Shown here piece by piece: positions 1-64,000 of a stretch of DNA of 64,000 nt. The DNA comes from Limnobacter sp. SAORIC-580 (lineage in GTDB: Bacteria; Pseudomonadota; Gammaproteobacteria; Burkholderiales; Burkholderiaceae_B): the NCBI RefSeq assembly GCF_013004065.1, contig NZ_CP053084.1:3038001-3102000 (forward strand). The letters are read 5' to 3'. The notes beneath the pieces were generated by a model. The model was not told where the DNA came from, did no database searches, and saw only the letters and a list, made by a program, of their open reading frames with translations. Position 1 is the first letter of the stretch. Each line of letters starts with the position of its first letter. The translations under genes were made by a program, and so were the position numbers.

Positions 1-204
1 GCAAAAGCGCTTGTCAAAGCTGAAACAGCTTACGGCCAGAGTATTCAGCAAGACCTTGATAAAGCAATTGGTAAATTACTGGACAAGCCCGACTGGCTGG
101 AAAAATGCATGCGTGCCATGGGTATGAGTGACACTGCGCCAGCCAGTCTTGTCACAGCAATACTTTCGCTTCGCGGTGTATTGCGGAAACTCAACGGCAT
201 TTGA
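1..204 (+). CDS. C-terminal end of an unrecognised protein (partial)
   Basis: The first reading frame is open from the window edge for 67 codons and ends in TGA. The tail is rich in Lys, Ala and Leu, reads as a helical protein end, and finishes in RKLNGI. No domain is recognisable in so short a piece and the start lies outside the window. It converges with the secreted Cys-repeat gene on the other strand, the two overlapping by 14 bases at their 3' ends. The reading is supported by protein-like composition only. Confidence 0.5.
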   Translation, partial: AKALVKAETAYGQSIQQDLDKAIGKLLDKPDWLEKCMRAMGMSDTAPASLVTAILSLRGVLRKLNGI

Positions 205-490
205 TTTCTTCTTTGAACTCGTCGTATTTGGCCTCTCGCTTCACCTTGCATTCGCCATCGCGATATTCCTCTTTCCAGGGTGCATCGGCCACAGGCGAAA
301 AGCCATCTTCGCACTTCACTTCTTTTTTGTATTCATAGGGCTTGGATTCAATTTTGACCAGGCACGGGCCATCCCAATACTCTTGCTTGCTGCGTTCCCA
401 ATAGCCATAGTCGCCGCCACCCCAAGCCAAGGCAGGTGCGGTGAATGCAAATGCGGTCACGGTTGCGGTTAAGGCGATGAACGGCTTCAT
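191..490 (-). CDS. Small secreted protein with two Cys-containing repeats
   Basis: A 99-residue protein with a clear Sec signal peptide (MKPF, hydrophobic core, cleavage after APALA near residue 22), so it is probably periplasmic or secreted. The mature part contains two copies of a 23-25 residue unit around residues 37-62 and 75-99. The shared pattern is Y/W-x-DG-x-C-x-VK-x-E-x-K-x-Y-E/D-Y/F-K-x-E-V/I-KC, and each copy carries two Cys that could form an internal disulphide. A GAGGTAGT ribosome binding site lies ahead of the ATG. No family is recognised and no function is proposed. Confidence 0.75.
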   Translation of the reverse strand: MKPFIALTATVTAFAFTAPALAWGGGDYGYWERSKQEYWDGPCLVKIESKPYEYKKEVKCEDGFSPVADAPWKEEYRDGECKVKREAKYDEFKEEIKCR

Positions 491-606
491 GGGTACTACC
501 TCGAGGTGTTTGCGGTTGAGGTAATAACGGGTGGGTCGAAGGGGGAGTTGACGGGGACTGATTGCTTTATTGGATTTGGACGTTACTTACATGTTGGGAT
601 TGACTA

Positions 607-822
607 ATGAAAAAATCACTATCGAATACATGGGGCAGTTGGTTCGAAGGCGAAAAAGTTTCTGAGGACTTTATGGAAGAAAGGGAGCAGGATATTCTCT
701 CAGGGGAGTATTTGGAAAAATACGAATACAATTTTTCTTTGACCGATCTGGTGCAAACAGACACCAAACGGCATTCAATTTCAAATTCAAACTCCTTAGT
801 AATATTGACTAGGAAATTCTGA
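607..822 (+). pseudogene. Remnant of a VapB-type antitoxin C-terminus
   Basis: Residues 8-28 of this 71-codon frame follow the pattern TW-x2-WF-x-G-x3-S-x-DFM-x3-REQ. This is the toxin-binding tail of VapB/AbrB-type antitoxins, whose known members end with a stretch like TWDEWFDG...STDFM..REQ. The N-terminal swapped-hairpin DNA-binding domain is absent, no VapC toxin gene follows, and after REQ the sequence becomes unrelated. I read it as a decayed antitoxin gene at the edge of the Rhs locus. The identification rests on one short motif. Confidence 0.45.
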
Positions 823-929
823 TTCTCCTCGAGAAAACCCGTATCAATCTCGTAAACACCGGGGACTTCACTTAATGACTTCAGCGTTTGGGTTTTCAAT
901 CCAGAATGCTCAACAAACCCTCCTAATGG

Positions 930-1337
930 CTAACGAAATTCACTAATTGAAGTGACCGCGCCACTGCCCGGGTCAAAACTTAATTGCAAATCACCGTCAT
1001 TACTTGAGGCAAGAAAAATCGCTTCAGATCCTCGAAGAAATATGTCGTAGTAACAGAATTGAACATCACCTTTATTTTTCGGTAGATCAGCTATCCGATG
1101 GCCATCGGCAGACAATACATATGCTCGATTCTTCTTGATTTCGTAAGGAGCTTCGATCACAAAAATATTTGATTGAAAATTTTTAGCTACTAACCCATCT
1201 GAACACTCAAGCGAAAACTCCACTCCATTAAAACTCCAAACAACCTTTTTTGGGAGTCGCTCTCCAACGCTTAGGCCCAAGGTGTTAGCCCCCGACATGT
1301 AAGGTGCATAAATCTCTTTTAGTTCAAAATTTTCCAT
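930..1337 (-). CDS. Candidate immunity protein for the orphan Rhs tip
   Basis: A 135-residue soluble protein without a signal peptide. It begins 7 bases downstream of the orphan Rhs tip stop codon, the usual position of an immunity gene. I chose the ATG at 1337 (MENFELKEIY) because GAGG sits 5 bases upstream; a start at 1370 would overlap the tip. No immunity family is recognised from the residues, which predict a beta-rich fold, so the role is inferred from position and size. Base composition is AT-richer than the surrounding core genes, which is common for immunity genes of polymorphic toxins. Confidence 0.6.
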   Translation of the reverse strand: MENFELKEIYAPYMSGANTLGLSVGERLPKKVVWSFNGVEFSLECSDGLVAKNFQSNIFVIEAPYEIKKNRAYVLSADGHRIADLPKNKGDVQFCYYDIFLRGSEAIFLASSNDGDLQLSFDPGSGAVTSISEFR

Positions 1338-1344
1338 ACTGACC

Positions 1345-2496
1345 TCAATTAATTGGCCTCGGTTCACCAATAGGAATCAACTTTGCTCGATCAGAATAAT
1401 TCAAAATTTGCACTTGACTTCCGCCACCAGCATAAACAGTACCTTCGAAAGTTTGAGGTCCCACTGTACCTCGTTGTATCTGAACACCCTCCGGAATCAG
1501 AAACTTTTGCACAGTCCCCACCTCTGGTTTAAATTCTGGTGTCACAGCCAGCTCGTTTCTCACGTAATTTACATTTGGAATATTATCTGTGGTTGCCCAC
1601 CCTCCAGGGCGGGTCTGTCCGGGCGACATCGCCATTTCTATCATCATTCCACCCTTTGGTCCTGGCTCTGATATTAGAGGTGCACCAGGCATCCAAGGTT
1701 CTGAGTTTTTGGGTGCTGGCAATGCCAGTACCTCTGTCCCCTCTTCGCCCTTCAACCCCCACGGATCCACCCAGGTCATGGGGTTCGGCGCGTACTGGTA
1801 GGCGTTCATTCCACCCAGCAAACCGATTGGGTCTTGCGTGGTGAACTGCCCGCAGTTGGGGTCGTAGTAGCGGTGCCTGTTGTAGTGTAGCCCCGTTTCT
1901 TCGTCGTAATACTGCCCTTGAAACCGCAGTGGGTTATCCACTTCGTTCACATGCGCAAGGGCCAGCGCACCGTAGGTTTTGAAGGTGCTGGACCACACAA
2001 CTTCGGCTTTTGCGTTGGTGATTTCTCGCGGAGTGCCGATGTGGTCGGTGTGGTAGTGGTAGACCTGCCCGTGTTGCACCAAGGCCAGCGGTTTGAAGCT
2101 CAAAGGTTCAAACAAATAAGAGCGGCTTGGTTTGGTACTGCCATCACTGCTGGTGTTGCTCACACCCTCATTGATTTCACCCAACAGCACATCACCATTC
2201 CAGTAAAAGGTGGTGGTGCCCTGCTCAGTGCTTTTTGAAATCCGCCTGCCCAGCGCGTCGTAGGCGTAGCGGGTTATAACCCCCGCCACGTTCACTTCAA
2301 CAAGCTGGTTTTGGGCGTTGTAGCGGTAGCGCGTTACCTGCCCTTGGCGTGGTCCGCGCTCAACAATTTCTTCTACGCGGTTGCCGCGATCGTCGTAATT
2401 AAAGCGCCTGTTGCCTTGGCGCTTTAACCTGTTACCCGGGGTTTGTTGTGGCGTTGGGGCCGTTAGCTTCTGGAATGACCTCGCACCAAAGTTTAC
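1345..2496 (-). pseudogene. Orphan Rhs core-end plus toxin-tip cassette
   Basis: The frame is open for 384 codons but has no plausible own start; an internal GTG at 2295 lies in the middle of the RHS core. The first two thirds duplicate the 3' part of the Rhs core of the adjacent full-length gene, ending in the conserved core-closing stretch PIGLLGGMNAYQYAPNP...DPWGL. A different tip of about 135 residues follows (GEEGTEVLALP ... GEPRPIN), with the segments GGWATTDNIPNV, FLIPEGVQIQRG and GGGSQVQILN. The tip resembles C-terminal toxin domains of polymorphic toxins, but I cannot name its activity. Such orphan tips are known to become active after recombination into the upstream rhs gene. Confidence 0.7.
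1752..2452. repeat. Direct repeat of Rhs core 3' end, copy 1
   Basis: This stretch matches 3252-3973 nearly base for base. The offset is exactly 1500 bases from 1752 to about 2215. A 21-base length difference follows (copy 2 encodes a few extra residues near 3720-3760), and the offset is then 1521. Homology fades after a further 9-base deletion near 2452-2477. This is the recombination substrate linking the orphan tip to the full-length rhs gene. Confidence 0.9.
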
Positions 2497-2536
2497 TTAA
2501 GTCGTTTGTGCAAAGCGTTCAAAAGACTCAGATAAA

Positions 2537-2773
2537 TCAAGCAACAAATCGAACACTATATTTGGACGTGTTATGACGAATGTCCTCAGCCAATATTTTC
2601 AAATATTTTTGACCCTCTGATTGATACTTCTCGATCTCCTCTTTACTCAGTTTAATCTTAGCCTCGAACATACCTACCCCCCCGCATAAAACACCAAAAA
2701 AAAGCTCTCCAGACTCATTTTCAAAAAGTCGATAAGACTCGTAATAGTCTAAAAAAATATCTTTCTCTTTCAT
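2537..2773 (-). CDS. Candidate immunity protein for the full-length Rhs toxin
   Basis: A 78-residue acidic and lysine-rich protein (MKEKDIFLDYYESYRLF ...). Its ATG overlaps the rhs stop codon by one base (TAATG), so translation is coupled to the toxin. Position, size and lack of a signal peptide fit a cytoplasmic immunity protein against the 159-residue tip of the upstream gene. A Gly-rich segment, FFGVLCGGVGMFEAKIKL, lies in the middle. No family is recognised. The function is inferred entirely from the toxin-immunity arrangement. Confidence 0.65.
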   Translation of the reverse strand: MKEKDIFLDYYESYRLFENESGELFFGVLCGGVGMFEAKIKLSKEEIEKYQSEGQKYLKILAEDIRHNTSKYSVRFVA

Positions 2774-5700
2774 TATGGTTTAACTCCAATCGTATTTGCC
2801 GAATAGCCGCCGATGGGGAACTGATCCACAACTATCTCTGGCATGCCTCCCTTTGTATATCCGCCCCATTTAAATAATTCATTAGCTCCACGCTCAAAAC
2901 CAGACGGAAACCTAGCGTTATGCAAAAGAGGATTGTGAACATCAACTCGCATAAGTTCTTCATTCCAAGCATTTTCGGGGATACTTAGTTCCTTTTTAAT
3001 AAAATCCAAGCTTCCATTGGCTTTACCTAATAACTTATCCATTGCCGATTTAGTAGTTATAAATTGACCTGTAGGATCTCCGGCCATAGGTTTGCCTGCT
3101 ACGAATCGTTCATAAGCACTTTTGGGGATCAAATAGGAACCTCCACCTCTGAAGGTTTCCAAGTGTGAAACAACACCAACTCTCTTGTCTGACAACCAAG
3201 GGCTTGTTCTAGAATCTCCAGAGAATTCAGACTCATTTCCTTCCTTACAACTCAACCCCCACGGATCCACCCATGTCATGGGGTTCGGTGCGTACTGGTA
3301 CGCATTCATTCCACCCAGCAAACCAATGGGGTCTTGCGTGGTGAACTGCCCGCTGTTGGGGTCGTAGTAGCGGTGCCTGTTGTAGTGTAGCCCCGTTTCT
3401 TCGTCGTAATACTGACCTTGAAACCGCAGTGGGTTATCCACCTCGTTCACATGCGCAAGGGCCAGCGCACCGTAGGTTTTGAAGGTGCTGGACCACACAA
3501 CTTCGGCTTTTGCGTTGGTAATTTCTCGCGGGGTGCCGATGTGGTCGGTGTGGTAGTGGTACACATGCCCGTGTTGCACCAAGGCCAGCGGTTTGAAGCT
3601 GAAAGGTTCAAACAAATAAGAGCGGCTCGGTTTGGTACTGCCATCACTGCTGGTGTTGCTCACACCCTCATTGATTTCACTCAGCAGCACATCACCATTC
3701 CAGTAAAACGTAGTAGTGCTGATGGTGCTTTGCTGTGCACCGGGTTCGGTGGTTTTACTAATCCGCCTGCCCAGTGCGTCGTAGGCGTAGCGGGTAATAA
3801 CCCCCGCCACGTTCACTTCAACAAGCTGGTTTTGGGCGTTGTAGCGGTAGCGCGTTACCTGCCCTTGGCGTGGGCCGCGCTCAACAATTTCTTCTACGCG
3901 GTTGCCGCGATCGTCGTAATTAAAGCGCCTGTTGCCTTGGCGCTTTAACCTGTTGCCCGGGGTTTGTTGTGGCCTGCGGGCATTGGGGCTAGCAGGCTCT
4001 GGCAAGGCACGGCTTGCTTGTGCATCGGTGGCCTCTTGCCCCTCCAGCGCCTCAAGCAAATTGCTTGCGGGGTCGAATAAAAATGCTTCCGGTGTGGGGC
4101 CTTCCACCACGCGCAAGCGGTCCAGCAGATCGTAGTGGTAAAGGCTGGTGCCATGGCCTTGGTCGTCAATGCGTACCAGTTGGTTGCTCTGGTTGTAGCA
4201 GTAGCGCCGGCGGGAAACGGTGGGGGAAAGTTCATCCCTTCGTTCGGTTTTAGAACCGTTTGCTCTGCGATTTACCTGCCCCACCAGCCTGCCCTGTGGG
4301 TCGTACAGGCTTTGGGTGTGAACCTGGTTGCCCAGCTTGCGCACCACTTCACGGCCCAGGGTGTCGCGCTCGAACTGCGCCAGTAGTTCACCGTTGAAGT
4401 TAATTTCGCTGAGCAAACCCAAGGCGTTGTACTGGTAGGCCAAAGCACCCGAAGGTAGCCCACCACCCATTGCGCCCCAGCTGGTTTGCTTGAGCCAGCC
4501 TGCCGGGTTGTATTGGTGATCAATTCGATGCTGGTCTTGACGCTCGGCCAGTACGCGGCCTTCGGCATCTACCTCCCATTGCAGGGTGCGGTGCGCGTTG
4601 CTGGCTTGAACCAACTGGCCTTGCGGGTTGTAAGCAAAGGTGGCTTCTTCACCATCGCTTTGCCGGGCTTTCAACAATCGGCCCAAGGCATCGCGCTTGT
4701 AGCGTGAGTAGGCCAGTGGCTGCTTGGGTATTTGATCCAGACACAGCCCGTTTGCGGCACCGTGTAACACGCCCCATTCCTGCTTTTCAAGCAGGTGGCC
4801 CACTGCGTTGTACTGGTAGGTTTGCACCCGGCCATCGAAGCCGCTTTCTTTGGTTAAGCGTTCGGCAAGGTCGTATTCAAAGTGGCAGCTTTGACCGTTT
4901 TCGTTTTGCAGTTCGATCAAATTGCGTTCGCTGTCGTAGCGGTAGCGAAGGGTAAAACCTTGTGCATCAATGCGTGCGGTGGGCTGGCTTAATTTGTCGG
5001 CATATTCGTAAACCGCGCTGCGGCCGGTGGGGTCGGTAATACGTTCAAGCTGGCCCAGTGGGCCGTAGCTGTATTCGGTGCTTAGGCCCTCGTGGTTGGT
5101 GGCGCGGGTGCATCGACCCAGTAAGTCGTAGGCGTAATAGGCACTGCGCCCCAGCGGGTTGCTTATGCCTGCCAGCCGCCCCCAGGCGTCGAATTGGTAA
5201 GTGTTGCTTTGCCCCAGTGCATTGGTTTGCGCTTGCAGCTGGCCTTGCGCGTTGTACAACATGCGCGTGCTTTGGCCCAAGGGGTTTGTTACTTCACACA
5301 ACAAACCCAGGTGGTTGTAACGGTAGCGAGTGGTGGCACCTGTGGCATCGGTGTGGCTGGCCAGCAAACCTTCGGCTGTGTAAGTGTTGCTGCGCACATG
5401 GCCTTCAGCATTGATGTGCTTTAACACCTGCCCCTGTGCGTTGACTTCAAACCTGTGCAGCTGCCCAAGCTTGTTGGTGTACGCCACCAAATGGCCTTGG
5501 CTGTTGTACTGAAACTGCTCTCGGTGGCCCAGCGCATCAATGCGTTCCAACACTTGCCCATTGCTGTTGTAGGTGGTGCGTGTAACAGCGCCTTCAGGGC
5601 CCTTTTCAAGCACGGGTAGGCCTTGGGCATTGAACTGGTATTCAGTGCGTGCACCGCGGCTATCCATGGCAACGTTGGTAGCCGTGCCGTGAATATCCCA

Positions 5701-7800
5701 TTCAAACCGGTAGTGGTAGGTGGGTTGACCACCCACAGGGTCGCCCCACTGGCGCACGCAGCGGGAGTGTTCGCCCGCCTGCTCCCATTCAAAGTAAATG
5801 TTGTAACCGCTTTTTAGCGTGCGCTGAACCAGCACATTGCGTTTGTTGTAGGCGTATTGTTCTTCAAAGCCCGCAGCATCGCTTACGGCCACAAGCTGGC
5901 CCTGTGCGTTGTAGCGGTATTGCACCAGTATCAGTTGATTCAAACCCAATTGGTTTTGTTCAAGGGCGGTGTCGGTTTCGTCTGCTGAACAACCTTTGGC
6001 CAGTTGGGCAATTTGTGCAAGCAAGCCTTGTTCGTTGTAACCCAGTACCCAACTGCTTTGGCTGCTGTAGAGGTGGGTGGGAACGCCGTGCGTGTAGTCG
6101 ATAGCAAGTGCATTGCCAAAGGCGTCTTCAATGCGAACCAGCGAGAAGCGCTGTGTTTCGTTTTGCGTGGGTTCGCTGCCCTGCGCCAATTCAAGATGTT
6201 CAAAGTGCCAGGCCAAGCCCAACCCGTTGCTGGCTTGCAGACGGTAGGCTGTTTCTGCGGTGCGCGTCAGGGTTAAAAATTCACTGGTGTTGGTGCAGCG
6301 CTGGCCTACCTTCAAGGGCTTGAAGTAAACCGTGCGGCCTTCCTCGTCGATGTAGTTCAGGCTGCTTTCCAGTGCACCCGCCTGGGCTAGCAGGTGCTGG
6401 CTTAAGGGGTGCGCCCAACCGGCCCCAAGCCCTGCATTGAATCCTTGTTCTGCAAGGCTGCTGCGGTAAGTGCGCTGCCAGTTCAAGCCCACCAGGCCGG
6501 GCATTGAGCAATCGAGCAATTGCAGCAGTTCTTCACCGTTGATCATGCTGATGGGTTCACCGGCTGTTTTGGTGTCGGCCACTTTGGGTGTGTTTGCACC
6601 TTGTGTATTGCTCGCTGCCGGCTTGCCGGGCTCAGCAGGCTTTGCCGCTGCGGTGGTGGTGGTGCTGTTTTTTGAAGATCGGTTGCCAGAGGGCGCACCA
6701 TCGATTGAACGCAGTTTGGAGGCCTGTGCCTTTTCAAGCGCCTTGGCGTAATTGGCCAGGTGTCTAATTGCAGCCTGGGTAAATGGGCCCACTTTGCTGG
6801 CACCGTTTGCAACCCTGGCACCCACTCGCGCTGCGCCCACGGCAAGGCTTCCGCCGAATGTGGCCAGTGCCAGCAGCACTTCAATGCCTATGGCCACCAC
6901 CACCGTGGCTGCATTACGCAAGCGCCGCAGGTGGGGTACGCTTTCAGAATATCCGTCCAGAAATTCAAACAGGCCTGTGCGCAACAGGCGATCTGATCCA
7001 ATCAGGTTGAACAGGCGCATGCCTTCCTTCAAGGCCGCGATCATTTCTTGCGCGGTGTTGTAGGCCGCCATGCCCGCACCCACCAGCATTTGCTGAATTT
7101 GCGCAAAGTTGGAATTGATCAGCGTCTCGAACCCAGCGCAGGTGGCCTTTACTGCATTCACAGTGAACTCAACACTGATCTTGATCAGGCTCCACAAACC
7201 TTCGATAAAGCCCATGGCTGCAGCGCCAGCGCCCTGCCCAACGGCTTTGCCTTCTTCCCACAGTTCATGAATGCGGTGTTTCACCTTGAACTCAAGGTTT
7301 TGTGCATCGTGTTCGCGCCAGCGGGCCAGCAAAATAGTGGCCATTTCAACCAGTGCTTTTCCGCGTTCGTATTCCGTGCTGCCAGCTTGGTGTGCAAGCA
7401 GTTTGGTTTCACTGGCCCAGTAAATGCTGTTGGGGTTGAGCAGGTCTTTTTGCGGGTTGGCTGTCAGCGGTATTTTTATCACCAGCAAATCGCCAGTGAA
7501 TGCGGCTGTGCGTTGCCTTTCGCTGCGGCCCACGAAAAAACCATCGGCATACATATCGCCCTGCACCAGGCCAAAGTGGGTAAGCACTTTGCAATCGACG
7601 GTGTCGCCGGTGCGCGTGCGCGGAAACCCATGCAGCATCAGTTCATCGAGTTCGGTGTCGTTGATCGACTCTCTGTGCAGCGCCAACCAGGGTGACAGTT
7701 CGGTGCGTTTGTCGAAAAACGCCCAATAGTTGCCGCGAAAACGCAGCCCCAAACCAGACTTTACCGATTGACCAAAAACGGGAAGTTGAACGAAATCCAT
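2773..7800 (-). CDS. Rhs polymorphic toxin
   Basis: A 1675-residue Rhs/YD-repeat protein of the kind used in contact-dependent competition, often loaded on type VI secretion. Residues 1-290 are a family-specific N-terminal region. Residues 294-322 are hydrophobic (AATVVVAIGIEVLLALATFGG), as in Rhs effectors with prePAAR/TM regions, but I see no PAAR domain. Residues about 414-448 (GEPISMINGEELL...NWQRTYRSS) match the entry segment before the beta-cage. YD repeats such as YRYNAQGQL and YEYADKL fill residues 600-1450. The core closes at about 1490-1516 (DPIGLLGGMNAYQ...DPWGL). The last 159 residues are a variable tip ending in FPIGGYSANTIGVKP, with no family I can name. No secretion or VgrG gene is in the window. 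Confidence 0.92.
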   Translation of the reverse strand: MDFVQLPVFGQSVKSGLGLRFRGNYWAFFDKRTELSPWLALHRESINDTELDELMLHGFPRTRTGDTVDCKVLTHFGLVQGDMYADGFFVGRSERQRTAAFTGDLLVIKIPLTANPQKDLLNPNSIYWASETKLLAHQAGSTEYERGKALVEMATILLARWREHDAQNLEFKVKHRIHELWEEGKAVGQGAGAAAMGFIEGLWSLIKISVEFTVNAVKATCAGFETLINSNFAQIQQMLVGAGMAAYNTAQEMIAALKEGMRLFNLIGSDRLLRTGLFEFLDGYSESVPHLRRLRNAATVVVAIGIEVLLALATFGGSLAVGAARVGARVANGASKVGPFTQAAIRHLANYAKALEKAQASKLRSIDGAPSGNRSSKNSTTTTAAAKPAEPGKPAASNTQGANTPKVADTKTAGEPISMINGEELLQLLDCSMPGLVGLNWQRTYRSSLAEQGFNAGLGAGWAHPLSQHLLAQAGALESSLNYIDEEGRTVYFKPLKVGQRCTNTSEFLTLTRTAETAYRLQASNGLGLAWHFEHLELAQGSEPTQNETQRFSLVRIEDAFGNALAIDYTHGVPTHLYSSQSSWVLGYNEQGLLAQIAQLAKGCSADETDTALEQNQLGLNQLILVQYRYNAQGQLVAVSDAAGFEEQYAYNKRNVLVQRTLKSGYNIYFEWEQAGEHSRCVRQWGDPVGGQPTYHYRFEWDIHGTATNVAMDSRGARTEYQFNAQGLPVLEKGPEGAVTRTTYNSNGQVLERIDALGHREQFQYNSQGHLVAYTNKLGQLHRFEVNAQGQVLKHINAEGHVRSNTYTAEGLLASHTDATGATTRYRYNHLGLLCEVTNPLGQSTRMLYNAQGQLQAQTNALGQSNTYQFDAWGRLAGISNPLGRSAYYAYDLLGRCTRATNHEGLSTEYSYGPLGQLERITDPTGRSAVYEYADKLSQPTARIDAQGFTLRYRYDSERNLIELQNENGQSCHFEYDLAERLTKESGFDGRVQTYQYNAVGHLLEKQEWGVLHGAANGLCLDQIPKQPLAYSRYKRDALGRLLKARQSDGEEATFAYNPQGQLVQASNAHRTLQWEVDAEGRVLAERQDQHRIDHQYNPAGWLKQTSWGAMGGGLPSGALAYQYNALGLLSEINFNGELLAQFERDTLGREVVRKLGNQVHTQSLYDPQGRLVGQVNRRANGSKTERRDELSPTVSRRRYCYNQSNQLVRIDDQGHGTSLYHYDLLDRLRVVEGPTPEAFLFDPASNLLEALEGQEATDAQASRALPEPASPNARRPQQTPGNRLKRQGNRRFNYDDRGNRVEEIVERGPRQGQVTRYRYNAQNQLVEVNVAGVITRYAYDALGRRISKTTEPGAQQSTISTTTFYWNGDVLLSEINEGVSNTSSDGSTKPSRSYLFEPFSFKPLALVQHGHVYHYHTDHIGTPREITNAKAEVVWSSTFKTYGALALAHVNEVDNPLRFQGQYYDEETGLHYNRHRYYDPNSGQFTTQDPIGLLGGMNAYQYAPNPMTWVDPWGLSCKEGNESEFSGDSRTSPWLSDKRVGVVSHLETFRGGGSYLIPKSAYERFVAGKPMAGDPTGQFITTKSAMDKLLGKANGSLDFIKKELSIPENAWNEELMRVDVHNPLLHNARFPSGFERGANELFKWGGYTKGGMPEIVVDQFPIGGYSANTIGVKP
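3252..3973. repeat. Direct repeat of Rhs core 3' end, copy 2 (inside rhs)
   Basis: This is the counterpart of 1752-2452, located within the full-length rhs gene. It encodes the end of the YD-repeat cage up to the DPWGL boundary, after which the two toxin tips diverge completely. Recombination between the copies would delete about 1.5 kb (the current tip and its immunity gene) and fuse the second tip to the core. Confidence 0.9.
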
Positions 7801-7882
7801 AGAAGCGGTGCTGGCGAATAACCGTGCGAAGTTACTTGCCAGCCTGGATTTCGGCGAATTGAATCAGTTTGGGTGATGTTTA

Positions 7883-7906
7883 CCGGGTGATGGGGTGAGC
7901 ACCCGG
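7883..7906. terminator. Hairpin between rhs and the HipB-like gene
   Basis: CCGGGTG and CACCCGG form a perfect 7-bp stem with a 10-base loop. It lies just downstream of the HTH gene as transcribed leftward. No U-tract follows on either strand, so it is at best a weak terminator, or a regulatory element upstream of rhs. Confidence 0.3.
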
Positions 7907-7924
7907 CTTTGAGCTTGCCCCTAG

Positions 7925-8206
7925 TTAAACGATTTTTGCGTTTCTAAAAAGCTGGTCAACAGTGAGGCGAGCCAGGCTGCTTTCATCGCGAGGATCGGTT
8001 GAGGAATACATGCTGACCTGTAGCGCATCAAGCACGGCGAACAGGCGGTTCACGCTGATCGACCCCGGGTTTTTCTCCAGAGAAGACACCGTGCGCTGAT
8101 CTATACCAAGCCTCTCGCCCAATTGTTTTTGGGTAAGGCCCAATTCTCGCCTGCGCGTGCGAATCAGCACGGTGACATCACTCAGATTTACTTTTTTCAG
8201 TGCCAT
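7925..8206 (-). CDS. HipB-like XRE-family regulator
   Basis: A 93-residue protein with a Cro/C1-type helix-turn-helix at about residues 12-65. Recognisable elements are RRRELGLTQKQLGERLGI, the turn into DQRTVSSLEKNPGSIS, and a helix with FAVLDALQVSM. The pattern is that of HipB antitoxins, where an ENNP-like motif follows the recognition helix. No hipA kinase gene adjoins it: the neighbours are rhs and an aldehyde dehydrogenase gene whose stop lies 23 bases upstream. It may be an orphan antitoxin or a stand-alone repressor. No good Shine-Dalgarno sequence precedes the ATG. Confidence 0.8.
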   Translation of the reverse strand: MALKKVNLSDVTVLIRTRRRELGLTQKQLGERLGIDQRTVSSLEKNPGSISVNRLFAVLDALQVSMYSSTDPRDESSLARLTVDQLFRNAKIV

Positions 8207-8229
8207 AGTATTTTGAATCTACTCGGTAA

Positions 8230-9630
8230 TTACAACTTGATGACCGCCATTTTTTCCTGCGTCATGTCGTGCATGGTGTGGCCAATTCCGCCAACCCCGT
8301 ACCCCGACTGCCGACGACCGGCAAATGGCATCCAATCAACACGAAACGCAGTGTGGTCATTGACCATGACCGCGGTGGCATCAATTTCACGCACACAGCG
8401 CAGGGCCACTTTCAACTTTTGGGTAAACACCGCAGCCTGGAATGCAACCGGCAGGCTATTGGCCTGCGCAATTGCATCGCTCAGCGATTCGGTACCGTAT
8501 ACACACACCACGGGACCAAATACTTCCTGGGTACTGACCTTGGCATCGAGGGGTGGGTTCAACAACACGGTGGGCGCATAACTTGTTTCGCCCAACTTTT
8601 GGCCACCACACAACACCTGTGCGCCGCCTGCTACGGCTTCATTTACCCACTGCTCAACGCGCTTGACTTCATTCGGGTTGACGAGTGGGCCGCATTCGGT
8701 ATCGGCCAGTATGGCGTTGCCTACTTTTAGCTTCGAGGCCTTGTCAGCAATGGCTTGCGCCAAGGCGGTGGCCATGTCTTCGGGCACGTAAACCCGCTGC
8801 ACGCTGACGCAAACCTGCCCGGAATGATAAAAACCACCCTTGACCAAGGCCGGGATCATGGCCTCAAGGTCGGCACAGTCGTCGACAATAACCGGGGCCA
8901 CACCACCATGCTCAAGCGCACAACGCGTACCCGGCGCCAATTTGCTTTTTAGCCGCCAACCAACTGCACCTGAACCAATAAAACTGAAAAATGCCACACG
9001 GGGATCGGTCACCATTTGCTCGGCCACGTCGCTTTTGCAAGGCGCAAAGCGGCACCATTCTTCGGGCAAGCCTGCCTCGTACAGCATGTTCACAAAAGCC
9101 AGGCAACTCAGGGGGGTGGCACTGGCCGGCTTTACCAACACCGGGCAGCCCGTGGCAATGGCGGGGCCCACCTGGTGAACAATCAAGTTCAAGGGGTGAT
9201 TGAACGCAGACACGGCAACCACCGGGCCAATGGGCTCGCGGGTGGTGAATGCCATGCGGCCTGAACCCGCAGCGGTCAAGTCCATCGGAATTTCTGTGCC
9301 AGTGAGGTGACCCAATTCTTTGATGCACAGTTCAACCCCGTCGATTGCGCGTGTTACCTCAACCTTGGCATCCATCAAGGGCTTGCCGCCCTCGTTGGCA
9401 ATTTGAAAGGCGAGTTCATCAAACCGGCCTTGCATCAGCTGTGCCGTTTTTTTGAGAATGGCGATGCGCTGGTGCATGGGCAGCCAGTTGGCGCGGGTTT
9501 TGTGCAATTGGCTGGCGGTGTTCAACCAGGCATCGATGGTGGGCCAATCGACCAGCTTTACTTCGCCAATCGGCTTTAGATCGAAAGGGTTGACCACCTC
9601 CAAAGTGGCGTTGTTCATTGAGTTATTCAT
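8230..9630 (-). CDS. NAD(P)-dependent aldehyde dehydrogenase
   Basis: Oxidises an aldehyde to the carboxylate in the cytosol. The family signatures are visible: the catalytic Glu segment CALEHGGVAPVIV, the catalytic Cys in GFYHSGQVCVSVQRVYV, and the C-terminal GRRQSGYG segment. The 466-residue length is usual for the family. I start at the ATG at 9630 (MNNSMNNATLEV), which overlaps the stop of the upstream ThDP enzyme as ATGA with AAAGGTG ahead; the longer GTG start at 9639 is less likely. The two genes form a coupled operon, suggesting that the aldehyde comes from the ThDP enzyme or the nearby monooxygenase route. The exact substrate cannot be read from sequence. Confidence 0.92.
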   Translation of the reverse strand: MNNSMNNATLEVVNPFDLKPIGEVKLVDWPTIDAWLNTASQLHKTRANWLPMHQRIAILKKTAQLMQGRFDELAFQIANEGGKPLMDAKVEVTRAIDGVELCIKELGHLTGTEIPMDLTAAGSGRMAFTTREPIGPVVAVSAFNHPLNLIVHQVGPAIATGCPVLVKPASATPLSCLAFVNMLYEAGLPEEWCRFAPCKSDVAEQMVTDPRVAFFSFIGSGAVGWRLKSKLAPGTRCALEHGGVAPVIVDDCADLEAMIPALVKGGFYHSGQVCVSVQRVYVPEDMATALAQAIADKASKLKVGNAILADTECGPLVNPNEVKRVEQWVNEAVAGGAQVLCGGQKLGETSYAPTVLLNPPLDAKVSTQEVFGPVVCVYGTESLSDAIAQANSLPVAFQAAVFTQKLKVALRCVREIDATAVMVNDHTAFRVDWMPFAGRRQSGYGVGGIGHTMHDMTQEKMAVIKL

Positions 9631-11282
9631 ATCAAACACACCTTTGCGGCCAATTCGTCAATCAGCACACGTTTGTTTTCAGAATAGTCCACGGGCACGT
9701 CTACGATGTGCACGCCCCCGGCTTTGAAGGCCCGGTCAAAGGTGGGCACCAGTTCCGCAGCGCTTCCCACACGGTGGCCAGTTGCACCATAGGCCTCGGC
9801 GTACTTCACAAAGTCGGGGTTGCCAAACTCAAGCCCCCAATCAGCAAAGCCCGCGTGCTCTTGTTTCCAGCGGATCATGCCGTACGAGCTGTCGTTCAAA
9901 ATGGTAACGACCAGGTTCAACTTCAGGCGCACAGCGGTTTCAATTTCCTGCGAGTTCATCATGAAGCCGCCGTCGCCACAAATGGCCATTACCCGGCGAT
10001 CGGGGTACAACATGGCGGCCATCATGGCCGAGGGCAAACCGGCTCCCATGGTGGCCAGCGCGTTGTCCAGCAACACGGTGTTGGGTTCATAGGCTTTGTA
10101 ATTGCGGGCGTACCACAATTTGTAAATGCCGTTGTCCAGCGCAATGATGTCTTTGGCGCCCATGGCACGGCGGGTTTCAGCCACCAGGCGTTGGGGAATG
10201 ATGGGGAAGCGGTCGTCGTCTGCACCTTCTTTGATGTGCAATTCAATTTCTTCGCGAATGCGCTTGAAGTAGGCGAGGTCGCACACCACTTTGCCACCTA
10301 TTTTTTGGGTCAGCTTTTGCACAGAGCGGGCCACATCGCCCACCACCTCACACTGCGGAAAATACACCTGGTCTACTTTGGCGGAACGGTAATTCACATG
10401 GATTACTTTCTTGCCACCATGGGCCATGAAAAACGGCGGCTTTTCAACCACATCATGGCCCACATTGACAATGAGGTCGGCACGTTCAATGGCGCAGTGC
10501 AAATAATCGCCGTCTGACAATGCCGCGGTGCCCAGAAAATGGGGAGAGCCCTCATCCACCACGCCCTTGCCCATTTGCGTGCTGAAAAACGGAATGCCGG
10601 TGGTTTCAATGAATTCTTGCAAAGCCAGCCGGGCCTGTTTGCGGTTTGCACCCGCGCCCAGCAGCACCAGCGGCATGCGGGCAGAGCGGATCATGGACAC
10701 CGCTTCGTTCAGCACCACATCGTCGGCCACGGCATAGTGCCGCTCGCTGCGGGGAATGATGGCCGCGGTGGTTTGTTCAGCGGCAATGTCTTCGGGCAGC
10801 TCGAGCAACACTGCACCGGGGCGTTCTTCTTCAGCAATCCGAAATGCTTCGCGAACCAGGGCGGGAATGTTGTTGCCATGAACGATTTGCTTGCTCATTT
10901 TGCAGATGGGCGCAAACAGATTGACCACATCGATGATTTGAAATTGGCCTTGCTTGGACTTCTTGATGGGCTTTTGCCCTGTGATCATGATGAGCGGAAA
11001 TGCACCCAGGTGGGCATAGGCAGCGGGCGTGGTGAAGTTGGTCGCCCCAGGGCCCAAAGTGGCCATGCACACGCCGGCACGGCCTGTAAGGCGACCATAA
11101 GTGGCGGCCATAAAACCCGCCCCCTGTTCGTGGCGGGTTAGCACCAGCTTGATGCTGCTGTTGCGCAGGCTTTCGACCATGTCCAGGTTTTCTTCGCCGG
11201 GTACAGCGAATATGTGCTTTACGCCTTCTGCTTCCAGGGCCTGAACAAAAAGATCCGATGCTTTGGTGCCTTGGGTCGACAT
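9627..11282 (-). CDS. Acetolactate synthase-like ThDP-dependent enzyme
   Basis: A 551-residue thiamine-diphosphate enzyme of the acetohydroxyacid synthase/pyruvate oxidase superfamily. The catalytic Glu is in TRHEQGAGF (residue 52). The central domain follows, then the C-terminal ThDP-Mg motif ICGDGGFMMNSQEIETAV ... TILND. GGAGAG precedes the ATG. No small regulatory ilvN subunit is adjacent, so a catabolic acetolactate synthase or related carboligase/decarboxylase is more likely than the biosynthetic IlvBN complex. It is translationally coupled to the aldehyde dehydrogenase gene, a pairing that hints at joint aldehyde or 2-oxoacid metabolism. The annotation as acetolactate synthase is at family level only. 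Confidence 0.85.
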   Translation of the reverse strand: MSTQGTKASDLFVQALEAEGVKHIFAVPGEENLDMVESLRNSSIKLVLTRHEQGAGFMAATYGRLTGRAGVCMATLGPGATNFTTPAAYAHLGAFPLIMITGQKPIKKSKQGQFQIIDVVNLFAPICKMSKQIVHGNNIPALVREAFRIAEEERPGAVLLELPEDIAAEQTTAAIIPRSERHYAVADDVVLNEAVSMIRSARMPLVLLGAGANRKQARLALQEFIETTGIPFFSTQMGKGVVDEGSPHFLGTAALSDGDYLHCAIERADLIVNVGHDVVEKPPFFMAHGGKKVIHVNYRSAKVDQVYFPQCEVVGDVARSVQKLTQKIGGKVVCDLAYFKRIREEIELHIKEGADDDRFPIIPQRLVAETRRAMGAKDIIALDNGIYKLWYARNYKAYEPNTVLLDNALATMGAGLPSAMMAAMLYPDRRVMAICGDGGFMMNSQEIETAVRLKLNLVVTILNDSSYGMIRWKQEHAGFADWGLEFGNPDFVKYAEAYGATGHRVGSAAELVPTFDRAFKAGGVHIVDVPVDYSENKRVLIDELAAKVCLI

Positions 11283-11378
11283 GGTCGCTCTCCTTTTTTG
11301 GGGGAACGACCAGTGTCTGCCTGTTAGATTTCAATATCAATACCTTTATCCATTCTGGATAGTACTGAATGTGCTCGA

Positions 11379-12932
11379 TCAGGCCGCCTTGATTGCCATC
11401 AAACCGGTGCTGATGTGGTCTGTCACTTTCGGCTTCACCGTTTTGCCATTGCTGGCCGTCAGCACATATTCTGCAGGGTTGAAACGAGCAATTCGCATGC
11501 GATATTCAGCGTTCAAGCCAGGGTACAAAGTGTTGTTGCGGCCATTGGGGCTGAGGTACCAGCTTGCGCAACCGCTTTTCCATACCGTGTGTTCGCTGCG
11601 GAAGTCCATGGTATTTACAAACTTCTGTTCCACCTCGGGCTTCACAGAAATGGCTTTCAGCTTGCGCTTTTGGCGCAACTTGATGGCCTGAATCACATAG
11701 CCAATTTGCGCTTCAGCATAAGCGATAACAGACGTGTGGCCAGGGCCAGTGAACGGGCCCACGAGGAAGTACAAGTTGGGGAAACCCGCAGTTGAAATGC
11801 CCTGGTAGGCCTCCGAGCCGTCTTTCCACTTGTCGTTCAAGCTTGCGCCGCCAATGCCTTTGGCGTCGATTGGCGAGCCAGTGTGGCGCACTTCATAGCC
11901 TGTGGCGTAAATGATCACGTCGAGTTCATGCTCTACGCCATCGGCGGTGCGAATGCCTTTTTCGGTGATGCAATCAATTGCATTGGTTTCCAAATGCACA
12001 TGCTCTTTTTGCATGGTGGGGTACCAATCGGAACTGACCAACACGCGCTTGCAACCGAACTTGAAGGTGGGCGTCAGCTTTTTGCGAAGCTCAGGGTCTT
12101 TCACCTTGCGGGCCAGGTAGCTGCTGGCCATTTTCTCGGGCTGGGCCTTGAACATGTCGTACTTCAAAATCAAAAACGGTGCAGTCAGTTCGTTGAACCA
12201 GTACACACCCAGGCGGTTCATTTTCATGTTCAACGGGGTTTTGCGATTCAGTGCTTTTTCAGCTTCTTCAATGTTGCGGTCTGGGCGCGGCATGATCCAG
12301 TTGGCCGTGCGCTGAAACACCACCAGGTTTTTGACCTTGTCGGCAATGGCGGGGCCAACCTGCACGGCCGTGGCGCCAGTGCCAATCAAGCCAACACGCT
12401 TGCCTTCAAGTTCTACGGAATGGTCCCAAGCGGCGGTGTGCACCGTTTTGCCTTTGAACTTTTCGGCACCCTTGAATTCTGCAACCTTGGGTGCGCTGAA
12501 CGGGCCCACTGCTGTAACCACATTGCGGGCCTGAATGGTTTTGCCATCGGCTGTGGTGATGTTCCACAAACCAGCTTGCTCGTCGAATACTGAACCAGTG
12601 ATGCTGGTGTTGAATTGAATGTAGGGGTACACACCATACTTGGTGGCGCAGTGGCGCAGGTACTTGTAAATTTCGCCCTGCTTGGCGTAGCTGTTGCTCC
12701 ACTCGGCCCAAGGCTCGAAGGAATAGCTGTACAGGCTGCTTTTAACATCGCAACCACAGCCGGGGTAAGTGTTGTCGCGCCAGGTGCCGCCCACATCGTG
12801 GCCTTTGTCGAAAATCTTGAAATTGGTTTCACCTGCCTTGAGCAATTGAATACCCATGCCCAGGCCTGATACGCCTGCGCCGACGATTGCAACTTCAAGA
12901 ATGTTTTGTGCTTCTTTTTTTGAGCTGGCCAT
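11379..12932 (-). CDS. Flavin monooxygenase, Baeyer-Villiger type
   Basis: A 517-residue FAD/NADPH monooxygenase. The N-terminal FAD-binding Rossmann motif is VGAGVSGLGMG, and GGTWRDNTYPGCGCD is the typical following segment. The Baeyer-Villiger fingerprint F-x-G-x3-H-x3-W appears as FKGKTVHTAAWD. A second GxGxxA/G dinucleotide motif is LIGTGATAVQVGP, and the ATG-type signature is YATGYEV. Such enzymes insert oxygen next to a ketone to give an ester or lactone. I start at the MASSKKEAQN methionine (12932) because the upstream 20 residues have no family similarity. The gene is divergent from a DUF4149/AraC pair, and a hydrolase nearby could cleave the product ester. Confidence 0.9.
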   Translation of the reverse strand: MASSKKEAQNILEVAIVGAGVSGLGMGIQLLKAGETNFKIFDKGHDVGGTWRDNTYPGCGCDVKSSLYSYSFEPWAEWSNSYAKQGEIYKYLRHCATKYGVYPYIQFNTSITGSVFDEQAGLWNITTADGKTIQARNVVTAVGPFSAPKVAEFKGAEKFKGKTVHTAAWDHSVELEGKRVGLIGTGATAVQVGPAIADKVKNLVVFQRTANWIMPRPDRNIEEAEKALNRKTPLNMKMNRLGVYWFNELTAPFLILKYDMFKAQPEKMASSYLARKVKDPELRKKLTPTFKFGCKRVLVSSDWYPTMQKEHVHLETNAIDCITEKGIRTADGVEHELDVIIYATGYEVRHTGSPIDAKGIGGASLNDKWKDGSEAYQGISTAGFPNLYFLVGPFTGPGHTSVIAYAEAQIGYVIQAIKLRQKRKLKAISVKPEVEQKFVNTMDFRSEHTVWKSGCASWYLSPNGRNNTLYPGLNAEYRMRIARFNPAEYVLTASNGKTVKPKVTDHISTGLMAIKAA

Positions 12933-13096
12933 GTGGTGTGTCTCGTGTTGTGTTGGTTTTCGATGAGATGCAGTGTAGGGGTTTGGGTGCAACAGGCGTG
13001 AGTGTGAAAAGTGACGACTTTAGAGTCAATTTGGGCCACAAACTCACCCCACTGATGCACAATCAATGCTCGAAGTAACTTTGCAGCAGGTGATGT

Positions 13097-13525
13097 ATGG
13101 AATGGTTTCAAGCACTGACAACCTTGGCCCTGGGTGGTTTATTCGGCGGTATTCTGGCCTTCTCGGCTTTGTTTGCTCCGCTGGTGTTCACCAAATTGCC
13201 AATGGAACAAGCGGGGCCATTCATTCGCGCCGTGTTCCCTTGGTACTACTTGTACGTGATTGTATTTGGCTTTCTCAGTGCCATTTTTGCAGGGCTTTCC
13301 GGTGGCGGCTTTTGGGTGTTGTTTCCATCGGCGTTGGTCGGCTTGGCCAGCGTGTACACACGGCAAATTCTGATGCTCCAAATCAATGAACTTCGCGACC
13401 GGGAACTGGCTGGGGACAAAGCCGCAGGCGCTGAATTCAATACCAAGCACCGGCTTAGCGTGATCATCAACAGCGTGCAACTGCTGGTCGCGGGAGCAAC
13501 CCTGGTTTACTGGGCATGGAACTGA
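13097..13525 (+). CDS. DUF4149-like four-helix membrane protein
   Basis: A 142-residue integral membrane protein with about four hydrophobic helices: residues 7-30, 48-68, 70-90 and 120-140. It has the DUF4149-like elements FAPLVFTKLPMEQAG near the start and RHRLSVIINSVQLL-type residues before the last helix. The function of this family is unknown. The gene overlaps the AraC-type regulator by ten bases (ATG inside its final codons), so the two are co-translated. It lies divergent to the Baeyer-Villiger monooxygenase gene, with about 160 bases between them. Confidence 0.75.
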   Translation: MEWFQALTTLALGGLFGGILAFSALFAPLVFTKLPMEQAGPFIRAVFPWYYLYVIVFGFLSAIFAGLSGGGFWVLFPSALVGLASVYTRQILMLQINELRDRELAGDKAAGAEFNTKHRLSVIINSVQLLVAGATLVYWAWN

Positions 13526-14580
13526 AAGACCTGCCGCAGCTTCGGCTGCTGGAACAAGCCACGGTGGCACAAGCCTACCCGCTGTTTTTCGTGAACTATG
13601 CGGTGCAACGCGGCTTTGAGGCCGATCAAATTCTGGAACACAGCGGGCTGACACTGGCTCAGTTGCAAGTGCCCAACAGCCGCATCGCCGCGGCCCAGCA
13701 TGGCATCATCGTGATGAATTTGCTGGCACTGTTTCAAAGCGAACACATTGCCATCGACATGGGTTTACAAAGCAGCCTGACCAAAGCGGGCATGATCGGT
13801 TTTGGTTTGATGAGTTGTGCAACCCTGCGTGAGGCCATTGAGCTGGGTATTCGCTTTTTGCCCACCAAAGTGCCCTTCTACACCATAGACACCAGTGAAG
13901 ACGAACGCACCCTGACGTGCCACGTGCGCGAAGCCATGCCGCTTGAACCCGTGCGCAAATTCGCGATTGAAAATTTTGTGATTGAAGTGTGGCGGCTGTT
14001 TGAAAGCCTGTTCAACCCCATGGGCAGCAAGCGCGAGGCCAGCGGAATTGAATTGTGGTTTGACTGGCCTGAGCCGCCTTATTATGCGAGCTATGCCAGC
14101 AGCCTGCCAAAGTGCCGTTTCAATGCGGCTGGCAATCAAATTCGAATTCCCGGCAGGTGGCTTGACCTGCCCTTGCCCACCGCCAACTCCACCACTGCAC
14201 AAATGGTGATTCAGCAATGCGAGCAAGAATTGATTGCTCTGGGCCTAGGCGACAATTTAAGCGGGCGCGTGAAAAACCTGCTGATTTGCCGGGATGGCCG
14301 CTACCCGCAACTTGAAGACATGGCAGAAACCCTGCACATGTCGGTGCGTACATTAAAGCGCAAGCTACAGAATGAAGGGCGAAGCTTTACAGATTTATTG
14401 GGCGAGGTGATTCAACGCGACGCCTGCCTGTTGCTTGAGACCAGCAAGCTTAATGTAGATGAAATTGCGCAACGTGTGGGTTACCAGGACCGCGCCAATT
14501 TCACACGTGCATTCAAAAAACTGACTGGCAAAACACCCAGCGAATACAGGGAGTGGGTAAGCTACGTCGTCAAGAAATGA
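13516..14580 (+). CDS. AraC-family transcriptional regulator
   Basis: A 354-residue regulator. Residues about 20-210 match the arabinose-binding-like N-terminal domain found in OruR/ArgR-type AraC proteins (LEHSGLTLAQLQVPNSRI, ... GFGLMSCATLREAIELG). Residues 250-350 carry the two helix-turn-helix motifs (LEDMAETLHMSVRTLKRKL and VDEIAQRVGYQDRANFTRAF, ending in TGKTPSEYRE). It is translationally coupled to the DUF4149-like gene and flanked by a monooxygenase and an alpha/beta hydrolase, so it probably activates that catabolic set in response to a small molecule. Its 3' end overlaps the convergent hydrolase gene by 19 bases. Confidence 0.9.
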   Translation: MELKDLPQLRLLEQATVAQAYPLFFVNYAVQRGFEADQILEHSGLTLAQLQVPNSRIAAAQHGIIVMNLLALFQSEHIAIDMGLQSSLTKAGMIGFGLMSCATLREAIELGIRFLPTKVPFYTIDTSEDERTLTCHVREAMPLEPVRKFAIENFVIEVWRLFESLFNPMGSKREASGIELWFDWPEPPYYASYASSLPKCRFNAAGNQIRIPGRWLDLPLPTANSTTAQMVIQQCEQELIALGLGDNLSGRVKNLLICRDGRYPQLEDMAETLHMSVRTLKRKLQNEGRSFTDLLGEVIQRDACLLLETSKLNVDEIAQRVGYQDRANFTRAFKKLTGKTPSEYREWVSYVVKK

Positions 14581-15416
14581 CTGACCAAACCTTGCGCATC
14601 GGTATCGTGTGGCAGGCTGACATGGTCGGTGCCTTTCACTGTGGCCACCAGGGGCTTCACAGCGAAATGCTGCATCAAGCGCAATGAGGAATCGTGGGGT
14701 ACCACCTCATCATTTTCAGCCAGCAACACAAAGGTGGGGTTGCGTACATTCGCGGCACATTCATTCGATTTGAACTTGCTGCGCAACAACAGCGACACCG
14801 GGGCCAAAGGCACTTTCTTTTTGGCAATGCTGATCAAGCTGTCGTAAGGGGTAAACAACACCAGTTTGTGCACTGGTGTGCTGGCGGCCAACTGCATGGC
14901 AACCCCTGTGCCCAGGCTGCGCCCGATGACAGAAATTTGATTGCGGTCGCACCAGGGTTGTTCGGCTACCCATTTGTAAATGGCACGTGCATCGGCCACC
15001 AAATTTTTCTCCATCGGCGTGCCTTTGGAATTGCCATATCCCCGGTAATTGAAAAACACCAGGGGCAAGTTTTTGAAGCCTTGTGCCTCGTTGAGCAACC
15101 AGCGCACGTCTTCGCTGCGGCCACCGAAATAAATGGCGCACGGTGCCTTGCTGCCTGCACCACCCATGCCAGCAGGCATGCGCACCCAACCTTCCAGTTC
15201 AATGCCGGGAGCCACTTGCAAACGCAGTTCAGTGAATTCGTGTGCGTGGTGGGTCAGCACCTCATGGTGCTTCAACGCAGGGCTGAAAATATGCCGGGTT
15301 TGGCTGAAGTACAGGTAAGTCCAGTACGCAGCAAAACCCATGGAGGCAGACAGCGCCATGCGGGGCACCAAACGCGACTCGGGGTTGCGCACTACTTTCT
15401 CTTGAACATACTTCAT
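14562..15416 (-). CDS. Membrane-anchored alpha/beta hydrolase
   Basis: A 284-residue serine hydrolase. A hydrophobic segment at residues 21-38 (MALSASMGFAAYWTYLYF) suggests an N-terminal membrane anchor or an uncleaved signal. The nucleophile elbow is GRSLGTG with Ser in GxSxG. The oxyanion segment is FNYRGYGNSKG, the acidic residue probably lies in LLAENDEVVP, and the catalytic His is in KGTDHVSLPHD. This matches BEM46/YfhR-type hydrolases of unknown substrate. Its place beside a Baeyer-Villiger-type monooxygenase makes ester cleavage plausible but unproven. It converges on the AraC gene, the two overlapping by 19 bases. Confidence 0.88.
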   Translation of the reverse strand: MKYVQEKVVRNPESRLVPRMALSASMGFAAYWTYLYFSQTRHIFSPALKHHEVLTHHAHEFTELRLQVAPGIELEGWVRMPAGMGGAGSKAPCAIYFGGRSEDVRWLLNEAQGFKNLPLVFFNYRGYGNSKGTPMEKNLVADARAIYKWVAEQPWCDRNQISVIGRSLGTGVAMQLAASTPVHKLVLFTPYDSLISIAKKKVPLAPVSLLLRSKFKSNECAANVRNPTFVLLAENDEVVPHDSSLRLMQHFAVKPLVATVKGTDHVSLPHDTDAQGLVSHFLTT

Positions 15417-15641
15417 GGATGTACTTCTTTACAAAATAGTTACAGGTCACACTACACAGTGTATTGAAACCAAACTGTCACAAAGGTTCAAAGTGCTTGC
15501 AGAAATGGCGTTAAATCAACGTTTGGAAGGAATTGCCCACATGACCTGTCACAATGACAATTCATATTTCAGGAAATCTTCCCGGGACAAAACAGGGAAA
15601 CTTCCATAGCGTTGAACGATTAGAAGGGAGAGGACAAGAAC

Positions 15642-16751
15642 ATGAAATTCAAAACAAGCGCGATTGCGTTGGGTTTGGCTGTGGCTTTGGCGGCCTGCTC
15701 CAAGAAAGAGGAAGCAGTTGCCCCGGAAGCAGCAGCCCCAGTTGAACAGGCTGCACCACAAGCAGTGGCCTACGTAACCCACCAAGACGGCCCAGTGACA
15801 ATTTACTCACTGGCCGACTACACCAAGATCGGCGAAATTAACGTGGGTGAAGGTGGCCGCGGAGTAGGCTTGACCGAGGACGGCAAGCTACTGGTGGTGG
15901 CCGTAAAAGAAACCAAAGATTTGGCCATTGTAGATACCGCCACCAACCAGGTGGTACGCCGTGTGCCTGTGGGCATTAACCCCGAATTTGTGCGCGTGTT
16001 GGGTAACCTTGCATTTGTAGCTTACGAGCCTGCCTCCAAGGGCGGCCCTCCGCCAAAGCCCGGTTCAGCCGAAGCCAAAGCCATTGAAAAAGAACGTGAG
16101 GAAGGCGACGAGCTTCCCGCACAGGTGGCCATCATCGACTTGGTGAAGGGCGAAAAAGTCAAGGAAATTACGGCGGGGTTTGAGACCGAAGGCATTGAGT
16201 TTTCTGCCGATGGAAAACACATCATTGTGACCAATGAAGCCGATGAAAATGTATCGGTACATGACATTGAAACTGGCGAGAAGATCAAACAGATCGATAC
16301 CGAAAGCTACGGCATTCGACCACGCGGCGTGAAACGCTCGCCCGATGGTGAGCAATTCGTGGTCACACTTGAGTACGGCAATAAAATGCTGATTCTGGAC
16401 AAAAACTACAATGTGATTAACGAGGCTGCCACCGGCGAAGTGCCCTATGGCGTCACCTACACCCGCGATGGTTCCGAAATTGTGGTGGCATTGGCACGTG
16501 GTAAAGCGATTCAGGTATTTGATGCAAAAACGCTTGAGCTCAAGCGAGAAATGCCGGTGGGCGACCGTTGTTGGCACTTTAGCTTTACACCCGATGACAC
16601 ACAGTTGATTGTGGCCTGTGGCCGCAGCAACAACATTCTGGTTTTGGACTACGCCACTGGCAACGTGATCAAAGACATTCCCGAAGGCAATATGCCGTGG
16701 GGCGTGATGGTGTCGCCGAAGTCTGTAGGGTCACTGGACATTCCTGGTTGA
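15642..16751 (+). CDS. YVTN/PQQ-catabolism-type beta-propeller lipoprotein
   Basis: A 369-residue exported beta-propeller. The signal peptide ends in a lipobox (VALAACSKK, Cys near residue 19), so it is lipid-anchored in the periplasm. YVTN-type blades recur, for example FSADGKHIIVTNEADENVSV, GIRPRGVKRSPDGEQFVVT and CWHFSFTPDDTQLIVACG, closing with EGNMPWGVMVSP. This pattern, especially the final W-x-FTPD...PWGV block, resembles the PQQ-dependent catabolism-associated propeller family, which fits the pqqA gene 660 bases away. An unusual Pro/Glu-rich insert (PPPKPGSAEAKAIEKEREEGD) lies at about residues 135-160. AGAAGGGAGAGG precedes the ATG. Confidence 0.85.
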   Translation: MKFKTSAIALGLAVALAACSKKEEAVAPEAAAPVEQAAPQAVAYVTHQDGPVTIYSLADYTKIGEINVGEGGRGVGLTEDGKLLVVAVKETKDLAIVDTATNQVVRRVPVGINPEFVRVLGNLAFVAYEPASKGGPPPKPGSAEAKAIEKEREEGDELPAQVAIIDLVKGEKVKEITAGFETEGIEFSADGKHIIVTNEADENVSVHDIETGEKIKQIDTESYGIRPRGVKRSPDGEQFVVTLEYGNKMLILDKNYNVINEAATGEVPYGVTYTRDGSEIVVALARGKAIQVFDAKTLELKREMPVGDRCWHFSFTPDDTQLIVACGRSNNILVLDYATGNVIKDIPEGNMPWGVMVSPKSVGSLDIPG

Positions 16752-16784
16752 TACAAGCCCGAATGGGTATTTTTGATTGTTTGT

Positions 16785-16867
16785 ACTCCTAAACGAATTT
16801 TCCGCGTTAATCAATAAAACGGTTGCCACCATGCAACACTTTGATGTGATTAACGTGGTTTAGGAGT
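16785..16867 (+). promoter_or_regulatory. Long inverted repeat enclosing the TPR gene ribosome binding site
   Basis: ACTCCTAAAC (16785-16794) is the exact reverse complement of GTTTAGGAGT (16858-16867). Inside it, CGTTAATCA (16805-16813) pairs exactly with TGATTAACG (16847-16855), and GTTGC/GCAAC (16822-16837) can cap the structure. The AGGAG ribosome binding site of the gene starting at 16873 lies in the outer right arm. As RNA it could be a translational switch; as DNA it could be a paired operator or the end of the upstream propeller transcript. Confidence 0.6.
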
Positions 16868-16872
16868 TACCT

Positions 16873-17352
16873 ATGAGACGCGTATTTAATGTAATCGACA
16901 GAGGCATTGCAAACAGCCCAACGAACACTGAAACCGCACCAGACAATAGTATTGAAGCCATTCAAGGCACTTGGGCGCAAGCGCTTCGCTGCGACTTTGG
17001 CCGTACTCGCGATGCCATGCTGTGTCGTTTGGCTGAAACTACACAGGAACTGGCGCACCAATACCCGAATGACGCAAAGGTTCTACTTTGGAACGGTATT
17101 GTGCTGACAGGGTACGCAAAATCACTGGGAGGACTGTGTGCGCTGCAGTTTCAGGCTCACGCAAAAGCTTCACTTGAACGTGCAATTGCATTGGCACCAA
17201 ACGATGGGGCAGCCTACCTTTACCTGGGCCTGCTGTACGATCACTCCCCAGCAGCCCCTTACGGCTTTGGCGATGAAAACATTGCCAGGTCGCTGCTTGA
17301 GCAAGGTTTGAAACTGACCTTGAATTCAGCCGAGCAACTGCGCCGCGCATAA
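16873..17352 (+). CDS. Small TPR-like protein
   Basis: A 159-residue cytoplasmic protein without a signal peptide. Helical pairs at residues about 52-85 (ETTQELAHQYPNDAKVLLWNG) and 90-125 (ASLERAIALAPNDGAAYLYLGLLYDH) carry tetratricopeptide-like Ala, Gly, Tyr and Pro positions. The C-terminal segment GFGDENIARSLLEQGLKL resembles a further half-repeat. TPR-type proteins mediate protein contacts; no specific role is visible. The AGGAG ribosome binding site is embedded in the inverted repeat described separately. A strong terminator follows, and the gene converges on pqqA. Confidence 0.75.
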   Translation: MRRVFNVIDRGIANSPTNTETAPDNSIEAIQGTWAQALRCDFGRTRDAMLCRLAETTQELAHQYPNDAKVLLWNGIVLTGYAKSLGGLCALQFQAHAKASLERAIALAPNDGAAYLYLGLLYDHSPAAPYGFGDENIARSLLEQGLKLTLNSAEQLRRA

Positions 17353-17391
17353 AAAAAGGAAAGCCAACTCTGCTTGGCCTTCCTTTTTTAT
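17351..17391. terminator. Bidirectional Rho-independent terminator
   Basis: AAAAAAGGAAAGCCAA and TTGGCCTTCCTTTTTT form a 16-bp stem with one mismatch and a CTCTGC loop. The A-run on one side and T-run on the other let it serve both the TPR gene (rightward) and pqqA (leftward). Confidence 0.9.
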
Positions 17392-17412
17392 TGCTGCAAC
17401 AACCGAAAAAAA

Positions 17413-17487
17413 TTAACGGTTTGCAATGTACATGGTGATTTCAAAACCAAAACGCATGTCTACAAATTGTGGGGTGGTCCAGCTCAT
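17413..17487 (-). CDS. pqqA: PqqA, precursor peptide of pyrroloquinoline quinone
   Basis: A 24-codon gene encoding MSWTTPQFVDMR followed by FGFEITMYIANR. In PQQ biosynthesis PqqE cross-links Glu and Tyr of this peptide, which PqqD presents, and the other Pqq enzymes convert the excised diamino acid to the cofactor. The required E-x3-Y spacing is present (Glu16, Tyr20), and the Trp3, Phe8-Val9-Asp10, Arg12 and Asn23-Arg24 positions match known PqqA. GGAGA precedes the ATG. No pqqB, C, D or E follows: downstream is the terminator and a convergent gene. It lies 90 bases after the LuxR-type regulator gene on the same strand. It may be an extra copy supplying a pathway encoded elsewhere. Confidence 0.93.
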   Translation of the reverse strand: MSWTTPQFVDMRFGFEITMYIANR

Positions 17488-17577
17488 GTCTATTTCTCCA
17501 AAGTGTTGTAAAAATCAGCAAATGCCTTTGCCGTTGAAATAAGCTTATCCCTACTTCTTCAGGAATTTTGCCCGACT

Positions 17578-18234
17578 TCACTGCGTAATTGAAGGACTAG
17601 TCAGCCCCCAAGCAATCGCAAGCTTGGTGAGTTCAATGTCATTGCTCACCTGCAGCTTCTTTTTGATTTGATAGTGAATGTTGTGAATGGTTTTTGCACT
17701 TAAAAAAAGTAGCTCGCCGATTTGCTCGGCCGACTGACCAGCTACCAGCAAACACAGCACTTCGAACTCGCGGCTGCTCAATTCATCAAGCCCGCCCCGG
17801 TTGTCGCGCAAGCGGGAAAGTGCCATCAAACGCGACAAGTCAGCACTCATGAAAGTGCGGCCCGCCAACACTTCGCCAATGGCGCGCAACAGCACTTCGG
17901 GCCGGCTGCTTTTGGTGACATAACCTTTTGCGCCAGCGTCCATGCACGCACGCGCCAGTTCGATTGAGTTGTGCATGGTAAACATCAGAAATTTCACCTC
18001 AGGCCAACGCCCCAACACCCGCTGAACAAGGTTCAAGCCCACCGGCTCTGGCATGCTGATGTCGCAAATCACCAGCGCAGGCAAGTCTTTCTGGCAAGCG
18101 GCATAAGCCTCCTGCGCGTTTTCAGCCTCACGCACCTGCTTGAAACCACCTTGTGTTTCCAACAAATGCCGATAACCGGCGCGCACCACGGCGTGGTCAT
18201 CCACCAGCAAAATACTGAGGTCAGCGTTGTTCAT
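17578..18234 (-). CDS. NarL/LuxR-type response regulator
   Basis: A 218-residue two-component regulator. The N-terminal receiver has the acidic pair in LLVDDHAVVRAGY, the phospho-acceptor Asp in ALVICDISMPEP, and the conserved Lys in GYVTKSSRP. The C-terminal LuxR helix-turn-helix spans about residues 150-210 (LSSREFEVLCLLVAGQSAEQIGELL ... VKT-like AKTIHNIHYQIKKKL). Its ATG overlaps the stop of the kinase gene, so kinase and regulator are co-translated. LuxR-type regulators paired with such kinases commonly control PQQ-dependent alcohol oxidation, which fits the pqqA gene directly downstream; the target genes are inferred. Confidence 0.92.
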   Translation of the reverse strand: MNNADLSILLVDDHAVVRAGYRHLLETQGGFKQVREAENAQEAYAACQKDLPALVICDISMPEPVGLNLVQRVLGRWPEVKFLMFTMHNSIELARACMDAGAKGYVTKSSRPEVLLRAIGEVLAGRTFMSADLSRLMALSRLRDNRGGLDELSSREFEVLCLLVAGQSAEQIGELLFLSAKTIHNIHYQIKKKLQVSNDIELTKLAIAWGLTSPSITQ

Positions 18235-19574
18235 GAAGTACCTTTTTGTTGAAAACGGGCAGACACCACAAACCGGTTTTCTTCAACCTGGGCTTTGAAT
18301 ACACCACCATGCACCCTCACCCTTTCAGCCAGCAAGTTCAAGCCCATGCCGCCCGATGGCACCTGCGTTTCAACCGGTTGGGGCAAGCAATTTTCCACAC
18401 ACAGTTCAAGCACACCGGCCTGCAATCCCAAGCCCACATTCACGGGCGCCCCCGGCGCTGCGTGCCGCCGCACATTGGCCAGGCACTCTTCCACGGTACG
18501 GTAAACACACAGGGCGCGGTCTTGGTCCAAACTATTCAAGGCGGCAGGTTCTAGACTCAGGTTCACTGTCCAGCCGCTGCCCGCATTAATTTCCCAGCGG
18601 GTACACAGGTCTTGAATGGCCATGCCAAGATCAGCCCCTTCCAACACAGGCGGGCACTTGTTCACCAACACCGCCCGCATACGCTCGAACGCGCCCTCAA
18701 TTTGCAGCTCGATTTCTTCCAGCTTTTCTTGCACCTCTGTATCGCCACCTTTCAGTTGCGCGCGCAGCTGGGCGCAATTCACCGCGATCAGGCTCAGGGA
18801 CTGACCCAAATCTGCGTGCACCAAGTGGGCCAACTCCCGCCGTTCATCTTCCTGCACATTGAGCAGCTTCATCATCAGGTTTCGGCGGGTTTGGGTAAGC
18901 CGCCACAAACGCTCGTTCAAGCGGTTTACCCCTTGCGCAATACGACCAAACTCCCGTGGCTGCACATCGGGAAGTTGCGCGGGCGGCGGGCTGTCCTCGG
19001 AAATGGCAATCGAATCGATTTTTTCGACCAAGGTTGCGGCCGGCTGCAAGGCGCGACCAATAACCACATAGGTTAAGGCGGCCAGGCTGGCCACGATCAG
19101 GGTGCTAAGCAACAGCAAGTCGCGCAGCGTATTCCAGAATTTGGCCAGCACCAATTGCGGATCGGCAGTGATGGTCAATTCGCCAAACGGTTGACCCCAC
19201 AGGCCAACGGGGCGCGGCTGCGCTTCAATTTGTACACCCAACAGGCGCATCAACTGGGCCTCGACAGGATGGCGTACCAGCTGCTCACAACCCTCTTGCC
19301 GCACCTGTCCGTTCCAGCCCTCGTAACGTATGCAATAAGGTGCCAACAACAAACCGTACTGGCTACCCACCAGCACAGGCGAGCCCTCGATTTCGGGATT
19401 AATTTGCCGCTTGTACATGGAGTACTCCACCATCTCGTGCAAGCGCGTGGCATCGCTGGCCAAGGCATCATCTACCTCATTGGCTGTGCGCAGCACCACA
19501 TAGGCGGAAATTAACACCCAGCACAACAGGCCCAGGGTGATCATCCGCACCAGCAAATAGCGTTTCAGGTTCAT
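18231..19574 (-). CDS. Membrane sensor histidine kinase (HisKA_3 type)
   Basis: A 447-residue kinase. Transmembrane helices lie at about residues 9-30 and 165-190, with a periplasmic sensor between them and a HAMP-like linker to residue 230. The dimerisation/phospho-acceptor segment is DERRELAHLVHADLGQSLSL, with the His in the HisKA_3 motif. The ATP-binding domain has ECLANVRRHAAPGA (N box), the Cys-containing ELCVENCLPQP where a canonical D-x-G box would be, and GGMGLNLLAERV (G box). The altered D-box region deserves attention. It is the middle gene of a regulator-kinase-regulator operon upstream of pqqA. Confidence 0.9.
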   Translation of the reverse strand: MNLKRYLLVRMITLGLLCWVLISAYVVLRTANEVDDALASDATRLHEMVEYSMYKRQINPEIEGSPVLVGSQYGLLLAPYCIRYEGWNGQVRQEGCEQLVRHPVEAQLMRLLGVQIEAQPRPVGLWGQPFGELTITADPQLVLAKFWNTLRDLLLLSTLIVASLAALTYVVIGRALQPAATLVEKIDSIAISEDSPPPAQLPDVQPREFGRIAQGVNRLNERLWRLTQTRRNLMMKLLNVQEDERRELAHLVHADLGQSLSLIAVNCAQLRAQLKGGDTEVQEKLEEIELQIEGAFERMRAVLVNKCPPVLEGADLGMAIQDLCTRWEINAGSGWTVNLSLEPAALNSLDQDRALCVYRTVEECLANVRRHAAPGAPVNVGLGLQAGVLELCVENCLPQPVETQVPSGGMGLNLLAERVRVHGGVFKAQVEENRFVVSARFQQKGTS

Positions 19575-19583
19575 TCAAACAGT

Positions 19584-20300
19584 TTAATCGGCGTTTGGCT
19601 GCAAGTGCGCCAGCGCGGCCTCCCCATGCAGGCGGGCCGCCAGCTTTCTCGCAACCGAATAATTGCTTACCGCCTCGCCACGGTTTTGAACACCCAGCCG
19701 CCCAAAGGCTTCCTTGATGTGGGCATTCACCGTGTCGGGACTCATGCCCAGTATCTTTGCAATTTCCTTGCCTGTTCTACCAAGGGACACCTGTTCCATC
19801 ACCTGTGCCTGTTTGATGGTCAAAGGCTTGGGGCTACCGGGCATTTGAATCAGGCTTTGAAACTCGTTCCGTTGTGAAATTGAATTCAGGTTGACTGAAT
19901 CACGTTTCAGGAAAGCTTGAACCTGAACCATTAATTCTTTGTAATGCTGGCTTTTGGAGAGCAGCAGCGCACCCGAATTGGCCACCTGCCTTTCAATTTT
20001 CGCATCGCCCAGAGCGGTAAAAAAAATGCGAAGTGAGCTGGAAAAACGTTGTGACACCATATCGATTACCTCAGCAGGTTTGCTGTTGGGCAACACCAGG
20101 TCGGAGACCACCAGGTCTACATCCGCTGGCTCAATTTGCTGAAGCTGCTCAACAGAATCAACCACCCGAGCAGTTAAGCCCGGCACGACAGCAGCAATAA
20201 TTTCCTCAACGACCATGGCCGAGGTCGGATGGTCTTCCAGTATCAATAAGTTCTTCAAACCCTTTTCCCCAAAAGTGTGGTTGTCGCTTGGCGTTTTCAA
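19584..20300 (-). CDS. LuxR-type response regulator, first gene of the operon
   Basis: A 238-residue protein with a receiver domain (LLILEDHPTSAMVVEEI; phospho-acceptor Asp in LVVSDLVLPNS; Lys in LLLSKSQHYKE) and a LuxR helix-turn-helix (TIKQAQVMEQVSLGRTGKE, IAKILGMSPDTVNAHIKEAF). It starts the minus-strand operon, nine bases before the kinase gene. Two regulators flanking one kinase suggests a branched phosphorelay or one regulator acting on the other. It is divergent from the repeat-peptide/HprK-PqqD pair; the 160-base intergenic region could be its target. Confidence 0.9.
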   Translation of the reverse strand: MKTPSDNHTFGEKGLKNLLILEDHPTSAMVVEEIIAAVVPGLTARVVDSVEQLQQIEPADVDLVVSDLVLPNSKPAEVIDMVSQRFSSSLRIFFTALGDAKIERQVANSGALLLSKSQHYKELMVQVQAFLKRDSVNLNSISQRNEFQSLIQMPGSPKPLTIKQAQVMEQVSLGRTGKEIAKILGMSPDTVNAHIKEAFGRLGVQNRGEAVSNYSVARKLAARLHGEAALAHLQPNAD

Positions 20301-20460
20301 ATAATTTTTTTATGAATAGTTAGTGCGATTATCAATTGAAATGTTTAGTTATGTAAAGAATGCAAACAGGCTTACAACTCTGTCAGCACTTTTTGAATAG
20401 CTGCGTTTCAAGTGAATGGGCGCAATTCTCGAGGCGACCACAATTGACAGGGGAAGTAAA

Positions 20461-20757
20461 ATGTCACACACAGACGATGAGAAATTAAAAGCAAGAAGGG
20501 CCATGCTGGCCAAAGTGGGTTTGGCCGTGGGTGCGTTGTATGCCGCGCCTGCCATGGTGGGCTTGGCCACGGCACAGGCGGGTAGCCGTTCCAGGCCCAG
20601 CCGAAAGTCGCGCCCATCCCGGTATGACCATTACCACACACGCTATGGCCGGGGCTACCGTTTTTCCCGGCCCTCACGCCCAAGCAGATATTCACGATAT
20701 TCCCGCTACTCGCGTTATTCCCGGGTAAGCCGCCCCTGGATTTATATTCGCTTCTAG
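20461..20757 (+). CDS. Tyr/Ser/Arg-repeat small protein with Tat-like leader (candidate modified-peptide precursor)
   Basis: A 98-residue protein. Residues 1-40 form a charged, RR-containing head (DDEKLKARRAMLAK) followed by a hydrophobic run with a YAAPAMVGLATAQA end. This looks like a Tat-type signal or leader, though it lacks the classical SRRxFLK. The remainder has no Cys and consists of SRPSR units, a Tyr/His/Gly patch (YDHYHTRYGRGYRF) and four tandem SRY triplets, ending in VSRPWIYIRF. I chose the ATG at 20461 because GGGGAAG lies 5 bases upstream; the frame also opens earlier at 20416. The stop is 3 bases before the HprK-PqqD fusion gene, whose product would be expected to bind it. Substrate status is inferred. 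Confidence 0.75.
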   Translation: MSHTDDEKLKARRAMLAKVGLAVGALYAAPAMVGLATAQAGSRSRPSRKSRPSRYDHYHTRYGRGYRFSRPSRPSRYSRYSRYSRYSRVSRPWIYIRF

Positions 20758-20760
20758 ACA

Positions 20761-21999
20761 ATGAACGCAGTACCACAACAAAGCCCCGCCTGCCTGTTGC
20801 TGAGGTTCGAAGGCACGGCAGGTGAAGTGTGCGTGCCCAACGAGCCAGCATTGCTCCAGGGCCTCACACAGCTTGTTCCAAGCTGGAAATACACCTGCAC
20901 ACCAACACATGGCAAAGCCTGTGACATGCCACACAACTGCATTACGAGGATTAACAACAGCCAGAACACCCCCTACACTTTTGACATTGAATCTGTTTAT
21001 CTGGACGAGCCATTGCTTGGCTTGCCCGCCGCCAGTGCACTGTGCGCACTGCTGGCCGATGTGCTTGAAACCCACATTGAGGAAAGTCCAAACCCGATTG
21101 CCCTGCATGCCGGGGCTTTTGCAATCGGGGGTCGGCTTATTGCGGTTACAGGCCCGCGACGGGCAGGCAAAAGCACGCTGATTGCAAGACTTTGCGCCGA
21201 ACCAGACCTGCAAATTTTCTGTGACGATGTATTGCCCATCAGCCCTCAGGGGGAGGGTGTGGCGCTGGGTGTAGCACCACGTTTGCGCCTGCCCCTGCCC
21301 GCCAAGGCGAGCATGCATTTCAAGCAGTTTGCCAGGCAACACATGGGGCCACACGACAGCCGCTACGGTTACCTGTGTGCCAGCAACGTGGCACTGCACG
21401 GCGTGCGCCTGCCGCTTGGCGCAATCGTGGTACTGGACCGGCAAACCGACACCCCGGCATGCCTTCACACCGTGAACGAAGACGATGCCCTGTTTTACAC
21501 ACTTGAACAGAATATGGGGCAGTTCAACTCGCCCGGCGAAGCCTTGGCAACAACGCAAGCACTTCTGGGCAAAATTACTTGCGTTCGACTGGTGTACGGC
21601 AACCTGGAGGAAGCCGTGCAACTGCTTCGAAAAGCTTTTGATGGCAAAGAGGCCATTAATCCTGATCTTCAGGTGAAGCCTGCACAGGGTTGGGTGCCGC
21701 CAACCCCCGAGACCCATACGCTTGCAGACACGGGCCGCGTATTCAAACGAGCACCTACCGCAGCCTTGCGCCGCATCGGTCAGTCCGCCTTCCTATGGCA
21801 AGCTGGCGAACACACCCTTTGGCGCCTGAACACCGAGGGGCAAGCCGTGTGGGCGCTGCTTGAAATGGCGGGCAACGCCAGGGAGCTGGCCGAAGCATTG
21901 GCCGAGGTATTTGTAGAAGTGCCACAAAAACAACTTGAGCACGATGTCCTGAAGATGCTTGGCAAAATGTGGGCTGAAGGTTTTTTGATCGAGCAATAA
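20761..21999 (+). CDS. HPr-kinase-like P-loop protein fused to a PqqD-type domain
   Basis: A 412-residue protein. The central part (about residues 70-290) resembles HprK-related kinases: it contains HAGAFAIGGRLIAVTG and the Walker A GPRRAGKST (residues 131-139), then an Asp pair in FCDDVLPI. Residues about 328-412 form a PqqD-like domain (IGQSAFLWQAG, TLWRLNTEGQAVWALLEMAG, ... LKMLGKMWAEGFLI), the fold that grips leader peptides in PQQ and other RiPP pathways. A kinase fused to a peptide-binding domain, coupled to a small leader-bearing protein, suggests phosphorylation or other processing of that peptide. No radical-SAM or cyclase partner is nearby. There is no clear ribosome binding site, so translation is probably coupled to the preceding gene. 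Confidence 0.82.
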   Translation: MNAVPQQSPACLLLRFEGTAGEVCVPNEPALLQGLTQLVPSWKYTCTPTHGKACDMPHNCITRINNSQNTPYTFDIESVYLDEPLLGLPAASALCALLADVLETHIEESPNPIALHAGAFAIGGRLIAVTGPRRAGKSTLIARLCAEPDLQIFCDDVLPISPQGEGVALGVAPRLRLPLPAKASMHFKQFARQHMGPHDSRYGYLCASNVALHGVRLPLGAIVVLDRQTDTPACLHTVNEDDALFYTLEQNMGQFNSPGEALATTQALLGKITCVRLVYGNLEEAVQLLRKAFDGKEAINPDLQVKPAQGWVPPTPETHTLADTGRVFKRAPTAALRRIGQSAFLWQAGEHTLWRLNTEGQAVWALLEMAGNARELAEALAEVFVEVPQKQLEHDVLKMLGKMWAEGFLIEQ

Positions 22000-22055
22000 A
22001 GCGGCAAACTCGGGTAGTGACATATTTTCAAGCGAACCACTATTTCAATTTAATT

Positions 22056-22074
22056 GATAATGATTCGCATTATT
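22056..22074. promoter_or_regulatory. Fur box upstream of the TonB receptor gene
   Basis: GATAATGATTCGCATTATT matches 15 of 19 positions of the classical Fur consensus GATAATGATAATCATTATC. It lies about 55 bases before the receptor ATG, in AT-rich promoter-like DNA, and predicts iron repression of the receptor. Confidence 0.85.
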
Positions 22075-22129
22075 GTTACTATTAATAAATCTTTATTCCG
22101 ATCACTCAAACATCCCCCAGAACCTTGCC

Positions 22130-24280
22130 ATGCAAAAACCCCAGCAACCCTATGCCCTGTTACACCTACTCATCGTCGCTGCCCTCAGTGGGCACACAGC
22201 TGCCTTCGCCAACACAACTTCCCCGGCCGGACAAACATTGCCCGAAGTGAAAGTGGTAGAACAAACCCCAGCCCAGGAAAATCCTGCCGGCCCTTTTGAG
22301 GGCTATGCTGCCAGCCGCAGTGCCACTGCAACAAAAACCAATACAGCAATCGCTGAGACAGCCCAAGCCATTTCAGTGATTGGTCGCGATCAACTCGAAG
22401 ATCAAAACGCAAACGATTTGGGCCAGGCATTGCGCTACACGCCCGGTATTCAGGGCGAGCCATTTGGAGTGGAACCCCGTTTCACCTTTTTCAGAATTCG
22501 TGGCTTTGATGCGTCCACAACAGGGCTGTTTCGCGATGGCCTTAAACTCAGCAATCCCGGGTTTTCAATCAGCTATGGCCTGGAGCCCTTTGGTGCTGAG
22601 CGAATTGAAGTGCTACGCGGCCCCTCCTCCGTGCTGTACGGGCAGGCCAGCCCTGGCGGTTTGGTTAATTTTGTGACGCGCCGGCCTAGCCAGGAAACAC
22701 ACCGTGAATTTGGCATTGAAGTGGGCAGCTTTGACAGAAAACAAGCCACTTTGGACATTGGCGGTGCGCTTGAAAGCAATGATGAATTCAGCTATCGCCT
22801 GACCGGTTTATTGCGAAACAGCGACACACAGGTGGATTTTGTGCACGACGACAGAATTTACATTGCGCCAGCGATCACCTGGAAACCCAATTCTGACACC
22901 AGCTTAACGCTACTCACCCACTACCAGAAAGACGACACCATTTCTTCACAGGCCTTGCCTGCTGCAGGTACGCTTCTGCCCAATCCAAACGGACCAATTC
23001 CACGCAACCGCTTTTCGGGCGAACCCGGTGTGGACAAATACGAAAGGGAGGAATTTTCTGTTACCTCGCTTTTGGAACACAAGCTCAACGACTCCGTCAC
23101 ACTTCGACAGAACACGCGTTACTACCAAACCGATCTGAACGATGTGGTGGTGTTCAGCAACTCACTTCAGGCTGACCAACGCACAGTGGACCGTGCTTAC
23201 TTCAGCAGCTTTGGCAATTTGGCTTCCCTGACCCTGGACAATCAGTTGGAATACCGCTTTTCCCTGGGGGCTGCAAAGCACACCTTGCTGAGCGGTGTCG
23301 ATTTCCAGAATGTCGAGCTTGATTCCATACAAGCCTTTGGCGCAGCCCCTTCGCTTGACATCTACAACCCAGTCTACGGATCGCCGGTCAATATTCCCGC
23401 GCCGTTCAGAAATGACAGCACTGAGCAGCAACAGTTGGGTTTTTACCTGCAAGACGAAATTCGCTACGAGCAATGGATAGCCACCCTGGCGGGCCGCTAT
23501 GACGAAGCAAAAAACAAGGTTAACGATCTACTAATGAATAGGCAAAGCAGGCAAGACGACAGCGCCACAACCGGGCGCGCAAGCTTGATGTACCAATTCG
23601 TCAACGGTGTGTCGCCATACCTTAGTTACACCGAGTCTTTCCTGCCGGCTTTGGGCACCGATGCGAACGGGCGGAATTTTGATCCCGAAACCGGTCAGCA
23701 ATTCGAGGTGGGGGTCAAGTTTCAACCCAACGCTGCCAGCCAGTTCAATGTGGCCTTGTTCGACTTGACTCGCGAAAACTTCCTGACCACAAACCCAAAC
23801 ACATTTGCTCAAGAGCAAACGGGCGAAGCCCGATCCAAGGGCATTGAACTTGAGGCACTGACGGCAATTACCGACCAACTCAACCTGATCGCGAGCTACA
23901 CCTACACCGACGTTGAAATTACGCGCTCAACCGACCCAGCGGAATTGAATCGCCGCCCGGTTCAAACACCAGAGCATTTGGCCTCATTGTGGGCTGATTA
24001 CACCTTGCGTGGCGATGTGCTGAATGGCGTCGGTATTGGCCTGGGCGCACGCTACCTGGGTTCTACCTTTGCAGACGCCAGCAATACCTTGAAGGTACCC
24101 AATGCAACAGTGTTTGATGCAAGCATTCACTATGACTGGAAACAGGCCCGTTTTTCCCTGAATATTCAAAACCTGTTCGACCGCGAGTACGAACCCAGCG
24201 CCTACATTCGCGGGGGAACGCCGTTCACGGTTGCAGCACAAGAGCGGACCGTTCAGGCGCAAGTCAGTTATCGCTGGTGA
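22130..24280 (+). CDS. TonB-dependent ferric-siderophore receptor
   Basis: A 716-residue outer-membrane receptor. A signal peptide (MQKPQQPYALLHLL ... HTAAFA) is followed by a TonB-box-like LPEVKVVE. The plug domain has QAISVIGRDQLEDQ, TPGIQGEP, FFRIRGFD and VLRGPSSVLYGQASPGGLVNFVTRRP. A long beta-barrel follows, closing with the NLFDREYEPSAY signature and a terminal aromatic (SYRW). This is the FhuA/FpvA-like siderophore receptor class. It takes up an iron chelate across the outer membrane, energised by TonB-ExbBD encoded elsewhere. The Fur box just upstream supports iron control. I start at the ATG at 22130; the frame extends 19 codons upstream through the promoter region. Confidence 0.95.
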   Translation: MQKPQQPYALLHLLIVAALSGHTAAFANTTSPAGQTLPEVKVVEQTPAQENPAGPFEGYAASRSATATKTNTAIAETAQAISVIGRDQLEDQNANDLGQALRYTPGIQGEPFGVEPRFTFFRIRGFDASTTGLFRDGLKLSNPGFSISYGLEPFGAERIEVLRGPSSVLYGQASPGGLVNFVTRRPSQETHREFGIEVGSFDRKQATLDIGGALESNDEFSYRLTGLLRNSDTQVDFVHDDRIYIAPAITWKPNSDTSLTLLTHYQKDDTISSQALPAAGTLLPNPNGPIPRNRFSGEPGVDKYEREEFSVTSLLEHKLNDSVTLRQNTRYYQTDLNDVVVFSNSLQADQRTVDRAYFSSFGNLASLTLDNQLEYRFSLGAAKHTLLSGVDFQNVELDSIQAFGAAPSLDIYNPVYGSPVNIPAPFRNDSTEQQQLGFYLQDEIRYEQWIATLAGRYDEAKNKVNDLLMNRQSRQDDSATTGRASLMYQFVNGVSPYLSYTESFLPALGTDANGRNFDPETGQQFEVGVKFQPNAASQFNVALFDLTRENFLTTNPNTFAQEQTGEARSKGIELEALTAITDQLNLIASYTYTDVEITRSTDPAELNRRPVQTPEHLASLWADYTLRGDVLNGVGIGLGARYLGSTFADASNTLKVPNATVFDASIHYDWKQARFSLNIQNLFDREYEPSAYIRGGTPFTVAAQERTVQAQVSYRW

Positions 24281-24303
24281 TTCCAAGGAACTTTTCCGGG
24301 TGA

Positions 24304-24330
24304 TTAGCACTCTTTCGCAGGGAGTGCTAA
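24304..24330. promoter_or_regulatory. CIRCE operator upstream of rpoH
   Basis: TTAGCACTC, nine bases, GAGTGCTAA: a perfect inverted repeat identical to the HrcA-binding CIRCE consensus. It lies 44 bases before the rpoH ATG and just after the receptor gene stop, so HrcA is predicted to repress rpoH transcription until heat stress. Confidence 0.95.
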
Positions 24331-24374
24331 AATTAACTGGAAATTGGTTCATTAATTCGGAGAACACCGCAATC

Positions 24375-25301
24375 ATGACCACCGCATTGACCCTTGCTAA
24401 CCCACGCGCCGCTGGCAGCAGCCTTGCTGTGCGCGACCCATGGGCACTGGTGGCCCGTGGCCCGCTTGGCAACCTAGATGCCTATATTTCAGCCACACAC
24501 CAAATTCCCATGCTGTCGCCCGAGGAAGAAGTTGAACTTGGCGAACGCCTGCAACGCGACAACGATCTTGAAGCGGCCCGCCGCCTGGTGCTCAGCCACC
24601 TGCGACTGGTGGTTGCAGTGGCACGCCAGTATCTGGGCTATGGCTTGCCCCACGCCGACCTGATTCAGGAAGGCAATATTGGTCTGATGAAAGCCGTGAA
24701 GCGATTCGACCCCACGCGCGGCGTGCGGCTGGTCAGCTTTGCGCTGCACTGGATCAAGGCAGAAATTCATGAATACATTATCCGCAACTGGCGCATGGTG
24801 AAAATGATCACCACCAAAGCGCACCGCAAGCTGTTTTTCAACCTGAACAGCTTCAAGAAGTACGGCCAAACCCTGTCGCCTGATCAAATCAACGAGGTGG
24901 CCAGTGAGTTGAATGTACGCCCCGAAGATGTGTACGACATGGAACGCCGCATGGCGGGCCATGAATTCAGCCTGGACCCGGTGGTAGACGTGGACAGCGA
25001 AGAAAACAGTTACAACCCCGTGCGCTATTTGGCCGCCGAAGGTGCCGAGCCCACCGAGGTGCTGGAAGGTGTCAACATGGAGCGCCTGCACAGCGAAGGT
25101 CTGGACCTGGCCTTGGCCAGCCTGGACGAGCGCAGCCAGCGCATTATTTCCAGCCGCTGGTTGGCCGGTGACAACGCCAAAACCCTGCACGACCTGGCCG
25201 CAGAGCTGGGTGTGTCGGCCGAGCGGGTTCGCCAAATTGAAACCCAGGCCATGAAAAAAATGAAAACCGCTTTGCTGAAATATGAACAGGGCGAGGTTTA
25301 A
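24375..25301 (+). CDS. rpoH: RNA polymerase heat-shock sigma factor sigma-32
   Basis: A 308-residue group-3 sigma-70 family protein. Region 2 is present with LVLSHLRLVVAVARQYLGYG, the core-binding DLIQEGNIGLMKAVKRFDP and the -10 recognition segment VSFALHWIKAEIHEYIIRNWRMVKMI. The RpoH box follows (TTKAHRKLFFNLNSFKK). Region 4 has ERSQRIISSRWLAGDNAKTLHDLAAELGVS and AERVRQIETQAMKKMK. It directs transcription of chaperones and proteases after heat shock. The ATG at 24375 gives the standard N-terminus; the frame runs further upstream through the CIRCE element and is not used. A terminator follows. Confidence 0.97.
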   Translation: MTTALTLANPRAAGSSLAVRDPWALVARGPLGNLDAYISATHQIPMLSPEEEVELGERLQRDNDLEAARRLVLSHLRLVVAVARQYLGYGLPHADLIQEGNIGLMKAVKRFDPTRGVRLVSFALHWIKAEIHEYIIRNWRMVKMITTKAHRKLFFNLNSFKKYGQTLSPDQINEVASELNVRPEDVYDMERRMAGHEFSLDPVVDVDSEENSYNPVRYLAAEGAEPTEVLEGVNMERLHSEGLDLALASLDERSQRIISSRWLAGDNAKTLHDLAAELGVSAERVRQIETQAMKKMKTALLKYEQGEV

Positions 25302-25342
25302 AACAGGGCTGTAATCATTTTGGGTGAAAACTAACCTACACT

Positions 25343-25368
25343 AAGGGCTTGGCAACAAGCCCTTTTTT
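25343..25368 (+). terminator. Rho-independent terminator of rpoH
   Basis: AAGGGCTTG and CAAGCCCTT form a perfect 9-bp stem with a GCAA tetraloop followed by a T-run. It ends 7 bases before the glutathione transferase ATG, so the downstream gene needs read-through or its own promoter. Confidence 0.92.
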
Positions 25369-25374
25369 ACGACC

Positions 25375-26052
25375 ATGATTGAAGTACACCACCTGGAACA
25401 CTCGCGCTCGCAGCGCATTATCTGGCTGCTTGAAGAACTTGGCCTGCCTTACAAGGTAACCCGCTATGCGCGCGACGCCAAAACCTACCTGGCCCCACCC
25501 GAATTGCTGAAAATTCACCCCCTGGGGAAATCGCCTGTGATTACGGATGGCGACATTACCGTGGCCGAGAGCGGTGCCATTGTGGAATACCTGATCGACA
25601 AGGCTGGCGGCAAATTTCGCCCTGCTGCAGGTACCCAGGCACACCGGGACTACACCTACTGGATGCACTTTGCCGAGGGCACAGCCATGCCCCCACTGGT
25701 CATGACCCTGGTGTTCAATAAAATTGAAAATGCCCCTGTACCCGCTTTGCTCAAGCCAATTGTGCTGCCAATTGCACGCGGCATTTCCAAGCAAGTCAAA
25801 ACCAGTTTCATCAACCCCAACCTTGAAAAGCAGTTCGCTTACATTGAAAGCGTGCTGGCCAAGAATGAGTGGTTTTGCGGCAGCGAGATGACCGGCGCTG
25901 ACTTCATGATGAGTTTTCCACTGGAAGCAGCCATGAGTCGCGCCGAGAGCATCAACAGCATGCCCAAAATTGCAGCTTACGTAAAACGCATCCACGCAAT
26001 GCCCAGCTTCAAAAAAGCACTGGAAGTGGGCGGTCCTTACAATTACGCTTAA
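25375..26052 (+). CDS. Glutathione S-transferase
   Basis: A 225-residue cytosolic GST. The N-terminal thioredoxin-like domain holds EVHHLEHSRSQRIIWLLEELGL, with Ser or His near residues 7-10 as the likely glutathione-activating position. The cis-Pro and glutathione-binding segment follow (HPLGKSPVITDGDITVAESGAIVEYL). An alpha-helical C-terminal domain has WFCGSEMTGADFMMSFPLEAA, including the conserved N-cap Asp. It conjugates glutathione to electrophiles or reduces peroxides; the substrate class cannot be read. The start overlaps the terminator region of rpoH, so an independent promoter inside rpoH is possible. Confidence 0.93.
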   Translation: MIEVHHLEHSRSQRIIWLLEELGLPYKVTRYARDAKTYLAPPELLKIHPLGKSPVITDGDITVAESGAIVEYLIDKAGGKFRPAAGTQAHRDYTYWMHFAEGTAMPPLVMTLVFNKIENAPVPALLKPIVLPIARGISKQVKTSFINPNLEKQFAYIESVLAKNEWFCGSEMTGADFMMSFPLEAAMSRAESINSMPKIAAYVKRIHAMPSFKKALEVGGPYNYA

Positions 26053-26068
26053 TTTCGCTGAATAACGC

Positions 26069-26794
26069 ATGAACGCAGTAAGCACGTCGATAGAACAACA
26101 GGCAAAAATCACCAAAATCAACGGCAGTGTGCAGTTGATTCGGGATGGTTTCTTCCTGCCCGCGCAAGCAGGCATGGTTCTATTGCCGGGCGACCGTGTT
26201 CTCAGCGATGCGGGCGGCAAGGCAGTCATTGAGTTCACTGGCGTGAAAGATGCGCTGATTATTGAGAATGGTGCAGCCGCCACCTTCAACCTGGAAGTGG
26301 TTGAAATGGACGAAGCACCGCAGTGGATCGCCACCGACCTGTATGGCCAAGGAGTGTATTTCGACGGCCAACAGGCTTCCGAGTACAACGCAGGCACTTC
26401 GGACAACCCGGACCTGTTCGGACTGTTTGGCACCACCAACGCCAATGGCGAGTCGACCGGCTACCCGGTGCTGGAAAGCCTGGTGTTTTTAGGTGCCACC
26501 GCAGCCATATACAGCGACAACGAAGACAACACAAACACCACTGAAACCACCAGCACCACCGAATCGGGCAACAACGACTCAGGCACCGGTGGCAACAACA
26601 ACCCGCCACCCGCCCCTGAACCGAATCCCAACCCGGAACCTGAAGAACCTGCTGCCAGCCCCCTGGACGCCGTACTTTCCCCGGTGACCGATGCACTGGA
26701 CGGTTTACTCTCCACCCTTGGTGCGCCCTCCCCTGTGGGCAGTTTGGCCGTACCTTTGCAAGCAAGCAGCAACAGCCCCGATTTGCCAAGTTAA
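26069..26794 (+). CDS. Retention-module-like protein with low-complexity tail
   Basis: A 241-residue protein without a signal peptide. Residues 10-90 (KITKINGSVQLIRDGFFLPAQ, VLLPGDRVLSDAGGKAVIEF) resemble the FecR-like N-terminal retention module of giant RTX adhesins such as LapA. The rest is Asn, Thr, Gly and Pro-rich low complexity (residues about 150-200) with a short hydrophobic patch near residue 145. A real adhesin would be thousands of residues long with a type I signal, so this is either a stand-alone module protein or a truncated relative. It follows the GST gene by 16 bases. Confidence 0.65.
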   Translation: MNAVSTSIEQQAKITKINGSVQLIRDGFFLPAQAGMVLLPGDRVLSDAGGKAVIEFTGVKDALIIENGAAATFNLEVVEMDEAPQWIATDLYGQGVYFDGQQASEYNAGTSDNPDLFGLFGTTNANGESTGYPVLESLVFLGATAAIYSDNEDNTNTTETTSTTESGNNDSGTGGNNNPPPAPEPNPNPEPEEPAASPLDAVLSPVTDALDGLLSTLGAPSPVGSLAVPLQASSNSPDLPS

Positions 26795-26923
26795 GACCCT
26801 GCCACTTGAACACTCGAAGGGTTGGCCTGTCCTCTCGATAGGATATGACCCGTTAGTAACTTAAGAGACAATTCCTTTGCGGATCGAGCGAAGCTCTGTT
26901 CTGCACAACGGAATTAGCTTTGT

Positions 26924-26937
26924 GCATAGAACTATGC
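26924..26937. other. Small palindrome in the intergenic region
   Basis: GCATAG-AA-CTATGC is a perfect 6-bp inverted repeat, 67 bases before the C39-like gene, in a gene-free stretch of 210 bases (26795-27004). It could be an operator. Nothing else is recognised in that stretch. Confidence 0.3.
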
Positions 26938-27004
26938 GTGACGAGAATACACTCATTCACTGAATAAGATGTGAATTGAGTTTGGCAGCAAAGGACCTTT
27001 TTTT

Positions 27005-27640
27005 ATGAGCGGTAACACCAACTTCGGACTCGATTTTTCAGAGGCCAAATCAATTGTCAGCACTGGCAAACCTCTCGAATTCACCACAAACCCCAAATTC
27101 GATTTATCAACCCTTTACGCGTTCACAGCACCTGAAGGTGTACAACGCGCAAGCGGCCCCTGCGCCCTGGGTACCATTTTGCACCACCATGAAATTGGCT
27201 GGAACCACCTGCCCAAAGACCGGCACGGCCACCCCTTGAATGACCCCTACATTCACGAAATCATGCGCTGGGCCGAATGCCCAGACTTGCTTGGTGGCAG
27301 TATGGGTACCTCGCCCGCGACCATGCTGAAGGGCCTGAAAAAGGCCGGGCTTGTTGCCAACTGGTACGCAGGCAACAAGCCACAAGCCACACTGAACCTG
27401 ATCCGTAGCGAACTCTTTGAAGGCAGACCCGTGATTGTACTAATCAATCACGGCCCGGAAGGCGAACCACTGTTGCTGGAATGGGAGGTGGTGTTCAACA
27501 TTGAAAACGACACGGTGAGCTCGAAACAGACAAGCATGGCGCAGCGGCACAAAAAGCGCAGCATTGCAGAATTCACGGCTCAAATGGCCATGAACCTGCA
27601 ACAGCTCAGTTGCAGCGTAATTACTGCGAGAAAAGACTAG
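27005..27640 (+). CDS. C39-peptidase-like protein with altered catalytic positions
   Basis: A 211-residue protein. The segment RASGPCALGTILHHHEIG, then TSPATMLKGLKKAGL, LIRSELFEGRPVIVLINHG and LLLEWEVVFNI, follows the layout of C39-like papain-fold peptidases (C-GP-x-A...P-x-L...G-x-PVI-V...HW-x-V). At the expected Cys of CGP this protein has Ser (SGPC), and at the expected His of HWVVV it has Glu (EWEVV). A Cys one turn later might substitute. It may therefore be a non-catalytic binding protein. There is no signal peptide. Its stop abuts the convergent sco gene with no intergenic bases. Confidence 0.6.
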   Translation: MSGNTNFGLDFSEAKSIVSTGKPLEFTTNPKFDLSTLYAFTAPEGVQRASGPCALGTILHHHEIGWNHLPKDRHGHPLNDPYIHEIMRWAECPDLLGGSMGTSPATMLKGLKKAGLVANWYAGNKPQATLNLIRSELFEGRPVIVLINHGPEGEPLLLEWEVVFNIENDTVSSKQTSMAQRHKKRSIAEFTAQMAMNLQQLSCSVITARKD

Positions 27641-28249
27641 TTACTTGCCGTCGAGAATTTGTTCAACATCGCTGACCACGGGTGCAGAATCTGCGTTGTG
27701 GCGAACCAGCAAACGGGCGCGACCTTGCTGGTCGAACACATAGCTTGCGGAGGTATGGTCCATCAGGTAGTTGTCGGGCCTGCTGCCTTCCACCTTGCCG
27801 GCGTACACCCGCAAGCCAGCCAACAGGGGCTTCAATTCTTCGGAAGATTCCGCGGTAAGTGCATCAAAGGTAGGGTTGAACTGGGGCACGTACTTTTTCA
27901 GCAACTCGGGCGTGTCGCGCTCTGGGTCAACAGACACAAACAGCACCTGCAAGTTGTCGCCCTTCTCGCCCAGCTTGGCTTTCACCTCGCTCCATTGCTG
28001 CATGGTAATGGGGCACACATCGGGGCAATGGGTGTAGCCAAAAAACATGGCCACTACTTTGCCTTTGTAGCTTTCCATGGTGCGCTCTGTACCCGACAAG
28101 TCTTTTAACTTGAAGTTGGCCACCAAAGAAGAACCCGTGATGTCTGTGTTGATAAAGCTGGCAGGGCCTGCACTGCAGGCGGCCAACAGAGCCACCGCGC
28201 CGAAAGCCAGCCATGTTTTTACCCAACGAAACTGTTTGAAACTGCCCAT
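27641..28249 (-). CDS. SCO1/SenC-type copper chaperone
   Basis: A 202-residue thioredoxin-fold lipoprotein that delivers copper to the CuA centre of cytochrome c oxidase in the periplasm. Visible are a signal with lipobox (VALLAACSA), the copper-binding FGYTHCPDVCPITM (CxxxC), SVDPERDTPELLKKYV and the third ligand His in YLMDHTSASYVFD. I start at MGSFKQFRWVKTW (28249). A longer in-frame extension to 28603 overlaps ctaB and shows no protein-like family features. It is the last gene of the ctaA-ctaB-sco cluster, five bases after ctaB. Confidence 0.95.
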   Translation of the reverse strand: MGSFKQFRWVKTWLAFGAVALLAACSAGPASFINTDITGSSLVANFKLKDLSGTERTMESYKGKVVAMFFGYTHCPDVCPITMQQWSEVKAKLGEKGDNLQVLFVSVDPERDTPELLKKYVPQFNPTFDALTAESSEELKPLLAGLRVYAGKVEGSRPDNYLMDHTSASYVFDQQGRARLLVRHNADSAPVVSDVEQILDGK

Positions 28250-28254
28250 ACTGC

Positions 28255-29157
28255 TTACACCGTTACATAGTGATCGACCAACAAGGCCGCGAACAAAAAC
28301 GCCAGGTAGGCGATGGAATAGGTGAATGCCTTTTTGGCCAAGGCATCGCTGTAGTTCTTCCAGATCTTGTAGCCATACCCAATGAATATGGCGTTCAGCA
28401 CCACAGCGCTGAGCAGGTAAATCAGCCCGCTCATTTTCATGGCGAAAGGGATCAGCGTGGTAGCCGCTAGCATGATGGTGTACAAAAACACATGGAACTG
28501 CGTGAATGCAGCGCCGTGGGTGACAGGCAACATGGGCAAGCCCGCGCGCGCGTATTCTTGCGTGCGGTACAGGGCCAGCGCCCAGAAGTGCGGCGGCGTC
28601 CACACAAAAATAATCAGGAACAGTACCAGCGCTTCAGCCGAAACACTGTTGGTAACCGCTGCCCAGCCCAGCACCGGTGGCATGGCACCCGAGGCACCAC
28701 CAATCACAATGTTTTGTGGCGTGTTGGGCTTTAACAGCAAGGTGTAAATAATGGCGTAACCCACAAAGGTGGCCAGTGTCAGCCACATGGTCAGCGGGTT
28801 CACGAACACATAAAGAATCCACACCCCAACACCGCCCACCATGCTGGAAAATACGAGTGTTTGAAGCGAATTCAGTTCACCGCGGGGCAGTGGGCGCGCA
28901 CGCGTGCGCGCCATTTTCGCGTCAATTTGCTGCTCAACCAGGCAATTGAAGGCAGCCGCAGCGCCTGCCACCAGCCAAATACCCAAAGTACCCGCAATCA
29001 ACACCTGGGCATTGGGCAAACTGGGTGTTGCCAAAAACATGCCAATGACCGCACAGAATACGATCAAGGCCACCACGCGTGGCTTGGTCAATGTCCAGTA
29101 CTGTTTGGCCACGTGAGAAAAACTACTCACGGCTTTTGTTTTTTCAACGGATGGCAT
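28255..29157 (-). CDS. ctaB: Protoheme IX farnesyltransferase (heme O synthase)
   Basis: A 300-residue polytopic membrane enzyme that adds a farnesyl group to protoheme to make heme O for the oxidase. Family marks are [20 protein letters not shown] near the N-terminus, the polyprenyl-binding [21 protein letters not shown] with its Asn/Asp-rich motif, and the second conserved loop [17 protein letters not shown]. About nine hydrophobic helices follow. The ATG at 29157 gives the usual N-terminus ([10 protein letters not shown]). It lies between ctaA and sco with short gaps, so heme A is made by two adjacent gene products. Confidence 0.97.
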
Positions 29158-29165
29158 GTGGAGCC

Positions 29166-30173
29166 TTATGAAATTCGATGGCGATTGCCCGCAACCCGAT
29201 AGTTTACCAAGATCAGGGTGACCAACAACAGCGCTGCGCCCCCATTGTGCGCCACGGCCAACCACAAAGGCAATTGAAACACCACGTTGCCAACGCCCAT
29301 GGCAATTTGCAAAGCCAGCACGGCCACCAGTTTAATGGCCAGGGGCTTGGTGCCCGGGTTGCGCCACAGGGCAAAAGCGAGGAAGCCCAAAATGCCGGTA
29401 ACCACCAAAGCGCCAATGCGGTGAATGAAATGAATGGCCGTCAGCGATGCCACATTCAAAATTTCACCTTCTGGTGTTTCACCCAAATGACGAACAATGT
29501 GAAATGCATCCTTGAATTCCATGTGCGGCCAGAAGCTGCCCTGACAGGTGGGAAAGTCCGTGCACACCACCGCAGCATAGTTGGTGCTCACCCAACCACC
29601 CAGAATAATTTGCGCCGCCACGGCCACAAACCCCACACGCGCCAGCACACGCAACCCGCTGAGATCGCGGGGCGGCGCCACGGTACGGGCCGGGCTGGTT
29701 TGCCGCAGCCACAGCCAGGTCAGCATGCCCAAAATGGTCATGCCACCGATCAGGTGACCAGTCACAATGGCCGGCTTGAGCAGCATGGTAACTGTCCAGG
29801 CACCAAAAGCACCTTGTAAACACACAGCGAAAAACAGCCAGGTGGCCAAGGCGGGGGACTGTTTCAACTCGGCCCGCTTTTTCCAGGCCATCACCATAAT
29901 GCCGATAATCAGGAAACCCAGGAAAGTGGCCACATACCGGTGCGCCATTTCCTTCCAGGCTTTGGGCATTGAAACCGGACCGTGTGTTCCACCTTGAATT
30001 TCAACAGCTTGTGCAATTTCTTCGGCCGCATGCGTGGGGGTCAGCTTGCCATAACAGCCCGGCCAGTCCGGGCAACCCAAACCAGCGTCTGTCAGGCGTA
30101 CAAAAGCGCCCAACATAATCAAAAGGAATGTAAGTACTGTGGTGAATGCGACCAAACGCTTGTAACTGCTCAT
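29166..30173 (-). CDS. ctaA: Heme A synthase
   Basis: A 335-residue membrane protein that oxidises the C8 methyl of heme O to give heme A. The N-terminal helix carries [23 protein letters not shown] with the Cys pair typical of one CtaA class. His-containing helices include [17 protein letters not shown] and [13 protein letters not shown], and the final helix has [17 protein letters not shown]. About eight transmembrane helices are apparent. It lies 8 bases before ctaB and 12 bases after the SCO-like gene, in one minus-strand operon with the oxidase assembly genes. Confidence 0.95.
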
Positions 30174-30185
30174 GCTGCTCTCGTT

Positions 30186-30818
30186 TTATCCGATGTTTGA
30201 AGCCCACAACAGGCGGCTAACGTCTTTGCGAAACTTGTCGAACTGAAGGGTATTGTTGGGCGGAAAACGCATCATCACGTGGCCCAATGGGTCGGCCACA
30301 AACACGTGGTCGCGCACAGTGCCAATGTCGGCACTGCCTTTGTTACCCACAATGCCTTGCTCCAGTGGCAACCAGCTTTTCAACTGATCTTCGCTGGCGC
30401 GCACAAAATGCACATCGGGGAATTGGCGCAACAGCAGGGTTTTAAGGGGGCCGTCATCGGTAACAAACACCACACGTTCAATACGGCCCTGCTCTTTGCC
30501 TTTTGAAGCACGGGCCTGCCGCTGGAAGTACATGGTGTTTTGGCACACTTCGTCGCAATTGCTGCTGATCACCTGAATCAGCACCCACTTGTCGGCCACC
30601 TGCTGCATGGTGAAGTCATCACCATTGATGTTTTTGAACACATCGGTCGACACATCGACCTGTGGATCAAGAATGGTGCCGTAATTGTTGGTGCCTTCGG
30701 GCTTGTCGAAAAAATACAAATAGAAAGCCGCCGCAATGGGCAAGGCACAGGTGAGGAACACCAGCAAAATGGTGATTCGGCCTTTGTTCAGCTTCGCGGG
30801 TGCGCTGGCTGCGTTCAT
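30186..30818 (-). CDS. Membrane-anchored Sco-like thioredoxin-fold protein
   Basis: A 210-residue protein with one N-terminal transmembrane helix (residues 15-36) and a periplasmic domain. The segment VISSNCDEVCQNTMYFQRQA holds a CxxxC as in Sco proteins. VFVTDDGPLKTLLLRQFP and VRDHVFVADPLGHVMMRF give further thioredoxin-fold strands. It probably handles copper or thiols during cytochrome oxidase assembly. Equivalent proteins sit between surf1 and ctaA in related genomes, usually annotated as unknown. It overlaps the SURF1 gene by four bases (ATGA). Confidence 0.8.
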   Translation of the reverse strand: MNAASAPAKLNKGRITILLVFLTCALPIAAAFYLYFFDKPEGTNNYGTILDPQVDVSTDVFKNINGDDFTMQQVADKWVLIQVISSNCDEVCQNTMYFQRQARASKGKEQGRIERVVFVTDDGPLKTLLLRQFPDVHFVRASEDQLKSWLPLEQGIVGNKGSADIGTVRDHVFVADPLGHVMMRFPPNNTLQFDKFRKDVSRLLWASNIG

Positions 30819-31645
30819 CTTTTATTCCCTTTGTAAAACTCGCTTCGAAAAAACTCTCGGTAGACAAAAAACAGAGTCAGCAACACCAACACCGCCGACA
30901 TGGTAAACCACTGAAAGGCATAACCCCGATGCTTGGCCACTTGTTCTTGCAGGGGCACTGCCAGGTGATAAAAACCACCTGCAATACTCGCCTGTGGCTG
31001 TTGCCCAGTGGTTTGCGCCACGGGCTGCTGGGTTACCACAAAATTGCTCACTGGCTCGCCAGTACGCTTTTCAAATTCATCCACACTAAAATTCGACCAC
31101 ACCTCAAAGCCATTGCTTTGGGCCATCACAATGTTCTCGGCATCGCCCAAGGCAATGCCGCGCAATTCAGCAGACTGGGCAAAGCGCGGCAAAATGGTGC
31201 CCTGTAAATTGAACATTTCACCGTCCCGCATGGCCCCAGCTGGCATATTGGGCGCAAGCCGTGGCTCGGCAGGGTTTCGCAGCAACAAGCCCCGATCAAC
31301 TGGTATTAAAAAGTTTGCACCCTCTGGCCGAAAACCCTGCACCACTTGAACGGCCGGCCTTCCGTTTACTTGACGATTGTCTATATATATCAGGGCTTTG
31401 GCCTCGAACCTACCCCTCAATTCAATTTTCCGGTAGGACAAATTGTCCAAGTCCAGCCGGGCACTGGCTGGAGAGACAGGCTCGGCCGCCAATGCGCGCG
31501 CTTGCGCGTCAAACAGGGTTTGTTTTTCCTGCGCCCGCCCGGTTTGCCATTGCCCCAAACTGAAGGTGAGCCACACCAGTCCAGCCCCGATCAACAAGGT
31601 GAAGAGCAGCTTGACTTTGCCAGGTGTTTTCACTGCATTAACCAT
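30815..31645 (-). CDS. SURF1-family cytochrome oxidase assembly protein
   Basis: A 276-residue SURF1/SHY1-like protein needed for heme A insertion into subunit I. It has the typical two-helix layout: an N-terminal helix (LLFTLLIGAGLVWLTFSLGQWQ, followed by the RAQEK region) and a C-terminal helix (MSAVLVLLTLFFVYREFF). The periplasmic loop between them has YRKIELRGRF, IYIDNRQVNGRPAVQVVQGF and LIPVDRGLL, which match the family. It is co-translated with the Sco-like gene. It starts divergently from the small DUF2909-type gene. Confidence 0.93.
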   Translation of the reverse strand: MVNAVKTPGKVKLLFTLLIGAGLVWLTFSLGQWQTGRAQEKQTLFDAQARALAAEPVSPASARLDLDNLSYRKIELRGRFEAKALIYIDNRQVNGRPAVQVVQGFRPEGANFLIPVDRGLLLRNPAEPRLAPNMPAGAMRDGEMFNLQGTILPRFAQSAELRGIALGDAENIVMAQSNGFEVWSNFSVDEFEKRTGEPVSNFVVTQQPVAQTTGQQPQASIAGGFYHLAVPLQEQVAKHRGYAFQWFTMSAVLVLLTLFFVYREFFRSEFYKGNKR

Positions 31646-31698
31646 GACATACTTCCACTTGTGTACTGTACACGGTTAGTTTTTGAAAGGTGTTCACC

Positions 31699-31899
31699 AT
31701 GAAGTTGATCATTGGCCTGGCGTTCCTGGGCATTCTGGCAAGTCTGGGTTCGGCTTTTTTCTTTCTCATGAAAGACAAAAGCAAGTCCAGCCGAACTGTA
31801 AATGCATTAACCATGCGCATCGGTTTGTCCATCGCGCTTTTCCTGCTGATTCTGTTTGCCTGGTACATGGGCTGGATAGAGTCAACTGGCATTCGATAA
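31699..31899 (+). CDS. Twin-transmembrane small protein (DUF2909-like)
   Basis: A 66-residue protein consisting of two transmembrane helices (residues 2-22 and 40-60) joined by a basic loop (KDKSKSSRTVNALTMR). This fits the DUF2909 family often found in cytochrome oxidase loci. AAAGGTG precedes the ATG at 31699, which I prefer over the in-frame ATG at 31690. It is the only plus-strand gene inside the oxidase cluster and ends at the bidirectional terminator. The role is unknown; a subunit or assembly helper is possible. Confidence 0.8.
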   Translation: MKLIIGLAFLGILASLGSAFFFLMKDKSKSSRTVNALTMRIGLSIALFLLILFAWYMGWIESTGIR

Positions 31900-31921
31900 G
31901 CTCAATGTAAGCTCGATATCC

Positions 31922-31957
31922 AAAAAAAAGCCACCGGAGTTTTCCAGTGGCTTTTTT
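31922..31957. terminator. Bidirectional terminator between ctaE and the DUF2909-type gene
   Basis: AAAAAAGCCAC and GTGGCTTTTTT form the stem around a CGGAGTTTTCCA loop that can pair further internally. The A- and T-runs let it end the leftward ctaC-ctaE transcript and the rightward small gene. Confidence 0.88.
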
Positions 31958-31994
31958 CATTGTGTGTTTTACAGCCTGCCGGGAAAAGCCCGTG

Positions 31995-32849
31995 TTACAG
32001 CCAGTAAACCACCACGTACAAGCCCAACCACACCACGTCCACGAAGTGCCAGTACCAAGCAGCAGCTTCAAATGCAAAGTGGCTGTCTGGCGTGAAGTGG
32101 CCCTTGATACAGCGAATCATGATGAAGAACAGCATGATAGCGCCAATGGTCACGTGGAAGCCGTGGAAACCGGTCAGCATGAAGAAGGTGGAGCCGAAAA
32201 TGCCAGAAGTCAGTTTCAGGTTCAAATCGCGGTAAGCGTGAATGTATTCATAAGCCTGGAAGCCCATGAAGATTGCGCCCAACAACACGGTTAGCGCCAG
32301 GCCCCAAATCAACTGTGAACGCTTGTTGGCGATCAGCGCATGGTGCGCCCAAGTCAGGGTAAGGCCTGAAGTAAGCAGCAAGGCGGTGTTGATGGTTGGA
32401 ATTGGCCATGGACCCATGGTTTGAAACGCATCCACAGTGCCTGCCGGACCAGTGTTGGGCCAGTTGGCGGTGAAGTCGGGCCACAGGAATGCTTTGTTGT
32501 CGATGTCGCCAAGCCACGGCATTGCAATTTGACGGGCATAAAACAAGGCACCGAAAAACGCTGCGAAGAACATTACTTCAGAGAAAATGAACCAACCCAT
32601 TGACCAGCGGAAAGACACATCCACGCGGGCGCTGTACTGGCCACTTTCAGATTCGCCCACCACATGCTTGAACCAGCCTGTGAGCACATAAATTAGAATT
32701 GCCATGCTGAGTGCAAACAGGTAAGGGCCCGATGCAGCGCCGTTTACCCACTGGGACATGCCCAGTACAAAAAAGAACATGGCCACTGCGCCAAGCACAG
32801 GCCACTGGGACAAGCCGGGCACAAAGTAATATGGTGCATTCGCACGCAT
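31995..32849 (-). CDS. ctaE: Cytochrome c oxidase subunit III
   Basis: A 284-residue subunit with seven transmembrane helices. Conserved pieces are PYYFVPGLSQWPVLGAVAMF, RWSMGWFIFSEVMFFAAFFGALFYAR (with the conserved Glu), LTWAHHALIANKR, FHGFHVTIGAIMLFF and the C-terminal FEAAAWYWHFVDVVWLGLYVVVY. It stabilises the aa3 oxidase and shapes its proton uptake. GGAGAAACC lies just before the ATG. It is the last of the ctaC-D-G-E set before a terminator. Confidence 0.97.
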   Translation of the reverse strand: MRANAPYYFVPGLSQWPVLGAVAMFFFVLGMSQWVNGAASGPYLFALSMAILIYVLTGWFKHVVGESESGQYSARVDVSFRWSMGWFIFSEVMFFAAFFGALFYARQIAMPWLGDIDNKAFLWPDFTANWPNTGPAGTVDAFQTMGPWPIPTINTALLLTSGLTLTWAHHALIANKRSQLIWGLALTVLLGAIFMGFQAYEYIHAYRDLNLKLTSGIFGSTFFMLTGFHGFHVTIGAIMLFFIMIRCIKGHFTPDSHFAFEAAAWYWHFVDVVWLGLYVVVYWL

Positions 32850-32912
32850 GGTGGTTTCTCCTATTTCTTTAATTTAGATGCTTCAATACTGCAACAGCAA
32901 ATTCCGTACGGC

Positions 32913-33143
32913 TTAAGCGGAACTCACCACAAAATTTACCAACACCAGCAACCCGATTACAAAACCCGCGGCTGCCAGGAGGCCCACGACAATGACGTGA
33001 ACCGGATTTAACTTTTGCATGTCTTCAGAGTGGTTTTTACCCTTTCGGACACCGAAAAACGACCACAAAACAGCTGACAGGGTTTGCAGAAAAGTGGCGG
33101 TGCTCGCTTTACGCGATGCGGCCTCTTTGATGTCTTTCGACAT
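32913..33143 (-). CDS. DUF2970-like small membrane protein
   Basis: A 76-residue protein with an amphipathic N-terminal part (TFLQTLSAVLWSFFGVRKGKNHSEDM) and one C-terminal transmembrane helix (VIVVGLLAAAGFVIGLLVLV). This layout and the WSFFGVRK motif fit DUF2970, found beside cytochrome oxidase genes in betaproteobacteria. Its ATG overlaps the ctaG stop by one base. The function is not known; oxidase assembly is inferred from position. Confidence 0.82.
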   Translation of the reverse strand: MSKDIKEAASRKASTATFLQTLSAVLWSFFGVRKGKNHSEDMQKLNPVHVIVVGLLAAAGFVIGLLVLVNFVVSSA

Positions 33144-33709
33144 TATTCTGCTGCCATGGCTGTTGCGCCGGCCACTTCAAAAAACGTGTAACTCAATGTG
33201 ATGGTATGTACGTCTTGTGGCAACTTGGGGTTGATCACAAACACCACCGGAAACTCTTTGGTTTCACCCGCTTTGAATGGTTGCTGCTTAAAGCAAAAAC
33301 ATTCCAGCTTGGTGAAGTGCTCAGCCGCTTTGCTGGGCAAATAACTGGGTATGGCCTGGCCTGCAGTGTCGTTCTTCAGGTTGTTGTACACCACATAATT
33401 CATGGTAACCAATTCGCCGGGGTGAACCATCATTCGATTGGTCTCGGGCTTGAACTGAAACTTGCCCCGCTCATTGGCATCAAAAATCACTTCAATGCTT
33501 CGGCTTTTGTCCACCTGGGTGTTCTTGACGATTTCTTCCGCATTCTTGGTTTGCGGTGTGAGCACGTTGATCCCGGTGATTTCGCAAATGGCCTTGTAAA
33601 TAGGCACCAGCGCGTAACCGAAGGCAAACATGGCCACAACAATCACCACAAGGCGCACAACCATTTGTTTGTGCAAACCGCTTGTTTTCTGACTATTTCC
33701 GTTGGCCAT
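33143..33709 (-). CDS. ctaG: Cytochrome c oxidase assembly protein CtaG/Cox11
   Basis: A 188-residue periplasmic copper chaperone with a single N-terminal membrane anchor (VVRLVVIVVAMFAFGYALVPIY). The globular domain has the copper-binding LECFCFKQQPF motif (CxC), FPVVFVINPKLP and a final SYTFFEV. It inserts the CuB atom of subunit I. The gene is between the small oxidase assembly gene and the DUF2970-type gene, coupled to the latter. Confidence 0.96.
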   Translation of the reverse strand: MANGNSQKTSGLHKQMVVRLVVIVVAMFAFGYALVPIYKAICEITGINVLTPQTKNAEEIVKNTQVDKSRSIEVIFDANERGKFQFKPETNRMMVHPGELVTMNYVVYNNLKNDTAGQAIPSYLPSKAAEHFTKLECFCFKQQPFKAGETKEFPVVFVINPKLPQDVHTITLSYTFFEVAGATAMAAE

Positions 33710-33742
33710 GCTGCTTTACCTCTACTGCGAATTCATTAAAAC

Positions 33743-33880
33743 CTAGTTCACCAAACTCAAGATGCTGGGTTCCATCACCTTGCGAATCAGAATGCCGATG
33801 AAAAACACGGCAGCCACCGACAGCAAAATCAAACCAGTGCGCTTGTTTTGTTTGGCTTTCTCTTTTTCCTCAGGGGTCAC
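33743..33880 (-). CDS. Cytochrome oxidase small assembly protein
   Basis: A 45-residue protein starting at GTG (33880) after AAGGAAG at good spacing: a charged head (TPEEKEKAKQNKRTG) and one transmembrane helix (LILLSVAAVFFIGILI), ending in SILSLVN. Such single-helix proteins lie between ctaD and ctaG in Burkholderiales. The frame extends 36 codons upstream but that part has no protein-like features. Confidence 0.8.
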   Translation of the reverse strand: MTPEEKEKAKQNKRTGLILLSVAAVFFIGILIRKVMEPSILSLVN

Positions 33881-34007
33881 GCTTACTTCCTTGCTGAACC
33901 AATTCGTTGTGTAAAAAAGCCTTGTGTGCCTAACACCTGCACAAAGCCGCTTTACGCAACGGGGGGTTGGTGAATACCAAACCCCCATTGTTAAACCCGT
34001 GGGTGAA

Positions 34008-35612
34008 TTACTTCACTGTGGGTGGATCTTCAAAAGTATGGAATGGCGCTGGTGATGGAACAGTCCACTCCAGACCTTCTGCACCTTCCCATGGCTTGGC
34101 AGGTGCTGCTTCGCCTTTCTGGAACATCCATGCGCGCAGTACACACCACAGGAAGATCAACTGGGACAAACCAAACCAGAAAGCACCGATGGTGGCAATG
34201 GCGTGGAAGTCAGTGAACTGTGTGGCGTAGTCGGCGTAGCGACGTGGCATACCGGCCAAACCCAGGAAGTGCATTGGGAAGAAAGTGACGTTGAAGCTGA
34301 TCAGTGAAGACCAGAAGTGCCACTTGCCCAATGTTTCGCTGTACATGCGGCCAGACCACTTGGGCAACCAGTAGTATGTGCCTGCAAACAAGGCAAACAG
34401 TGAACCCGCCACCAGCACGTAGTGGAAGTGAGCCACCACGTAATAAGTGTCTTGCAGCTGAATGTCAACAGGAGCAACAGCCAGGATAAGACCGGTGAAA
34501 CCGCCCATGGTGAACACGAAAATGAAACCCACTGCAAACAGCATGGGGGTTTCGAATGTCATGGAGCCTTTCCACATGGTGGCCAGCCAGTTAAACACTT
34601 TCACACCAGTGGGCACCGCGATCAGCATGGTTGCATACATGAAGAACAACTGGCCGGTTACAGGCATGCCGGTTGTGAACATGTGGTGCGCCCAAACAAT
34701 GAAGGACAGAATCGCGATGGACGCTGTGGCGTACACCATGGAGCTGTAACCGAACAGTGTTTTGCGTGCAAAGGTGGGCACAATGTGGCTGATGATGCCG
34801 AAGGCCGGCAAGATCATGATGTACACCTCGGGGTGACCGAAGAACCAGAAAATGTGCTGGTACATCACGGGGTCGCCGCCGCCGGCCGCATTGAAGAAGG
34901 ATGTGCCGAAATGGCGGTCAGTCAACACCATGGTGATGGCACCGGCCAACACAGGCATCACTGCGATCAACAGGTAGGCAGTGATCAACCAGGTCCAGGC
35001 GAACATCGGCATTTTCATCAAGGTCATGCCGGGAGCGCGCATGTTCAGGATGGTGGTAATGATGTTGATGGAACCCATGATCGATGAGGCACCCAGAATG
35101 TGCATCGCGAAAATGGCTGCATCCATGCCGGGGCCCATTTGCACAGACAGCGGTGCATACAGAGTCCAGCCAGCAGCAGTTGCGCCGCCGGGCATGAAGA
35201 ACGATGCAGTCAGGATGATCGCTGCAGGAACCATCAACCAGAAGCTGAAGTTGTTCATGCGGGCAAAAGCCATGTCAGAACAGCCGATTTGCAGCGGAAT
35301 CATCCAGTTCGCGAAGCCCACGAATGCAGGCATTACCGCACCAAACACCATGATCAAACCGTGCATGGTGGTGAGCTGGTTAAAAAACTCGGGCTGAACC
35401 AGTTGCAGGCCAGGTGCAAACAGTTCTGCACGCAGCATTAGCGCCAACACACCGCCTTCCAGCAGCATGATGAACGAGAAAATCAGGTACATGGTACCGA
35501 TGTCTTTGTGGTTGGTTGCGTACAACCAACGGCGCCAACCATGCGGATGGTCGTGCGCGTGGTCATGGTCGTGACCATGGCCGTGGGTTAAATCTGCCGC
35601 GGTAGTGCTCAT
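34008..35612 (-). CDS. ctaD: Cytochrome c oxidase subunit I
   Basis: A 534-residue heme-copper oxidase core subunit with twelve transmembrane helices. It contains the low-spin heme ligand region [14 protein letters not shown], the CuB/Tyr segment [17 protein letters not shown], the paired His in [15 protein letters not shown], and the heme a3/a ligands in [16 protein letters not shown]. The K- and D-channel context and GHPEVY Tyr identify an A-type (aa3) oxidase. The N-terminus has a His-rich stretch ([16 protein letters not shown]) that may bind metal. It lies 19 bases after ctaC. Confidence 0.98.
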
Positions 35613-35631
35613 GTAAATCTCCTAAGCAATA

Positions 35632-36807
35632 TTAACGTGCAGCCGTAACAGCACTTGGCTGAACAACCGGGTCGGTGCCTGTGCCAGCGTTGGCCCAAGC
35701 GTTTCGTGTGTAAGTGATCACTGAAGCAATTTCAACATCGCTCAACTGTTTCCAGGCTGGCATGCCAGCACCCTTGCCATTGAGCAAAATTGCAATTTGA
35801 TCAGCCTGTGGACCCACCACCGAAGGTGCAGCCACCAGTGAGGGGAATGCGCCCGGGATGCCTTCACCAGAAGCCTGGTGACAAGCCGCACAGTTGGCGT
35901 TGTACACCTGCTCGCCACGGGCAACCATGTCTTCCTTGGTCCATTCTTTGGTGGGGTCGTCTTGCTTGGCTTTCATTTCGTCAAGCTTGGCCTGAACCCA
36001 CTTGGAGTAATTTTCTTCGGACATCACTTCAACCACGATGGGCATGTAAGCATGGTCTTTGCCGCACAACTCAGCACACTGGCCACGGTAAATGCCTTCT
36101 TTCTCGGCTTTGAACCAGGTGTCGCGCACGAAACCGGGAATCGCGTCCTGCTTCACGCCGAAGGCGGGAATCATCCAGGCGTGGATTACGTCGTTGGCAG
36201 TGGTTACCACGCGAACTTTCTTGTTCACGGGCACCACAACGTGGTTGTCCACTTCCATCAGGTAGTTTTCACCGCGTGCCACAGCCTGACCTTGGTGGTC
36301 GTCAATTTGGTCGCGTGGTGTAGTGAGCGTGGACAGGAAAGCAATGCCTTCACCTTCACCGGCCAAGTATTCATAGCCCCACTTCCATTGATAACCAGTG
36401 GCTTTGATGGTGAGGTCGGCGTTGGAGGTGTCTTTCATCGCAACCACTGTTTTGGTTGCGGGCAAGGCCATGCCGATCACGATCAGGAACGGAACAATGG
36501 TCCATGCGATTTCAACTTTCACACTTTCATGGAAAGAGGCTGACTTGGCACCCTTTGACTTGCGGTGTGCGTAGATTGAGTAAAACATCACGCCAAACAC
36601 GGCAACGAAAATGACCAGACAGATCACCAACATCAACGTGTGCAAATCATAGATTTGACGCGCGATTTCGGTAACCGGTTCAGCGAGGTTGTACTGCAAA
36701 GGTTGCCCAGAAACATTCTCGGCAAACGCTGCACCTCCGAAGGATGTCATCGCAATTGCAGCGGCCGAAGCAACAGCTTTGCGAATACCCAAGGACGACT
36801 TCAACAT
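35632..36807 (-). CDS. ctaC: Cytochrome c oxidase subunit II with fused cytochrome c domain
   Basis: A 391-residue subunit. A signal peptide ends near GGAAFA; two transmembrane helices follow (LMLVICLVIFVAVFGVMFY and IVPFLIVIGMALPA). The CuA domain has the full ligand set in RGQCAELCGKDHAYMP (C-x3-C-x3-H-x2-M) plus the aromatic track upstream. The last 100 residues are a class I cytochrome c domain with CAACH heme attachment and a distal Met in GAGMPAWKQL, which makes this a caa3-like arrangement. I start at MLKSSLGIRKA (36807) ahead of the signal peptide; the frame runs 20 codons further upstream. Confidence 0.97.
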   Translation of the reverse strand: MLKSSLGIRKAVASAAAIAMTSFGGAAFAENVSGQPLQYNLAEPVTEIARQIYDLHTLMLVICLVIFVAVFGVMFYSIYAHRKSKGAKSASFHESVKVEIAWTIVPFLIVIGMALPATKTVVAMKDTSNADLTIKATGYQWKWGYEYLAGEGEGIAFLSTLTTPRDQIDDHQGQAVARGENYLMEVDNHVVVPVNKKVRVVTTANDVIHAWMIPAFGVKQDAIPGFVRDTWFKAEKEGIYRGQCAELCGKDHAYMPIVVEVMSEENYSKWVQAKLDEMKAKQDDPTKEWTKEDMVARGEQVYNANCAACHQASGEGIPGAFPSLVAAPSVVGPQADQIAILLNGKGAGMPAWKQLSDVEIASVITYTRNAWANAGTGTDPVVQPSAVTAAR

Positions 36808-36856
36808 GGCGATCCTCAATCTCAAAAAAAATATCAAACTGGTGGAAGCCGCATGC

Positions 36857-37387
36857 CTATACCGCACATGCTGCCCTTGCCAGTGCTGCCTTTAATTCCC
36901 GGTGCAGCGCTGACTTGTCTTTTTCGGCAATAAATTTGCCCATTTTTACTTGTTGGCCCCTGTGACTGAACAACAAAGGCGCTTTGTACTTTCCGTTGTA
37001 ACTTAATTTGGCCCATTGGGGTGACCATTCAAGCTGGGTTAGTTTGGTGCCGTCTGCCATAACCAGAATAAGCTGGTTGGGCTGCAGTTCGATCATTTCG
37101 TAATCGGCCGCATGCCTCGCGTAAATTACAAACGCCGTTCCCACCAACAACAACTCGATTCCAGCGAACGGCAACACAATCCAGAAACCTGCCAGCAAAA
37201 AACCGGTTGCAATCACCAGGGTGATTGCACACAAGCTTAAATACCACTGCAAAAGCTGCTTTGGACTAAGCGAACAATTGCGCCGGAACACCCACCTATT
37301 GCCCTGCGGCGTGTAATGTTGCCCGCCGCCGCTGGTGCAAGGTGTGCCACTTGGTGCAGTAGCTGAACTTGAATTTTCTGGAATCAT
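36857..37387 (-). CDS. DUF2244-like membrane protein
   Basis: A 176-residue protein with two adjacent transmembrane helices (about residues 48-67 and 70-92) and a soluble C-terminal domain. The features NRWVFRRNCSLSPKQLLQWY, YARHAADYEMIEL and VKMGKFIAEKDKSALHRELKAAL match DUF2244, a family of unknown function next to ctaC in many proteobacteria. AGAGG is 9 bases before the ATG at 37387; an ATG two codons earlier has poor spacing. It is the first minus-strand gene of the oxidase block. Confidence 0.82.
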   Translation of the reverse strand: MIPENSSSATAPSGTPCTSGGGQHYTPQGNRWVFRRNCSLSPKQLLQWYLSLCAITLVIATGFLLAGFWIVLPFAGIELLLVGTAFVIYARHAADYEMIELQPNQLILVMADGTKLTQLEWSPQWAKLSYNGKYKAPLLFSHRGQQVKMGKFIAEKDKSALHRELKAALARAACAV

Positions 37388-37572
37388 GCCCATTTACCTC
37401 TTAGAGAGCAGTCATTCAGACCCAATGCACACCCAAAAGAGTGCATCAAAACCTTCGAATTATAGGCTCAAGGCTCTAAAGCAAGCAATAAGACAGGTGC
37501 AATCCGCGCCTGATTTCCCCGAAATAAGTTAAAAACAATGCGCTACATTTGAAAATGCTGCGCAGCAGCACG

Positions 37573-38484
37573 CTATTTCGAGCCTTTGCGCCCCTTGATG
37601 TCTGAAATTTTTACGGTGGCCACGTCGGTTTTGGTTTTTCTTTTGACCTTCCAGGCGTGCCCATAGACCAGCTCCAAGGTGAGAGGAATGCGCCCTGTTT
37701 CCGGATCGCGCAGCCGCTCAAGACAAAGAATGGCTTCAGAAAACTGACGTGACGTTCGCAAACCCTGCTTGCGCGTTTCCAGGTGATTACCGCACAGGGC
37801 GCGCCAATCCTCAAGCAACTTGGCTGGCGAGCTGTAGGTCAAGGTCAGCTTTTCCATTTCCATGACCGGGTCAGAAAAACCCTGCTTGCTCATCAGGTCG
37901 CCAAGGTCGTGCATGTCTGCAAAATCGGGAAAAGATTCGCCCATGGCCTGCGCAAAACTTTGCAATTCACGGGCTGTATCGGGACCAAAACAGCTGAAAA
38001 ACACTCCGCCTTCAGGTTTTAATACCCGCAGCCATTCGGCCATGCATTGACCTGGGTCGGCCACTGCATGCAACCACAAGGGCGACCAGACCATGGCCTG
38101 GCTTTCGCTGGGCAAAGGCAAAAGACTGTTGGTTGGCAGTGCGATGGTCGAAGCGGGCTTGGGTGCCGCCCGGCCGGGCCAAAGCTTGGCCAAAAAAGAA
38201 GCGGCGGCCTGCTCAAGCTGCTCTACCGGCAAGTGGATTGCCTTGGGCGCAAACACAGCAAATTCACACCCAACAAACAGGTTTTTTACGTTGGGCAAGG
38301 CCGCAGGGTGTAACCAGCCTTGATGCACCACCCCTCCCTCGACCGGGCGCATAATTTGCGCGCGATTCACCATGCGTTGGTTTACCTCTTCGAGTATGAA
38401 CGGCAATGGTTTTGCTACGCGCCGGGACCATTGTTGCGCCAAGGCGGTGTTTGATCGGGGAATTTTCCAGAACTGCGAGGACAT
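37573..38484 (-). CDS. BioC-like SAM-dependent methyltransferase family protein
   Basis: A 303-residue protein with the general outline of malonyl-ACP methyltransferase BioC. Residues 10-35 (SNTALAQQWSRRVAKPLPFILEEVNQRM) match the family start. MVWSPLWLHAVADPGQCMAEWLRVLKPEGGVFFSCFGPDTAREL matches motifs II-III, and YGHAWK is near the end. The glycine-rich SAM motif I is not obvious where expected (after VNRAQIMRPVEGG), so catalysis is uncertain. No other bio gene is nearby. The gene is divergent to comF with a 61-base gap. Its start is taken at the first ATG. Confidence 0.78.
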   Translation of the reverse strand: MSSQFWKIPRSNTALAQQWSRRVAKPLPFILEEVNQRMVNRAQIMRPVEGGVVHQGWLHPAALPNVKNLFVGCEFAVFAPKAIHLPVEQLEQAAASFLAKLWPGRAAPKPASTIALPTNSLLPLPSESQAMVWSPLWLHAVADPGQCMAEWLRVLKPEGGVFFSCFGPDTARELQSFAQAMGESFPDFADMHDLGDLMSKQGFSDPVMEMEKLTLTYSSPAKLLEDWRALCGNHLETRKQGLRTSRQFSEAILCLERLRDPETGRIPLTLELVYGHAWKVKRKTKTDVATVKISDIKGRKGSK

Positions 38485-38545
38485 TGTGGGGCTAGCTGTT
38501 TCAGCAAAAAGGTGGTGCAGTCTATTCTATAGAACTTGCCAGTGT

Positions 38546-39271
38546 ATGGGCGACGCCATGGTGCCGGGGCGCTGCGTGGCCTGCCAAATGCCGATGCAAA
38601 ACAGTACTTCCGGTTTTAGGCGCTTTGTGTGCAGCCACTGCGAGCCCCTGATTCACCACCGCGAGGCTGTGCGCTGTAAGCGCTGCGCACTTGCACTTGG
38701 TCCGCGCCTCCAAGCGTTTGGATGGACGCATTGCAGGCATTGCAAACCCATGGTTGAGCATGGCGCACAAGCGCCTTTGGAATGCGTGGTGTGCAGTGAT
38801 TACCTTGCTCCGGTTGATCAATGGATTGCTTTGTTGAAATACGGCAATAACCATGGCATGGCCCGGTTTTTAGGCCACTGGCTGGGAACAAGGGTACTGA
38901 AATTGGGCATGGACCTGCCCGATGTATTGGTGCCTGTGCCCGTGAGCCCGGACAAATTAAGGCAGCGCGGCTATAATCAAGCCGCTTTGATTGCCCGGCA
39001 TCTGGGACGGCACATTAATAGGCCAGTGACGACTGATTGGCTGATCAAAACCCAGGAACTTGGTGCGCAGGCGACCCTGGGCCGAGAAGATCGACTGCAG
39101 AATTTGCATGGGGCTTTCAGGGCCACGCGTCGCATCCCTGGCAACATTCGGATCGGCCTGGTTGACGATGTGATTACCACCGGGGCCACCATTCAAAGCT
39201 GCGCTGCTGCGCTTCGCAAAGCAGGCGCTGAATCAATTGTAACCATGGCAGTGTGCAGGACCCCAGAATGA
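38546..39271 (+). CDS. comF: ComF-type phosphoribosyltransferase-like protein
   Basis: A 241-residue protein of the ComF/GntX family linked to DNA uptake and use. The N-terminal part has Cys pairs of a zinc ribbon ([35 protein letters not shown]). The C-terminal phosphoribosyltransferase fold holds [17 protein letters not shown] and the PRPP motif [14 protein letters not shown]. The ATG at 38546 is preferred; the frame extends upstream into the divergent promoter region. The 3' end overlaps trmL by four bases (ATGA). Confidence 0.92.
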
Positions 39272-39738
39272 TTCATGTGGTATTGGTTGAACCGGAAATT
39301 CCGCCCAACACGGGCAATGTGATTCGCTTGTGTGCCAACACTGGCGTGCAGTTGCACTTGGTTGAGCCTTTGGGTTTTCCACTGGAAGATGCCCGTATGC
39401 GACGCGCCGGACTTGACTACCATGAGTACGCCAACATGCTGGTTCACCCAAGCTGGCAAGCATTTCTCGACCGTTGCCTACCCGACCCGCAACGCTGTTT
39501 TGCGATGACCACCAAGGGGAAACATTCACCTTTCGATGTGAAATTCCAAGCGGGTGATTACCTGATGTTTGGCAGCGAAACCCGGGGGCTTTCTGAGGAC
39601 GTGCGCAACTGGTTTGCCCGTGAGAACTGGTTGCGCCTGCCGATGCGCCCTGAGAGCCGGTCGCTGAACCTGTCCAACTCAGTGGCGGTGATGGTGTATG
39701 AGGCTTGGCGGCAGCTGGGGTTTGAAGGCGGAAGCTAG
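39268..39738 (+). CDS. trmL: tRNA (cytidine/uridine-34 2'-O) methyltransferase
   Basis: A 156-residue SPOUT methyltransferase that methylates the wobble ribose of tRNA-Leu isoacceptors. The family signature is complete: [22 protein letters not shown] near the start, [10 protein letters not shown], and the C-terminal trefoil knot with [18 protein letters not shown] and [20 protein letters not shown]. The start MIHVVLVEP at 39268 overlaps the comF stop, so the two are translated together. Confidence 0.96.
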
Positions 39739-40261
39739 GGGTTATACTTGCAGGGCACCAGTTTGCTTGGGCTCCGATCTCTCGCGGCGCGTTAACTGCC
39801 CGATCGGCTTGGGTTCCGATCTCTCGCCAGAAAACCTGTTGATCCCTTGCTGAGCCTTGCGATGCCTGAGAACGACCCTCCTAAACTTCGGGTCGGGTCC
39901 GTTCTCTGTCGCCCATATTGGGCGACACCGGCCCTGCTCGGCACGCAAGGGCAGGTTTTCTTGAAGGCGAGACGATCGAAACACCGCCGCCGAATGGGCG
40001 CAGAACACAGCCGTGAGTCGCTTGGAGGTGGAGATTCGGCCGGTGCCGGTTTAAGCCAACTCGGCAGTGGGATTGCTTGGGGCGCACTTCAAGAAAACCG
40101 CCCCGTTTGAGTTGATTCGCAGCGCTCGGCTTCATGCCGACACCGAGACTCGGCCCGCCCTTTTGCCGAGCGAGGTGAGCAAGAATCCATTCAACAAGGG
40201 ATCAAGCGGTTTTCTGTGCGGAACAAGCAACCCATGCCGAGTTGGCCAGGAACCAGTCCGA
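39739..40261. repeat. Gene-free region built of degenerate short repeats
   Basis: No convincing gene lies in these 523 bases. Related units of about 40-55 bases occur on both strands around a TCAAGAAAACC / AGAAAACC core: near 39795-39845 (+), 39930-39985 (-), 40056-40112 (+) and 40198-40245 (-). CTTGGGCTCCGATCTCTCGC near 39768 recurs as CTTGGGTTCCGATCTCTCGC near 39810. TCGCCCA-TAT-TGGGCGA (39908-39924) is a perfect palindrome. An 88-codon minus-strand frame here is repeat sequence, not a recognised protein. It looks like an interspersed intergenic repeat cluster. Confidence 0.65.
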
Positions 40262-41275
40262 TTACTCAGCGTCTTCAGACCTGGCTTCGCGCGACAGCAG
40301 GCGCATCACGCCTTCTCCGGGGCTCAAACCCTCGAATAGCACAGAATTCACCGCTGCCGTAATCGGCATATCAACCCCCAATTCCGCGGCAAGCTGCTTG
40401 ACCACCGGCGCACATTTCACACCTTCAGCGACCTGACCCAATTCTTTGAGAATGGTGTCAAGTGACTTGCCCTGTGCCAACATCAAGCCCACGCGCCGGT
40501 TTCGCGACAAATCGCCAGTGCAGGTGAGTATAAGGTCACCAAAACCGGAAAGCCCATTCAGGGTTTCCGCCTGGGCACCCAAGGCCACGGCCAAGCGCTT
40601 GATTTCGGCCATGCCGCGGGTGATCAGCGCTGCACGGGCATTCAGGCCCAATTGCATGCCATCGCAAATGCCAGTAGCCACCGCCATGATGTTTTTAACC
40701 GCGCCACCCACTTCAGCGCCCACCAGGTCGTCAAGCTCGTAAACACGCAAGGCAGCATGGTGAGCAGCACGCACCATGGCTTGGCGGGTGGGCTCGTCCG
40801 CGCTGGCAGCAGTGAGTGCGCAGGGCAAGCCACGCGCCACTTCGGCTGCAAATGAAGGGCCGGTGAGCGCACCGCCATAGTGCCTGCCCAACACCTCCTC
40901 AACCACTTGATGCGGCATTTGGCCAGTGCCCACTTCAAAGCCCTTGCACAACCACACCAGCGCAGGCCATTGCTCCATGGGCGCAATTTCAAGCAATTGC
41001 AACAGTGTTTGGCGCAACGCGCCCATGGGCGTGCCCAGCACCCAAAGTGCGTCGGGTTGGCCAAGCGCGTGCCGGGCTGCGGCCGAAAAATCAGCCTGTA
41101 CTTTCAGTGTGGGAGAAAGCTTGATACCCGCGAGGTAACGCGGGTTTTCGCGCTGGCTGGCAATGGATTGCAGCACAGCAGTATCGCGCCCCCACAACAC
41201 CACATCATGCACATAGGACATGTGGGCAGCCACTGCGGTGCCCCACGCCCCTGCACCGAACACGGCGATGTTCAT
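40262..41275 (-). CDS. gpsA: NAD(P)-dependent glycerol-3-phosphate dehydrogenase
   Basis: A 337-residue cytosolic enzyme that reduces dihydroxyacetone phosphate to sn-glycerol-3-phosphate for phospholipid synthesis. Seen are the Rossmann motif NIAVFGAGAWGTAVAAHM, the LCKGFE segment, TGPSFAAEVARGLP, the catalytic-Lys region VGGAVKNIMAVATGICDGM, and GLSGFGDLILTCTGDLSRNRRVGLMLAQG. The ATG at 41275 is used because the longer reading starts at TTG. It is the last gene of the rhodanese-grxC-secB-gpsA operon. Confidence 0.97.
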   Translation of the reverse strand: MNIAVFGAGAWGTAVAAHMSYVHDVVLWGRDTAVLQSIASQRENPRYLAGIKLSPTLKVQADFSAAARHALGQPDALWVLGTPMGALRQTLLQLLEIAPMEQWPALVWLCKGFEVGTGQMPHQVVEEVLGRHYGGALTGPSFAAEVARGLPCALTAASADEPTRQAMVRAAHHAALRVYELDDLVGAEVGGAVKNIMAVATGICDGMQLGLNARAALITRGMAEIKRLAVALGAQAETLNGLSGFGDLILTCTGDLSRNRRVGLMLAQGKSLDTILKELGQVAEGVKCAPVVKQLAAELGVDMPITAAVNSVLFEGLSPGEGVMRLLSREARSEDAE

Positions 41276-41287
41276 GCGCGCCGCCAA

Positions 41288-41767
41288 TTACGCTGTGGTA
41301 ATGATGCCGGAACCGTTTTGCTTGGCGGCCTGCTCTTGGGCTGCTGCCAAACGCTGCTGGTAAAACTGTTCGAAGTTGATGTCGGACAAATGCACAGGTG
41401 GAAAGCCGGTGCGGGTAATGAGGTCGGCTACATTGGCGCGCAAGTAGGGGTAGATCATGTTGGGACACAAAATGCCCAACAGAGGATCGAACTGCTCTTC
41501 AGGCACATTTGAAATTTCGAAAATACCGGCCTGCTTGCACTCCACCAGAAAAGCCACTTTCTCGTCGATTTTGGCGGTCACCGTTACTGTCACTTCAGAC
41601 TCGAAAATGTTTTCGGCCAAGCGTTGTGCGCCCACATCCACAGCCACTTCAATTTTGGGCGGGTTTTTCTCGAGGAAAATTTGCGGTGCGTTGGGCAGTT
41701 CCAAAGAAGCGTCTTTGATGTAGACGCGTTGCATTTGAAACACTGCTTCTGAATTCTGTTCGGCCAT
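41288..41767 (-). CDS. secB: Protein-export chaperone SecB
   Basis: A 159-residue tetrameric chaperone that keeps preproteins unfolded and passes them to SecA. Family segments are FQMQRVYIKDASLELPNAP, the peptide-groove strands FESEVTVTVTAKIDEKVAFL, ECKQAGIFEISN, LLGILCPNMIYPYLRANVADLITRTGFPPV and HLSDINFEQFYQQR. The ATG follows a clear GGAG-type site. It lies between grxC (42 bases) and gpsA (12 bases). Confidence 0.98.
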   Translation of the reverse strand: MAEQNSEAVFQMQRVYIKDASLELPNAPQIFLEKNPPKIEVAVDVGAQRLAENIFESEVTVTVTAKIDEKVAFLVECKQAGIFEISNVPEEQFDPLLGILCPNMIYPYLRANVADLITRTGFPPVHLSDINFEQFYQQRLAAAQEQAAKQNGSGIITTA

Positions 41768-41809
41768 TTGCTGGCTCCTATGGATTGAATAAATAAGGTT
41801 TGAATGAAA

Positions 41810-42085
41810 TTAGCCGGGCTGCCCCAACAATGGCAAAAGCTTACCAGCACGGTCGAGGTCGAACAGGTCATCACAGCCGCCCACATGTGTGCTGCCGATA
41901 TAAATTTGCGGCACAGTTCGGCGGCCGGTTTCGGCCATCATTTTTTCTTTCTGGGATGGGTCAAGATCAACCCGGATCTTCTCGATATTCTGCACACCGC
42001 GCTCGTTCAACAAGCGTTCAGCACGAACGCAAAAAGGGCACACCGCGCTGGTGTACATGCGAACAGGGGCTTGAATATTGCTCAT
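41810..42085 (-). CDS. grxC: Glutaredoxin 3
   Basis: A 91-residue glutaredoxin reducing disulphides with glutathione. The active site is TSAVCPFCVRAERLL (CPFC). The glutathione-binding TVPQIYIGSTHVGGCDDLFDLDRAG includes the cis-Pro and the GGCDD motif. The ATG at 42085 (MSNIQAPVRMY) is chosen; the frame extends upstream only into the rhodanese tail. Operon with the rhodanese upstream and secB downstream. Confidence 0.96.
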   Translation of the reverse strand: MSNIQAPVRMYTSAVCPFCVRAERLLNERGVQNIEKIRVDLDPSQKEKMMAETGRRTVPQIYIGSTHVGGCDDLFDLDRAGKLLPLLGQPG

Positions 42086-42128
42086 GTGAATTCCTTGACT
42101 ACTGAGTTTGCTGCAACTGGGTTTGCTT

Positions 42129-42608
42129 TTACTTGGCAACCTGCTTGGTGGCCTTGGGTGTTTTGGTTTTGGGCGCAGCATCTGCGGCGTCTTGAACCTT
42201 TTTAACCGGCAAGCCTGCTTCTTTCCAGGCATTCAGGCCACCGTCGAGAACAAACACGTCGGTGTAACCAGCCGCTTTCAACACGGTGGCGGCTGCGCCA
42301 GAACGTGCGCCGGTTTGACACAACACGATCAAGGGAGTTTCCTTGGTTTTTGCCAGGGTGCCCGCCTTTTCTTTCAGGTCTTTGATGGCCATGCGCCTGG
42401 AGTTGGGCACAACGCCCGAGTTGTTGACGAAGTCATCGTCTCGAATATCAACCAGGACCGCCTTCTTTTGATTAATTAAAAGTGTGGCTTGGGGCACGGT
42501 GACGCGAGTGCCACCACCTTTGGTCAACATTGGCCAAATCAACATGAGGCCAGAACCAAAGGCCAAGGCGATAAGCCAACTGTTTTGAATCAGAAATTCC
42601 TGCGACAT
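42129..42608 (-). CDS. Membrane-anchored rhodanese-like protein
   Basis: A 159-residue protein with one N-terminal transmembrane helix (LIALAFGSGLMLIWPML) and a rhodanese domain facing, most likely, the cytoplasm. The active loop is LCQTGARSG with the sulfur-accepting Cys. VDIRDDDFVNNSGVVPNSRRM and VFVLDGGLNAWKEAGLPV are the CH2A/CH2B-like family marks. The C-terminal 20 residues are Lys/Ala-rich low complexity. It is the first gene of the operon with grxC, secB and gpsA, and is divergent from gpmA. Confidence 0.93.
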   Translation of the reverse strand: MSQEFLIQNSWLIALAFGSGLMLIWPMLTKGGGTRVTVPQATLLINQKKAVLVDIRDDDFVNNSGVVPNSRRMAIKDLKEKAGTLAKTKETPLIVLCQTGARSGAAATVLKAAGYTDVFVLDGGLNAWKEAGLPVKKVQDAADAAPKTKTPKATKQVAK

Positions 42609-42713
42609 AAATCCTGCAATGAGTGGGTCTTGATGGATTGGTCATTATATCCCCTTGAATCGAGGCTAAAATGGAGGTTTGCCTAATTAGACAGCAACTT
42701 AAAGGCCACAAAC

Positions 42714-43460
42714 ATGTACAAACTCGTATTGATGCGCCATGGCGAAAGCCAATGGAACCTTGAAAACCGCTTTACCGGTTGGGCCGATGTGGACCTGACA
42801 GACAAAGGCCGAGAGGAAGCCCGCAAGGCAGGCGACCTGCTGAAAGCCGAGGGCTATAGCTTTGACGTGGCCTACACGTCTGTTTTGAAACGTGCCATTC
42901 GCACTTTATGGATTGCCCTGGACCAAATGGACCAGATGTGGCTGCCCGTGGTGCACGCCTGGCGCCTGAACGAGCGCCATTATGGCGACTTGCAGGGCCT
43001 GAACAAATCAGAAACTGCTGCCAAGTTTGGTGAAGAACAAGTGTTGATTTGGCGACGTGCCTACGCCATTGCACCCAACCCTCTGAAAGTGGATGACCCC
43101 CGGTTTGCCGGCAATGACCCCCGCTATGCCAGGCTGAAACCCGAGGAAATTCCACTCACCGAATGCCTGAAAGACACCGTTGACCGCGTAATTCCTTTGT
43201 GGAAAGACGGCATTGCCCCAGCCATCAAAGCTGGCAAGAAGGTATTGATTGCGGCGCACGGCAATTCATTGCGTGCGCTGATCAAGTACCTGGACAACCT
43301 GAGCGAGGAAGACATCTTGCAGGTGAACATTCCAACCGCACGCCCCTTGGTGTACGAGCTGGACGAAAACCTGAAGCCTATTCGCAGTTACTACCTTGGC
43401 AACCAGGCCGAAATTGAAGCGGCCATGGCTGCCGTGAAAAACCAGGGAAAGGCCAAGTAA
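42714..43460 (+). CDS. gpmA: 2,3-bisphosphoglycerate-dependent phosphoglycerate mutase
   Basis: A 248-residue glycolytic enzyme interconverting 3- and 2-phosphoglycerate. The phospho-histidine is in [39 protein letters not shown], the PL..DDPRFAG loop, and [16 protein letters not shown] with the second catalytic His complete the signature. The length is standard for the cofactor-dependent class. It heads the gpmA-envC-ctpA-moeB run on the plus strand. Confidence 0.97.
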
Positions 43461-43466
43461 ATACAG

Positions 43467-44768
43467 GTGCGTAACTATTCAAGGTTGATTTGTTCTACCC
43501 GTGGGGGGCTTGGCCTTGTGCTGGCCATGCTTGCCCTGAATGCCAGCGAGCCCGCCTGGGCGCAAAGCAGTGTGCGCGACCCGGCAGGTGTGAAGCAGGA
43601 ACGCGACGAAGTACGCCGAAAACTGGATGCATTGAAAAAACAAATCAATGAAACCAGCGGTGAGAAAAAACAGGCCGCCAAAGCGCTTGGCCTGCTTGAG
43701 CAACGGCTTGAAAAAACCCAGACCCGCCTGAAAGCCCTTGACCAGGATCGGGATGCGCTGGAAACAGACATCCGAAAGTTGAGCCAGGAAGAAGCCCAGC
43801 TCCAAAAAGACCTGGAAAGCACCCAGGCACGCCTGGCTGAAGTGATGCGCAACCAGTATCGTCGGGTAGAAGTAAACCCGACACAGGCTTGGTTAGCGGG
43901 CAAATCGGCCAGCGAAGCTGCGCGCGAAAGCTATTGGTATGAGCGAATTTCTGCGGCTGAACGCGACCTGGCAGCGCAGCAAGCAGCGCAAGCTCGTGAA
44001 CTCGAGTCCATTCGATTGGGGCTTGAGAAAAAGCAGGAGCGACTTGAAAGCACAATTGCGGATCAAAACAAGAGCCAGCGGGAATTGGTGGCTCAGCGCG
44101 AGGAGCGCAACCAGTTGATCGCTGACTTGAACTCGAAGCTGAAAAACCAGGAGCTTGAGCGCAAGCGCCTGCAACGTGATGAAGCACGGTTGAGCAATGT
44201 AATCACCGAATTGACCCGCGCCATTGAAGAGGCAAAACGCAAACAGGCATTGGCCGCGCAGCAGCAAAAACAACAGGCTCAGTCTGGCTCTTCACCCAAA
44301 TCAACGGGGAAGGCCCCCAGCAAACCGGATTACTCCCCCCCTCCCCCCATGCCCAGTACGGGTGAGTTTGCAAAACTGAAAGGTCGGCTGGTGCTGCCAG
44401 TGCAAGGCACGGTGGCAGGCCAGTTTGGGCAAACGCGATCAAAAGACGGGCAAGGCCCGTCCTGGAAGGGGATTTTTATTGCCACCGAGGCGGGGCAAGC
44501 GGTTCGGGCGGTTGCGACGGGGCGCGTGGTGTTTTCGGAATGGCTGCGAGGATTCGGCGAAATTGTGATTATTGACCATGGCGACCAGTTTTTGAGCGTT
44601 TATGGCAACAATGGTAAATTAATGAAAAGATCAGGGGATTCCGTGAAAGCGGGTGACACCATTGCAGAAACTGGTAACAGCAGTGGTAATCTTGATACAG
44701 GTTTATACTTTGAACTAAGGCATCAGGGACAACCCTTCGATCCTATTTCGTGGACCAAAGGTCGGTAG
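43467..44768 (+). CDS. EnvC-like murein hydrolase activator (LytM/M23 domain)
   Basis: A 433-residue periplasmic protein. A signal peptide (LGLVLAMLALNASEPAWA) is followed by two long coiled coils (residues about 45-140 and 165-275, rich in Glu, Arg and Lys heptads). A Pro-rich linker (SKPDYSPPPPMP) leads to a C-terminal LytM domain: FGQTRSKDGQGPSWKGIFIAT, VVFSEWLRGFGEIVIIDHGDQFLSVYGN, and GLYFELRHQGQPFDP. The first metal-ligand positions of active M23 peptidases are not conserved (no HxxxD at WKGIFI), as in EnvC/NlpD-type activators of cell-division amidases. GTG start, six bases after gpmA. Confidence 0.92.
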   Translation: MRNYSRLICSTRGGLGLVLAMLALNASEPAWAQSSVRDPAGVKQERDEVRRKLDALKKQINETSGEKKQAAKALGLLEQRLEKTQTRLKALDQDRDALETDIRKLSQEEAQLQKDLESTQARLAEVMRNQYRRVEVNPTQAWLAGKSASEAARESYWYERISAAERDLAAQQAAQARELESIRLGLEKKQERLESTIADQNKSQRELVAQREERNQLIADLNSKLKNQELERKRLQRDEARLSNVITELTRAIEEAKRKQALAAQQQKQQAQSGSSPKSTGKAPSKPDYSPPPPMPSTGEFAKLKGRLVLPVQGTVAGQFGQTRSKDGQGPSWKGIFIATEAGQAVRAVATGRVVFSEWLRGFGEIVIIDHGDQFLSVYGNNGKLMKRSGDSVKAGDTIAETGNSSGNLDTGLYFELRHQGQPFDPISWTKGR

Positions 44769-44773
44769 GAATT

Positions 44774-46159
44774 ATGCGTCAAAAATTGCGACAAATCAGT
44801 TTGGTATCAGTCGGTGTAGTGGCCGGCGTGTTGGTCAGCGTGGGTATTAGCGCGGTGGCCCAACGGCAGCAGCCCGAGGCCTTGCCATTGAGTGAGCTGC
44901 GTCAGTTCACTGAGGTATTTGGCGCAATCAAGAGTTTTTACGTGGAACCCGTGGGCGATGACAAGTTGTTCAACGGTGCCATCAGCGGCATGGTGGCCAA
45001 CCTAGACCCCCACTCCAGCTACCTGGATGCAGAAGCGTTCAAAGAACTGCGCGTGGGCACGCAAGGTGAATTTGGCGGCCTGGGCATTGAAGTAGGTACT
45101 GAGGACGGCTTTGTCAAGGTGATTTCGCCGATTGAAGACACCCCCGCCGCGAAAGCTGGCGTGAAGGCCGGCGACCTGATTGTGAAAATCGATGACAAGC
45201 CCACCAAAGGCATGAGTTTGTCCGATGCGGTTAATTTGATGCGTGGCAAACCAAAAACCGAGATTCGCCTGACCTTGCTGCGCAAGGACGTGGAAAAGCC
45301 AATCGAGGTCAAAATTATTCGCGATGTAATTCGGGTGCAAAGCGTGAAATCCAAGATGCTGGACGATGGCATTGGTTACGTGCGCATTACGCAGTTTCAA
45401 GAACACACCGGTGAGTACCTGGTAAAGGCCATCAACACCCTGCAGGCCAAAACACCGATGAAAGGCTTGGTGCTGGATTTGCGCAACGATCCGGGTGGCT
45501 TGCTGAATGCTGCAGTAGGCGTTAGCGCCGCCTTTTTGCCCCAAAACACCTTGGTGGTATCTACCGATGGACGTACCGAAGACTCCCAACGCAAGCTGGT
45601 GGCAGGCCCTGAAGATTACCTGCGTGGCCGCGAGAAAGACTACCTGAAAGAATTGAGCCCGATTGCGAAAACCGTGCCCATGATTGTGGTGGTAAACGGC
45701 GGCTCGGCCTCTGCGTCGGAAATTGTGGCAGGTGCACTGCAAGACCATGGCCGCGCCAAGGTGTTGGGCACACAAACCTTCGGCAAGGGTTCGGTACAAA
45801 CCATATTGCCTTTGAACAACAACACGGCGATCAAGCTGACCACGGCACGTTACTACACGCCAAATGGCCGCAGCATTCAGGCCAAGGGCATTGAACCTGA
45901 TTATGTGGTGACCGAAACTCCCGAAGGTGACATTGTTGAGCGTGTTCGCGAAGCGGACCTGACCCGACACCTGAGCAACGACAAGGGCGAAGAAACACCG
46001 AGCTCCAAGAATTCGGACAGCAACAAGAACGCAGACATGAAGCCGATTGTGTTCGGCGAAAAAGACGATTATCAATTGCAACAAGCCCTGAATTACCTGA
46101 AAGGCAAGCCCGTGGTGCAAAACCGCAAGGCTGCACAAACGGCCAAGTCAGCCAAGTAA
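44774..46159 (+). CDS. ctpA: Carboxy-terminal processing protease (S41 family)
   Basis: A 461-residue periplasmic serine protease. The N-terminal signal/anchor is ISLVSVGVVAGVLVSVGIS. The PDZ domain (about residues 85-170) has GTQGEFGGLGIEVGTEDGFV and KAGDLIVKIDDKP. The catalytic core has GLVLDLRNDPGGLLNAAV, the nucleophile Ser in VVNGGSASASEIVAGAL and the general-base Lys in GTQTFGKGSVQTI. Such proteases trim the C-termini of envelope proteins and control peptidoglycan hydrolases, fitting the EnvC-like gene just upstream. TAGGAATT precedes the ATG at 44774. Confidence 0.96.
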   Translation: MRQKLRQISLVSVGVVAGVLVSVGISAVAQRQQPEALPLSELRQFTEVFGAIKSFYVEPVGDDKLFNGAISGMVANLDPHSSYLDAEAFKELRVGTQGEFGGLGIEVGTEDGFVKVISPIEDTPAAKAGVKAGDLIVKIDDKPTKGMSLSDAVNLMRGKPKTEIRLTLLRKDVEKPIEVKIIRDVIRVQSVKSKMLDDGIGYVRITQFQEHTGEYLVKAINTLQAKTPMKGLVLDLRNDPGGLLNAAVGVSAAFLPQNTLVVSTDGRTEDSQRKLVAGPEDYLRGREKDYLKELSPIAKTVPMIVVVNGGSASASEIVAGALQDHGRAKVLGTQTFGKGSVQTILPLNNNTAIKLTTARYYTPNGRSIQAKGIEPDYVVTETPEGDIVERVREADLTRHLSNDKGEETPSSKNSDSNKNADMKPIVFGEKDDYQLQQALNYLKGKPVVQNRKAAQTAKSAK

Positions 46160-46197
46160 GCCGCCCCGAAAACGGCTTGAACGTGGAACTGAGAGAC

Positions 46198-46944
46198 TTG
46201 AATGACGAGGAGTTACTTCGGTACTCCCGTCACATTCTTCTGGATGAAATCGGTATTGAGGGCCAATCGCGCATTGCCAGTGCCAAAGTGCTGGTAGTGG
46301 GTGCAGGTGGCCTGGGTTGCCCCAGTGCGCTGTACCTGGCCAGTGCGGGCGTGGGCACAATTTATATCGCAGACGACGATGAAGTCGACCTGACCAACCT
46401 TCAACGCCAGGTGTTACACACCACCGCGCGTGTGGGCATGGCCAAGGTGGAATCGGCCAAAACCCACTTGAATGAACTGAACCCGTGCAGCACGGTTGTG
46501 CCCATTGCGCACCGCCTTGAAGGTGAAGAACTGGAGCAGTTGGTTGCGAAAGTGGATGTGGTGCTGGACTGCTGCGACAACTTCAAAACCCGCCACGCCG
46601 TGAACCGTGCCTGTGTGAAGTTCGGCAAGCCACTGGTTTCTGGCGCGGCCATTCGGTTGGACGGCCAGTTGGCCGTGTTCGAACTGAATAATCCGCAAGC
46701 GCCCTGCTACCACTGCCTGTTCCCGGAAGGGGACGATGTATCAGAAGTGCGTTGCGCCACCATGGGCGTGTTTGCGCCGCTGACAGGCGTGATTGGCACG
46801 CTGCAAGCCAGCGAGGCGCTGAAAATTTTGGCTGGCTTTGGACAACCCATGTACAGCACCCTGCAAATTTACGATTCGCGCAGTTGCGAATTCACGAAAA
46901 TGAAAATTCGCAAAGACCCCAAGTGCACTGTGTGCAATGCCTAG
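46198..46944 (+). CDS. moeB: MoeB/ThiF-type adenylyltransferase
   Basis: A 248-residue E1-like enzyme that adenylates the C-terminal Gly of a sulfur-carrier protein (MoaD or ThiS). Visible are ELLRYSRHILLDEIGIEGQ, the nucleotide motif VLVVGAGGLGCPSALYLASAG, DDDEVDLTNLQRQVLH, VDVVLDCCDNFKTRHAVN and the active-site region VRCATMGVFAPLTGVIG. Zinc Cys pairs are in CYHCLF and CTVC. I choose the TTG at 46198, since homologues begin M-NDEELL; GTG at 46183 or TTG at 46177 are alternatives. It overlaps the convergent HAD gene by four bases. Confidence 0.93.
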   Translation: MNDEELLRYSRHILLDEIGIEGQSRIASAKVLVVGAGGLGCPSALYLASAGVGTIYIADDDEVDLTNLQRQVLHTTARVGMAKVESAKTHLNELNPCSTVVPIAHRLEGEELEQLVAKVDVVLDCCDNFKTRHAVNRACVKFGKPLVSGAAIRLDGQLAVFELNNPQAPCYHCLFPEGDDVSEVRCATMGVFAPLTGVIGTLQASEALKILAGFGQPMYSTLQIYDSRSCEFTKMKIRKDPKCTVCNA

Positions 46945-47633
46945 AATTTTGCGGTGCGTATGGCTTCAAACTGCCGAATGCGGTGTTTAACCTTGCCGGT
47001 GAGTTGCCGGGGCTTGAACCCCAAACCAGGAAAGGTGATCCAGCTGGTTTGAATGCCGTGCCTGGCGGCTTGCTCCAGGTGCCCAAAGGTGTCGTCTACC
47101 AACAAAGCCCGCTTGCCTTTTAACTGGGTTTTCAGATTTGGCCACAAAATATTGGCTGGTTTGGGCCGCCAGGTTTGGTGAACCACCATGTCTTCAATCG
47201 CAATTACGGCATGCAGGTGCCGGTACAAACCCATTTCCTTGCACAGTGCCACAGCGTAAGCGCGGGGTGCATTGGTCAGCATAATGCGCAGGCCAGTCAG
47301 TTTGCCCAGGCGGTGGGGCACGCTACCATGGCGAGAACTCAATTTTTTCAAGCCCTCGAAACGATGGGTACTGGCCAAAAAGTGGTGCGGGTTGGTTTGA
47401 TGATGGCGCATCATGCCCAATAAAGTTGCACCATAGCGAAGCCAGTATTGGGTACGCAACTCGCTGGCCTGCTGGGGGTCCAACGCCAGGTGTTCAGCCA
47501 GATAGCGTGTCATTTGCCGGTTGATCTCGGGCAGAATGTGGGTGGATGCATGGTGCAGGGTGTTGTCAAGATCGAGTAAATACACTTTGCCGGACAAGCC
47601 CGCATGGGGACGACGAATATAACGAATGCGCAA
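46941..47633 (-). CDS. HAD-type pyrimidine 5'-nucleotidase-like hydrolase
   Basis: A 230-residue phosphatase. Motif I is VYLLDLDNTLHHAS with the nucleophile Asp. Motif II is IMLTNAPRAYA, the Lys is in RPKPANILWP, and motif IV is LLVDDTFGHLEQAARHG. The cap helices (PEINRQMTRYLAEHLAL, YWLRYGATLLGM) match the pyrimidine 5'-nucleotidase/SDT1-like subgroup. The start is uncertain: TTG at 47633 gives the family-like N-terminus and leaves five bases to the divergent M15 gene, whereas the ATG at 47705 would overlap that gene by 67 bases. Confidence 0.85.
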   Translation of the reverse strand: MRIRYIRRPHAGLSGKVYLLDLDNTLHHASTHILPEINRQMTRYLAEHLALDPQQASELRTQYWLRYGATLLGMMRHHQTNPHHFLASTHRFEGLKKLSSRHGSVPHRLGKLTGLRIMLTNAPRAYAVALCKEMGLYRHLHAVIAIEDMVVHQTWRPKPANILWPNLKTQLKGKRALLVDDTFGHLEQAARHGIQTSWITFPGLGFKPRQLTGKVKHRIRQFEAIRTAKF

Positions 47634-47638
47634 AACGA

Positions 47639-48109
47639 ATGGACCTGAAGTTGAGTTTTCATCCCGAATTTTGTCAGGATACCTTGTGTCATTCTGACAC
47701 CGCACTGCGGTGCGGTCTAGACAACACTTGCCCGCCAGAGCTGCTTGAAAACCTCAGCAGGCTTTCTGCTTTGCTGGGTGATATTCAAAGGTCCCTGAAT
47801 ATTCGCAGTGGTGCGTTAAAGATTAACAGTGGTTTCAGGGCACATGCCTTGAATGAGAAAGTGGGCGGTGTGCCCAACTCGCAGCACTGCATGGGGCTGG
47901 CGGCCGATTTGGTATGCCCCGAATTCGGCAGCCCCTGCGATTTGGCATTGGCCATTGCACAATTGCCATGTGAATTTGATCAACTGATTCTGGAGTTTGG
48001 CAAATGGGTGCATGTGTCTGCTGCACCACTGGGCAAAATACCCCGGCGAGAGTGCCTCAGCATTTTCAACAAAGACGAAGGTTATCTGGAAGGTATTGTG
48101 AAGCGATGA
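47639..48109 (+). CDS. Peptidase M15A-like protein
   Basis: A 156-residue protein of the M15 (DD-carboxypeptidase/endolysin-like) family. The head CHSDTALRCGLDNTCPPELLENLSRL matches the family lead-in. The zinc site is NSQHCMGLAADLVC (SxHxxGxAxD), with a third ligand in GKWVHVSA. There is no signal peptide, so it may act after phage-like release or on cytoplasmic substrates. It is co-translated with the DUF3108 gene (ATGA). The start is at ATG 47639 without a clear ribosome binding site. Confidence 0.87.
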   Translation: MDLKLSFHPEFCQDTLCHSDTALRCGLDNTCPPELLENLSRLSALLGDIQRSLNIRSGALKINSGFRAHALNEKVGGVPNSQHCMGLAADLVCPEFGSPCDLALAIAQLPCEFDQLILEFGKWVHVSAAPLGKIPRRECLSIFNKDEGYLEGIVKR

Positions 48110-48879
48110 ATGTAAGCAAAAAAACAATGATCAAAATCAGCGCTGCTGCCCTGCTCAGCCTGAGCAGCGTGAGTAGCACTTGGGCGGCAGAGACCACTTG
48201 CAGAGGCATGGGCAAACAGGTCATTGATTCAGACCTGCGGTTCTCACTGACGCACAGTCAAATTCCGGGTGAACTGGCCATTAGTACTCACAAAATGCGG
48301 GTGGCCGGTACGCAGTACAAACTTGAATCTACTTCACAGGCCAAAGGCTTTTTGGCTTTATTGTACTCGGGCCAGTTAACCCAGAAAAGTGAAGGGCTGG
48401 TGGATGCACAATTGGGCTTAACCCCCCTTTACTACGCCGAGCAACGTGGCAAAAAGCCAGTGGCTGAAAGCATGCTGAATGCGGAAACGCAGCAGGTGCT
48501 ATTCAAGCGCAATGGCGAGTCTGCACCCTATGAAAAAGGGCTGCAGGACCGAATCAGCATGATTTATCAGATTGCTGCGCGTTTGCGCTGCAACGCTGAC
48601 CTGAAAACGGGCGAAACATTGCCCATGCGGGTCATGAGCACCGGGCGCGTGGGCAATGAGGTTTTTGTTCTGAAGAAAACAGAAGATTTAACCCTGGACC
48701 TGGGCAAAGGCGAACGCCGGGTGAGCACCCTGCAATTTGAAACCAAACCTGAGGACGCAGGCGATGAAGTTGTGCGCATTTGGTATGCCAAAGATTTGAA
48801 CTGGCAGCCTGCAAAAATAGAAATTCAGGATGCCGACGGCAAAGCCTTGACCCAAACCCTGATTGGCACGGGCACTTAA
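48106..48879 (+). CDS. DUF3108-domain periplasmic protein
   Basis: A 257-residue exported protein. The signal peptide (MIKISAAALLSLSSVSSTWA) is followed by a DUF3108-like fold. Elements are GELAISTHKMRVAGTQYKLESTSQAKGF, LTPLYYAEQRGKKPVAES, PYEKGLQDRISMIYQIAARLR, LPMRVMSTGRVGNEVFVLKK and RIWYAKDLNWQPAKIEIQDADG. The function is unknown; the family is thought to be envelope-associated. It overlaps the M15 gene at its start and converges with gspC at its stop. Confidence 0.88.
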   Translation: MNVSKKTMIKISAAALLSLSSVSSTWAAETTCRGMGKQVIDSDLRFSLTHSQIPGELAISTHKMRVAGTQYKLESTSQAKGFLALLYSGQLTQKSEGLVDAQLGLTPLYYAEQRGKKPVAESMLNAETQQVLFKRNGESAPYEKGLQDRISMIYQIAARLRCNADLKTGETLPMRVMSTGRVGNEVFVLKKTEDLTLDLGKGERRVSTLQFETKPEDAGDEVVRIWYAKDLNWQPAKIEIQDADGKALTQTLIGTGT

Positions 48880-49361
48880 CTGCTGGCAGGCACGCGGCGC
48901 AGCAAATTGGGATCTGCTTCAAGAATAGGCAAGTTGACCTGATGACGCTGCCCGCTGCGACGCATGACTGCGAAGGTTGGACCTACTTCCTCCAGCGTCC
49001 AACCGTTGGCCACTTCATCACCCACGCGCTTTGATTGCGCGGGCTGCCCTTCAATGGACATGACGGCAGCCCCCTTTCCTTCGCTGTTGGCAAAAATGCC
49101 CAACAAATTCACAGAGGGCGGCGTAAGACCGCCCGCGGTTTCAACGCCCATCAGCCGCGCTTCAGGCGACTGGTCGATTTGATAATTCGCCGAGGCCTGA
49201 GCAGGCATGGCAGGTGCAACCACAGGCGCAGGCGCGAACAACTTGATCAACACCCACACAGCCAGCCCCACTGTGCTCAACCACAACACCATTCTCAATC
49301 CCTGAACAAGTCTTGGTGACAAGCTGATCTGGGCAACGGGTTTTTTCAATGCAAGTTTCAT
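48876..49361 (-). CDS. gspC: Type II secretion protein C (inner-membrane link)
   Basis: A 161-residue GspC. A short cytoplasmic basic head, one transmembrane helix (MVLWLSTVGLAVWVLIKLF) and a periplasmic homology region (VNLLGIFANSEGKGAAVMSIEGQPAQSKRVGDEVANGWTLEEVGPTFAVM) are all present. The latter is the HR domain that contacts the GspD secretin. A C-terminal PDZ domain is absent, as in several betaproteobacterial GspC proteins. It is encoded alone on the minus strand, divergent from gspG to gspF. Confidence 0.9.
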   Translation of the reverse strand: MKLALKKPVAQISLSPRLVQGLRMVLWLSTVGLAVWVLIKLFAPAPVVAPAMPAQASANYQIDQSPEARLMGVETAGGLTPPSVNLLGIFANSEGKGAAVMSIEGQPAQSKRVGDEVANGWTLEEVGPTFAVMRRSGQRHQVNLPILEADPNLLRRVPASS

Positions 49362-49421
49362 GGGGCGAAGGGAAGTGACTCACTGGAAAGCATCATAACC
49401 CGCAAGATGGGCCAGATTCAA

Positions 49422-49458
49422 AAAAAAACCGGACAACCCGCGAGGGTGACCGGTTTTT
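49422..49458. terminator. Strong hairpin between gspC and gspG
   Basis: AAAAACCGG ... CCGGTTTTT with inner ACCC/GGGT pairing forms a long stem. A run of nine A on its left side makes it a good terminator for leftward transcription, a shorter T-run for rightward. It lies upstream of both divergent genes, where a terminator has no obvious gene to end. The rest of 49362-49691 holds no recognised feature. Confidence 0.75.
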
Positions 49459-49691
49459 AAGCCATGCTTCAAGGGTTGTCGGCAACTTGAGTTGCCCACA
49501 TCCGAAGTATGCGCACGCAAGAACACCTAAGAAAGACCCTATTTACGTGACAAAGGTAAAGGTTTTACTGATTACCCGAAAGCAGGGGGATTTTGTGCGG
49601 CTTGCAACGGTGGTGCGGGCTGCTGTCAAATATTCATAAAATGGGTGTAACCTTCAGCAAGGATAATTCTGGATCTTTTCTACGGTTGTTT

Positions 49692-50141
49692 ATGAAAAAA
49701 CTAAATTCGCTTCAAGGCAAAAAACAAAACAAGGGCTTTACCCTGATTGAAATCATGGTGGTTGTAGTCATTCTTGGTATTCTCGCTACGCTGGTGGTGC
49801 CAAAAATCATGGGACGTCCCGACGAGGCCCGCGTGGTTGCGGCCAAGCAAGACATAGCTTCGGTGATGCAAGCACTGAACCTGTACCGCCTGGACAACAG
49901 CCGCTACCCGACCACCGAACAAGGGCTGCAAGCCCTGGTGACCCCCCCGACCACGGAACCCGTGCCACGCAATTACAAACAAGGTGGTTATTTGTCGCGC
50001 CTGCCGGTTGACCCTTGGGGCAGCAACTATCAGTTTTTGAGCCCTGGCATTAATGGCGAAGTGGATGTAATGAGCTTTGGTGCAGATGGCAAAGCCGGTG
50101 GTGAGGGCGTGAATGCCGACATTGGTTCCTGGAGCCTCTAA
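49692..50141 (+). CDS. gspG: Type II secretion major pseudopilin
   Basis: A 149-residue pseudopilin. The prepilin leader ends in KQNKG with cleavage before [32 protein letters not shown], including the Glu5-like Glu. The globular domain has [30 protein letters not shown] and the C-terminal calcium-binding loop [15 protein letters not shown] ... [11 protein letters not shown]. It forms the piston fibre of the secretion system. I use the ATG at 49692; the frame opens earlier at 49593. First gene of the divergent gspG-to-gspF operon. Confidence 0.97.
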
Positions 50142-50625
50142 GCGGGGGTTTACCCTGCTTGAATTGCTGGTGGTGATCGTCGTATTGTCGATCGCCGCCG
50201 GCCTTATTGTGGTGCGCGGCACACCCGGCGATTCCAATTACCTGGAATCAGACGCCAAAAAACTGTCGCAACTGCTGCGCATTGCCCAGCAGGAATCTCT
50301 GTTGAAATCCAAAGACATTCGCTTTGTAGCCGGTGATGAGGGCTACACCTTCGAAGAATTCACAGGCAGCCGCTGGGTACCAGTGACTACGGAACCCTTG
50401 CTGCGCCCCCGCCTTTGGGACAACGGCCCCTTCAAGGTGACCTTGATCAACGAGGGCCTTGAAAACAAGTTCCTGACCCTGGAAAGCAGGACTGGCCTGA
50501 AACGCCAGGCGATTGTGCTTCAACGCAACCGAGTGCAGGTGGTGCTGGAAAGCCAAGCCAGTGGTGTATTCAAGGTCAGCAAACCCAGCACCACAGTGCT
50601 GAACAGGGCCAGTCAAAGCCTATGA
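50113..50625 (+). CDS. gspH: Type II secretion minor pseudopilin H
   Basis: A 170-residue prepilin-like protein: leader [12 protein letters not shown], cleavage before [22 protein letters not shown], then a GspH-type globular domain with [31 protein letters not shown] and [16 protein letters not shown]. It is a minor subunit of the pseudopilus. Its ATG lies 29 bases inside the end of gspG and its stop overlaps the gspI start, so translation is coupled. Confidence 0.93.
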
Positions 50626-50996
50626 AGCAGCAGCGCGGTTTTACCCTGATTGAAGCGCTGGTGGCCATGACCATTATCGCGGTGGCCCTGATTGCCTGCC
50701 TGAAGGCAGCCGGCAACTTGAACATTCAGCAAGACGAGATGATCAAGCGGCAGTATGCGCAGTGGAGCGCAAAGAATGCCGCCAACTACATTCGGGTTTC
50801 CGGCGTGTTTCCGAGTGCGCAAACCGCGCAGCAATCCTGCCCACAGGGCAATTTCCGGTTTGTATGTCGGGTGGAAATTTCCAACACTCCCAACCCGAAT
50901 TTCAGGCGGGTGGAAATTCAGGTGCTGGACGCCTTCGAGGGCGACCAAGGCAACCAGCTGGCTCGCTTGGTGATTTTCTTGAGCAGCGCGCCATGA
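50622..50996 (+). CDS. gspI: Type II secretion minor pseudopilin I
   Basis: A 124-residue pseudopilin with an extremely short leader (MKQQRG) before FTLIEALVAMTIIAVALIACLKAAGN. The body has QYAQWSAKNAANYIRV and FVCRVEISNTPNPNFRRVEIQVL, matching GspI. It is part of the tip complex with J and K. It overlaps gspH and gspJ by four bases each (ATGA). Confidence 0.94.
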   Translation: MKQQRGFTLIEALVAMTIIAVALIACLKAAGNLNIQQDEMIKRQYAQWSAKNAANYIRVSGVFPSAQTAQQSCPQGNFRFVCRVEISNTPNPNFRRVEIQVLDAFEGDQGNQLARLVIFLSSAP

Positions 50997-51691
50997 ATAA
51001 AAATGCCAAGGGTTTTACGCTGCTGGAAGTTCTAATTGCATTGGGCATTGTGTCGGTGATTTCGATTTTGTCCTGGCAGGGTTTGCAGGAAGTATTGCGT
51101 TCGGCCAACCGCGTTACAGAGGTGGACGAGCAGATTCAAACCGTAGCCGCTGTTTTTTCACAGTTCGAAAAAGACCTTGGCGCGCTGGAGTTGACGCTGG
51201 ACACGCCCACCCCGGAGAGCGATTTGATTGAAGTGACCGGCAATGGGCTACTGATTCAGTTTACCCAGCGCAACACCAGCGAACCTGCCTACCGGGAGCG
51301 TGTGGAATGGGTGCTGGACGGCACCAATTTGCTTCGGATTGCACGCCGCCAGCCAAACCCGGAGCAACCCTCGATCAGCGACCCGATTGCCACCCGGGGC
51401 CTGCAAGTGCGCCTGTTGCGTGAACCCGGCGGGTGGAGCAGCCCTGTGACATTCGGCAACCATGTTGTTCAAGAACGCACAGACCTTGAGTTGCAAGGAC
51501 CTGCATTGCAGCTGAACAGCGGTACACCGGCACAGCGCCCGCCAGAAAGCGGCGAAGGTGAAACACCGGGCACACCGGAAACAACTGAAGGACAAGCGGT
51601 ACGAAGCCTGGTGCGGGCGGTTGAAATCAGCTTGACCCAACCCAACAACCAGGTCGTGACGCAGGTGTTTTTAACGGGTGGGGTGTACTGA
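50993..51691 (+). CDS. gspJ: Type II secretion minor pseudopilin J
   Basis: A 232-residue pseudopilin: leader MNKNAKG, then FTLLEVLIALGIVSVISILSWQGLQ. The body contains VFSQFEKDLGALELTL, YRERVEWVLDGTNLLRIARRQPN and VRSLVRAVEISLTQPNNQVVTQVFLTGG. An acidic Pro/Thr/Glu-rich stretch near residues 175-205 is probably a flexible loop. It overlaps gspI at its start and gspK at its stop (TGATG). Confidence 0.94.
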   Translation: MNKNAKGFTLLEVLIALGIVSVISILSWQGLQEVLRSANRVTEVDEQIQTVAAVFSQFEKDLGALELTLDTPTPESDLIEVTGNGLLIQFTQRNTSEPAYRERVEWVLDGTNLLRIARRQPNPEQPSISDPIATRGLQVRLLREPGGWSSPVTFGNHVVQERTDLELQGPALQLNSGTPAQRPPESGEGETPGTPETTEGQAVRSLVRAVEISLTQPNNQVVTQVFLTGGVY

Positions 51692-52641
51692 TGAGATCAA
51701 CGCGAATTCGACCACAACAAGGCGCGGCCGTGGTGATGGCATTGTTCATCGTGGTGCTGTGCACATTGGCAGTGAGCCCTTTGATCTGGAACCTGTTTGC
51801 CACTGCAAAAACCATTTCAGTTGCAGCAGCACGCGACCAGGCCGATGCGGTTAGCCGCAGCGGTGTGGATTGGGCCAGGGTTATTTTGCGCGAAGACGCA
51901 AGAGTGTCCACCACCGACACATTGACCGAACCTTGGGCAGTGCCCTTGGCTGAAAGCCGCATCAACGAAGGCTTGATGCGCAAGGAAGAAAATGCCACCG
52001 ACAGTGATGATCGGGAAGTAGTATTGACCGGGCGAATTGAAGATGCACAAGGGCGATTCAACCTTCGCAACCTGGGTGCTGACAACCCCCGCCAACAAGT
52101 GTGGCTGGCAGGCTTTACCAAACTAAGTGACCTGCTGAGCGTGCCCGCAGACCAGCGAAACTTGTTGGTTCAAACCTTGAGCACCATGTTCATGCCCAAA
52201 CTGGTCAACCCTGAAGAACAAGGCATTGATCCGAATGCCCCGCGCATTGAGCCCGCTTTGCGGTGGGAAGAGTTTCAGGGCAAATACGGCATTACTGAAG
52301 AAACCTGGAACCAGCTGCGGCCCTATGTGGCCATTTTGCCCAAAGCCAGTGCGGTGAATGCCAACACTGCATCTGCCGAGGTGCTTTACGCAGTAGTAGA
52401 GGAAATGAGCTTCAGCGATGCTCAGCGATTGCTGGCCCAACGTGAAAGGGTCACTTTCCGGAATGTGGCGGATATTCGGGCTGCACTGAATGCAAATGTG
52501 ACCATAAACAATGATTTAATAACCGTGAGCAGCAATTACTTTCTCGTAGAAGGCACTGCGCAGGTAGAGGAGGCGTTGATTCGGACCCGGGCTTTGCTTG
52601 AGCGACGAGACCAGCGCGTGTATGTGATGTGGAGACAATAA
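51691..52641 (+). CDS. gspK: Type II secretion minor pseudopilin K
   Basis: A 316-residue large pseudopilin capping the fibre. The N-terminal segment QQGAAVVMALFIVVLCTLAVSPL has the usual variation at position 5. The body has GRIEDAQGRFNLRNLGADN, the SAM-like region PKASAVNANTASAEVLYAVVEEMSFSDAQRLLA and a C-terminal YFLVEGTAQV. Coupled to gspJ by TGATG and directly followed by gspL. Confidence 0.95.
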   Translation: MRSTRIRPQQGAAVVMALFIVVLCTLAVSPLIWNLFATAKTISVAAARDQADAVSRSGVDWARVILREDARVSTTDTLTEPWAVPLAESRINEGLMRKEENATDSDDREVVLTGRIEDAQGRFNLRNLGADNPRQQVWLAGFTKLSDLLSVPADQRNLLVQTLSTMFMPKLVNPEEQGIDPNAPRIEPALRWEEFQGKYGITEETWNQLRPYVAILPKASAVNANTASAEVLYAVVEEMSFSDAQRLLAQRERVTFRNVADIRAALNANVTINNDLITVSSNYFLVEGTAQVEEALIRTRALLERRDQRVYVMWRQ

Positions 52642-53895
52642 TTGAATAACAACCAACCCCTGTTGGTGATTTGGTGGCCCAAGGCCCTTGACCAAGCCCG
52701 TGCGGAAGAGGAGGGCCGCATGATTAGACTGCGCTATGAAGTGCTTGCCCGAAGCGGCGACAAACTGCATGGCGGCGAAGAGGCCCTGAACAAACTACCC
52801 AAAGACCTGCCTTGCCTGGTGTTGGTGAACCCCACCGAAGTGGGGCTGTTTGCTGTGGTGCCTCCCAAGTTGACTGGCAACAAACTGAAAGAGGCGCTGC
52901 CCTTTCTGGTTGAGCCTTACCTGTTGAACGAGCCCGAAGAAAACCACGTGAGCCTGTGGCCCAACCTGCCCAAGCACTTGGGTGGGGCAAAGCTGGCTGC
53001 CGTGCTGGGAAAAACACGTGCACGCAGCATTGTCAGCAGCTGCGCACAACAGGGCTTGAAGCTGGCAGGCCTAAGCTGCGAGACATTGCGGGAACGCACT
53101 GGCAACGAGGGCGCTGCATGGCTGAGCGGGCAAGACTTTATTTTGGTAGATGGCATTGATACGCCCTTGCTGACACCCACTGCCCAGGCAGCCGTGTTGA
53201 AAGTGATGCTGCAACGTCGATTGCAGCAAGCCGGTGCCCCCGTGATTGAATTGAACAACACAGACTACACCTGGTTGAGCAGCCAGGTGGACGGGGCCAT
53301 GGGCGAGAATAAAATACGCGCCAATACACGTGCACCCATCGAGCCTTTGCCGAGGCTGTTGAACAAAAGCCTGCTGAGCGCAGACGAACTTCGAAAGATG
53401 GGCATGCGCCCAATGGCCAACCAAGCTGGCTTGCGCAAGCTGCTTACCCCAGCCTTGGCCTTGATGGCCGTTGCGGTGCTGGGCCTGAATGTACTGGCCT
53501 TAAAAATTGAAAGTGCCAATGCAGCCATTGAAACCCAAATTGCCGAGAGCTATGCCCAGGCCTTGCCCAACACGCCCATGGTGGCCGACCCCTTGTTATT
53601 GATTGAACGAGAAAAACGCAATCTGAACGCTGGGCTGGACACCAGCAATGCCCAGGGCGCAAGTGCCCTGCTTCACGAGGTGGGATTGGCCATGGAGCTG
53701 GCGCCCTTTAACAGCATGGTCGATTTTGCCTGGGCTGAGAACACACTGAGCGTGCGGTTCAATGCCAATATTTCTGAAGACCAGCAAGGCGCCGCCTTGC
53801 AAAAACTGAAAGCCCGAAGGCTGGATGCCAAGTGGCTGATCGGCGCGCAATCCAACTTGCCTGTGCTGCAAGTGAAGAAGGGAGCGGCGCGATGA
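52642..53895 (+). CDS. gspL: Type II secretion protein L (inner-membrane platform)
   Basis: A 417-residue bitopic protein. The cytoplasmic actin-like N-terminal domain contacts the GspE ATPase (LVLVNPTEVGLFAVVPPKLTGNKLKEALPFLVEPYLL). A transmembrane helix lies near residue 275 (LLTPALALMAVAVLGLNVLAL). The C-terminal periplasmic ferredoxin-like domain (SALLHEVGLAMELAPFNSMVDFAW, KARRLDAKWLIG) is present. It starts with TTG immediately after the gspK TAA, with no spacer, so translational coupling is likely. Confidence 0.92.
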   Translation: MNNNQPLLVIWWPKALDQARAEEEGRMIRLRYEVLARSGDKLHGGEEALNKLPKDLPCLVLVNPTEVGLFAVVPPKLTGNKLKEALPFLVEPYLLNEPEENHVSLWPNLPKHLGGAKLAAVLGKTRARSIVSSCAQQGLKLAGLSCETLRERTGNEGAAWLSGQDFILVDGIDTPLLTPTAQAAVLKVMLQRRLQQAGAPVIELNNTDYTWLSSQVDGAMGENKIRANTRAPIEPLPRLLNKSLLSADELRKMGMRPMANQAGLRKLLTPALALMAVAVLGLNVLALKIESANAAIETQIAESYAQALPNTPMVADPLLLIEREKRNLNAGLDTSNAQGASALLHEVGLAMELAPFNSMVDFAWAENTLSVRFNANISEDQQGAALQKLKARRLDAKWLIGAQSNLPVLQVKKGAAR

Positions 53896-54419
53896 AACCC
53901 AATGATTTGCTGAACAAAGCACAGGCCCAACTGGACCAGCTAAACAGCAGGGAACGAAAACTGGTGACGTATGGCGGCGCATTGGCAGCGGTGCTGATTG
54001 CCTGGTTTGTACTCATTGAACCTGCACTCCTGACCATACAACAAGGCCCCACCAACCAAGCCGCGCTGGTGGACAAGGCAGGCCAGGTGATGCGCGCTGC
54101 GCAAGACCTGGAAGCCCTGCGAGGTGCACGATCGCGCGTTGTAGTGCCTGAAAGCGATTTGCAGGCACGCCTGCAACAGCTACTTGAAGAACAGGGCATA
54201 GCCGAGCAAGCCACACTGGTGCGCACCGAGGAAGGCGACATCCGGGTGGAATTCGACAATGTCCCAGCCAGTGGTTTTCTGGCCTGGATGGCGCGCGCCG
54301 AGGCCATTTCCAGCATCACCTTGAACCAGGCCGAGGTGGAGAAAGTGCAAGCCGGTGTGTTGAAAGGTTACGTTACCTTGTTGCCAGCCAGCCAAGGAAA
54401 CACAGGCGCCCCCCAATGA
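53892..54419 (+). CDS. gspM: Type II secretion protein M
   Basis: A 175-residue bitopic protein: short cytoplasmic N-terminus (LNKAQAQLDQLNSRERKLVTYG), a transmembrane helix (ALAAVLIAWFVLIEPALL), a coiled-coil linker (QAALVDKAGQVMRAAQDLEALRGARSR) and a ferredoxin-like periplasmic domain (LVRTEEGDIRVEFDNVPASGFLAWM). Pairs with GspL. The ATG at 53892 overlaps the gspL stop. Confidence 0.93.
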   Translation: MKPNDLLNKAQAQLDQLNSRERKLVTYGGALAAVLIAWFVLIEPALLTIQQGPTNQAALVDKAGQVMRAAQDLEALRGARSRVVVPESDLQARLQQLLEEQGIAEQATLVRTEEGDIRVEFDNVPASGFLAWMARAEAISSITLNQAEVEKVQAGVLKGYVTLLPASQGNTGAPQ

Positions 54420-55147
54420 AACGTTTGCGTGGGTTGTGGCCGTTTGCCTTGATTGCCCTGGCTGTGCTGGTGTGGAACTACCCGGTGTATGCCGTATCGG
54501 GCAGCATTGAATCTGCAAGCGGCGGCAAGGTTCGGGTGTTGAGCAGCCATGGGTCGGTGTGGGCTGGGCAAATGCAGTTGGGCCTGTCCGATGGCGCGCG
54601 GGTATATGCCATTCCAGAGGCTTTGGCCTGGCACCTTCGACTGGGTGGCGATGCAAGCTGGCTGGGAATTGAAATAACACACCCGAAATTCGTACAGCCT
54701 TTGCATCTGGGATTCACCGGCGCAGGTATTACTGTGAGTAGTGGCGAGCTTCGCATGCCCGCAGCCTGGCTGGGGGCAACAGGTGCGCCCTTCAATACCA
54801 TTCGACCCGAGGGCCTGTTGCAGTTAAGCTGGCTTGAATGGCAAAGCGGCAAGAGCATAAATGCCACGCTGAAATGGCTGGATGCCCAATCGGCGCTGGC
54901 CAGTATTCGACCCTTGGGTGAATATGTCATCACCGTGACAGGAAATCCTGATACAAGATTAGACATGACACTGGCGACCAACAAAGGCCCCTTGATGCTG
55001 GAGGGAAGTGGTCAGTGGACGAACGGACAACGATTTGTATTCAATGGGTATGCCAGTGCGCAAGAACGCAGCAAGGATGCGTTGACGGGCCTGCTCAGCC
55101 AGATGGGACGACTTGAAGGCGATCGCTATCGCTTGGGTGTATTTTGA
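54416..55147 (+). CDS. gspN: Type II secretion protein N
   Basis: A 243-residue protein with an N-terminal signal/anchor (LWPFALIALAVLVWNYPVYA) and a beta-rich periplasmic domain containing VWAGQMQLGLSDGARVYAIPEALAWHL, ELRMPAAWLGATGAPFNTIRPEGLLQLSW, LEGSGQWTNGQRFVFNGYASA and a YRLGVF end. GspN is an accessory component of the system in many betaproteobacteria. It overlaps gspM by four bases and gspD by one base. Confidence 0.9.
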   Translation: MKRLRGLWPFALIALAVLVWNYPVYAVSGSIESASGGKVRVLSSHGSVWAGQMQLGLSDGARVYAIPEALAWHLRLGGDASWLGIEITHPKFVQPLHLGFTGAGITVSSGELRMPAAWLGATGAPFNTIRPEGLLQLSWLEWQSGKSINATLKWLDAQSALASIRPLGEYVITVTGNPDTRLDMTLATNKGPLMLEGSGQWTNGQRFVFNGYASAQERSKDALTGLLSQMGRLEGDRYRLGVF

Positions 55148-57537
55148 TGAAAGAAGCAAAAATAAAAGGAACAGTGAGCTTGAACACTGCACGCATGGGA
55201 CAAATGAAACGCTCGCTTTTGAGCATTGCACTGGCTTCGATGGGCTTGGGACTGGGCGTTGCAGGCCATGCACAAAACCTGAACCTTCAAAGCACAGCGC
55301 GGGTACAAAACAGCCAGGAAGACAAGTTCGCATTGAACTTTGTGAATGCAGACATTGACGCCGTGGTGCGTGCCATTGGCTCGTTCACCAATCAAACATT
55401 CGTTGTAGACCCTCGCGTGCGCGGTACGATTTCGCTGGTTTCGCCCCAACCCCTGAGCGCGGCCGATGCCAAGAATGCCCTGTTGGCTGCCCTGCGCCTG
55501 CAAGGTTTTACGATTGTTGAAAGCGGCGGCATAGCCCGCGTTTTGCCTGAAAACGATGCCAAAGTTCAAGCCGACAGTGTAGATCCCCGCAAAGCCATGA
55601 ACCAAAGCGGCAATGCGATCGTGACGCAAGTGTTTCAGCTGAACTATGAATCGGCCACCGCACTGGTGCCAGTTCTGCGCCCGTTGATTGCTCCCAACAA
55701 CACGATTGCTGCTTACCCCAACAACAACACGCTGGTGATTACTGATTACGCAGACAACCTGCAACGAATCGCCCGAATTATTGCCAGCATTGATGGCCCA
55801 TATTCAGGCGACCTGGAAGTGGTGCCCCTTGAGCATGCCCTGGCCGTGGATTTGGCCGCCATTCTGGGCCGCATGCTGGATGAAGGCAACCGGGGTACGG
55901 GTGCTGCGGTCGATGCAGGCCAACGCCTGTCGGTAATGGCCGACCCACGCACCAACTCGCTGTTGCTGCGCACGCCCAGCAAAGCCCGCCTGAACCTGGC
56001 GAAGGCCCTGATTGCAAAACTGGACCAACCCACCAAACAACCCGGCAATGTGTGGGTGGTGTACCTGAAAAATGCCGAGGCAGCCAAGCTGGCGAAAACG
56101 TTGCAGGCTGTGCTCAGCAGCAGCCCGATTTCAGACAACAACAGCTCGTCTGGTCTAAGTTCACTGTCCGGCGGCCTTGCTGGTGGATTGGGAGGTGACA
56201 CCTCCAACACCAACAACAGCACACGCAACATTACCAACGGCAGCGCTGGCCTCGGAGGCTCCAGTAGCCTTGGGTCTTCGCTGGGTGGTGGCACCTCCAG
56301 CGGGCAACTGAGCGCCGCTTCGGGCAATGTAGATTTGAACAACGGCGGCATTGTGCAGGCCGACCCCTCCACCAATTCGCTGATTATTACTGCACCCGAA
56401 CCCATTTACCGTAACCTGCGCTCCATCATCGAAAAGCTGGATGTACGCCGTGCGCAGGTATTCGTAGAGTCACTGATTGTTGAAGTGTCTACCGACAAAG
56501 CTGCCGAGTTTGGTATTCAATTTCAAGGCTTGTCGGGCGTGGGCGCTGACGGTGTACGTGTCATTGGTGGCACCAACTTCAACGATCCAGGTTCTGGCAG
56601 CAATATCTTGGGTGCAGCCACCAATCTGGGCTCTGTGGGCCGCGGCCTGAACATTGGTGTGATTGATGGGCAAGTGAACATTCCCGGCATTGGTACCATT
56701 TCCAACCTGGGCTTTTTGGCCCGTGCGCTGGAAAGCAAGGCCAACGCCAACATTCTATCTACTCCAAACATTCTGACGCTGGACAATGAAGAAGCCAAAA
56801 TCGTGATTGGCCAGAACGTGCCTTTCATTACCGGGCAATTCACCAACAGCGGAGGCAATGGGGCCACGGTCAACCCGTTCCAGACCATTGAGCGACAGGA
56901 TGTAGGTTTGACCTTGCGCGTAAAGCCGCAGGTGTCCGAGGGCGGCATTGTGAAACTGGGTATTTTTCAGGAAGTGAGCTCGGTGGTGGACAGCACCAAC
57001 GTGTCGGGCATTATTACCAACAAGCGATCCATTGAAAGCAATGTGCTGGTAGAAACAGGCAACATCATTGTGCTAGGTGGATTGGTTGAAGACCGGGTCA
57101 CCGGCAACGAGGAAAAGGTGCCGGGTTTGGGCGACGTGCCCGTGCTGGGGCAGTTTTTCCGCTATGACAACCGCCGTCGCCAGAAAACCAACCTGATGGT
57201 ATTTTTGCGGCCCGTGGTAGTGCGCAACGAGGACCAGGCCCAAAGCATTGTAACGAACCGATACGATTACATGCGCCAGCTTCAACAGGAAAACCAGCCC
57301 GAGAGACGCTTTGGTTTGCCCAATATGGAGGCACCTGTGCTGCCCAGCCGCCGCCCAGCCGATGTGGCGCGCCCCAACACGGTGGCGCCTGCCCAAGGCA
57401 ATGGGGACTCGATCAACCTGACGCCAAGCAACCGAATTCTGGTGATTCCCCGCGCCGGTGAAAGCAGCAGCAATTCGGAGGTAGGTCCCAATGGCGGTCG
57501 TATAATTCGCGGCCGAACTTCAGGAAATACGCCCTGA
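55147..57537 (+). CDS. gspD: Type II secretion outer-membrane secretin
   Basis: A 796-residue secretin forming the exit channel. The signal peptide (MKRSLLSIALASMGLGLG ... HAQ) may begin at 55147, overlapping gspN, or at 55204. N0 to N3 domains follow: FVNADIDAVVRAIGSFTNQTFVVDPRVRGTI, LVPVLRPLIAPNNTIAAYPNNNTLVITDYADN and later the VVPLEHALAVDLAAILGRML repeats. A Gly/Ser-rich loop lies at about residues 330-395. The pore domain is ILSTPNILTLDNEEAKIVIGQNVPFITG through VPGLGDVPVLGQFFRYDNRRRQKTNLMVFLRPVV. The tail is Arg/Ser-rich. Confidence 0.97.
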   Translation: MKEAKIKGTVSLNTARMGQMKRSLLSIALASMGLGLGVAGHAQNLNLQSTARVQNSQEDKFALNFVNADIDAVVRAIGSFTNQTFVVDPRVRGTISLVSPQPLSAADAKNALLAALRLQGFTIVESGGIARVLPENDAKVQADSVDPRKAMNQSGNAIVTQVFQLNYESATALVPVLRPLIAPNNTIAAYPNNNTLVITDYADNLQRIARIIASIDGPYSGDLEVVPLEHALAVDLAAILGRMLDEGNRGTGAAVDAGQRLSVMADPRTNSLLLRTPSKARLNLAKALIAKLDQPTKQPGNVWVVYLKNAEAAKLAKTLQAVLSSSPISDNNSSSGLSSLSGGLAGGLGGDTSNTNNSTRNITNGSAGLGGSSSLGSSLGGGTSSGQLSAASGNVDLNNGGIVQADPSTNSLIITAPEPIYRNLRSIIEKLDVRRAQVFVESLIVEVSTDKAAEFGIQFQGLSGVGADGVRVIGGTNFNDPGSGSNILGAATNLGSVGRGLNIGVIDGQVNIPGIGTISNLGFLARALESKANANILSTPNILTLDNEEAKIVIGQNVPFITGQFTNSGGNGATVNPFQTIERQDVGLTLRVKPQVSEGGIVKLGIFQEVSSVVDSTNVSGIITNKRSIESNVLVETGNIIVLGGLVEDRVTGNEEKVPGLGDVPVLGQFFRYDNRRRQKTNLMVFLRPVVVRNEDQAQSIVTNRYDYMRQLQQENQPERRFGLPNMEAPVLPSRRPADVARPNTVAPAQGNGDSINLTPSNRILVIPRAGESSSNSEVGPNGGRIIRGRTSGNTP

Positions 57538-58997
57538 TGGAACTGCGCTTCAACCCACAAACAGTTGGCCGCCTGCACTACGGTTTTGCCCGGCAAAACC
57601 AGGTGCTGTGCCTGGATGCTCAAAGTGAATTGTGGCGCTTGGCATTCAGCCCGCGTACGCCCAGCCACGCGCTAATCGAAGCGCAACGCGTTGCGCCCTG
57701 CCCCATTGACTGGGTGTTTTGCGAAGACGCCGTGGTGCTTGAAAAAACAATCAACCAGGCTTACTCAAACCAGGAAACCAGCGCGGCGGCTGTGGCCGAT
57801 GAAGTGGCAGGCGACCTGGACCTGGACCAGTTGATGCAAGACATTCCGGCGGTTGAAGACCTGCTGGAAACCGAAGACGACGCACCGATTATTCGAATGA
57901 TCAACGCCTTGCTGACGCAGGCCAGCCGCGATGGTGCATCAGATATTCACATTGAGGCGTTCGAGACCCACTCAGCTGTGCGATTCCGGGTGGATGGAAC
58001 GTTACGCGATGTGTTGCAACCCCGCCGTGAATTGCACTCGGCCCTGATTTCACGCATCAAGATCATGGCCAGCCTGGACATTGCCGAAAAACGTTTGCCG
58101 CAAGACGGCCGCATTACCCTGCGCATTGGCGGCAAACCCATGGATGTGCGTGTTTCGACCTTGCCCACAGGCCACGGCGAACGTGCGGTGCTGCGTTTGC
58201 TGGACAAGGAAGCGGGCCGGCTTGAGCTGAGCCGCTTGGGCATGCCCGAGCACACCCTGAAGGAAATGGACCGGCTGTGCAACATGCCACATGGCATTAT
58301 TTTAGTGACGGGTCCAACGGGGTCGGGCAAAACCACTACACTGTACGCTGCGTTGTCGCGCATTGATTCTTCCACAACGAATGTAATGACCGTGGAAGAC
58401 CCTGTGGAATACGATTTACCTGGCATTAGCCAAACCCCGGTGAACGCGAAAATCGACATGACTTTTGCCAAGGCCTTGCGCGCAATTTTGCGCCAAGACC
58501 CGGATGTAATCATGATTGGTGAAATACGCGACCTTGAAACCGCACAAATTGCGGTGCAGGCGTCGCTGACGGGGCACTTGGTTTTGGCCACCCTGCACAC
58601 CAACGATTCCGTGAGTGCTGTGACGCGCCTGGTCGACATGGGCGTTGAACCATTTTTGTTGTCCTCAAGCCTCTTGGGTGTATTGGCCCAGCGCCTGGTA
58701 CGCCGCCTTTGCCCACATTGCAAAACCAGCACCCTGGATGAGCACGGCGACACGCATTGGCATGCCAATGGCTGCGACCAGTGCGGCCACACAGGCTACA
58801 TAGGCCGTACCGGTGTATACGAACTGTTTACGATTGACGATGAATTGCGCACCATGGTGCACAACGAAAACTCGGAAGCCGAAATGCGCCAGCGCGCACA
58901 GGCCAAGGGCATGAAGAACATGCGGGAGGACGGCCAACGATGGGTGACCAGTGGTACCACCACGCTGGAAGAACTGCTTCGAGTCACGAGAGACTGA
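57537..58997 (+). CDS. gspE: Type II secretion ATPase
   Basis: A 486-residue hexameric ATPase powering the pseudopilus. An N1 domain is reduced. The N2/CTD has PIIRMINALLTQASRDGASDIHIEAFE, VRFRVDGTLRDVLQP, Walker A GIILVTGPTGSGKTTTLYAAL, the Asp box DVIMIGEIRDLETAQIAVQASLTGHLVLATLHTNDS and the tetracysteine zinc loop RLCPHCKTSTL ... CDQCGHTGY. Its ATG overlaps the gspD TGA, and gspF follows after 18 bases. Confidence 0.97.
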   Translation: MELRFNPQTVGRLHYGFARQNQVLCLDAQSELWRLAFSPRTPSHALIEAQRVAPCPIDWVFCEDAVVLEKTINQAYSNQETSAAAVADEVAGDLDLDQLMQDIPAVEDLLETEDDAPIIRMINALLTQASRDGASDIHIEAFETHSAVRFRVDGTLRDVLQPRRELHSALISRIKIMASLDIAEKRLPQDGRITLRIGGKPMDVRVSTLPTGHGERAVLRLLDKEAGRLELSRLGMPEHTLKEMDRLCNMPHGIILVTGPTGSGKTTTLYAALSRIDSSTTNVMTVEDPVEYDLPGISQTPVNAKIDMTFAKALRAILRQDPDVIMIGEIRDLETAQIAVQASLTGHLVLATLHTNDSVSAVTRLVDMGVEPFLLSSSLLGVLAQRLVRRLCPHCKTSTLDEHGDTHWHANGCDQCGHTGYIGRTGVYELFTIDDELRTMVHNENSEAEMRQRAQAKGMKNMREDGQRWVTSGTTTLEELLRVTRD

Positions 58998-59015
58998 ACG
59001 AGAGACTAGGCAAAT

Positions 59016-60230
59016 ATGGCAGTTTTTCGATACGAGGCATTAAACGCCCAAGGCAAAACAGTAAAGGGCTCGATGGAGGCCGATTCCCCGCGAGCTGCAC
59101 GCAACCAGATGCGCATGCAAGGCATGACACCGATTGAAGTGCTGGAGGTGGGCAGCGCGAAAATGACCGGCAAGAAAGCTGGGCGCTTTGACCGGGAGTT
59201 GAGTAACCGCGAAGTTGTGCTTCTAACCAGGCAACTGGCGAGCCTTCTGCAAGCCCGCCTGGCACTGGCCCAAGCCTTGGCTGCGCTGGTTGAGCAGGCT
59301 GAAAAGCCCTTGATTCGGGAGCGCATCAACAGCATTCGCTCAGAAGTGGTTTCAGGCACACCGCTGAGCCAGGCGCTTGCGCAATATCCAAAAGCCTTTC
59401 CTGAGATGTACGTGGCCACTGTGGCCGCTGGTGAAAACACCGGTGATTTGGGCGGCGTATTGTCCAAACTGGCCGATGCGCTGGAAGCCCGCCAAGCCCT
59501 GCAGCAAAAGGTAAGCGCGGCATTCATTTACCCAGCCATTGTGACCGTGGTCGCATTGATGGTCGTGATTGGCTTGCTCACCTATGTGGTACCACAAGTG
59601 GTGTCTGTATTTGAAAGCAACAATCAGGCTTTGCCCACACTCACGGTGGTGATGATTGCCTTGTCAGACCTGCTTCGCGACTGGGGATGGTTAATGGCAT
59701 TGGCGCTGGCAATGGCGATTTACCTGTTTCGCAATGCGCTGAAAAACAAAGCATTCAAACTGAAATTCGATGAATTCGTGTTGACCATTCCGGTAGTGGG
59801 CCCATTCATTCGCGCAGTGAACACAGCACGCTTGGCCTCGACACTCTCGATATTGGTGGGCAGCGGCGTTCCGATTTTGAAAGCCTTGGCCGCCGCAAAC
59901 CGCACATTGGGCAACAGTGCCTTGCAACTGGCCATGGTCGATGTTCAGGAGCGCGTAAAAGAAGGCAGTGGCTTGAGCAAGGCCATGGGAAAAAGCGGTT
60001 TGTTTCCGCCGGTGCTGACTCATCTTGTGGCCAGCGGCGAAGCCACAGGGCAACTGGCTGCCATGTTGGAACGTGCCTCAGACAGCCAGCGCACCGAGGT
60101 GGAACGCAAAGCGATGTGGCTCACCAGCTTGATGGAACCCATACTTATTTTAGTGATGGGCCTTATTGTGTTATTGATTGTACTGGCGGTGATGATGCCG
60201 ATTATTGAAGTCAACCAATTGATCCAATGA
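59016..60230 (+). CDS. gspF: Type II secretion inner-membrane protein F
   Basis: A 404-residue polytopic platform protein. Two homologous cytoplasmic four-helix domains (LTRQLASLLQARLALAQALAALVEQAEKP and LASTLSILVGSGVPILKALAAANRTLGN) alternate with three transmembrane helices near residues 170-192, 222-240 and 372-398. SAAFIYPAIVTVVALMVVIGLLTYVVPQVV and PLEP-like MWLTSLMEPILILVMGLIV are conserved. Its stop overlaps the start of the next response-regulator gene. Confidence 0.96.
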   Translation: MAVFRYEALNAQGKTVKGSMEADSPRAARNQMRMQGMTPIEVLEVGSAKMTGKKAGRFDRELSNREVVLLTRQLASLLQARLALAQALAALVEQAEKPLIRERINSIRSEVVSGTPLSQALAQYPKAFPEMYVATVAAGENTGDLGGVLSKLADALEARQALQQKVSAAFIYPAIVTVVALMVVIGLLTYVVPQVVSVFESNNQALPTLTVVMIALSDLLRDWGWLMALALAMAIYLFRNALKNKAFKLKFDEFVLTIPVVGPFIRAVNTARLASTLSILVGSGVPILKALAAANRTLGNSALQLAMVDVQERVKEGSGLSKAMGKSGLFPPVLTHLVASGEATGQLAAMLERASDSQRTEVERKAMWLTSLMEPILILVMGLIVLLIVLAVMMPIIEVNQLIQ

Positions 60231-60940
60231 ACATACAAAGCAGAACAGAAGTTGGACAAAACACCATTCGCGTGATGCTGGTGGACGACGACGACCGCAT
60301 TCAGCAAGCGCTGCGCCAGGCCATTGAAACCCACCCTGAACTGAACCTGGTTGGGCAGGCCTACACTTTGAAAGACGCTCTCGCCGTGGTTGGAGAGCTG
60401 CAACCTGAAGTGGTGCTGGTTGACCTCGGCCTGCCCGATGGCAGTGGGTTGGAGCTGATTGCCCACATTCACCAACACATGCCTGGTTGCGAGAGCATGG
60501 TATTGACCGTGTTTGGTGATGAATCACATGTGATCTCAAGCATCGAGGCAGGGGCTACGGGCTACCTCACGAAAGACACACGCACTGCCGACATTCTTGA
60601 TCGATTAAAACAACTGCGCGCTGGTGGCTCCCCAATAAGCCCTGTGATTGCCCGGCGATTGCTGAACCGGTTTCGCGGGGTGCCCACACCCGATCAACTC
60701 CCCACCAGCAAAACATCGGCGAATCAGGAATTCACACCCTTGTCGGAACGGGAGCAACAGGTGCTGGAAATGGTGGCCAAGGGATTTATGCAAGCTGAAA
60801 TTGCCGATATTCTCGGCGTGTCCATCAACACCATCAGCACCTACATCAAACGGATTTACAAAAAACTTGCAGTGAATTCCCGCACCAGCGCAGTTCACCG
60901 CGCCAATGCTTTGGGATTGATCAATTTAAAAGACTGCTAA
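60227..60940 (+). CDS. NarL-type response regulator 1 of tandem pair
   Basis: A 237-residue regulator. The receiver has VMLVDDDDRIQQALRQAIE, the phospho-acceptor Asp66 in VVLVDLGLPDGSGLELI and Lys in GYLTKDTRTA. The LuxR helix-turn-helix has PLSEREQQVLEMVAKGFMQAEIADILGVSINTISTYIKRIYKKL. Its ATG overlaps the gspF stop (ATGA), so it may be transcribed with the secretion genes. It shares layout and many residues with the regulator at 62855, indicating duplication. Confidence 0.92.
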   Translation: MNIQSRTEVGQNTIRVMLVDDDDRIQQALRQAIETHPELNLVGQAYTLKDALAVVGELQPEVVLVDLGLPDGSGLELIAHIHQHMPGCESMVLTVFGDESHVISSIEAGATGYLTKDTRTADILDRLKQLRAGGSPISPVIARRLLNRFRGVPTPDQLPTSKTSANQEFTPLSEREQQVLEMVAKGFMQAEIADILGVSINTISTYIKRIYKKLAVNSRTSAVHRANALGLINLKDC

Positions 60941-60944
60941 AACA

Positions 60945-62843
60945 ATGCCAGGTGCCCAACTAAAGCCCGCGTCAAGCTGGGTACAACGACTTGGCCTGTT
61001 TTATGTATTGGCCGTGTGTATCGCATTAAGCGGTGCTGCCCTGCTTTTTTACGAAATCGCCAAAGCCACCCCCTCAGATCCAGGCGCCATTGAATTAGGT
61101 ATGGCGCGCTTTGCGGCCCACACTGATTACCAAACCGAGCCGCCTGCGCACCTGGCAACAGCCACGGTGGTGCTATTGCCCCACCGAATCGACAACAAGT
61201 TGCGAGGCCCGGGCGGCTTTTACTGGTATGAAATGGATTTCACCGTGCTGCCGGAGAGCCGCATCGAGGCACTCTACATTCCACGCTTTGCCATGAATGC
61301 GGAGGTATACCTGAATGGCGAGCGTATCGGTTACTTTGGCCCTATGACAGGCGCGTATGCAGAGCGCAACTGGAATCGCCCCCAAATTTTGAATCTGAGT
61401 GCCCGGGTTTTGCAGCCCGGCAAAAACACACTGGCCATTCAAGTGCGGGCCTTTCCCGACTACTTGGCGGGCTTGTCTTCAATTTGGCTGGGCTCGGATG
61501 AAAACCTGCGCGAGGCCTACCGTTCGCGTTACGAGGTACAAGTGACTTCGGTTTACCTGAGCACAGCCTTTGTGTTGGGCGCAGGCATTGTGTTAACCAT
61601 TCTGATTGGGATGGGCAAAACACGCAGCGGCCTGCTGATGTTGCTGGCTGCCACCTGTTTTTTGTGGGGCATTCGAAACCTGGCATTTTTGACCACAGTA
61701 CCACCCGTTGAACATGGGCTGTGGATACAAATTACCCAAGGCGGCTTGCTGGTGTTCGCCAGTGTGATTGTGCTGTTGATCCTTTTGTATTGCCGTGTTC
61801 CCAAACACAGGCTTGAATGGAAAATATGGGGTGCCTACACAGCAAGCTTTCCGGTGCTGCTGATGATCAATGAAAACTGGGCACTGCGCCTGGTGGGCTA
61901 CTACGGCATTCTTGGCTTGTGCATGTACAGCTGGAATGTGTTGCAACTGATGCGCTATGGCAACAGCAAGCAGTCGCTGGCACCGCACGCCTTCGGATTC
62001 GGCTTGCTGTGTTACATGGCCTTGAGTGTGTCTGATCTGCTTTTTCTCGCAGGCATTTTGCCCTTCGACGGTTATTTTTTGAACCAGTACATGGGCATTG
62101 CCATGTTTCTGGCCATGAGCTACTTTTTGATTGACCGATACAGCGGTTTGCTGGCTGAGTCGGATCGTTTCAATGAAACACTTCAAAATCGCCTGCTGGA
62201 GCGGGAGGCCGAACTGGCAGCGCAGTACCAGCGCTTGCAAAAAATTGATGAAGACAAGGTGAAAATGGCAGAGCGCCAACGTTTAATGGCCGACATGCAC
62301 GACGGCTTGGGAGCCCACCTGGTGGCCGCAATTCACCACCTTCAATCCTCCAACTTCAATCGCAAAAACACATTAAACCTGCTTGAATCGGGCTTGCGAG
62401 ATTTGCAGCTGACCATCGACTCGCTCGAACCAATTGAACAGGACCTGACTACCTTGCTGGGCGCATTCCGTTACCGTATCGCTGACAACATGCGCAGTGC
62501 GGGCATTCGGCTGCATTGGGTGATTGATGAAGACATACCCCCCATTCCCTACCTGGATGCACGCAACTGCCTGCATGTTCTGCGCATTGTTCAGGAAATT
62601 TTTACGAATATTTTGAAACACGCCAACGCCAGCGAAGTAAGCCTGCATGTTTCAAGGGGACCAAAATATGTGGGTGTTCATATTCAAGACAACGGCGTAG
62701 GATTTGTACTGGAAAGAAGCCAGCACGGCAGGGGTTTAAAAAACCTGAAACAGCGTGCGAGCGCTTTGGGCGGCAGCATTGATATTCACGCTGAAGCTGG
62801 GCAAGGCACCCGTTTTCTGCTCAAATTACCCTTGGACACCTAA
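60945..62843 (+). CDS. 7TM sensor histidine kinase
   Basis: A 632-residue kinase. After the first helix (LGLFYVLAVCIALSGAALLF), residues about 50-185 form a periplasmic beta-sandwich (GFYWYEMDFTVLPESRIEALYIPRFAMNAEVYLNGERIGYFG). Seven more transmembrane helices follow (about 200-400), the 7TMR-DISM layout for sensing extracellular ligands. The coiled linker leads to the HisKA_3 site RQRLMADMHDGLGAHLVAAIHH (His452). The ATPase domain has IFTNILKHANASEVSLHV, DNGVGF and GRGLKNLKQRASALGG. Four bases after the regulator gene, so they form a pair; the gene at 63565 is a second copy. Confidence 0.92.
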   Translation: MPGAQLKPASSWVQRLGLFYVLAVCIALSGAALLFYEIAKATPSDPGAIELGMARFAAHTDYQTEPPAHLATATVVLLPHRIDNKLRGPGGFYWYEMDFTVLPESRIEALYIPRFAMNAEVYLNGERIGYFGPMTGAYAERNWNRPQILNLSARVLQPGKNTLAIQVRAFPDYLAGLSSIWLGSDENLREAYRSRYEVQVTSVYLSTAFVLGAGIVLTILIGMGKTRSGLLMLLAATCFLWGIRNLAFLTTVPPVEHGLWIQITQGGLLVFASVIVLLILLYCRVPKHRLEWKIWGAYTASFPVLLMINENWALRLVGYYGILGLCMYSWNVLQLMRYGNSKQSLAPHAFGFGLLCYMALSVSDLLFLAGILPFDGYFLNQYMGIAMFLAMSYFLIDRYSGLLAESDRFNETLQNRLLEREAELAAQYQRLQKIDEDKVKMAERQRLMADMHDGLGAHLVAAIHHLQSSNFNRKNTLNLLESGLRDLQLTIDSLEPIEQDLTTLLGAFRYRIADNMRSAGIRLHWVIDEDIPPIPYLDARNCLHVLRIVQEIFTNILKHANASEVSLHVSRGPKYVGVHIQDNGVGFVLERSQHGRGLKNLKQRASALGGSIDIHAEAGQGTRFLLKLPLDT

Positions 62844-62854
62844 ACCGGCAAATC

Positions 62855-63568
62855 ATGAACGCGCGAGATCTTGATCACATTGAAGCCAAGCCAGTCGGTG
62901 TGATCTTGGTCGAGGATGAACCCGCCACGCAAGACCACCTGACCCGCGTGATTGACTCCTCCCCTCACCTGACATTGCTCGGCGTGGCCAGCACCGTTCA
63001 AGACGCCTACTCCCTGTTGTTCATGACCAACCCGAAAGTTGCGCTGATCGATTTGGGTTTGCCCGATTCATCAGGCATTGAGGTGATTGAGTGGCTTAGC
63101 AAACACAAACCTGAAACAGAGTGCCTGGTGATTACTGCATTTGGTGATGAAGACCATGTGGTGAGAAGCCTGGAGGCCGGCGCAAGCGGCTACCTGCTGA
63201 AAGACTATTCCAACGAAGAATTGATTGAGCACATTCTGGAAGTGGCCAACGGCGGTTCGCCCATTAGCCCGTTGATTGCACGCCAGTTGCTGTCAAAAAT
63301 GCAAATGCCGCGCGCTCTCGATGCCGATTGTGCTCAAAGCAAGGCCGATCAAGATGAATCGCAAAAAGCATGCAGCATTACCGACCGGGAATTGAAGGTA
63401 ATTCAACAAGTGGCCCGTGGTTTTACAGCGCAGGAAATTGCAGCGCAAATGGGTATTTCAACCCACACGGTGGCGACTCACGTGAAGCGCATTTACAAAA
63501 AACTGCACGTGCACAGCAGGTCTGAAGCGGTGTATGAAGCCACCCTTCTGGGGCTGCTTGACCTTTGA
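62855..63568 (+). CDS. NarL-type response regulator 2 of tandem pair
   Basis: A 237-residue regulator, the same length as the one at 60227. The receiver has VILVEDEPATQDHLTRVIDSS, Asp in VALIDLGLPDSSGIEVIEWL and Lys in GYLLKDYSNEE. The helix-turn-helix domain has SITDRELKVIQQVARGFTAQEIAAQMGISTHTVATHVKRIYKKL. Compared with regulator 1 the recognition helix differs (STHTVATHV against SINTISTYI), so DNA targets may have diverged. The stop overlaps the next kinase gene. Confidence 0.92.
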   Translation: MNARDLDHIEAKPVGVILVEDEPATQDHLTRVIDSSPHLTLLGVASTVQDAYSLLFMTNPKVALIDLGLPDSSGIEVIEWLSKHKPETECLVITAFGDEDHVVRSLEAGASGYLLKDYSNEELIEHILEVANGGSPISPLIARQLLSKMQMPRALDADCAQSKADQDESQKACSITDRELKVIQQVARGFTAQEIAAQMGISTHTVATHVKRIYKKLHVHSRSEAVYEATLLGLLDL

Positions 63569-64000
63569 GCCTGACTCCCGCCGACCGCCTGTTTATTGGG
63601 CGTTTCCTGCTTCTTTTTGTGGCGACACTGGTTGTGGCGTTGTTAGGTACATTCAAAGCCCCACTGCCCGCCCTGGGTGACAAGAATTCACACCAGCAAG
63701 CCTATTTGTTTCAGCAGGCCAAGGTACTTTTCTCCAATGACCCCACCTTGAGCGCCGGTGATGTGTTGTCGCTGAACGCAAAAAAAACCGTGGTACTTCC
63801 CGATTCCTGGGACACGACACAACCTTCATTTGAAGGCCAGGGCTGGTATCAAATCGATTTTCGCCTGGACCCCGACAAACCCGTTCCCAACGCGGTGTTC
63901 GTGCCAAGGGCCATCATGAATGCCCATGCATACTTGAATGGTCACTGGATTGGCGGGCTGGGCACCCTTGAAGGCGACATTACCCGACACTGGAATTACC
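63565..64000 (+). CDS. 7TM sensor histidine kinase, second copy (partial)
   Basis: The frame starts at TTG 63565, overlapping the regulator stop, and remains open for 145 codons to the window edge. An N-terminal helix (FLLLFVATLVVALLGTF) precedes the same beta-sandwich layout as the kinase at 60945. The segment GWYQIDFRLDPDKPVPNAVFVPRAIMNAHAYLNGHWIGGLG parallels its FYWYEMDFTV...PRFAMNAEVYLNG. Kinase and ATPase domains must lie beyond the window. The TTG is the first possible start after the stop; a slightly later start cannot be excluded. Confidence 0.85.
   Translation, partial: MSLTPADRLFIGRFLLLFVATLVVALLGTFKAPLPALGDKNSHQQAYLFQQAKVLFSNDPTLSAGDVLSLNAKKTVVLPDSWDTTQPSFEGQGWYQIDFRLDPDKPVPNAVFVPRAIMNAHAYLNGHWIGGLGTLEGDITRHWNY

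Follow-up and report, generated by a model that had tools for sequence, protein, structure and literature searches.

A serine-repeat protein and an HprK-PqqD fusion as a probable two-gene phosphorylation and export system in Limnobacter

Background

In the lasso and LPP clusters, going by the available parts of the published accounts, HprK-like kinases and PqqD-type leader-binding domains (RREs) are separate proteins, and several genes are involved. The LPP system of the Bacillota (Nat Commun 2026, PMC13381572) combines an HprK-like kinase and a PqqD-type RRE with a linear precursor that has a constant YxxP leader and a variable C terminus. The available part of that paper demonstrates serine phosphorylation: LppK phosphorylates Ser3 of the RRE-bound linear peptide, placing several phosphates on one serine and not one on each of many. 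According to the same part, the pattern recognised by lasso RREs is [Y/W]xxPx[L/V/I/A/F/Y]; LPP leaders have YxxPxV, with Y and P both mattering in binding, and Asp70 of LppB hydrogen-bonds the leader Tyr; the structures 9x8z and 9x90 are given there as the LppB-leader and PbaB1-leader complexes. In the paeninodin-type lasso systems (PadeK, ThcoK and PsmK; PMC9266682, available part), an HprK-like kinase phosphorylates a precursor Ser and the RRE binds a [Y/W]xxP leader. The PqqD fold and a YxxP-type leader motif are also found in PqqD/PqqA of PQQ biosynthesis (PMC13381572, available part), and the HPr-rel-A system comprises a kinase (TIGR04352), a PqqD protein (TIGR04353) and NTP_transf_5. 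We found no paper on an HprK-PqqD fusion in the openly licensed PMC literature, covered mostly as abstract openings, and a term search for 'kinase' or 'HPr' gave no occurrence in the main texts of RRE-Finder (PMC7470986) and PMC12710340.

Here we describe a gene pair of Limnobacter sp. SAORIC-580, contained in a stretch of 64,000 nucleotides (the window), that we consider likely, from its sequence features, to be a two-gene system making a multiply phosphorylated, exported Ser-repeat protein. It shares with LPP the HprK-like kinase, the PqqD-type RRE and a linear precursor with a constant YxxP leader and a variable C terminus; it differs in that the RRE is fused to the kinase, the core is a Ser repeat array and the host belongs to the Pseudomonadota. 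Its leader is of the Tat type and has only the YxxPx[L/V/M] portion of the LPP pattern YxxPxVLxHQxIxFETxxS, the HQxIxFETxxS part being absent, and the two-gene unit contains no SpI peptidase, NTP transferase or MsbA-like transporter. Unlike the paeninodin-type systems, the pair has no macrolactam cyclase, B2 peptidase or lasso core—neither enzyme was found in the two-gene interval of L. alexandrii or among the nine window proteins scanned with NCBIfam and with Pfam—and its predicted target is not one C-terminal Ser. It is set apart from PqqD/PqqA by the lack of radical SAM or PQQ chemistry. The likeness to HPr-rel-A consists of weak kinase and PqqD profile similarity and of members (L072 and L074) with an RR-leader protein upstream; however, the window pair is fused, has no adjoining nucleotidyltransferase, and has a Ser-repeat core and a leader Tyr that is absent in L072 and L074. 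Both loci exceed the HPr-rel-A cut-off with their kinases (384 and 404 bits) and the PqqD_rel_X cut-off with their PqqD proteins, and both have an NTP_transf_5 gene; the two-gene system may be a reduced, fused cousin of HPr-rel-A. As far as its sequence goes, the pair seems to work like the LPP and paeninodin-type systems and yet to be a variant rather than a member, since it departs from the LPP and paeninodin gene content and from the rest of the LPP leader, and falls below the HPr-rel-A cut-off.

If so, one polypeptide and one substrate gene may suffice here, the substrate being constant in its three-residue Ser pitch and using its leader as a Tat signal as well. Such a pair would provide a minimal, heterologously testable system for RRE-guided phosphorylation, would tie RiPP-type leader recognition to protein export, and would explain genes annotated merely as 'PqqD family protein' (for example, in six plasmid records).

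Architecture of the gene pair

Both genes lie on the forward strand: a small ORF at 20461-20757, coding for a Cys-free, precursor-like protein of 98 residues, and, after a gap of 3 nucleotides, the fusion ORF at 20761-21999 (412 residues). These ORFs are as an earlier note on this DNA had described them, including the RR leader and the SRP/SRY repeats of the small protein. The Tat-like leader of the latter (residues 1-40, 20461-20580) has RR at residues 12-13, a hydrophobic stretch and A-x-A at residues 36-38 and 38-40. Inside the hydrophobic stretch lies YAAPAM (residues 27-32, 20539-20556), a putative RRE-binding motif of the YxxP type, a role suggested by the available part of PMC13381572. 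The SRP/SRY repeats occupy residues 41-98 (20581-20754), a tail predicted from its Ser composition and spacing to be the modified part. A promoter and terminator scan gave nothing useful above shuffled sequence.

The C-terminal domain of the fusion (about residues 330-411, 21748-21993) is, as had been proposed, a PqqD domain. Pfam PqqD (PF05402) matches residues 350-409 with E 2e-8 and 34.9 bits, over its cut-off of 23.4, and matches all 24 aligned members of the fusion family (E up to 0.01). A fusion-family profile built from 22 members finds as its top PDB matches leader-binding proteins of lasso and LPP systems: TbiB1 (1.3e-9), LppB 9x8z (1.6e-7), PbaB1 9x90 (7.6e-7) and TfuB1 (1.4e-5). The HPr-rel-A PqqD profile (TIGR04353) matches 4 of the 24 members, and weakly.

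The kinase portion is only a distant relative of HprK. The NCBIfam HprK-related kinase A profile (HprK_rel_A, TIGR04352) matches residues 108-290 with E 5.4e-5 and 22.4 bits, below its cut-off of 200, and is found in 23 of the 24 members at E up to 0.01. The Pfam HprK profile (Hpr_kinase_C, PF07475) gave no match in the window fusion at E up to 1 and none in the 24 members at E up to 0.01. Nevertheless, the motifs of HprK relatives claimed for this domain do align, though the whole-domain scores are weak. The 22-member profile reaches the PDB HprK 3tqf at E 0.0028 with the HprK-type hallmarks in register: a His ahead of the P-loop (His116, codon at 21106-21108), the Walker A motif GPRRAGKST at residues 131-139 (21151-21177), exactly where it had been placed, and the DD motif (Asp155-Asp156, 21223-21228). 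The same three elements align with the genome's own HprK, for which hhalign returns E 0.00098 and a probability of just 21.8%. His116, G136 K137 S138 and Asp155-Asp156 are invariant in 24 of 24 aligned members. Further PDB matches at E 0.05 and worse, namely midasin, transporters and guanylate kinases, look like chance or common P-loops. A search of the same genome shows a separate true HprK elsewhere and the genome's own pqqD at C1:908505-908690. The nearest named fusion is that of Limnobacter sp. CACIAM 66H1 (L079), with 77% in the best segment.

Two neighbors in the window deserve mention. Between the fusion and rpoH lies a gene for a FhuA/FoxA-like TonB siderophore receptor (22073-24280); a siderophore link of the pair through this receptor is weakened as a candidate because L. 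alexandrii carries the pair beside rpoH and the receptor is absent there. At 26069-26794 is a 241-residue orphan, without an adhesin body and without a Pfam match over the cut-off, which we take to resemble the N-terminal retention module of LapA-type adhesins.

Conservation and phyletic spread

Loci were collected by kinase-based searches alone, without using the small gene. The kinase was found in 4 of 151 genomes of the family sample. In the order sample (399 genomes), the only strong match was the window's own genome, 22 others scoring 28-41 bits, and the class sample (369 genomes) added six strong new matches, besides 23 weaker ones of 28-52 bits. In the phylum sample, 8 of 299 genomes matched at E up to 1e-15. 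Three of these (the window, G898 and G975) have fusions of the window kind and G913 has separate kinase and PqqD genes, while in G1094, G1080, G1052 and G928 the PqqD part comes first by our reading; of the two PqqD-first ORFs scanned among these four, L106 is over the Pfam PqqD cut-off and L108 slightly below it. The kinase searches further returned six plasmid records, three of which were opened, and 20 loci on genome contigs; a genome-contig search with the single window protein as query gave no relative.

Counting each organism once and requiring the kinase followed by PqqD, fused or adjacent, gives 31 loci (the window, L007, L008, L009, L066-L071, L076-L079, L082-L092, L095-L098, L104 and L105). 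L080 is counted with L007 and L081 with L008; plasmid loci H2, H3 and H6 and the weak matches of the order and class samples, which were partly examined, stand outside the count. As L088 and L091 end at a contig edge, 29 loci are testable. In 27 of them, the window included, a leader-bearing small gene is the next gene upstream on the same strand, and these 27 are spread over beta-, gamma- and alphaproteobacteria; the claim that the small protein is conserved beside the fusion is thus upheld. The two loci without it, L084 (a Yoonia MAG) and L105 (G913), both keep the RRE Asp discussed below. Two Neomegalonema kinases (L093 4944-5894 and L094 4947-5906) have neither a PqqD domain in the ORF nor a small gene. 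G693 encodes two small leader proteins about 3.5 kb apart, the second of which (L068 10067-10393) has a His/Ser tail resembling that of the first.

A leader profile built partly from the window ORF retrieves that ORF alone from the 3.3-Mb genome (E 1.5e-12, the next at 0.41). In the family sample, its matches are exactly the four fusion genomes, with none of the 147 fusion-free genomes giving a strong match (E < 1e-11); in the class sample, where up to 21 candidates per genome were scored, the strong matches are the seven fusion genomes, against 0 of 362 fusion-free ones at the same threshold. The positives are expected, since the profile was built from fusion loci, and the absences alone are informative. 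Three weak matches (E ~1e-4) also turned up in the class sample scored in this way; each is the Tat-type leader of a larger protein, namely a molybdopterin oxidoreductase, a phosphoesterase and an NHL-repeat protein that Pfam matches to TAT_signal.

Within the genus, the seven genomes listed comprise three with the pair and four without both genes. The interval that the small gene and the fusion occupy in L. alexandrii (L007) lies between flanks colinear on both sides with those of its congener G066 (82-88% identity), where two other, unrelated ORFs, encoded on the opposite strand, stand in their place. A tree rooted at its midpoint nests the four Limnobacter fusions in a group whose other members are Rhodobacterales and one alphaproteobacterial MAG (support 100/100 for all 15 members together; 97/95 for the subgroup of 14 that excludes Gemmobacter). 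This placement and the plasmid copies suggest horizontal transfer.

The serine-repeat tail

The earlier note had proposed the Ser/Tyr tail as the target; we find that Ser is the only residue common to the tails. It makes up at least 8% of 27 of 27 tails, with a minimum of 10.8%, and no other residue does so: the same level is reached by Arg in 21 tails, Gly in 14, Pro in 12, Tyr in 8, Ala in 7, Lys and His in 3 each, Asp and Glu in 2 each, Thr in 1 and Cys in 0, and by the remaining residues, counted separately, in at most 3 of 25 tails. Tyr as the modification target is ruled out by its reaching 8% in just those 8 of 27. The repeat units themselves vary (SRP, SRY, SEM/SEA, SVP, SNK/SGK and GSG).

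What is retained is the spacing. There are 226 Ser-Ser pairs at distance 3, against 87.4 in shuffled tails (sd 7.1, maximum 108 in 1000 shuffles), and 173 at distance 6, against 83.6, whereas distances 1, 2, 4, 5, 7 and 8 lie below the shuffle mean; the tails of close relatives (four Limnobacter, several Paracoccus) are not independent in these counts. Among distances 1-8, 3 ranks first in 18 of the 27 tails. The codons of serines three apart are identical in 54 of 226 cases, compared with 80.5 (sd 6.1) upon within-tail shuffling, and switch between AGY and TCN 73 times. Because such codons are identical less often than in the shuffle, the array appears to be kept at the protein level, with selection apparently holding Ser at a fixed pitch while the DNA varies. 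In the DNA of the window tail, TRF reports one nine-base array of 3.8 copies with 76% matches; this value and the excess of varied Ser codons rule out that the repeats arose by recent slippage of the DNA.

These features bear on the most serious competing explanation, namely, that the enzyme acts like LppK or ThcoK, placing one or several phosphates on one serine, with the tail serving as a disordered spacer or a surface tail. There is precedent for it in the available parts of the two papers: the phosphates added by LppK are all on core Ser3 and are abolished by S3A (PMC13381572), and the target of ThcoK and PadeK is the C-terminal Ser (PMC9266682). However, no single Ser position is constant in the 27 tails, while Ser content and the three-residue spacing are, even in the SEM, SVP, SNK and GSG types, and we regard this explanation as unlikely.

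The leader and its pairing with the RRE

The leaders of all 27 small proteins share a Tat-substrate layout, with RR, a hydrophobic stretch holding YxxP (25) or FxxP (2), and then an A/V/S-x-A site, and the genome encodes TatC. YxxPx[LVIAFYM] fits 25 of 27 leaders and the strict form, in which the sixth residue is not Met, 19 of 27, these counts describing leaders of fusion loci; YAAPAM of the window, with Met in sixth place, falls outside the strict lasso-type form. A control on other Tat-like leaders in the collected loci came to 21 ORFs, mostly of the fusion type or resembling those of HPr-rel-A, too few to give a rate for YxxP in ordinary Tat signals. An ordinary Tat leader, that of L123, carries FxxP. 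A generic Tat leader is insufficient as an account of the small protein, because the leader profile has no second match in the genome.

On the RRE side, Asp70 of LppB, the residue that contacts the leader Tyr in the LPP system, aligns with Asp395 of the fusion (codon at 21943-21945); with 9x8z numbered from the start Met, every residue that the paper names matches its letter. All 25 loci with a Tyr leader have Asp at the aligned position; Ser or Ala stands there in the two with a Phe leader (L097 and L098), which are relatives of each other and probably represent one event. PqqD rows were returned for 41 of 62 loci, so most Tyr-less relatives are unscored; three with Tyr-less leaders, L014, L027 and L026, have Gln, Ser and His, respectively. 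Among rows without an assigned leader, Asp also occurs in L025 and L029, as it does in the genome's true PqqD, and the others have E, E, H, N, T and A. The covariation of the leader Tyr with the Asp is consistent with an RRE that recognises the YxxP motif. The earlier proposal that one protein both recognises and phosphorylates the tail gains support as to a single enzyme, but the recognition element would be the YxxP leader and not the tail.

One could also suppose that the main task of the PqqD domain is Tat proofreading, as a chaperone masking the signal, and that the kinase domain is a nucleotide-driven switch, not a peptide kinase. The position of YxxP inside the Tat hydrophobic stretch is in keeping with this, as are the three weak leader matches outside fusion genomes, which are Tat-type leaders on larger proteins (E ~1e-4). 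It leaves unexplained, however, the constant Ser of the tails and the kept His, Walker A and DD motifs, and seems to us very unlikely.

Proposed mechanism

The reading that we favor, a two-gene system producing an exported protein with many phosphoserines, would operate as follows. The C-terminal RRE of the fusion would bind YxxPx[L/V/M] in the leader of the small protein, so that the disordered tail is tethered to the HprK-like kinase of the same fusion; the kinase would transfer phosphate to the serines of the S-x-x array. Because the same leader is a Tat signal, the product could be exported across the inner membrane after its modification in the cytoplasm, with a cut near the A-x-A site. 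The gene pair, its domains and catalytic motifs, the leader motif, the Ser array, the conservation and the Tyr/Asp covariation are directly visible in the sequences, and from these we infer the binding, the kinase activity, the number and place of the phosphates, the Tat export and the cleavage. As for the final role, a surface or metal/mineral-binding phosphoprotein would be our guess. Counting against the reading are the kinase score far below the HprK_rel_A cut-off, the 2 of 29 loci without the small gene and the multiple phosphorylation of one serine by LppK.

Alternatively, phosphorylation might be an intermediate, the phosphoserine being altered further by an enzyme encoded elsewhere, as with PsmN, which adds hexoses to phosphoserine (PMC9266682, available part). 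A nucleotidyltransferase (Pfam NTP_transf_5, over the cut-off) does follow the kinase in three relatives scanned, L072, L073 and L074; yet none is present in the two-gene interval of L. alexandrii or among the annotated neighbors in the three opened plasmid loci, which makes such an onward reaction highly improbable here. That a secreted low-complexity protein merely happens to sit beside an unrelated enzyme, as the 2 of 29 loci without the small gene and the 4 of 7 listed congeneric genomes without both genes might suggest, is scarcely credible given the 27/29 conservation, the lack of the leader where the fusion is absent, the Tyr/Asp covariation and the presence of the pair as a unit.

Multiple phosphorylation followed by export can also be taken further, into a version that we offer as possible but doubtful. 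In it, one protein would link the selection of its substrate, phosphorylation at many serines and the timing of export. As the RRE would grip YxxP within the Tat signal, that signal would stay hidden until the S-x-x array is phosphorylated; the product would then be an exported phosphoserine-repeat protein, a counterpart in design of SR-repeat/silaffin-like phosphoproteins, and the leader on alphaproteobacterial subtilases (below) would point to a general leader-coded phosphorylation-and-export route.

Alphaproteobacterial operons and related loci

In ten loci (L076-L078, L082, L083, L085-L087, L089 and L092), the pair is accompanied by a subtilase gene and two divergent genes, one of the sigma-70 family and the other without a Pfam match, which we read as an anti-sigma factor; the subtilase/sigma accompaniment was not found in L084, L090, L097 and L098. 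The statement that no radical-SAM, cyclase or protease gene accompanies the pair does not extend to these ten loci, which add a peptidase gene. Nine of the ten subtilases (S8) carry the same RR...YxxP leader (e.g., L076 2984-4252 and L077 2995-4332), followed in most by a Ser/Arg/Gly-rich stretch and in L089 by an Asp-rich one; the L092 subtilase is missing the leader and has a poly-Asp run near the N terminus. Because acidic runs replace the Ser-rich stretch, these two cases, the only ones, hint that negative charge is what matters.

Tat-like leaders without Tyr, of the type RRxLLK...APVVLTLxS, recur in the weak-match loci L011/L074, L014, L017, L019, L021, L026, L027, L032, L045, L046, L052, L055, L059 and L072; the proteins bearing them are possibly overlooked HPr-rel-A substrates. 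The PqqD-then-kinase ORFs L106, L107, L108 and L109 (G1094, G1080, G1052 and G928, respectively) belong to large genomes, and no leader gene of the fusion type was found in their short stretches, bar one weak out-of-frame match in L109. A reversed order is also seen in L073 of G740 (3993-6784), where PqqD precedes the kinase, a nucleotidyltransferase lies downstream, and a small leader protein combines the motif YTPPAV with SWKP-type repeats; the aligned RRE position is again Asp, and this locus possibly represents the same design arrived at separately.
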